Below, piece after piece: positions 1 to 32,758 of a DNA stretch of 32,758 nucleotides (within the stretch, counting starts at the first letter, position 1; the number at the start of each line of letters is the position of its first letter). The stretch covers positions 1-32,758 of the forward strand of contig JARXAG010000137.1 in the NCBI GenBank assembly GCA_029866055.1. Direction: 5' to 3'. Under the pieces are notes generated by a model that saw nothing but the letters and a program-made list of their open reading frames with translations, was not told the origin of the DNA and made no database searches. Origin of the DNA: Burkholderiaceae bacterium. GTDB lineage: Bacteria > Pseudomonadota > Gammaproteobacteria > Burkholderiales > Burkholderiaceae_B. A program made the position numbers and the translations under genes.

Positions 1-1
1 G

Positions 2-175
2 CAACGTGCACAATCCGCAAAGCTGATGGCTGCCATGGATGCGATCAATGCAGAGTTCGGCCGAGACACGGTGAGAGCCGGTGCAGTGGGTACTGAGAAG
101 CGCTGGGCGATGCGTTCAGAAAATCGTTCACCTAGGTTCACAACGCGCTGGGATGAGTTACCGATTGCTAAGTGA
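2..175 (+). CDS. umuC: UmuC-like Y-family DNA polymerase V subunit, C-terminal fragment (truncated by window start)
   Basis: Frame 2 reads QRAQSAKLMAAMDAINAEFGRDTVRAGAVGTEKRWAMRSENRSPRFTTRWDELPIAK*, which resembles the UmuC C-terminal region. Confidence 0.8.
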   Translation, partial: QRAQSAKLMAAMDAINAEFGRDTVRAGAVGTEKRWAMRSENRSPRFTTRWDELPIAK

Positions 176-176
176 T

Positions 177-758
177 TCAGGGCACTAACCAATCCAATAC
201 GCCATCGGGTTTGAGCCTAGCCCGGCGATGCCCATCTTGCCTCAATGCTAGCCAGTCCATTGAGTGCACTTTAAAGTTCAAAATTGCCAAATGATGCCCA
301 AGGGGCGAGTCTCTGGGGGTTTCCGCTGTTGGATCGCCGCAAGGTTGAATGTCACCGGGTGCCACACGACTTAAGTAATCGGCAGAAGCACGTGATTGCC
401 GGATACGCTCCCAGGCGGCTTTGACTTGTTCGCCATCAAAGGCAATCGTGGCTAAAGCAGACACACGAAGCTGCCAATTGAGTCGCTTGCTCCAAAAGGT
501 CAATTGCGCCAAGGGCTGTGCCATAAGCTCAGCGCATTTGGGAGAACGCGCATCGGTGTAGATACGCAAGCTCCACGAACTTGCATCTGCATGCCTAAGT
601 ACAACTGTCCGTGCCTTGGGGCCGCTTTGATTAACTCCCTGCGTCGCCAAAATAGGCGTGCGCCAGTCATGGTGCCGGTCATGCGGTGCACGTGTCAGTT
701 CTTGCCACAAACGGGTGCGCAACTGGTCGGGCGATATTTCTAAGTTCTCGTGTGTCAT
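177..758 (-). CDS. Pyridoxamine 5'-phosphate oxidase-family FMN-binding protein
   Basis: 193-aa ORF with PPOX-like features (R-T-V-V-L-R, SPKCAEL, FWSKRLNWQLRVSA, WERIRQSRASADYL). Confidence 0.75.
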   Translation of the reverse strand: MTHENLEISPDQLRTRLWQELTRAPHDRHHDWRTPILATQGVNQSGPKARTVVLRHADASSWSLRIYTDARSPKCAELMAQPLAQLTFWSKRLNWQLRVSALATIAFDGEQVKAAWERIRQSRASADYLSRVAPGDIQPCGDPTAETPRDSPLGHHLAILNFKVHSMDWLALRQDGHRRARLKPDGVLDWLVP

Positions 759-811
759 AAAAATTTAAGCTGAGGCTAACGGCGCTGCACAGTAGACAAT
801 TTTCTGGAAAG

Positions 812-1168
812 CTAAAGCTGCCCTTTTTTACGACTGCGTCTTGTCGGGGGATTGAAGTCACTTGGTTTGTCTTGCACCCAGTCGATGAACCGCTTCACCT
901 CAGGATGTTCACGCAGCGCCTGTGGACTAGGGTAATGTCTTGCTAATTCGGTCTCTGTGAACAAAGCGTGCACTTGCTTGTGGCACGCACGGTGCATGAA
1001 GACTGTGACACTACCACCTCGTGATTTGGGGATCAAGTGATGTGCGTCTCGTAAAGCTGGCGGGATGGGTCGATCGCACAACGCGCAGATTGCTTGTTCT
1101 TCAGCCTTGAGTAATTGAACTTGCAACAGAGCTGCTGACTGCAGCCTCTTGATACGACCTTGCGCCAT
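812..1168 (-). CDS. HNH endonuclease-family protein
   Basis: 118-aa ORF with CALCDRPIP...DAHHLIPKSRGG...HRACHKQVHALF, an HNH/zinc-ribbon pattern. Confidence 0.8.
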   Translation of the reverse strand: MAQGRIKRLQSAALLQVQLLKAEEQAICALCDRPIPPALRDAHHLIPKSRGGSVTVFMHRACHKQVHALFTETELARHYPSPQALREHPEVKRFIDWVQDKPSDFNPPTRRSRKKGQL

Positions 1169-1195
1169 GGCACTTGCTTTGGTGTCTTTTCGGGG

Positions 1196-1405
1196 TCAAC
1201 GAACCATATGAATCAGAACTACAGGCGCTAGAATAATGTGTCCAAGCGTTAAAAGAACAGAAAAACCATATAGCCAAACAAAGCGCTTTCTGTACCCTTG
1301 GTCCGTAGCTCGGTTGAAAGATTCCAAAAGACCGAACTTGCGCGCTTTAAGTTCGCTTGCTTTAAATCGTTTTTTTTTCGAACGTTTGTAGATTCGATTA
1401 ATCAA
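1196..1405 (-). CDS. Small hypothetical membrane protein
   Basis: 69-aa ORF with a basic N-terminus and C-terminal hydrophobic segment (FVWLYGFSVLLTLGHIILAPVVLI). AT-rich region. Confidence 0.4.
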   Translation of the reverse strand: MINRIYKRSKKKRFKASELKARKFGLLESFNRATDQGYRKRFVWLYGFSVLLTLGHIILAPVVLIHMVR

Positions 1406-1581
1406 CCAACATCTGTCATAAGCGAAACTTAAGGCGAATAAAAAGCTTCTGCGAATTTTATGAAAATTAATCTTCCAGATGGCATACGAATGCTAAGCTT
1501 GGAAGAGAATTGTTTGGAGCTTAACTTGACGATAATGTCTTGAAAGTGATAAAAAAAATTGCAGATAACGGGGGTATGAAT

Positions 1582-1953
1582 ATGTTCGGTATCTTTAAGT
1601 TTTTTCATTTTCTGTTTCAAAATGTGCGCCAGCTTCTAGACCCAAATCTCAATCCTCTGCGCCACGCACCTGTATATGTTCGTTACATCGCCAGCATTCT
1701 GTTGTTCTGTTTTTGGTGTTTAGCTTTCGGGCTTTATATAGGCGATCCACTCTCTATCCCATACAACATGCTTGGGCATATAGCGGTGATCAGCATGGCA
1801 TTCATCACGTGGGCTGTATTTAAGCAATCTACTAGAATCTATGGCCCCAGAGCCGGCACACAAGATTGGCTGCGCAGTCCAGATCGAAGCAGTCGTTGCG
1901 ATGAAATGACTGATGAGCAAAGAGACGCAAGGGCTAAAGAGCTAAATAAGTAA
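1582..1953 (+). CDS. Hypothetical membrane protein
   Basis: ORF 1540-1953. The ATG at 1582 has an upstream GGGGG purine stretch. Two hydrophobic segments (YIASILLFCFWCLAFGLYIG; MLGHIAVISMAFITWAVF). Confidence 0.5.
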   Translation: MFGIFKFFHFLFQNVRQLLDPNLNPLRHAPVYVRYIASILLFCFWCLAFGLYIGDPLSIPYNMLGHIAVISMAFITWAVFKQSTRIYGPRAGTQDWLRSPDRSSRCDEMTDEQRDARAKELNK

Positions 1954-1972
1954 TTTGCCGGTCAAAAAATAG

Positions 1973-2392
1973 TCAGCTAATGTCGTTTTGATTATTGCTA
2001 GAAAAATTTGTGCTTGTATAGCGGATGATAAAGATAGCGATCGCTATCGCTAGGGTTGTGGCTCCGACCGCTAGCATCTCGTTGATGTTGATGGGAACGT
2101 GACTCATGATATCAACCATGTGTCGGGTGAGTGCAGTGATAGCGATGTACAACAAGAATCTAACGGGCATGTGGTTTGTCTTAAAATAAATGCCAACCAT
2201 CGCGCCTATTTCTAAATATATAAACAACAGCAAAAGATCTTGAATTGAGGCATGATGTTTTTGAAAAAGTTCAAAAAATGTCCACCCAGCTGCCCACATT
2301 GTGGCGGCTCCGATGCCGAAAAGTGCAATTCTATGAAATATACCAACGCAAACATTTCCTAATTGGTCTAGATCTTTTAGTTGCTTGTTCAC
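1973..2392 (-). CDS. PsiE-like phosphate-starvation-inducible family membrane protein
   Basis: 139-aa multi-TM ORF; LFIYLEIGAMVGIYFKTNHMPVRFLLYIAITALTRHMVD resembles the PsiE family. Confidence 0.7.
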   Translation of the reverse strand: MNKQLKDLDQLGNVCVGIFHRIALFGIGAATMWAAGWTFFELFQKHHASIQDLLLLFIYLEIGAMVGIYFKTNHMPVRFLLYIAITALTRHMVDIMSHVPININEMLAVGATTLAIAIAIFIIRYTSTNFSSNNQNDIS

Positions 2393-2431
2393 TGTGTTTA
2401 TCCTTCGTGAGAGTTATCTTGATGTAGACCG

Positions 2432-2812
2432 TTAAACGCGATTGAGTTCAGTTCTGTCCATGCATAGCCTCACCCCAAGGGCCCCAAAGCCGTTGAGAGC
2501 TGGTTGTTTTCTCAGGCTGATTTCTAGCGATTGGATTTCGGCATGTGCAGCACAGGCTTTGACGATACGTGTGATGAGCCGCTCTTGCGTTTCGTAATGT
2601 TTATCCGCAGCAAGTCGTTGAATTTCAAGCAAGAGAGGATCGTAGTCAAATACCTTTTGCATCGAGTCTACGTCGATCAGAACAAGTGTTGAATCGATAC
2701 AGAGTGCGAGGCTGAGTAGGTGCTCATTGGGCGCCGCCGAGCCCGGTGCATAGGTTCCGATCTTTGTATCTATTTTGATGTCATGCAGTTCAATGAATGC
2801 TTGTCGCGTCAT
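2432..2812 (-). CDS. folB: Dihydroneopterin aldolase family protein
   Basis: 126-aa ORF with FolB-like IELHDIKIDTKIGTYAPG, FDYDPLLLEIQRLA, ETQERLITRI and LRKQPAL. Confidence 0.75.
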   Translation of the reverse strand: MTRQAFIELHDIKIDTKIGTYAPGSAAPNEHLLSLALCIDSTLVLIDVDSMQKVFDYDPLLLEIQRLAADKHYETQERLITRIVKACAAHAEIQSLEISLRKQPALNGFGALGVRLCMDRTELNRV

Positions 2813-2983
2813 TGCTAAGTGATCCGGTTCGCTAACTGATAACGCTAGTGTAACGGTTGCACGTTGAAAAAAAGTTATGCGCCTTGATAGGGGGCGAAGA
2901 TGGTTCAGATACCTTGCTCTCCCGCATTGGGAAAGTTATTCAGCGTAAATGGGTGTTTTATTGGGTTGCCACAGCCGGTAGGC

Positions 2984-3013
2984 AAAAAAATACCAACCCC
3001 CGAAGGGTTGGTA
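2984..3013 (-). terminator. Intrinsic terminator-like hairpin with U tract (minus strand)
   Basis: Minus strand TACCAACCC-TTCGG-GGGTTGGTA followed by TTTTTTT. Confidence 0.75.
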
Positions 3014-3051
3014 TGTGCGGTAGTGGTGGCGGGGTGAGAGCAAACTTATCA

Positions 3052-4004
3052 TTACGTGGTTTCTGAACCATCACCAGAAGCCTCGATATGTTTGAGCACC
3101 CGGTCAAAATCACTCTGAAAAAGCCGATCCTGCACGATGCGGTATTTTTCGAATTCGCTATCGGCGTGTGTTCTGGCCATTTCAGTGCTTACAGTGCCGG
3201 CATCTTGCAGGACCTCGCGATCAGTGAACTCAAGAAATACATCCAGTCGCTTGGCCCAGTCTTCCATGGTCATAGGGATTTTGCGCTGTGCCCGTTCTTC
3301 GGCGAGGTCGAGGTAGGCGTTGACAATGCGACCCAAGGACTCTAGTTCTTCTCGGCTTAGGTAATTTTTTGCCACAACCACGTCGGTTCTCAGAATCTTA
3401 CCTTCAGGGGCATTCTCCCAACTGCTCAACCCCATCTTTGGCTGCGTGGCATCGGCGCGGCGAATGATCAATTCAGCTGCCGTGTGGCCGTGGATAGCGA
3501 AATGTAACTTATTTTGTACCTTGGCGAAGAAGACTTTGGTGGTTGGCGCATCGCGGTTGTAGTCCACCGCCATGGAGTAGATGTCGGTGATTTTTTGGTA
3601 GAACTTACGCTCAGAAATCCGTATTTCGCGAATTCCCGCAACACACCCGTCGCCCACTGCCGAAACTGTGTAGCCCGTACTGAATTGACCCGGTAGCCGA
3701 CCGAGATGATGGCGTCTAAGTTATAAAAATCGATATTACGCGCCACTTCCCGGTGACCCTCGGTTTGAACTGTCCGGAATTTCCGGAGAGTTGCCGCCCG
3801 CTCCAATTCGTCAGATTCGTAGATGTTTTTCAGATGCTCGCTGACCGTACGTACATCAACGGCAAACAATTCCGCCAACAGCTTCTGCGTCAGCCAGACG
3901 GTTTCCTGCTCGTAGCGCGCCTCGATACTCTGCTCACCTGCTTGGCCAGTGAAAATCAGAAACTCGGCAGTGCTGTTGCGGATGAGTTTGGTGCTCGTGC
4001 TCAT
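3052..4004 (-). pseudogene. RhuM-family virulence protein, frameshifted with apparent internal deletion
   Basis: Two overlapping ORFs in different frames. 3468-4004 gives the N-terminal RhuM part (YEQETVWLTQKLLAELFAVDVRTVSEHLKNIYESDEL...RQWATGVLREF). 3052-3657 gives the C-terminal part (IREIRISERKFYQKITDIYSMAVDY...NKLHFAIHGHTAAELI...IPMTMEDWAKRLD). The break is near 3625-3645. Confidence 0.85.
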
Positions 4005-4132
4005 TTATCCCATCTCCACACTAGAACTGAATTTTAACGACATTTGTGAAGGGCCATAAAGGCGAAACAAAAATGTACTTGCGCACTTTGCATTGTCCCC
4101 CCCAAAACTCTAATAAACCCAAACCTGCGACT

Positions 4133-4162
4133 AAAAAAAAGACCACCCTCGAAAGGATGGTC
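4133..4162 (-). terminator. ssrA intrinsic terminator
   Basis: Minus strand GACCATCCT-TTCG-AGGGTGGTC followed by TTTTTTTT, just downstream of the tmRNA 3' CCA. Confidence 0.85.
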
Positions 4163-4173
4163 TTGTGCGGTAA

Positions 4174-4537
4174 TGGTGGAGCCGGGGGGAATTGAACCCC
4201 CGTCCGCGAGCCCTCTGCAGGCAGTTCTACATGCGTAGTCGTTTCATTTTGAATTTAACCTTGGACTTTGCCAAACGACAGGCCGGACCTTGGCGATTCA
4301 CTTGGATTTAAGAAGTTGACGAGTGACCCGCCAACCGCCGATTCTTTGTAAATGACGCTGCTGTAGATTTCTCTACCTGACCCAAAGACAAATCAGTGCA
4401 GCGGCTCTACCGCTTAAGCGGCCAGAGCGAAACGCTCGTCGTTGGCGTTTATAGTGTTTCCAGTGGATTTACGAGCGAACTGGGGCTCGGCATGCCCTGC
4501 ACTGTTTCGCGACCCACGTCGAATCCGGATCGGCCCC
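4174..4537 (-). ncRNA. ssrA: tmRNA (transfer-messenger RNA)
   Basis: Minus strand 5' end GGGGCCGATCCGGATTCGACG and 3' end GGGGGTTCAATTCCCCCCGGCTCCACCA; the acceptor stem pairs GGGGCCG/CGGCTCC. Tag ORF at 4414-4446 (minus): GCC AAC GAC GAG CGT TTC GCT CTG GCC GCT TAA = ANDERFALAA*. Confidence 0.97.
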
Positions 4538-4605
4538 AGTACTGCAATTGTAGACGAACAACCGTCACAATCAGACAATAAATGTGTAAAAGAGTGCGGC
4601 CAGTG

Positions 4606-4746
4606 TTAACTGATGTAAATGTTCTTGCCCTGGATCACTTTTCTTGGATGGCGAGCGGCGTGCCAAGCTTCCAACAACTGGTTGAGCGATCGGGCATATG
4701 CTTTGGTCTGACCGCTTAACGCATTAATTGCTTGATAGCAGGCCAC
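4606..4746 (-). CDS. Candidate small ORF (46 aa) overlapping the gph 3' end out of frame
   Basis: GTG start at 4746 (minus): [46 protein letters not shown]. The composition looks protein-like, but the ribosome-binding site is poor and there is no homology evidence. Confidence 0.4.
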   Translation of the reverse strand: MACYQAINALSGQTKAYARSLNQLLEAWHAARHPRKVIQGKNIYIS

Positions 4747-5378
4747 ATCTCCCGCGCCGAGTACGCGCAATGATCAGCCTGCCAAGTTTCGGGCGGGTGC
4801 TCAGGCCCACAATAGCCGTAAGCGGCAGCAATCGAAGGCATACCGGCAGCCTGTGCGGCTTGTATGTCTCGCAGGTCATCACCCACGTACAGGCAACGCT
4901 CAACGTCATAACCAGCTTGCTGTGCGGCATGTAAGAGAGGAAGAGGGTGAGGCTTAGAATGTGCCGTCGTGTCGCCACAAACCAGCACTGCACAATCTTG
5001 TGCCAGACCTAAGGCCGCAACAATCGGTGTAGCTAAATAGGTAGCCTTATTGGTCACAATCCCCCAAGCCATCCCTTCATCTTTAATTTGCGCCAGTAGC
5101 TCGGGCACGCCATCAAACAAACAGGTGTCAACCGTCATGGCGGCTTCGTAGTCTTTTAAAAACTGCACGCGATGCGCTTCGTAGGTCTCATCAGTCGGCA
5201 TCAAATTTAACGCGCAACGTAATAACCCGCGTGCACCAGCTGAAGAGTAGGGGCGCAATACTTCAAGTGGCAATGGTTCAAGTCCTGCACGCGTGCGCTG
5301 GCGGTTTGCTGCTGCCCCCAGATCGGGGGCAGTGTCGGCTAAGGTGCCGTCAAAATCAAACAAAATCAAGGCAGTCAT
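4716..5378 (-). CDS. gph: Phosphoglycolate phosphatase (HAD superfamily)
   Basis: 220 aa with HAD motifs [31 protein letters not shown] and [17 protein letters not shown]. Confidence 0.9.
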
Positions 5379-6088
5379 TTTTTGGTGGCCATCAGGTAAT
5401 TGACGCTAGTGTCGTGGTTAAGCGAGTAGTGCTCTGTGAAAGGGTTATAGGTCATACCCATGAGTTGCTGTGTGGTGAGCCCGGCCGCACGTGCAGAAGC
5501 AGACAGTTCACTGGGGCGCACAAAACTGCGCCAGCTATGCGTGCCGCGTGGCAATAAGCGCAGCACATACTCGGCGCCAATAATGGCAAACAGAAACGAT
5601 TTTGGATTGCGGTTAAGCGTTGAAAAAAATACCCAACCACCAGGTTTGACCAAGGTCGAGCAAGCCCGCACGATTGACCCTGGATCAGGCACGTGCTCGA
5701 GCATTTCCATACACGTGACGATATCAAATTGCGCAGGTTGCTCAGCGGCCATGTCCTCGGCGCTGATGCTGCGATAGGTGACAGGTACGCCAGACTCTAG
5801 GCCATGCAGCTGCGCCACTTTTAGTGATTTGTCGGCCAGGTCAATCCCTGTGACTTCAGCACCAGCCACAGCCATACTTTCAGCCAAGATCCCACCACCA
5901 CAACCCACATCGAGTATTTTTTTACCCTCTAGGCCGCCCACGAGCTCTTTAATCCAGTTCAGCCTTAAGGGGTTAATGGCATGCAGCGGTTTGAATTCGC
6001 TATTTGGATCCCACCAGCGCGAAGCTAAAGCGCTAAATTTGTCGAGTTCAGCTTGATCGACGTTGCCAGATGGGGGAATGTGAGTGGT
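5375..6088 (-). CDS. ubiG: Ubiquinone biosynthesis O-methyltransferase
   Basis: ORF to 6118 with likely start around [50 protein letters not shown] motif [16 protein letters not shown]. The 3' end overlaps the gph start. Confidence 0.93.
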
Positions 6089-6207
6089 CATCTTGATATT
6101 TGCTCTAGAAACGTTCATGCCCTGCGTAAAGGGTCTTACTCTTAGGATACTTACCCGTATCGTCGCACGATAGCGTATTCATTGTGAGGTAAAACCCTTC
6201 TGGGCAT

Positions 6208-6235
6208 AAAAAAAGGCCCCGCAAGCGAGGCCTTT
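6208..6235 (-). terminator. Intrinsic terminator of the OmpA-family gene
   Basis: Inverted repeat AAAGGCC-(CCGCAAGCGA)-GGCCTTT with an A-run on the plus strand (T-run on the minus strand). Confidence 0.8.
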
Positions 6236-6287
6236 CTAGTCAAAGCACACCGCACAAGGCGGTGATACTCAGCCAATGGTAGGGAGA

Positions 6288-6851
6288 TTAACCCTTGCTA
6301 CCAATGATTTCGACGTCTACGCGGCGGTTAGCTGCACGACCAGCTGCTGTCTTGTTGTCAGCAACAGGTTGTGATTTACCTTTACCAGAAGCAGTGATGC
6401 GGTTTGCATCGATGCCTTGGGTAACCAAGTAAGCTTTAACAGCAGCGGCGCGGCGCTCTGACAAGCCTTGGTTGTATGCATCTGAGCCGATCGAGTCAGT
6501 GTGACCGATAGCAATGATGGTTTCGAGTTTGATGGCTTTCTGCTGAGCGACAACTTGGTCGAGCAGTTTTCTGCCTTCAGGTTTAACGATAGCCTTGTCA
6601 AAGTCAAACAAAGACGTGGCTTTGATCGAAATTTTGTCGGCGACTGGATTGGCTTTTGGCTTACCGCAATCAACAGAAGCAGTTGCTGGGGTCCAGAAGT
6701 TATTCTGCCAGCAAAGTTCGTTGGTGCCGTTTTTCCAAGTTAATTCGTTGGTGCCATTACGCCAGTTGTCAACCGCTTGTGCGGAAACAACGCCTGAGGC
6801 GGTGACGGCTGCAAAGGCAAGTGCCAGAGCGATTTTAGAGGTCTTGTTCAT
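6288..6851 (-). CDS. ompA: OmpA-family outer membrane protein
   Basis: 187 aa with a signal peptide and C-terminal OmpA peptidoglycan-binding motif (IAIGHTDSIGSDAYNQGLSERRAAAVKAYL...NRRVDVEI). Confidence 0.88.
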   Translation of the reverse strand: MNKTSKIALALAFAAVTASGVVSAQAVDNWRNGTNELTWKNGTNELCWQNNFWTPATASVDCGKPKANPVADKISIKATSLFDFDKAIVKPEGRKLLDQVVAQQKAIKLETIIAIGHTDSIGSDAYNQGLSERRAAAVKAYLVTQGIDANRITASGKGKSQPVADNKTAAGRAANRRVDVEIIGSKG

Positions 6852-7396
6852 AATTCTCCTCGATGAGCTTGTAGCTGGATAAGTGACTCGCAGCGAACCC
6901 CCGCCGCAAATAAATACATCAAAAAACTAAGTTAGTACAACAACGTTCAAACCACCCGAACATCACTAGCCCGATCTTTTGCGTGCTGTGTCGAATCTTA
7001 AGCTATTTGTTGAACTTTTGTGGGACTTCTTGAGTTCGGCTTGCTTTCATAGTCGGATTTCTACGTTTCTGTGAGGTTTCTTGTTGGTTTTTGGCAACAA
7101 GCGTGGTTTTTTCGTCAAAAAAGTCCCTTTTAGTTGCCTAAATCAGCGGGTTCAAGCGAGTGGCTCAGTGCCTGCCCCCGAGCGGTTGCGCTTGAATCAA
7201 CCGGTCAATAAAAGCGAGTCTGAGCCAAGAGGCCTTGTTCAAAAGAGAGCCTGAGTGCAGAGGCGCTGTTTCGAGGCGTTGTTGACCCAAACAGATCATA
7301 CAAGAGGCGGGCGGTGTAGAATCCAAGGTTTACCTTTAGCTAGTCTTGACGCCCCGTTTTCGGGTTTTGCCCTCCCTGTTTATCCACCATCAGCTT

Positions 7397-10051
7397 ATGG
7401 ATTCCTTCGCCAAGGAAACGCTTCCGATCTCACTGGAAGAAGAAATGCGCCGCAGTTATCTCGATTACGCAATGAGCGTGATCGTGGGGCGCGCCCTCCC
7501 GGATGTCCGGGATGGTCTCAAGCCTGTGCACCGCCGCGTCTTGTTTGCCATGCACGAGCTCAACAACGACTGGAACCGTGCCTACAAAAAGTCGGCTCGT
7601 ATCGTCGGTGATGTGATTGGTAAATACCATCCGCATGGCGACCAGGCGGTCTATGACACGATCGTTCGTATGGCGCAAGATTTCTCACTACGCTATATGT
7701 TAGTGGATGGTCAGGGTAACTTTGGCTCGATTGATGGCGATAACGCCGCTGCGATGCGTTATACCGAAATTCGTCTGTCAAAAATTGCGCATGAGCTCTT
7801 GGCTGACATCGACCAAGAAACCGTTGATTTCGGCCCTAACTATGATGGCAGTGAAAACGAGCCGTTGCTCTTGCCTTCGCGCCTACCTAACTTATTAGTG
7901 AACGGCAGCTCGGGTATTGCGGTGGGTATGGCTACCAACATCCCTCCCCACAATCTGGCTGAGGTTGTAGACGGCTGCTTATATTGTTTGCGCAACCCTG
8001 AATGCACCATCGACGAACTGATTGAGCTGATCCCTGCGCCTGATTTTCCAACTGGCGGCATCATTTATGGCATCGTCGGCGTACGCGAAGGGTACCGTAC
8101 GGGTCGCGGGCGTGTCATCATGCGCGCCAAAACACACTTTGAAGACTTTGCCACCAACCGCCAGTCGATCGTCGTCGACGCTTTGCCCTACCAGGTCAAT
8201 AAAAAGACCTTGCAAGAGCGCATCGCCGAGCTCGTCAACGAAAAGAAAATCGAAGGCATCTCAGATATTCGCGACGAGTCCGATAAAGACGGTATGCGTC
8301 TGGTGATCGAGCTTAAGCGTGGTGAAGTCCCTGAGGTGGTGCTGAACAATCTCTATAAGCACACCCAGCTGCAAGATACCTTTGGTATGAACTTGGTGGC
8401 CTTAGTCGATGGCCAGCCGCGTCTGCTGAACTTAAAGCAGATGGTCGAGTACTTTTTATCGCACCGTCGCGAAGTGGTCACACGCCGTACCGTGTTTCAG
8501 TTGCGTAAGGCGCGCGAGCGTGGGCATGTGCTCGAGGGCTTGGCCGTCGCACTGGCAAATATTGACGAGTTCATTCGTATCATCAAGGCCGCGCCAACGC
8601 CACCGGTGGCGCGTCAGGATTTGATGGATAAATCTTGGGATTCGTCTTTGGTGCGCGAAATGCTGTCGCGTGCGGATACTGAAGCGGTTGGTGGGCGTGC
8701 TGCGTATCGCCCAGACAATTTGCCAGAGGCGTTTGGTTTGCAAGGCGATGGCTTGTATCGCTTAAGTGAAACACAGGCGCAAGAAATTTTGAACATGCGT
8801 CTGCAACGTTTGACCGGTCTTGAGCAAGACAAGATCGTCAGCGAGTACAAGGGCGTGATGGATACGATCTCTGACTTGCTCGATATCTTGGCGCGTCCTG
8901 AGCGTATCACTGTGATTATTAGTGAAGAACTACAGGCGATCAAAACTGAGTTCTCGATCAATGCCAAAGATTCGCGTCGTTCAGATATTGAATTGAATGC
9001 AACCGATCTTGATACTGAAGACTTGATCACGCCTGTTGATATGGTGGTGACACTGTCTAACAGTGGCTATATTAAAAGCCAGCCCTTGTCTGAATACCGT
9101 GCGCAACGCCGCGGTGGTCGTGGCAAGCGCGCTGCAGCCACCAAAGAAAACGACTGGATTGACCAGCTCTTTACGGCCAATACGCACGACTTCTTGTTGT
9201 GCTTCTCTGATCGCGGTCGCCTCTACTGGCTAAAGGTCTGGGAAGTCCCGCAAGGCACGTCAACGTCGCGCGGGCGCCCCATCGTCAATATGTTTCCGCT
9301 CGTTGACGGTGAAAAAATCACAGTCATCTTGCCGATCAAGGCGTTCAGCGATGACCAAACCATCTTTATGGCAACCTCGCGCGGTACGGTGAAAAAGACC
9401 TTGCTGTCTGATTTCTCAAATCCACGCAAGGCCGGCATTATTGCTGTTGACTTGGATGAAGGCGACTTCTTGATCGGGGCTGAACTCACCGACGGCAAGC
9501 ACGATGTCATGCTGTTTGCCGATTCGGGCAAGGCGGTGCGCTTTGACGAAAACGACGTGCGTCCGATGGGGCGTAACGCTCGTGGTGTGCGCGGTATGCA
9601 GCTTGAAGAGGGTCAAGCCGTCATTGCCATGTTGGTCGCGGGCGACGAAACACAAACCGTGCTCACGGCCACGCAAAATGGCTTCGGTAAGCGCACCCCC
9701 ATTGGCGAGTACACACGCCATGGCCGCGGTACCAAAGGCATGATCGCAATTTCAACATCTGCTCGCAATGGCAAGGTGGTGGGGGCGGTGTTAGCCAACG
9801 CCACTGACCAGATCATGTTGATCACAACAGGTGGCGTGTTAGTGCGTACACCCGTCGCAGGCATTCGTGAAATGGGTCGCGCCACTCAGGGTGTCACGTT
9901 GATTAGCGTTGACGATGGCAGTATGTTGTCGGGCGTCAGACGCGTGGTTGAAAGCGATGCAGATGACGATGGTGATGATCCCTCAGTTGACGGCACGACA
10001 CCTGACGCAAATGCACCCGGTACAACCGACGAGGCAGGGTCAGAGTCTTAA
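7397..10051 (+). CDS. gyrA: DNA gyrase subunit A
   Basis: ORF 7346-10051; likely start [56 protein letters not shown] GyrA box; acidic C-terminal tail. Confidence 0.97.
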
Positions 10052-10052
10052 T

Positions 10053-11183
10053 ATGGCACGCCCCTGGAATTTTGCCGCAGGCCCTTCGGTCATGCCCGAA
10101 GAGGTCTTGCAGCAAGCAGCTGCAGAGATGCTTGATTGGCACGGCAGTGGCATGTCTGTGATGGAAATGAGCCATCGCGGTAGCGAGTTCATACAGATTT
10201 ATACCGAAGCCGAAGCTGATCTTCGTGAACTCTTGGGCGTACCGGCTGATTACGCGATCTTGTTTATGCAAGGCGGCGCGACCGCTGAAAACGCGATTGT
10301 GCCGTTGAACTTATTAGGGCGGATGGCCCAGCCTAAGGCTGATTTTGTGGTCACGGGGATTTGGTCGGTCAAATCCCACCAAGAATGTCAGCGCTACGGC
10401 GATGCCCATATTGCTGCAAGCAATGCTGCGCCTACGGTCATTGACGGCGTGCAACAACAACCGTTTACCTGGGTGCCTGCGCTTGATACCTGGCAGGTTC
10501 GTAAAGATGCTGCCTACCTACACCTGTGCAGCAACGAAACGATTGGTGGCGTTGAAACCATGGCTTGGCCTGACATGGCAAGCCTAGGGGCGCCTGAGGT
10601 GCCCTTGGTGGTGGATGCGTCTTCGCACTTTTTGTCGCGACCCTTTCGCGTTGAACAAACCGGCATGATCTTTGCAGGGGCGCAAAAAAACGCGGGCCCA
10701 GCCGGCCTGACAATTGTGATCGTGCGGCGTGATTTGATTGGCCATGCGTTACCGATCTGCCCTTCGGCGTTTGATTATGCCAATGTCGCAGCGCAACAGT
10801 CGATGTTCAATACACCGCCAACCTATGCCATTTACATGGCGGGCTTAGTGTTTAAATGGCTTAAAAAGCTGGGCGGTCTTGAAAAAATTGAGCAACTGAA
10901 TATTGCTAAAGCCCAAGCGTTATACGGTTTTTTTGAGCAAAGCGAGTTTTATCGCTTGCCGGTACATGGTTCGGCGCGCTCTCGTATGAATGCGCCATTT
11001 TTTTTACCAAACGCAGCGCTTGACACAGACTTCTTGCAAGGTGCTCAGGCGCGTGGTCTGATGCAGTTAAAGGGGCACAAATCAGTTGGTGGCATGCGTG
11101 CTTCGATATATAACGCGATGCCGCTTGAGGGCGTGCTCACACTGATTGACTATCTAAAGGACTTTGAGACAGCGCATGGATGA
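10053..11183 (+). CDS. serC: Phosphoserine aminotransferase
   Basis: Starts [43 protein letters not shown]. The ORF track extension to 9909 is an out-of-frame overlap with gyrA. Confidence 0.95.
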
Positions 11184-12261
11184 GTCATTTCAAGCTAAGT
11201 TGTTGCCGCTACGTCAGCGGATTGATCAGATCGATGCCGAGATTCTTGATTTATTGAATCAGCGCGCACGCACGGCTCAAGACGTCGGTGAGCTCAAACA
11301 CGCGTTTAATGCCCAAGGCCCTGTGTTGCGCCCCGAGCGCGAGGCGCAGGTGATTCGGCAACTGCAAACTTTAAATCGCGGGCCTCTGCCCACTGAGGCT
11401 GTGTCCTCGGTCTGGACTGAAATCATTTCAGCGTGTCGCGGTCTTGAACAATCGTTGACGGTCGCTTTTTTAGGGCCTGCAGGCTCATTTTCTGAGCAAG
11501 CTGCCTTTGAACATTTTGGGCATTCGGTCACCGGCATGCCCTGTGCCTCGTTCGATGAAGTGTTTCGTGCAGTTGAGGCTGGCGCTGCACAGGTTGGTAT
11601 GGTGCCTGTTGAAAACTCGACTGAAGGCGCGGTCAATCGCACACTTGATTTATTGCTGGGGTCGTCTTTACGTATCTTAGGCGAGCGTTCGTTGTTGATT
11701 CGCCATTGTCTGCTGACAAAAAGTGGCGACATGACTGGCATCACGAAAATCATGGCGCACCCTCAGGCGTTAGCGCAGTGTCAAAGCTGGTTAAACCGTG
11801 AATACCCCGGTATCAAACGTGAACCCGTCTCGAGTAACTCTGAAGCCGCGCGCTTGGCGTCGCTCGATCCCTCTATCGCCGCAATCGCAAGCGACATCGC
11901 CGCGCGAGCCTGGGGCTTGCAAGTCTTGGCAGCAGGCATTCAAGACGACTCGCAAAATCGCACCCGCTTTTTGGCGATTGGTCAGCTGGCGATCCTGCCG
12001 AGTGGGCGCGATAAAACCAGTTTGATTCTTGCCGTCGCCAACCGAGCTGGTGCGGTCTATCAAATGCTAGCCCCCTTGTCGGCCAATGGCGTCTCTATGA
12101 CGCGTTTCGAATCACGCCCTGCGCGCACAGGTCAGTGGGAATACTATTTTTACGTTGACCTTGAAGGGCATTGCGATGACGCGCCGGTGAAAAAGGCACT
12201 TGCTACCCTCGAACAGCAGTGTGCCTTTTACAAGTTGTTGGGTTCGTATCCAGCACAATAA
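11176..12261 (+). CDS. pheA: Bifunctional chorismate mutase / prephenate dehydratase (P-protein)
   Basis: [41 protein letters not shown] (chorismate mutase) plus [32 protein letters not shown] and ESRPAR (prephenate dehydratase and ACT). The start overlaps the serC stop. Confidence 0.95.
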
Positions 12262-12377
12262 ACGGTGCGCGCTGTTGCAACGCGCTGTTGCAACGTTGTG
12301 CAAGCGTATGGTTCAAATTTTAGTACTACGATCGTAGTTCAGCAGTTCACTTTTTGATTTCTGTCGGTGTCAACCTT

Positions 12378-13508
12378 ATGTCGTCTAAAGATTCGGTATT
12401 GATTGCTCCTCCCCATGTTGCTGCGATTGCGCCTTATCAGGCTGGCAAGCCAATCGAAGAGCTTGCACGCGAATTTGGTCTTGACCCAAAGCAGATCGTG
12501 AAGCTTGCTTCAAACGAAAATCCCTTGGGCATGCCTGAATCTGCGCGGTTGGCAATTGTGGCGGCTACGGCTCAGTTAGGGCGTTATCCTGATCCGGCCG
12601 GCTTTGAGTTGAAGCATGCTTTGTCTGCACGCTGGTCGGTGCCACAAAATTGGTTAACGCTGGGTAACGGGTCAAACGATATCCTTGAGCTCGTTGCCTC
12701 GGCCTTGCTCGAACCCGGTAGCTCAGTGGTGTATGCCCAGCACGCCTTCGTGGTGTATCGATTGGCCACGCAGGCACGTGGTGCACGTCATCTGGTCGTA
12801 CCCGCTAAAGACTTTGGCCACGATTTGCCTGCAATGCTCGAGGCAATTGATGACACGACGCGTGTTGTCTTCATTGCTAATCCAAATAATCCAACCGGCA
12901 CGTATCTGCCCAACGCACAGCTTGAGGCGTTTCTTGCGGCGGTGGCCCAACGTCACGGTACCCGCGTGACGGTTGTGCTCGATGAGGCTTACAACGAGTT
13001 TCTTGAGCCCGAACTGCGCGTCGACAGTGTGGGTTTAGTCAAACGTTACGCAAACTTGCTAGTGTCGCGCAGTTTTTCAAAAGCTTACGGTTTGGCCGGC
13101 TTGCGCGTTGGGTATGCGATTGCGCAGCCGACACTGACCGATTTGATGAACCGTGTGCGTCAACCGTTCAACGTAAATTCGTTGGCACAGGCAGCAGCGA
13201 TTGCTGCCTTACAAGATACCGAGTTTTTAGCAAAAAGTTTTGCCGTCAATCGTGATGGCAAAGCGCAGCTGCAAGATGGCTTTGCAAAACTCGGTTTAAC
13301 CTTTATCCCGAGCTACTCCAATTTTGTGTTGGTGAAAGTGGGCGATGCGCCTCACGTCAATCTTGAGTTGCTCAAGCGCGGCGTGATTGTGCGCCCGGTT
13401 GCAGGCGACGGCTTACCCGAGTGGTTGCGTGTCTCGATTGGTTTGCCACACGAAAATCAAACATTCCTAGACGCTTTGACAGCGATTGTGCAGGCTGACG
13501 CAAAATGA
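12378..13508 (+). CDS. hisC: Histidinol-phosphate aminotransferase
   Basis: PLP aminotransferase motifs IVKLASNENPLGMPESA, FIANPNNPTGTYL and SRSFSKAYGLAGLRVGYA; gene order context. Confidence 0.93.
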   Translation: MSSKDSVLIAPPHVAAIAPYQAGKPIEELAREFGLDPKQIVKLASNENPLGMPESARLAIVAATAQLGRYPDPAGFELKHALSARWSVPQNWLTLGNGSNDILELVASALLEPGSSVVYAQHAFVVYRLATQARGARHLVVPAKDFGHDLPAMLEAIDDTTRVVFIANPNNPTGTYLPNAQLEAFLAAVAQRHGTRVTVVLDEAYNEFLEPELRVDSVGLVKRYANLLVSRSFSKAYGLAGLRVGYAIAQPTLTDLMNRVRQPFNVNSLAQAAAIAALQDTEFLAKSFAVNRDGKAQLQDGFAKLGLTFIPSYSNFVLVKVGDAPHVNLELLKRGVIVRPVAGDGLPEWLRVSIGLPHENQTFLDALTAIVQADAK

Positions 13509-14398
13509 CCGCAGTCACAAAGACCGAGCCTTTTCATATTTCAACCCTAGCGATTGTTGGTGTTGGTTTAATTGGTGGATCGTTTGCGGCAGCGTTGCGC
13601 CAAGCGGGTTGTGTCGGGCGCGTGTTGGGCGCTGGGCGTCGGCCCGAAACCTTGCAAGAGGCCGTGCGCCTGAGCTTAATTGATGAAGCGGTTAGCCTTG
13701 CAGAAGCCGCGCAACGCGCGGATTTTATTTTTGTTGCAGCCCCTGTGGGGGCGTTTGCTGCAATTTTTGCTGGGCTTAAACCGACACTTAACCCTAAGGC
13801 CGTGATGACCGATGGTGGCAGCACAAAGCAAAACGTCATCGAGGCTGCACGCGAGGGGCTGCAAGACCGTATTGCCCAGTTTGTACCCAGCCACCCGATG
13901 GCTGGTTCGCACGAAACTGGGCCCCAAGCGGCTCAAGCGCGCCTTTACCAAGGTAAGCGTGTCGTGCTCACCCCCTTGGTTGAAAATCATCCTCAGGATA
14001 TTGCACGGGTGCAAGGCGCCTGGCAGGCCTGTGGGGCAAACCTAGTCATGCTGAACCCCGCGCAACACGACGCTGCGGTGGCTGCGATTAGTCACATGCC
14101 ACATTGGGTCGCAGCGCTGTTCATGCAACATTTGACGCAAAGCGATGACGCAGCACTAAAGCTTGAGCTTGCTGGGTCTGGTTTTAGAGATTTCACACGC
14201 GTCGCGCAAGGTTCACCTGAAATGTGGCGCGATATTTTTGAGGCGAATCGTCAGTCTATGCAAACTGAGATCGCGACCTTTCGAAAAGTGCTTGAGCGCG
14301 CCGAACATGCCTTAAACACAGGTGATTACGCCTATTTGCAAGACATGCTCGAAGTGGCTTCGCAGGCGCGCCGCGACTGGGTGGGTCAGCAATCATGA
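13505..14398 (+). CDS. tyrA: Prephenate dehydrogenase
   Basis: [19 protein letters not shown] Rossmann motif, [41 protein letters not shown]. Confidence 0.94.
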
Positions 14399-15711
14399 GC
14401 GGTGTTGCGTATCTTGATTTGCCGCACGTCAAACATGTGCGAGGCGACGTCGAGCTGCCCGGCTCAAAAAGTATTTCAAATCGCGTGTTGCTGTTAGCGG
14501 CGCTGGCGCTGGGTTCTACACGTATTGATGGTTTGCTAGAGTCAGACGATACGGCGGTGATGCTCAACGCTTTGCAGCAGCTCGGTGTGCAAGTGACACG
14601 CCACACCGCCGATTCAGTGACGGTGCAAGGGGTATCGCGGTTTGCAGTCGATCAGGCTGATTTGTTTATGGGCAATGCCGGTACTGCGATTCGCCCGTTG
14701 ACAGCGGTGCTTGCGCTAATGGGCGGGCATTATGGGTTGTCGGGTGTGCCGCGCATGCACGAGCGCCCGATCAGAGATTTAGTCGATGGGCTTCGCGACC
14801 TGGGTGCCAATCTCACCTACACGGGTCAAGAAGGCTATCCACCACTTCTGATTTCTCCGCCCGGTGCCTTGAGTGATCGCGTGCGCGTGCAGGGGTCGGT
14901 ATCCAGTCAGTTTTTGACGGCGGTGTTGATGGCAGCGCCCTTGGCTGTTGCGCGTTCGGGGCGCCCGCTCGTGATTGAGGTACTTGGCGAACTGATTTCA
15001 AAGCCCTATATCGACATTACCTTAAACCTGATGGCGCGTTTTGGCGTGCAGGTCGAGCGTAACGGATGGCAGCAGTTCGTCGTTCCTGCACGAGCCGCGT
15101 ACTCTTCCCCCGGCCAAATTTATGTTGAGGGCGATGCGTCTTCAGCCTCTTATTTTTTGGCGATGGGGGCGTTGGGGCTGGGGCCGTTGCGCGTGTTGGG
15201 CGTAGGTCAAGATAGTATTCAGGGAGATGTGGCGTTTGCCGACACGGTGCAAGCCATGGGCGCACACGTTAAGCGCGACGCCGCCTCGCTTGAGGTGTCG
15301 GGTATCGACTTAGCGAAAGGCCAGCGTCTCAACGCGTTTGACACAGACTTTAATTTGATCCCAGATGCCGCGATGACCGCGGCGATGTTGGCATTATTTG
15401 CCAACGGGCCGTGCACCTTGCGCAATATTGGTAGCTGGCGCGTCAAAGAAACAGATCGAATCTTTGCCATGCAAACCGAGTTGCAAAAGCTTGGTGCGCA
15501 AGTGCAAAGCGGCCCCGATTGGTTGCGCGTCTCGCCGATCGAGGCGGGCCAGTGGCGCGACGCGTCAATTGACACCTATGATGATCACCGCATGGCGATG
15601 TGCTTTTCTCTTGCGGCCTTTGGGCAGGCGAGAGTGCGCATTATGGATCCGGGCTGCGTCAGCAAAACGTTTCCGACCTATTTTGAGGTGTTTAAAGGGC
15701 TGTTGAGGTGA
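14395..15711 (+). CDS. aroA: 3-phosphoshikimate 1-carboxyvinyltransferase (EPSP synthase)
   Basis: [71 protein letters not shown]. Confidence 0.97.
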
Positions 15712-16391
15712 ATGTGCTGAGCCCTGTGATTACCATTGATGGTCCAACCGCGTCGGGTAAAGGCACAGTCGCCCACCGAGTCGCGCAAGCCCTAGGGTGG
15801 GGCGTGCTCGATAGTGGGGCCTTATACCGCTTGACCGCTTTGTCGGTGTTGCAACAGGCGATCGATCCCGAAGACATACCAGCGGTCGCGCGGGCAGGGC
15901 AACAACTTGAGGTCAGCTTTCATCCCAAAGGCGTGATGCTGTTTGGTCATGAAGTGTCTGAACTCATCCGGCAAGAGCACGTGGGTAACCTTGCCTCGCG
16001 CCTGGCGCCTAACCCAGCCTTGCGTCAGGCGTTGCTTGAACGGCAAAGGGCGTTTCGCCAGCCGCCCGGCTTGGTGGCCGATGGTCGCGATATGGGGACA
16101 ATCGTTTTCAAAGATGCTTCGCTAAAGATATTTTTAGTAGCCGACGCGCAGGCACGTGCCGAGCGTCGCTGTAAGCAGTTGATCGAAAAGGGAATTTCTG
16201 CTAATCTAGACGACCTTGTCGCTGATATGCGCGAGCGTGACGCACGTGATATTGAACGTGCGGTTGCGCCACTTCTACCAGCATCAGACGCACACGTGGT
16301 CGATTCGTCGCAACTGACGGTCGAGCAAACGGTGCAAAACGTCCTTGACCTGTGGTCAAGGGTTCTACCAACCCCACCCGCGCAGGCGTAG
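15708..16391 (+). CDS. cmk: Cytidylate kinase
   Basis: GTG start overlapping the aroA stop; [54 protein letters not shown]. Confidence 0.95.
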
Positions 16392-16486
16392 GGGCTGTTC
16401 GCCCGGCGAGCTTTGCTCGGGCACGCAGCAACTGCAATCTAAACGGCGTGTAACCCGGCCCCCAAGGCCACCTGGATCTCCTTCAC

Positions 16487-18199
16487 ATGTCAACTCAACA
16501 ACTCTCAACCGATGCAGGCGAAAGCTTTGCAGCGATGTTTGCAGCAAGTATCGAAAAGCAAGATATGAAGTCCGGCGAGGTCATCTCTGCCGAAGTCGTG
16601 CGTATTGACCATAATTTTGTGGTGGTAAACGCCGGCCTGAAGTCTGAGGCACTGATTCCTCTTGAAGAATTCTTAAACGATCAGGGCGAGCTCGAAGTCA
16701 AACCAGGCGATTTTGTTTCTGTTGCCATTGATTCGCTCGAAAACGGCTACGGTGACACCGTGCTGTCTCGTGATCGCGCCAAGCGCCTGTCGGCCTGGCT
16801 GTCACTCGAAAAATCACTCGAGAAAAACGAACTGGTTACCGGCACCATCACCGGTAAAGTCAAAGGCGGCTTGACTGTCATGACTGCAGGCATTCGTGCC
16901 TTCTTGCCAGGCTCGCTGGTTGATCTGCGTCCTGTGAAAGACACAACGCCGTTCGAAGGCAAGACCATGGAGTTCAAGGTCATCAAGCTTGATCGCAAGC
17001 GCAACAACGTGGTGGTATCGCGTCGTGCTGTGCTCGAAGCCAGCATGGGCGAAGACCGCCAGAAGCTGCTCGAAAATCTGCAAGAAGGTTCGATCGTTAA
17101 AGGTGTGGTTAAAAACATCACCGATTACGGCGCATTCGTTGACCTGGGCGGCATCGATGGTCTGTTGCACATCACCGATATGGCCTGGCGTCGCGTGCGT
17201 CATCCGTCTGAAGTGTTGGCTGTTGGCCAAGAAGTCGAAGCAAAAGTTCTTAAGTTTGATCAAGAAAAAAGCCGTGTGTCATTGGGCGTCAAGCAGCTTG
17301 GCGAAGATCCATGGGTGGGTCTCGCACGTCGCTACCCACAGCACACACGTCTGTTCGGTAAAGTCACTAACCTCACCGACTACGGTTCATTCGTTGAAGT
17401 CGAAGCCGGCATTGAAGGCTTGGTACACGTGTCTGAAATGGATTGGACCAACAAAAACGTTGATCCACGCAAGGTTGTGACCTTGGGCGAAGAAGTCGAA
17501 GTCATGGTTCTTGAAATCGACGAAGACCGTCGCCGTATTTCGTTGGGCATGAAGCAATGCCGTCAAAACCCCTGGGAAGAGTTCGCCTCTAACTTCAAAC
17601 GTGGCGATAAAGTTTCAGGCGCGATCAAGTCAATTACTGACTTCGGCGTGTTTGTTGGCTTGCCAGGCGGCATCGATGGTTTGGTGCATTTGTCTGATTT
17701 GTCCTGGACCGAAACCGGTGAAGAAGCCGTTCGTAACTTCAAGAAAGGCGACGAGCTGCATGCAACCGTGTTGGGTATCGACACTGACAAAGAGCGTATT
17801 TCGCTTGGCGTGAAACAGCTTGAAGGCGACCCCTTCAACAACTACGTGGCAACCTACGACAAGGGCGCTGTTGTACCTGGCACCGTTAAGTCTGTCGAAG
17901 CCAAGGGCGCTACCGTGACTCTGTCGCTCGAAGTTGAAGGTTACCTGCGTGCGTCTGAGATTTCGACAGGCCGCGTTGAAGACGCAACCACAGCGATTAA
18001 GGCTGGCGATAACATCGAAGCAATGATCATCAACGTCGATCGTAAGACGCGTCAGATTCAGTTGTCGATCAAAGCGCGCGATACAGCAGACACTGCAGAA
18101 TCTATGCAGCGTATTTCAGAGTCGAGTGCATCGTCGGGCACAACCAATTTGGGCGCGTTGCTCAAGGCCAAGCTCGATCAGGCTCGCGACACTGAATAA
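16487..18199 (+). CDS. rpsA: 30S ribosomal protein S1
   Basis: 570 aa with multiple S1 domains ([57 protein letters not shown]). Confidence 0.97.
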
Positions 18200-18204
18200 T
18201 CCCA

Positions 18205-18528
18205 GTGACTAAGTCTGAACTTATCGCTGCGCTGGCGGCCCGCTACACACAGCTGGCCGCTCGCGACACCGATTACGCTGTTAAAACGGTGCTCGATGCC
18301 ATGACCGAGGCGTTAGCCGAAGGTCAACGCATCGAGATCCGTGGTTTTGGCAGCTTTTCGCTGTCTGAACGCGCACCACGCGTCGGGCGCAATCCCAAGT
18401 CGGGCGAACAAGTGTTGGTACCAGGTAAGCAGGTGCCACACTTCAAGGCCGGCAAAGAGTTGCGCGAACGTGTCGACTTGAATGGCGGTGCACCGAGCAC
18501 CGACCCAACAAGTGCGACAGATCATTGA
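18205..18528 (+). CDS. ihfB: Integration host factor subunit beta
   Basis: GTG start; [70 protein letters not shown]. Confidence 0.96.
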
Positions 18529-18536
18529 TTTATTAG

Positions 18537-18562
18537 AAAAACCGCCGAAAGGCGGTTTTTTT
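18537..18562 (+). terminator. Intrinsic terminator downstream of ihfB
   Basis: AAAACCGCC-GAAA-GGCGGTTTTTTT. Confidence 0.92.
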
Positions 18563-18618
18563 ATGCGCCGAAACGGCAGGACGCTTACAATCGACTTTTG
18601 CACTTTGGAGCATCAGCC

Positions 18619-18936
18619 ATGCGCTACCTTGTCTGGGCTTTACGCTTAATTGTTTTTGTCGCCGTCTTAATGTTTGCCTTAAAAAACACTGACCCAGTGG
18701 GCGTGACGTTTTATGGCACGTGGGAGCTTCAAAGCGTTCCGCTGATTGTGGTGATGCTTTCGACCTTTGTGCTTGGCACCCTGTTTGGGCTCTTGCTGAC
18801 AGTACCCGGTTCACTGCGTCGTCGCCGCGAGGTTGTGCGTCTTAAAAAAGACCTTGAGCGTATACAAGCTGCAGTCAACCCGCCGGGCTCAGCACCGCTT
18901 TCACCTGATGCCTTGGTGCCTTTGTCGCCGATTTGA
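18619..18936 (+). CDS. lapA: Lipopolysaccharide assembly protein A domain protein
   Basis: MRYLVWALRLIVFVAVLMFALKNTDPVGVTFYGTWELQSVPLIVVMLSTFVLGTLFGLL, two TM segments; located directly upstream of lapB. Confidence 0.85.
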   Translation: MRYLVWALRLIVFVAVLMFALKNTDPVGVTFYGTWELQSVPLIVVMLSTFVLGTLFGLLLTVPGSLRRRREVVRLKKDLERIQAAVNPPGSAPLSPDALVPLSPI

Positions 18937-19006
18937 CGCTGGTATTTTTTGCCGCGTAAAGCTCAGCAGACTTTGCGCGCTTATTTTTTGACCTTAGGAA
19001 CACTGC

Positions 19007-20227
19007 GTGGATTTTGAGTCTTGGTGGCTGATTTTTGTGCCGTTGTTGTTCGCGTTAGGGTGGATGGCTGCGCGTTTTGATATCCGGCAGATTTTGTCCG
19101 AAACGCGTAATCTGCCCGATTCGTATTTTCGTGGTTTAAATTTCTTGCTCAACGAAGAGCCTGATCGTGCCATCGACGCGTTCGTTGAGGTCGCCAAGCT
19201 TGATCCCGAAACGACCGAGCTTCACTTTGCCCTAGGTAGCTTGTTTCGGCGGCGTGGCGAAATGGAGCGCGCCATCCGCGTGCATCAAAGCTTATTGTCG
19301 CGTGCCGATTTACCAGTCGGTCAGCGCGAGCACGCGCAGCATGAACTCGCACAAGACTATCTCAAGGCGGGCATGCTTGATCGTGCCGAAGAGGCCTTTA
19401 CAGTACTTAAAGATACAAGCTTTGGTTTAGCGGCGTTGCGCGCCTTGATTCGAATTTATGAATCCGAACACGACTGGACGCGCGCGATTCAAGCGGTTGA
19501 AAGCCTGAGAAAGTTGGTAGATGAGCCTGTGCCACAGTTGGTGCACTACTATTGTGAACTCGCTCAGGTTGCACTTGCGACTAAGCCCCCTTTGGTCGAG
19601 CAAGCGCAAGAGGCCTTGAAACAGGCAGAGCGCGCGGCAAAAGCACGCGATGCAGGCTCGGCTGCAGCCGCGAGTGTTCGCGTGACGATGATTCACGCCT
19701 CGATAGCAGGCTCTGCGCAACAAACGCTCTTACAACGGCAGTATTTTCAAGTGGTGCTCGACCAATCGCCCGAGTTTGCAGGGTTGGTTGCCGAGCAACT
19801 ATTGCAAAATTTTTCTCAAACCCAAGAATCTGCTCAGGGCTTGGCGTTGTTGCTGTCGCATCACGAAAAATACCCGTCTCTGGATTTGTTTAACGTGGTC
19901 TTTCGAGCGTTGCGAGCCCAAGAGGGCGTTGACGTTGCATGGGCGTTTGCTCGGCAGGCCTTGCAAGCCAACCCCTCGTTACTCGGTCTTGATCGCTTGC
20001 TTGAAGCCGAACTGGCACATGCTGAGGCAAATCAAACACCGCTTGAGAGCCCCATCCCCGGTGCTGATTTGGCGTTGTTGCGTCGGTTGATTAACCAGCA
20101 CAGCCAACGTCTTGATCGCTATACCTGCCGTAGCTGTGGGTTTCAGGCGCGGCGCTACTATTGGCAGTGCCCTGGTTGTAATGCGTGGGAAACTTATAAA
20201 CCACGCCGGATGGAAGAACTTGCATGA
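19007..20227 (+). CDS. lapB: Lipopolysaccharide assembly protein B (TPR plus rubredoxin-type metal site)
   Basis: N-terminal TM, TPR-like repeats, C-terminal YTCRSCGFQARRYYWQCPGCNAWETYKP. Confidence 0.93.
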   Translation: MDFESWWLIFVPLLFALGWMAARFDIRQILSETRNLPDSYFRGLNFLLNEEPDRAIDAFVEVAKLDPETTELHFALGSLFRRRGEMERAIRVHQSLLSRADLPVGQREHAQHELAQDYLKAGMLDRAEEAFTVLKDTSFGLAALRALIRIYESEHDWTRAIQAVESLRKLVDEPVPQLVHYYCELAQVALATKPPLVEQAQEALKQAERAAKARDAGSAAAASVRVTMIHASIAGSAQQTLLQRQYFQVVLDQSPEFAGLVAEQLLQNFSQTQESAQGLALLLSHHEKYPSLDLFNVVFRALRAQEGVDVAWAFARQALQANPSLLGLDRLLEAELAHAEANQTPLESPIPGADLALLRRLINQHSQRLDRYTCRSCGFQARRYYWQCPGCNAWETYKPRRMEELA

Positions 20228-21153
20228 AGACATTTCCTAAAGACGCGGTGACACGTGCCCGAGTATTGGTTGTTGGTGACGTGATGCTTGATCGTTATTG
20301 GTTTGGTGACGTTGAGCGCATCTCTCCTGAGGCGCCTGTGCCGGTGGTGCACGTGGCCCGCCGCGAAGATCGCTTGGGCGGTGCTGCCAACGTTGCGCGC
20401 AACGCCGTGGCTTTAGGTGCAAAAGTTACCTTGGTCGGTTTGGTTGGGGTAGACGAGGCCGCGACCCGGGTGCATGAACTGCTAGCAGAGGCCGGCGTCA
20501 CCGCGCACTTGATCGCCGATGCCGCACACCCGACGACACTTAAAATGCGTGTGCTGGCGCGTCAACAACAAATGATGCGTATCGATTTCGAAGAAAAACC
20601 CACCGCGCAGTTGCTCGACACCTTACAGGCGCAAGTGGCGCCTTTGTTCGCCGAGCATGACGTGGTTGTTTTTTCTGACTACGCCAAGGGCGCGCTGGCG
20701 CATGTCGAGGCCTTAATTACCTTGGCCCGCCTGCAAGGGATTGCGGTCTTGGTTGACCCTAAGGGCAGTGATTATCAACGTTACCGCGGTGCCACCTTGG
20801 TCACCCCTAATCGTGGCGAGATGCAGCAGGCTGTGGGGCACTGGTCGAGCGAGACGGATTTGGCAGAACGCGCGCAAGGTTTACGCGATCAGCTCGAGCT
20901 CGAGGCGTTGCTAGTGACCCGCTCAGAGCAAGGTATGACGCTATTTACTGCGAACGGCAGTGATCATGTTGATGCCCAGGCGCATGAGGTGTTTGATGTC
21001 TCGGGGGCAGGCGACACCGTGTTAGCGACTCTTGCTGTGATGCGCGCAATCGGAGTCGATTGGCCTGAGGCGATGCGTTGGGCGAATCGCGCAGGTGGAA
21101 TCGTTGTGGGTAAACTAGGAACATCGATCGTAACTGCCGGAGAACTTGCATGA
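20224..21153 (+). CDS. hldA: D-glycero-beta-D-manno-heptose-7-phosphate kinase (HldA/RfaE domain I)
   Basis: [33 protein letters not shown]...[12 protein letters not shown]-terminal [19 protein letters not shown] overlap with lapB. Confidence 0.93.
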
Positions 21154-22151
21154 TTGTTGTCACAGGCGCGGCTGGCTTTATTGGCAGCAATATCATTCGC
21201 GGCTTAAATCGCCGTGGCATCACAAATATTTTGGCGGTCGACGATCTGACGGATGGCGATAAATTCGTGAATCTGGTGGGTGGTCAAATTAGCGATTACA
21301 TGCACAAAGACGAGTTTCGTCGCGGCGTGCTTGAGGGCTTTTTACCTGGCGTGCGTGCGGTGTTTCATCAGGGTGCCTGTTCGGATACAACCGAGCGTAA
21401 TGGCCAGTTTATGATGGACAACAACTATCGCGTCACCCTCGAGTTGTTTGAGTATTGCCAAACGCATAAAGTCCCGCTGATGTATGCGTCGTCGGCGGCG
21501 GTGTATGGCGCGGGCCCGCACTATGCTGAGTCTTTAGAAAATGAAAAGCCGTTAAACGTGTATGGCTATTCAAAATTTTTGTTTGATCAAGTGTTGCGCG
21601 CGCGCATGAGTTCGCTCACTGCGCAAGTCGTTGGTTTGCGCTATTTCAATGTGTATGGTCCGCAAGAGCAGCACAAAGGGCGCATGGCTTCGGTGGCGTT
21701 TCACAACATGAATCAGTTTATCGACGAGGGTCATGTCCGTTTGTTTGGTGGCTGGGATGGCTATGCCGATGGCGGGCAGTTGCGTGACTTTATTTCAGTG
21801 CACGATGTGGTCGATGTCAATTTGCATTTTCTCGATCACCCCAAAGTATCTGGTATCTTCAACTGCGGTACCGGGCGAGCCCAACCGTTTAACGATGTGG
21901 CCAGTACAGTCGTCAACACCATGCGCACGCTGCGCGGGCAAGCGCCCATGTCGCTTGAAGAACTGGTGCGGCACGGATCGCTGCGCTATACGGCGTTTCC
22001 TGAAGACCTGAAGGGTCGTTATCAAAGCTATACACAGGCTGATGTGTCGGCGCTGCGTGCCGCGGGTTACAAGTCTGAGATGCGCGACGTGCAAACGGGC
22101 GTGGCTGAGTATGTCCGCGCGCTGCACGAGGCAAGTGCTGGCGCGCAGTAA
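21150..22151 (+). CDS. hldD: ADP-L-glycero-D-manno-heptose 6-epimerase
   Basis: [76 protein letters not shown]. Confidence 0.96.
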
Positions 22152-22284
22152 GCACGTTGAATTACGGGTGGATATTGCCTGGCTATCTGCCCCGTAAGCT
22201 CTACAAAAAACCTCAAGATGGCGCTGCGACAGTGTTGGCCTAGGCCACGCGCTGGTTCGCATCATCCTTTTTAGAGGTAGAGCC

Positions 22285-22848
22285 ATGAACCCTTTTCTTG
22301 AGTCGACCGTTGCAGTGCCCTTGGCATCTGAACAATCGCTAGTCCAACCTCAGAAACAGATCGAACCGCCCAGAGGACGTTGGTCGTTTCCGTTCGCCCA
22401 TCAAGCCGCCAATCGCTTGGCTCGACGTTCTCGCGTGGCGGTCATGTTGGCCGGAGTTGGAGTCGGGTTGTCGGCTCAGGCACTCGAATTGAACACGGCG
22501 ACCGCTGAGCAACTCAGAGATTTGCGCGGGGTGGGGCCGCGTACCGCACAGATTATTGTGCAAGAGCGTAACCGCGCGGGCCCGTTTGAGTCGCTCGAAG
22601 ACTTGTCAGACCGAGTCCGCGGAATCGGCCCTAAGCGGTTGCAAACCCTACAGGCAGCTGGCTTGCGCGTGTCAGAGGTGGGGCGCAGCGCTAGCGCCTT
22701 GTCGGGCAAGGTGCTGGGCACCTCTTCACAGGTGACAGGTTCTCGGGTTGCCGCCTCTGAGGCTACCGCTTCTCAGGCTGCGCGTGGTCGTGTCGCACCG
22801 TCTACAAGTGTTGCGATACCGTTGATTGAGACCTCGCCTCCTCACTAA
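22285..22848 (+). CDS. ComEA-family helix-hairpin-helix DNA-binding protein
   Basis: LELNTATAEQLRDLRGVGPRTAQIIVQERNRAGPFESLEDLSDRVRGIGPKRLQTL (HhH) after a hydrophobic segment. Confidence 0.85.
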   Translation: MNPFLESTVAVPLASEQSLVQPQKQIEPPRGRWSFPFAHQAANRLARRSRVAVMLAGVGVGLSAQALELNTATAEQLRDLRGVGPRTAQIIVQERNRAGPFESLEDLSDRVRGIGPKRLQTLQAAGLRVSEVGRSASALSGKVLGTSSQVTGSRVAASEATASQAARGRVAPSTSVAIPLIETSPPH

Positions 22849-22948
22849 AGGCGTGCGCGCGTGAGTCGCCGGCAGCTCGTTGTGCCTTTGGTATGATCAT
22901 TGCTTTGATGCGCCCTCGTTCTGCAAAGCGAGGGGCTACCGAGGCAAA

Positions 22949-23866
22949 ATGATGAAAACATATCCAAGCGTAGAACAGGCCGTGGGCAACACGCCACTCG
23001 TGCGTCTGCAGCGACTGCCCTCAAAGCTCGCCCAAGAGCGTGGCAACATTGTGTTGGGTAAGCTTGAGGGCAATAATCCCGCTGGTTCGGTCAAAGACCG
23101 CCCAGCGTTGGCCATGATTTTGGGGGCAGAGGCCCGCGGTGAAATCAAGCCAGGTGATACCTTGATCGAGGCCACCAGCGGTAACACAGGGATTGCGCTG
23201 GCAATGGCCGCTGCCATGCGTGGTTACAAGATGATTTTGATCATGCCCGACAATCTTTCGGTTGAGCGTCGCGCGTCAATGGCGGCCTACGGGGCTGAAC
23301 TGATACTGACCCCTTCGAGCGGTGGTGGGATGGAGTTTGCGCGTGATTTAGCCACCAATATGCAAGCCGAAGGGCGCGGCAAGGTGCTGGATCAGTTCTC
23401 AAATCCTGACAACCCGTTAGCGCACTTCAAGACAACGGGCCCCGAGTTGTGGGATCAAACAGGCGGCGAAATCACGCACTTTGTGAGTGCCATGGGTACC
23501 ACCGGTACGATCATGGGTGTGAGCCGTTATTTAAAGTCAAAAAATCCGGCCATCACGATTGTCGGTGCCCAGCCTGCCGAAGGCTCGCAGATCGCAGGTA
23601 TCCGCAAATGGCCCGAGGCCTATCTGCCTGCCATTTATGATCCAAAGCTAGTGGATCAGTTTGAATCGATTGAGCAAAAAGACGCTGAAAACATGGCCAG
23701 ACGCCTAGCCGCCGAAGAAGGAATCTGCGCCGGGGTCTCAGCAGCAGGCGCCTTAGTGGCCGCGCTGCGGGTGGCCGAAACCGCCCGCAATGCCACGATT
23801 GCCTTTATCGTTTGCGATCGTGGTGATCGTTACTTGTCGACAGGTTTATTTGACCCACAAGTTTAA
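22949..23866 (+). CDS. cysM: Cysteine synthase B
   Basis: MMKTYPSVEQAVGNTPLVRLQRLP, NNPAGSVKDRPALAMI, ATSGNTGIALAM, GTTGTIMGVSRYL. Confidence 0.93.
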   Translation: MMKTYPSVEQAVGNTPLVRLQRLPSKLAQERGNIVLGKLEGNNPAGSVKDRPALAMILGAEARGEIKPGDTLIEATSGNTGIALAMAAAMRGYKMILIMPDNLSVERRASMAAYGAELILTPSSGGGMEFARDLATNMQAEGRGKVLDQFSNPDNPLAHFKTTGPELWDQTGGEITHFVSAMGTTGTIMGVSRYLKSKNPAITIVGAQPAEGSQIAGIRKWPEAYLPAIYDPKLVDQFESIEQKDAENMARRLAAEEGICAGVSAAGALVAALRVAETARNATIAFIVCDRGDRYLSTGLFDPQV

Positions 23867-23937
23867 GCAAATGCGCAGAAATCCTCCCTGCTAATGGGGA
23901 GGATGAATAGCGCGGGCATCGTAGGAGTCTCTTTTTG

Positions 23938-25143
23938 TCAATTATCAGCCAAGGCGCGGGCCAAATCCGCGACAGAGGCTGCGTAAAAATAGCTGCGGTT
24001 GTATAGGGTGATCGTAAAGAAGTTTTGGGTGGCCGTGCGAAACTCAACAGTCCCCGCACGTTCCTCGGGTAGGTCAATCACACCGAGCGCTGCGCGCATC
24101 CACGGCGCGTCTTTGGCGCCTGGGGCTAGTTTGGCACCAGCTGCCCGTAATTGAGGCCAGTCAAGGGTGGGCTTTAAGCCGCCATCGACAAGTTTGTCTG
24201 CAGAAGCGGGTAGGCTGACCGGAACAAAAGTCGGTAAGCCTCGTAGCCAGCCATGCTCAACCAAAAAGTTCGCCACTGAAACAATCGCATCGGCCATATT
24301 GGTGCTTAGGTTGATCTCTTGGGCGCCGCGCGCGCTCACGGCAAAACGTTTGATACTGCCAGGCATAAATTGTGGGATGCCGACGGCGCCCGCAAACGAC
24401 CCCTTCAAGGTTCTGGCGTCGACACGACCCGCCAAGTCCAATTCGATCAGGTCTGCTAATTGACCGCGAAACATTTCGGCGCGATCTGGCCTTGAGGCAT
24501 CGGGGTAGTCAAAGCCTAGCGTGGCCAACGAGTCAAGGACGCGAAAACTCCCTTGGTTTTTGCCGTATCCGGTTTCAACCCCAATAATGGCTGCAATGAT
24601 ATTTTGTGGTACGCCGTAGCGGGCAGTTGCGCGGTCTAACTCGGCCCCGTACTGTTTCATAAAGGCGTGACCTTGGGAGATCAGAATCGGTTCGACCACA
24701 CGACCACGGTAGGTTGCCCAACTGCGTGGTGGGCGGATTTGGCCGGGGGCGACAGGCGCCACAATGCGGGCAACCGTAGGGTTATAGCGTGCCTCGTCAA
24801 GCAGCTTCAGTACCTTATCTTCGGGCAGTTTTCGCTCTGAGGCCAGTTCAACGCCAAAGCGTTGCATGGTTGCGCGACGAGCTGCTTCGGTTTGGGGACG
24901 AGAAACAGGATCAAAACGACTGTTCGCGCTTGCAGAGCCGCTCGCCTTTGTGCCCCCTGATCCCGCAGTGCCTGGGCCTGTCGTGCCGCCTGAGGTGGTG
25001 CTTGAAGTGGTGTTTGAAGTGGCGCCTGTTTTCGAGCTTGCGTCAGCCGTAGCTGTCTTGTCCGGCCCCGAAGGGGGCGTCGAACAGCCGCACAGTATGG
25101 CTGTCAGCAAACTCAATTGAAGCAGGCGTCGGGGGCAAGGCAT
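23938..25143 (-). CDS. mltB: Lytic murein transglycosylase B
   Basis: Lipobox-like LLTAILCGCS, Ser/Thr/Gly linker, AIIGVETGYGKNQGSFRVLDSLATLGFDYP, SFAGAVGIPQFMPGSIKRFA. Confidence 0.92.
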   Translation of the reverse strand: MPCPRRLLQLSLLTAILCGCSTPPSGPDKTATADASSKTGATSNTTSSTTSGGTTGPGTAGSGGTKASGSASANSRFDPVSRPQTEAARRATMQRFGVELASERKLPEDKVLKLLDEARYNPTVARIVAPVAPGQIRPPRSWATYRGRVVEPILISQGHAFMKQYGAELDRATARYGVPQNIIAAIIGVETGYGKNQGSFRVLDSLATLGFDYPDASRPDRAEMFRGQLADLIELDLAGRVDARTLKGSFAGAVGIPQFMPGSIKRFAVSARGAQEINLSTNMADAIVSVANFLVEHGWLRGLPTFVPVSLPASADKLVDGGLKPTLDWPQLRAAGAKLAPGAKDAPWMRAALGVIDLPEERAGTVEFRTATQNFFTITLYNRSYFYAASVADLARALADN

Positions 25144-25277
25144 AAATTTTTCCTTATGAAATCAGTCGATATCATACCGATTGCCTGAGCCTAGGCGCGA
25201 GTTCCGGTAGAATCAGAGGTTGATTGTCGGGCGTCAGACCCGATTGAGCTGTATTTTTAATATCTGGAGATCGCTGG

Positions 25278-26030
25278 ATGAAAGTGCTTGTTCCTGTAAA
25301 GCGCGTCGTGGACTACAACGTGAAAGTGCGTGTGAAGTCTGATCACACGGGCGTTGATATTGCAAACGTGAAAATGTCGATGAACCCCTTTGACGAGATC
25401 GCGGTCGAAGAAGCGACTCGTTTAAAAGAAAAGGGTGCCGCCACAGAAGTGATCGCCGTGTCTTGCGGTGTCGCACAATGCCAAGAGACCTTGCGTACCG
25501 CGATGGCGATCGGGGCAGACCGTGGCATCTTGGTGCAAACCGATGTCGAACTTCAACCTTTAGCCGTTGCTAAGTTGCTCAAGGTCTTGGCCGAGAAAGA
25601 ACAGCCCTCGCTGATCATCTTGGGCAAGCAAGCGATCGATGACGACTCTAATCAAACCGGCCAAATGCTTGCCGCGTTGTTGGGTTGGTCGCAAGCGACG
25701 TTTGCCAGCAAAATTGAACTGGGCGATGGCGTTGCGCGTGTCACACGTGAAGTCGACGGCGGGCTCGAAACCATTGAACTGAAGTTGCCGGCCATTGTCA
25801 CCACCGATCTGCGCTTGAATGAGCCACGTTACGTGACCTTGCCTAACATCATGAAGGCCAAGAAAAAGCAGCTCGATACCGTTACGCCTGAGTCATTGGG
25901 TGTAGACGTGGCGCCTCGCCTAAAAACGCTGAAGGTCGTTGAGCCTGCATCGCGTTCGGCGGGCATTAAAGTGCAAGACGTTGCTGCATTAGTTGACAAA
26001 CTCAAGAACGAAGCAAAGGTGGTGGTGTAA
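25278..26030 (+). CDS. etfB: Electron transfer flavoprotein subunit beta
   Basis: [20 protein letters not shown]...[34 protein letters not shown]. Confidence 0.96.
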
Positions 26031-26032
26031 AC

Positions 26033-26959
26033 ATGTCAATACTAGTCATCGCTGAACACGATAATGTTCAATTAAAAGGTGCCACGCATAACGTCGTGGC
26101 GGCCGCTGCCGAAATTGGTGGCGATATTCACGTGCTGGTTGCCGGTGCCAATGCGCGCGCGGTTGCCGATCATGCTGCAAAAATCACGGGTGTTTCAAAG
26201 GTTTTACTCGCTGAGTCACCAGCCTTGGCTGATAGCTTGGCCGAAAACGTTGCCAAACAAGTCTTGGCTTTAGCCAGCGGCTACAGCCACATTCTGTTTG
26301 CGGCAACGGCCTCTGGTAAAAACGTGTCACCGCGTGTGGCTGCTAGCTTAGATGTTGCACAAATTTCAGAAATTCAAGCAGTCGATTCACCCGATACGTT
26401 TCAACGTGCAATCTATGCGGGTAATGCGATTGCAACCGTGCAGTCTAACGACCCCATCAAAGTGATTACGGTGCGTACGACTGGTTTTGATGCAGCTCCA
26501 GAAGGTGGCAGCGCGTCAGTCGAAACTGTTGCAGCTGCTGATTCAGCAGGCCTGTCGACCTTTGTTGGCCGCGAAGTCGCTAAAAACGATCGTCCAGAAC
26601 TCGCAGGTGCGCGTGTCGTGGTGTCTGGCGGGCGCGGTATGGGCAGTGCTGAAAACTTCAAACTTCTTGATCCACTGGCTGACAAGCTTGGGGCCGCCAT
26701 GGGCGCGTCTCGCGCCGCGGTTGACGCTGGTTATGCACCCAATGACTGGCAAGTTGGTCAAACGGGCAAAATCGTTGCGCCTCAGCTGTATGTGGCGATT
26801 GGAATCTCTGGTGCGATCCAACACTTGGCTGGCATGAAAGATTCAAAGGTCATTGTTGCGATTAACAAAGATACCGAAGCGCCAATCTTTGGCGTGGCCG
26901 ATTATGGTTTGGTGGCTGATTTATTTCAGGCCGTTCCTGAACTCGTGACCACTCTGTAA
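26033..26959 (+). CDS. etfA: Electron transfer flavoprotein subunit alpha
   Basis: [80 protein letters not shown]. Confidence 0.96.
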
Positions 26960-26988
26960 GCTTCATTCAAGCATGACAGAGTATTCTG

Positions 26989-27013
26989 ACCCCGTCCCCG
27001 TGACGGGGTTTTT
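26989..27013 (+). terminator. Intrinsic terminator downstream of etfA
   Basis: ACCCCGTC-CCCGT-GACGGGGTTTTT. Confidence 0.9.
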
Positions 27014-27037
27014 ATTTCGGTTTGTATCGAGGTTAGT

Positions 27038-28870
27038 GTGATGACGTATCGTGCCCCAGTTGATGATTTTCGTTTTGTGTTTGAGCATATTGCAGGCTTG
27101 CCCGAACTCTTAACGCTGCCAGCCTTTTCTGAGCTCGAGCCCGACTTGATCGAGGCGGTGCTTCAAGAGAACGCTAAGTTCGCCTCTGAAGTGGTGGCAC
27201 CGACCAACTGGGATGGCGATCAGCATCCGCCGGTGCAGGCCAACGGTGTGGTGAAGATGCCTGCCTCGTATCACCATGCCTTTAAACAATTTGTAGCGGG
27301 TGGCTGGCAAGGCTTGCGTCACCCAGAACAATGGGGGGGTCAAGGCCTGCCCAGACTGTTGGGCTGTGCAGCAACCGAAAATTTAAACGCAGGCAATTTG
27401 GCGTTCTCGTTGTGCCCCTTGTTGACCGATGGCGTCATTGAGGCGTTGCTGTTGTCGGGCTCTGATAAGCAACAAAAACTGTACATCGAAGCGTTGGTTC
27501 AGGGTAAATGGACCGGCACCATGAACTTAACTGAGCCGCAGGCTGGTTCTGATTTGTCGTTGGTGAACACGCGTGCGGTCGCGCAAGCAGATGGTACCTA
27601 TCGCCTGTTTGGTCAAAAAATTTACATTACCTTTGGCGAGCACGATCTCGCTGAAAATATCGTGCATCTGGTGTTGGCTCGCATGGCTGATGCGCCACCC
27701 GGTGTGAAAGGGCTGTCGCTCTTTGTTGTGCCTAAGGTACTGGTGAACGACGATGGCTCGTTGGGCGCGCGCAATGATGTCTGGTGCGCGTCGATCGAAC
27801 ACAAGTTAGGGATTCACGGCAGTCCGACCGCTGTGTTGCTGTTTGGCGATGAGAAAGGCGAGGTGGGTGCCGGTGCCATTGGTACGCTGGTTGGTCAAGA
27901 AAATCGTGGCCTTGAGTACATGTTTATCATGATGAATGCTGCGCGTTTTGGCGTGGGAATTCAGGGTATCGGAGTGAGTGAGGCGGCGACTCAAAAAGCG
28001 CGTGCGTATGCACGCGATCGTGTGCAAAGTCGTGCCATCGAGGGCTCTGCGGCTGCAGTGCCGATCGTGCAACACCCAGATGTACAACGTATGTTGTCGA
28101 CCATGCGTGGTTTGACCGAAGCGGCGCGTTCGATTGCCTGCGTAGCCGCCGTCACCGACGATGTAAGCCTTGAGCATACTGATCCTGAAGTGCGTCGCAC
28201 CAAGCAAGCGCTCTACGATTATTTAGTACCCGTCGTGAAAGGATTTTCAACCGAATGCGCGCTTGAAGTGACCTCGTTGGGTATACAGGTGCACGGTGGC
28301 ATGGGTTTCATTGAAGAAACGGGGGCGGCTCAGTTTTATCGCGACGCCCGTATTTTGACGATCTATGAGGGCACTACAGCGATTCAAGCCAATGATTTGA
28401 TCGGGCGTAAAACCTTGCGTGATGCAGGTGCCACCGCCTTGGGTTTAGCGCAAGCGATGCAACAAACGCTGCGTGCACTCAACACCGAAAGTGCGCTGGC
28501 ACACGTCGAGAACGCGGCGGGGCTGAAGTTGATTCATGCCAATTTAACGCTAGCAGTCGAGGCGTATGAAAGCGCTGTGCACTTTGTGCTCGACCATGCC
28601 AAAACCGACATTCGCGCAGTCTACGCGGGCAGCGTGCCCTATTTGATGCTGACAGGCTATGTGCTGGGTGGTTGGCATCTGGCACGCGCTGCGTTGGTCT
28701 GCAGTGCAGCACAGCGTGAGTCGCGCACAACGCCTTTCATGCAAAATAAATTTGCCACCGCAGTGTTCTATGCTGGGTCGATCTTGCCGCGCGTGCAGGC
28801 ACTGAACCTAGCGTTGTCTCAAGGTGCAGTGATGACAGAGGCGCTAACGCGTTCTGATCTGACGGTTTAG
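27038..28870 (+). CDS. Acyl-CoA dehydrogenase family protein
   Basis: 610 aa with GKWTGTMNLTEPQAGSDLSLV, YMFIMMNAARFGVGIQGIG, GIQVHGGMGFIEETGAAQFYRDARILTIYEGTTAIQANDL. Confidence 0.93.
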   Translation: MMTYRAPVDDFRFVFEHIAGLPELLTLPAFSELEPDLIEAVLQENAKFASEVVAPTNWDGDQHPPVQANGVVKMPASYHHAFKQFVAGGWQGLRHPEQWGGQGLPRLLGCAATENLNAGNLAFSLCPLLTDGVIEALLLSGSDKQQKLYIEALVQGKWTGTMNLTEPQAGSDLSLVNTRAVAQADGTYRLFGQKIYITFGEHDLAENIVHLVLARMADAPPGVKGLSLFVVPKVLVNDDGSLGARNDVWCASIEHKLGIHGSPTAVLLFGDEKGEVGAGAIGTLVGQENRGLEYMFIMMNAARFGVGIQGIGVSEAATQKARAYARDRVQSRAIEGSAAAVPIVQHPDVQRMLSTMRGLTEAARSIACVAAVTDDVSLEHTDPEVRRTKQALYDYLVPVVKGFSTECALEVTSLGIQVHGGMGFIEETGAAQFYRDARILTIYEGTTAIQANDLIGRKTLRDAGATALGLAQAMQQTLRALNTESALAHVENAAGLKLIHANLTLAVEAYESAVHFVLDHAKTDIRAVYAGSVPYLMLTGYVLGGWHLARAALVCSAAQRESRTTPFMQNKFATAVFYAGSILPRVQALNLALSQGAVMTEALTRSDLTV

Positions 28871-28880
28871 TTGGTGTTAG

Positions 28881-28914
28881 CTGATCTAGGCCTCAACGGG
28901 CGAGGCTTGATCAG
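28881..28914. terminator. Putative bidirectional hairpin between convergent genes
   Basis: CTGATCTAGGCCTC-AACGGGC-GAGGCTTGATCAG inverted repeat with an internal bulge between convergent ORFs. It overlaps the 3' end of the minus-strand ORF and has no strong T tract. Confidence 0.5.
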
Positions 28915-30548
28915 ACTTGAGGCAACATCGCATCTAAGCTCGTATTCACTTCAATCAGTATCGGCGCCTTCGCCTTGAAGGCCGCCTGTATCACGCCATC
29001 GATGTCGTCTTTGTGGGTGATGCGAGCAGATGCCATGCCAAAACTGCGTGCCATGTCATGGAAGTCAGGATTAAACAGCGAAGTGCCGCTCACGCGCCCT
29101 GGATAACCGCGCTCTTGGTGTAAGCGAATCGAGCCGTAGCTCGCGTTGTTTGAAACGATAAAGATAATCGGCAGCTTGCGCTCAACGGCCAAAATCATTT
29201 CGTTACCCGTCATTAAAAAGCCGCCATCCCCCACGATACAAACTGTTGTGCGAGAGGGTTCGCGCAGTGCACAAGCGACTGCTGCCGGTGTGCCATAGCC
29301 CATCGCGCCTGCCAGCGGCGCCATCAAGCGTTGACCTGTTTTGAAGGTGAAGTGACGATAGACAGGGGCGGCAAAGGTGCCAGCGTCTAAGCAGATAGTG
29401 GTATCAAGCGACGAGTGAGCCTCGAGTGCGCGCACGACTTCGGTAAAGTTCACACCCTGCTTGGCTTGACGCGATGGCCAGGCAGCCCAAGACTGAGAGT
29501 GCTCGCGCAGTGTACCTAGCCAACTCACCCGAGCGGCGCTCACAGTGGGGGCAGGGTCTTGCGTCAAGGCTTTTACCAAGCCAACTGGGTCGCAGACCAA
29601 GGGGTAGTCGGCCACAGTATCCCAGCTGACCACACGCGAATCGGGGTAGCAGTGCAGTAGCGTTTGTGGAGCCTGACCATAGGCCGGAAATTGATAGTTT
29701 TGTGTGGTGATGTCGCCCAAACGGGTGCCTAAGGCAAGGATGAAATCACTGGTTTGTAAGGTTGCCATCTGTGCAGCTGGGTTGGATAAGCCCAAGTCGC
29801 CCACAAAGAGCGCGTCATCGTTTGCAAAAATATCGTGACGTCTGAATGACACCATGGTGGGTAACTGCCAGTGGTGGACAAAGGCCGCTAACGCTTCACG
29901 TCCGCCTGGGCAATCGAAGCAGCCACCTGCGATCACGACTGGGCGTTGTGCGGCCTTGAGTTGCTCAACGATTTTTGCCATTGTGTCGGGCGCTGGTAAG
30001 CCAAAGACGTGTGGGTGTTGTTTGAACGTTGGCACAGGCACCGTTTGCTGCTGAATATCTTCAGGCAGCACCAACACGACTGGGCCGGGTACCCCCGAGG
30101 TTGCCATCCGAATGGCTTTGAAAGCAGCCTGAGCGATTTGTTCGGGGCCTGTGCACTCGAACACCCATTTTGCGATCGAGCCAAACATTTTTTGATAATC
30201 AATTTCTTGAAACGCTTCACGACGCAGATCGCGTGCAGCGATTTGACCAATCACAAGAATCATTGGCACAGCGTCTTGCTGCGCGGTGTGCACTGCAATC
30301 GCGGCGTTCGAGGCACCTGGGCCACGACTCACTAAGGCCAAGCCAGGGCGACGCGTCAGGCGACCGTCTGCGACCGCCATGTAGCCCGCCCCGCCTTCAT
30401 GGCGACAGGTCACAACATCGATGGCCGGAAAATCGACCAAGGCATCGAGCAGGCCAAGATAGCTTTCGCCAGGCACAAGAAAAAGTCGATCCATCCCGTA
30501 GTCAGAGAACACTTTAAACAAGGCGTGGCTTGAGGTGAAGTTTGTCAT
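28911..30548 (-). CDS. Thiamine pyrophosphate-dependent enzyme, acetolactate synthase large subunit-like
   Basis: 545 aa with LFLVPGESYLGLLDAL, CRHEGGAGYMAVADGRLTRRPG, PLAGAMGYGTPAAVACAL, CIVGDGGFLMTGNEMILAVERKLPIIFIVSNNASYG. Confidence 0.9.
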   Translation of the reverse strand: MTNFTSSHALFKVFSDYGMDRLFLVPGESYLGLLDALVDFPAIDVVTCRHEGGAGYMAVADGRLTRRPGLALVSRGPGASNAAIAVHTAQQDAVPMILVIGQIAARDLRREAFQEIDYQKMFGSIAKWVFECTGPEQIAQAAFKAIRMATSGVPGPVVLVLPEDIQQQTVPVPTFKQHPHVFGLPAPDTMAKIVEQLKAAQRPVVIAGGCFDCPGGREALAAFVHHWQLPTMVSFRRHDIFANDDALFVGDLGLSNPAAQMATLQTSDFILALGTRLGDITTQNYQFPAYGQAPQTLLHCYPDSRVVSWDTVADYPLVCDPVGLVKALTQDPAPTVSAARVSWLGTLREHSQSWAAWPSRQAKQGVNFTEVVRALEAHSSLDTTICLDAGTFAAPVYRHFTFKTGQRLMAPLAGAMGYGTPAAVACALREPSRTTVCIVGDGGFLMTGNEMILAVERKLPIIFIVSNNASYGSIRLHQERGYPGRVSGTSLFNPDFHDMARSFGMASARITHKDDIDGVIQAAFKAKAPILIEVNTSLDAMLPQV

Positions 30549-30672
30549 GGTGCGAGTCTGGCAAAAAAGTTTTTGAGAAGATCGAAAATTAGCACAGCGC
30601 GGCCCTTTTCACCTAAGGCGCAGCCTGAGTTGGCTTTTTTGTGTTTTGTTGTAAAAAACATTCATTTTAAAT

Positions 30673-30710
30673 AACTGTGTTTGCAAACAGTACTGTATGC
30701 GTGTACAGTA
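30673..30710 (+). promoter_or_regulatory. Two tandem LexA/SOS-box-like operators
   Basis: aaCTGTgtttgcaaACAGta (30673-30692) and taCTGTatgcgtgtACAGta (30691-30710). Both fit CTGT-N8-ACAG exactly and their centres are 18 bp apart. Confidence 0.75.
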
Positions 30711-30835
30711 CTGTTTATGGTCACTGACCAAACAGTTTTGCCGGTTCTAGGTCCCCGGCAACCATCCTGGGTCGCTACGGCGGTCGGGGGTGGTTACTTA
30801 AACGTAGTGCATTTCCAGTCTAAAGGAGCCACACC

Positions 30836-31093
30836 ATGCGTCAATCTTCTGCACAGCAAGCCCCACGCGGCCAATTTGCTTCATCTTCTACACAGCAAAC
30901 CCCACGCGGCCAATTTGCCTCATCTTCTTCACAGCAAGCCCCACGTGCCCCGTTTGCCCGATCTTTCGCAACGGCAGCCGCGCGCAATGATTCACCAAGC
31001 GTAAAAGGGATGTTGTCTGACATCCTCTTGCTATCTTTTTGGGTTGCCATGATCCCAGCTGTCCTCTTGATCGGTAACGCAGCCGGTTATTAA
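30836..31093 (+). CDS. 85-aa hypothetical single-TM protein with three 13-aa N-terminal repeats, candidate SOS-regulated gene
   Basis: AAAGGAG ribosome-binding site 8 nt before the ATG; (SS[A/T/S]QQ[A/T]PR[G/A][Q/P]FA[S/R]) x3; C-terminal TM ILLLSFWVAMIPAVLLIGNAAGY. Confidence 0.75.
   Translation: MRQSSAQQAPRGQFASSSTQQTPRGQFASSSSQQAPRAPFARSFATAAARNDSPSVKGMLSDILLLSFWVAMIPAVLLIGNAAGY
30845..30961 (+). repeat. Three tandem 39-bp imperfect repeats
   Basis: Units at 30845-30883, 30884-30922 and 30923-30961 (tcttct[g/a]cacagcaa[g/a]ccccacgcggccaatttgc[t/c]tca, with unit 3 more diverged). Exact codon-length unit. Confidence 0.93.
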
Positions 31094-31108
31094 GGCTTTA
31101 GAAGGGGC

Positions 31109-31981
31109 TTAGCTGCTTGCCAGCAACACCACGCCTACGGCGATACCACCGCAGCCTACCAAGCGCCCCCAGCCGACAGGCTCACGTAGCAAGTAAAGTC
31201 CGGCAAGTGTCACCAACAACATTGACATTTCACGCGCGGGTGCCACTAAGCTAACTGGGGCGCCATCGCGTAACGCGTACAGCACCAAAATATATCCCAT
31301 TGGGGATAACACCCCGATTGTCCACGCCAACGGCCAATATCCTTTCATCGCTGCCCAGGCCTGCCGGGGCTGCCTTGCTGTGTGTGGCAACAGTAGCAAG
31401 GTGCGGGTCGCGCAGGTGGCCCAATCGTACACAACGGGGGCAATCAAAAGAGTTTTGACGCCATAGGCATCCACCAAGGTATAGGCGGCGATCAACGCGC
31501 CAATCAAGGCTCCCCAACGGACTCCTACCATCGCTTCTGGTTGCAGCAGACGACGAAGCTGGCCTTGTGTCGCAATCAGCAACACTCCCGCCACCACGCA
31601 CAGCATCCCGCTGATGCCACGTATCGTTGCAGGCTCGTCTAGCAGCAACAGAGCCCCTACAGTCGCAAGCAGCGGCCCTGTGCCGCGCGCGATCGGATAC
31701 ACGACTGATAAGTCGGCCAACTGGTAACCACGCTGCAGGCACAGGCTGTAGACTAGGTGCACGGTACCCGACAGCGCGATACAGCCAACGATTGGCCAAC
31801 TCCACTCGTTTTGCTCAAAGACCAACACCCAGAGCACCCAGGGGGCGTACAAAATGGTGCAGCACAGGCCGTAGGCAAATACAAAGGTCGGTCCAACGTG
31901 TGCCGCGCGTTTGGCAAGCAGGTTCCACGAGGCATGCGCAACCGCCGCCGCAATGACAAAGAGTAGGGCGGTAGAACTCAT
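31109..31981 (-). CDS. EamA/DMT-family transporter
   Basis: 290 aa with about ten hydrophobic segments and EamA-like internal duplication (HASWNLLAKRA; DLSVVYPIARGTGPLLATVGALLLLDEP; LVAPAREMSMLLVTLAGLYLLREPVGWGRLVGCGGIAVGVVLL). Confidence 0.88.
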   Translation of the reverse strand: MSSTALLFVIAAAVAHASWNLLAKRAAHVGPTFVFAYGLCCTILYAPWVLWVLVFEQNEWSWPIVGCIALSGTVHLVYSLCLQRGYQLADLSVVYPIARGTGPLLATVGALLLLDEPATIRGISGMLCVVAGVLLIATQGQLRRLLQPEAMVGVRWGALIGALIAAYTLVDAYGVKTLLIAPVVYDWATCATRTLLLLPHTARQPRQAWAAMKGYWPLAWTIGVLSPMGYILVLYALRDGAPVSLVAPAREMSMLLVTLAGLYLLREPVGWGRLVGCGGIAVGVVLLASS

Positions 31982-31989
31982 TAAAATTT

Positions 31990-32121
31990 AGGATTCAAGG
32001 TAGGGCTCAGGCTAGAGTTCAAACTAGGATTCAACGTATTACCCAACCTAAGCTCCAAACTGGACTTCAACACAGGGCTCACACTAAGGTTCAGTCTTGG
32101 CTTTAGCCTAAGCTTTGTCCG
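31990..32121. repeat. Degenerate 12-nt tandem repeat, about 11 units
   Basis: aggattcaaggt/agggctcaggct/agagttcaaact/aggattcaacgt/attacccaacct/aagctccaaact/ggacttcaacac/agggctcacact/aaggttcagtct/tggctttagcct/aagctttgtccg. Confidence 0.8.
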
Positions 32122-32375
32122 GGGCAGTTCTTGTCACAAACTAGTCACAGCTAGCTTTGTAACATCAGGCGAGCCAAGCTACTGGCGTATCAACCCAAAA
32201 ATGTTGTAGAATCAATGGCTTTGTTAACGCATCCTCTGCCCGGTAACGGCCCCTGAATAGGTCAGGCGCACGTCAAACAATACCGATCCAGGCTTGATTT
32301 GTTGTCAGCTTTTTGTAGCCGGCACCAATGACTGCACTGGTGAAACCACCGAGAGCAAGATGACTTGGAGTTCAT

Positions 32376-32756
32376 ATGAACCTAATTGCTATTCTTGAGC
32401 AAGAAGAAATTGCTCGCCTCACCGGCGGTAAACCCGTCACCGAATTCGCTCCTGGCGACACCGTGATTGTCAGCGTCAATGTGGTTGAAGGTGCACGTAA
32501 GCGCGCCCAGGCCTTTGAAGGCGTTGTGATTGCCCGTCGTAACCGTGGCCTGAACTCATCGTTCATCGTTCGCAAGATTTCTTCTGGCGAAGCTGTCGAG
32601 CGTACGTTCCAACTTTACTCAACTCAAATCGCCTCGATCGAAGTGAAGCGTCGTGGTGATGTGCGTCGCGCCAAGCTCTATTACCTGCGTGACCGCTCAG
32701 GCAAGTCAGCACGTATTAAAGAAAAACTCGTTCGTAAAACTGTTGTGGCCGCGTAA
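32376..32756 (+). CDS. rplS: 50S ribosomal protein L19
   Basis: [82 protein letters not shown]. Confidence 0.97.
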
Positions 32757-32758
32757 GC

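What the first reader, a model, noticed from the sequence alone, without database searches (positions are those of the whole stretch)
30673..31093. Candidate new SOS-regulated small membrane protein behind two tandem LexA boxes
Two motifs exactly match the proteobacterial SOS-box core CTGT-N8-ACAG: CTGTgtttgcaaACAG (30675-30690) and CTGTatgcgtgtACAG (30693-30708). Their centres are 18 bp apart. About 125 nt downstream, with a good AGGAG ribosome-binding site, is an 85-aa ORF with a low-complexity repeated N-terminus and one C-terminal TM helix that I cannot assign to a family. Established precedent: SOS regulons of several bacteria include small single-TM effectors such as the division inhibitors SidA (Caulobacter) and YneA (Bacillus), and the TisB and DinQ toxins (E. 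coli). It is an inference that this protein plays such a role. The second motif and its flanks form a perfect 12-bp inverted repeat (AACAGTACTGTA-TGCGTG-TACAGTACTGTT).
Basis: partly seen in the sequence, partly recalled or inferred. Interest (0 to 1): 0.78.

Follow-up and report, generated by a model that had tools for sequence, protein, structure and literature searches.

The report
SOS-regulated small membrane protein family
A small, unnamed membrane protein conserved across most of the bacterial family Alcaligenaceae sits behind DNA-damage (LexA) switches in every locus sampled, so it is very probably a new DNA-damage effector, perhaps one that stops cells dividing until repair is done.

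Summary
Two CTGT-N8-ACAG boxes, 18 bp apart, lie ahead of an 85-aa single-TM ORF. The core motif alone is barely above chance in this genome (28 sites, reversed control 22), but only lexA has another pair this close. The boxes sit on a TTGCAA-17-TACAGT promoter and have the same core as this genome's lexA and recA boxes. The ORF is a family no library names: 32/32 genomes of the genus (Zwartia/Sheuella group), 202/269 of the family, none found elsewhere in the order. All 33 genus loci carry both boxes in register; 29/29 sampled direct-type loci of other genera have a LexA box upstream. In a third arrangement (10/10 sampled) the gene follows a PA0069-family radical-SAM gene with a LexA box at the operon head. 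Its two hairpins show compensatory changes here, and near-zero synonymous change where the gene survives. The gene itself is absent from all 32 genus genomes. Regulation is well supported by sequence. Function is inferred: division arrest most likely (about 0.5; SulA nearly absent from the family), membrane toxin second. Nothing was tested at the bench.

The parts
30673..30692 (.). LexA box 1 (20-mer AACTGTGTTTGCAAACAGTA)
   Evidence: Exact core; 20.9 bits with matrix trained on other genera, best site in the window; present in 33/33 genus loci.
30691..30710 (.). LexA box 2 (20-mer TACTGTATGCGTGTACAGTA), covering the promoter spacer and -10
   Evidence: Exact core; 17.4 bits; exactly 18 bp from box 1 across the genus.
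30709..30728 (.). Degenerate third box position (TACTGTTTATGGTCACTGAC)
   Evidence: Scores about -0.3 here (same sequence in L003, L004), but the same position scores 15-20 bits in L018, L025, L026, L031, L033.
30681..30709 (+). Inferred sigma-70 promoter TTGCAA-17-TACAGT
   Evidence: Read from sequence; same layout upstream of orthologs in other genera and at recA (TTGCGA ... TACAGT). Start site near 30716 is inferred.
30717..30719 (+). Relic ATG of the lost radical-SAM gene
   Evidence: Same position relative to box and -10 as the radical-SAM ATG in operon-type loci; its present frame no longer matches.
30735..30805 (+). Two-hairpin leader RNA element, homologous to about codons 8-31 of PA0069-family radical-SAM genes
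   Evidence: Model R1 finds the window at 85 bits and radical-SAM gene starts at 33-44 bits; covariation; low synonymous diversity in the gene. No Rfam match.
30740..30759 (+). Hairpin I, GCCGG-TTCTAGGTCC-CCGGC
   Evidence: C-G to U-A change in L020.
30761..30794 (+). Hairpin II, ACCAUCC...GGGUGGU
   Evidence: 6 pairs with changes on both sides in the genus alignment.
30823..30828 (+). Ribosome-binding site AAGGAG
   Evidence: Sequence; AGGAG conserved in nearly all genus orthologs.
30836..31093 (+). Small single-TM protein, 85 aa, new family
   Evidence: no Pfam, NCBIfam or PHROG family over cut-off.
30836..30952 (+). Three 13-codon N-terminal repeats (approximate limits)
   Evidence: Translation; relatives have 1 or 2 copies.
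31022..31078 (+). TM helix (residues 63-81), C-terminal tail AAGY
   Evidence: Hydropathy 2.2, net positive N-terminal side; AlphaFold helix 56-82, pLDDT blocks about 84-92.

Best explanation
This is a LexA-repressed DNA-damage gene for a small inner-membrane protein, a new family of Alcaligenaceae. In undamaged cells LexA dimers sit side by side on two overlapping boxes (three in some relatives) that cover the -35 to -10 region and hold the gene tightly off. After damage RecA triggers LexA cleavage, and a transcript is made that starts near 30716. It carries a two-hairpin leader inherited from a radical-SAM gene that once was the first gene of the operon, then the ORF. The protein lies with its basic N-terminus inside and one C-terminal TM helix in the membrane, where the nearly invariant D, W, P and G residues most likely contact a divisome protein (FtsW or FtsN type) and delay septation, doing the job that SulA does in gamma-proteobacteria. 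Shown by sequence: boxes, conservation, family, promoter layout, leader homology and fold. Inferred: LexA binding, induction, topology, membrane target, division arrest. Probabilities: SOS-regulated real protein 0.95; division inhibitor 0.5.
For: Own lexA and recA carry the same boxes. Boxes at 33/33 genus loci with an out-of-genus matrix; 510 control stretches had 95th percentile 0.24 bits, maximum 11.2. In reverse, a genus-trained matrix finds boxes at 29/29 direct-type loci of other genera. The operon type has a LexA box just ahead of the radical-SAM gene in 10/10 loci. Control survives different gene contexts. ORF under purifying selection. Co-occurrence: small protein in 200/253 genomes with LexA and 2/16 without, those two being 65% and 82% complete. 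SulA reported in only 3/269 family genomes, one over cut-off, none of which has the small protein (chance about 0.015 from those counts). One copy per genome as a rule, no plasmid or phage match with one member as query. Small membrane division inhibitors are known SOS or damage-checkpoint solutions elsewhere: SidA, DidA, ChiZ, SosA, YneA (PMC13396833, PMC4211646).
Against: No experiment. No sequence similarity to any known division inhibitor was shown. Some genera with LexA lack both SulA and this protein (e.g. g23, g32), so the family is not the only possible solution. The SulA anticorrelation rests on 3 genomes. Overlapping boxes are also the hallmark of lethal colicin genes (PMC2994835), which fits a toxin equally well. 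Box 2's GC-rich centre is weaker than the consensus.
Confidence: 0.55

Rival explanations
1. SOS-induced membrane toxin of the TisB/DinQ kind: the TM protein depolarises the inner membrane to force dormancy, and the structured leader holds translation back as in tisB mRNA.
For: Single hydrophobic helix; very tight tandem boxes; structured leader in part of the genus; tisB has an inhibitory 5' structure (PMC8145889) and dinQ is a LexA-controlled single-TM toxin (PMC3567139).
Against: No second copy of, or antisense match to, the leader longer than 15-19 nt in the genome, whereas type I systems have an antisense RNA. Leader absent in the Zwartia subclade and coding in the radical-SAM type, so it is not a required brake. 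Single copy, no plasmid or phage match. 52-59 aa with a long basic N-part, unlike 27-29-aa TisB/DinQ.
Confidence: 0.25
2. SOS repair helper that works with the PA0069-family radical-SAM protein, for example by anchoring a repair enzyme at the membrane; no division role.
For: Adjacent to and presumably co-transcribed with the radical-SAM gene in operon-type genomes.
Against: The small protein is retained in all 32 genus genomes where the radical-SAM gene is absent, and sits alone behind its own boxes in many genera.
Confidence: 0.12
3. The operator belongs to another regulator (for example a MocR/GntR-type protein that binds ACAGTACTGT repeats) and only resembles LexA boxes.
For: Repeated ACAGTACTGT; box centres less AT-rich than usual. 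The MocR idea is recalled from memory and was not tested.
Against: Orthologs in other genera have textbook AT-rich boxes; own recA and lexA have the same core; the operon type puts the box ahead of a different gene.
Confidence: 0.04
4. Chance motif plus spurious ORF.
For: Core motif alone barely exceeds chance genome-wide.
Against: Conservation of boxes, spacing, promoter, RBS and coding selection.
Confidence: 0.01

Closest known systems
SidA / DidA (Caulobacter)
   Same: Small single-TM DNA-damage-induced proteins; SidA is SOS-controlled; act on FtsW/FtsN (PMC4211646, PMC13396833).
   Different: No sequence similarity established here; 44-162 aa with long basic N-terminal part and TM at the very C-terminus; different class of bacteria; DidA is SOS-independent.
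YneA, ChiZ, SosA, DivS (Gram-positives)
   Same: SOS- or damage-induced small membrane division inhibitors.
   Different: YneA and ChiZ carry LysM domains; none is known to me to have a C-terminal tail anchor with this D/W/P/G pattern.
SulA
   Same: Would fill the same checkpoint role in the SOS regulon.
   Different: Soluble FtsZ inhibitor; no Pfam SulA match to this protein; nearly absent from the family.
TisB-IstR, DinQ-AgrB (E. coli type I toxins)
   Same: LexA-controlled small TM peptides with structured or processed 5' leaders.
   Different: 27-29 aa, with antisense RNA; no antisense partner found here.
PA0069-family radical-SAM protein (NF033668)
   Same: Same SOS operon in operon-type genomes; its 5' end is homologous to the window's leader.
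   Different: The gene itself is absent from the window's genus.
Colicin promoters
   Same: Two overlapping LexA boxes giving very tight repression (PMC2994835).
   Different: Chromosomal and conserved through a family; no colicin, immunity or lysis gene seen next to it in the window.

Membership tests
LexA/SOS regulon | CTGT-N8-ACAG box overlapping the promoter | tested here: met
   TTGCAA-17-TACAGT lies within the boxes.
LexA/SOS regulon | Box conserved upstream of orthologs | tested here: met
   33/33 genus loci, 29/29 direct-type, 10/10 operon-type.
LexA/SOS regulon | Genome encodes LexA whose own boxes match | tested here: met
   lexA and recA promoters.
LexA/SOS regulon | LexA binds; RecA-dependent induction by damage | not testable with these tools
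   Needs EMSA/ChIP and mitomycin-C expression data.
SidA/DidA/YneA/SosA-type division inhibitors | Small protein with one TM helix | tested here: met
SidA/DidA/YneA/SosA-type division inhibitors | Homology to a known member | tested here: not met
   No Pfam, NCBIfam or PHROG family over cut-off. Not filed as homologous; 'works like' stays open.
SidA/DidA/YneA/SosA-type division inhibitors | Overproduction filaments cells; binds FtsW/FtsN | not testable with these tools
   Bench or complex modelling needed.
SulA | SulA domain PF03846 | tested here: not met
   No Pfam SulA match; SulA reported in 3/269 family genomes, none with this protein.
Type I toxin-antitoxin (TisB/DinQ) | Antisense RNA gene with extended complementarity to the leader | tested here: not met
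   Search of 30670-30835 against own genome: only itself and matches of 14-19 nt. A cis-antisense RNA is not excluded (weak promoter-like site at 30844-30817 minus).
Type I toxin-antitoxin (TisB/DinQ) | Membrane depolarisation, growth arrest | not testable with these tools
   Needs expression test.
Known structured RNA families (Rfam) | Match to a covariance model | tested here: not met
   No relevant match in the window, the locus or operon-type loci.

The most novel reading that the evidence does not exclude
The leader is a functional cis-acting RNA that outlived its gene. It overlaps the first codons of a seemingly leaderless SOS radical-SAM mRNA in one branch of Alcaligenaceae, and in the window's branch it persists as an untranslated structured leader controlling a new SOS membrane effector after the radical-SAM coding region was lost.
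Probability: 0.45. Interest if true: 0.72.

Novelty: new member of a known kind. Interest (0 to 1): 0.62.

Why it matters
How most beta-proteobacteria halt division after DNA damage is unclear, since SulA is nearly absent from this family. A conserved LexA-controlled membrane protein in 202 of 269 sampled Alcaligenaceae genomes (the family that includes Bordetella and Achromobacter) is a direct, testable candidate. The shared leader gives a rare case in which the same sequence is coding in one lineage and an untranslated structured leader in another, with base pairing kept in both.

Tried and rejected
Rfam for a known riboswitch or RNA: none. Pfam, NCBIfam, PHROGs for the protein: nothing over cut-off; PF15755 at E 0.06, PF05818 (TraT) at E 0.1 and phrog_16035 at E 0.014 judged chance. 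Plasmid and phage relatives: none, one member as query. Intergenic repeat element: leader is single-copy in its genome. IstR-like trans antitoxin: none. Minus-strand promoter-like site 30844-30817: not clearly conserved by eye, not pursued. MocR/GntR operator: rejected on out-of-genus boxes. Intrinsic terminator after the ORF: none found in 30540-31200. In one search, 2.5% of 400 control stretches scored 12 or more; this is the share expected if all 10 stretches of the very short locus L123 overlap its test region, but that origin was not checked separately.

Full report
Observation. Read as 20-mers they are AACTGTGTTTGCAAACAGTA and TACTGTATGCGTGTACAGTA, overlapping by 2 bp. The second has the outer bases of the consensus TACTGTATATATATACAGTA that the matrix recovered from orthologs of other genera. 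They cover an inferred promoter TTGCAA-17-TACAGT (30681-30709). The bare core is not significant by itself in this genome (28 sites, 22 for the reversed control), and a third hit at 31378 lies inside the EamA transporter gene. What stands out is the pair: the only other pair within 100 bp is upstream of lexA. Own lexA (CTGTctttatatACAG, CTGTatataaaaACAG) and recA (TACTGTTTATATGTACAGTA) show that this core is the LexA box of the organism.

The protein. The ORF has relatives in all 32 genomes of the genus searched. Named members of the set include Zwartia hollandica, Zwartia panacis and Sheuella amnicola, family Alcaligenaceae. Most are 52-59 aa; the window's 85 aa come from three copies of a 13-aa N-terminal repeat. 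The C-terminal TM part is conserved (D, W, P and two G invariant in the wide alignment), dN/dS is about 0.25 and third codon positions vary most. A profile finds the family in 202 of 269 genomes of the taxonomic family, 35 of 43 genera. Of 399 sampled genomes of the order only members of this family were hit (limited to 14 scored candidates per genome). Outside the genus most members carry an N-terminal KWPFPP motif. No library names it. AlphaFold gives one helix, 56-82, and no confident fold before it (mean pLDDT 68). Net positive charge before the helix and an uncharged 4-residue tail suggest N-inside (inference).

Conserved SOS control. With a matrix trained on other genera, two boxes in register occur at 33 of 33 genus loci. 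A third box 18 bp further on is degenerate in the window but strong in L018, L025, L026 and L033. With a matrix trained on the genus, 29 of 29 sampled loci of other genera in which the gene stands alone have a box upstream. In a third arrangement, typical of larger genomes of the family, the gene follows a gene that is a clear PA0069-family radical-SAM protein (NF033668, 465 bits, cut-off 360), and a LexA box sits just ahead of that gene in all 10 loci looked at. So the gene keeps SOS control in different gene contexts. LexA is missing from 16 family genomes, of which 2, both incomplete, have the small protein, against 200 of 253 with LexA (shared ancestry, such as eight 0.7-0.8 Mb genomes, drives part of this).

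The leader. In part of the genus the transcript would carry a 71-nt element with two hairpins (30735-30805). Within the genus 7 of 16 pairs have compensatory changes, 96.7% of cells pair, and sliding the partner or shuffling destroys this. A covariance model built only from these genus leaders finds the start of the radical-SAM gene at 33-44 bits in all ten operon-type loci, and hits at the same place in about 80 family genomes. The sequence agrees too: window GCCGGTTCTAGGTCCCCGGC against gene GCCGGTTCTGGGTCCCCGGC. Some relatives still read as FAGSRSPATTLGRLRGRGWLLK (L007) against AGSGSPAAAPAALRGRGAVTN, and the ATG at 30717 sits where the gene's ATG sits. The radical-SAM gene is absent from all 32 genus genomes at E 1e-15. 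The window's locus is therefore read as an operon whose first gene was lost except for its 5' end. Where the gene survives, synonymous diversity over about codons 8-31 is 0.02 against a median of 0.34 along the gene (most of the 40 sequences come from one genus, but several genera are included), so the stretch seems to be under selection as RNA or DNA as well. A joint alignment keeps 99% pairing, with A-U in 11 and G-C in 8 sequences at one pair. The Zwartia subclade has lost the leader and mostly has short UTRs, so it is not essential.

Mechanism. The promoter anatomy says tight repression and strong induction. Overlapping boxes protect colicin producers from untimely expression (PMC2994835), so the product is presumably harmful when made out of turn. 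Both a division inhibitor and a membrane toxin fit. I favour division arrest: SulA is almost absent from the family and, in the 3 genomes where it is reported, this protein is missing; the TM residues are specific and conserved, as expected for a helix with a protein partner; the gene is single-copy as a rule; no antisense antitoxin was found. In other bacteria small membrane proteins that act on FtsW or FtsN are known damage-induced division inhibitors (PMC13396833, PMC4211646). The target is unproven.

Known or new. SOS-controlled small membrane effectors are a known kind. This family, its tandem array and its fossil leader are not described in the papers I could search (the library lacks most subscription journals, and searches were few).

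Noticed in passing
window 31378-31393: Third exact CTGT-N8-ACAG lies inside the EamA transporter gene; scores 11.2 bits, taken as chance.
   Followed up: yes
window 3052-4004 (-), next to tmRNA 4174-4537 (-): Two overlapping minus-strand ORFs in different frames look like one frameshifted RhuM-like gene (name from memory) beside the tmRNA gene, a common integration site: possibly a decayed mobile element.
   Followed up: no
L142:1989 (G000:C138:2488) and L141:185 (G000:C85:185): Two further AT-rich LexA-like boxes in the own genome, CTGTATATAGTGACAG ahead of a 134-aa ORF and CTGTATAAATATACAG with no assigned gene: possible extra SOS genes.
   Followed up: no
L156-L165 and L174-L203, start of the radical-SAM gene: The LexA-controlled PA0069-family mRNA looks leaderless (ATG about where transcription should start), and its first 30 codons hardly vary at synonymous sites.
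   Followed up: partly
Genera g23 and g32: These genera have LexA but neither SulA nor the small protein in the searches; another damage checkpoint may exist there.
   Followed up: no
L070, L071, L079, L080, L087, L088: Several MAG records carrying close relatives of the window locus are titled Bordetella parapertussis or Candidatus Methylopumilus in the public collection; the labels look wrong for this freshwater genus.
   Followed up: no
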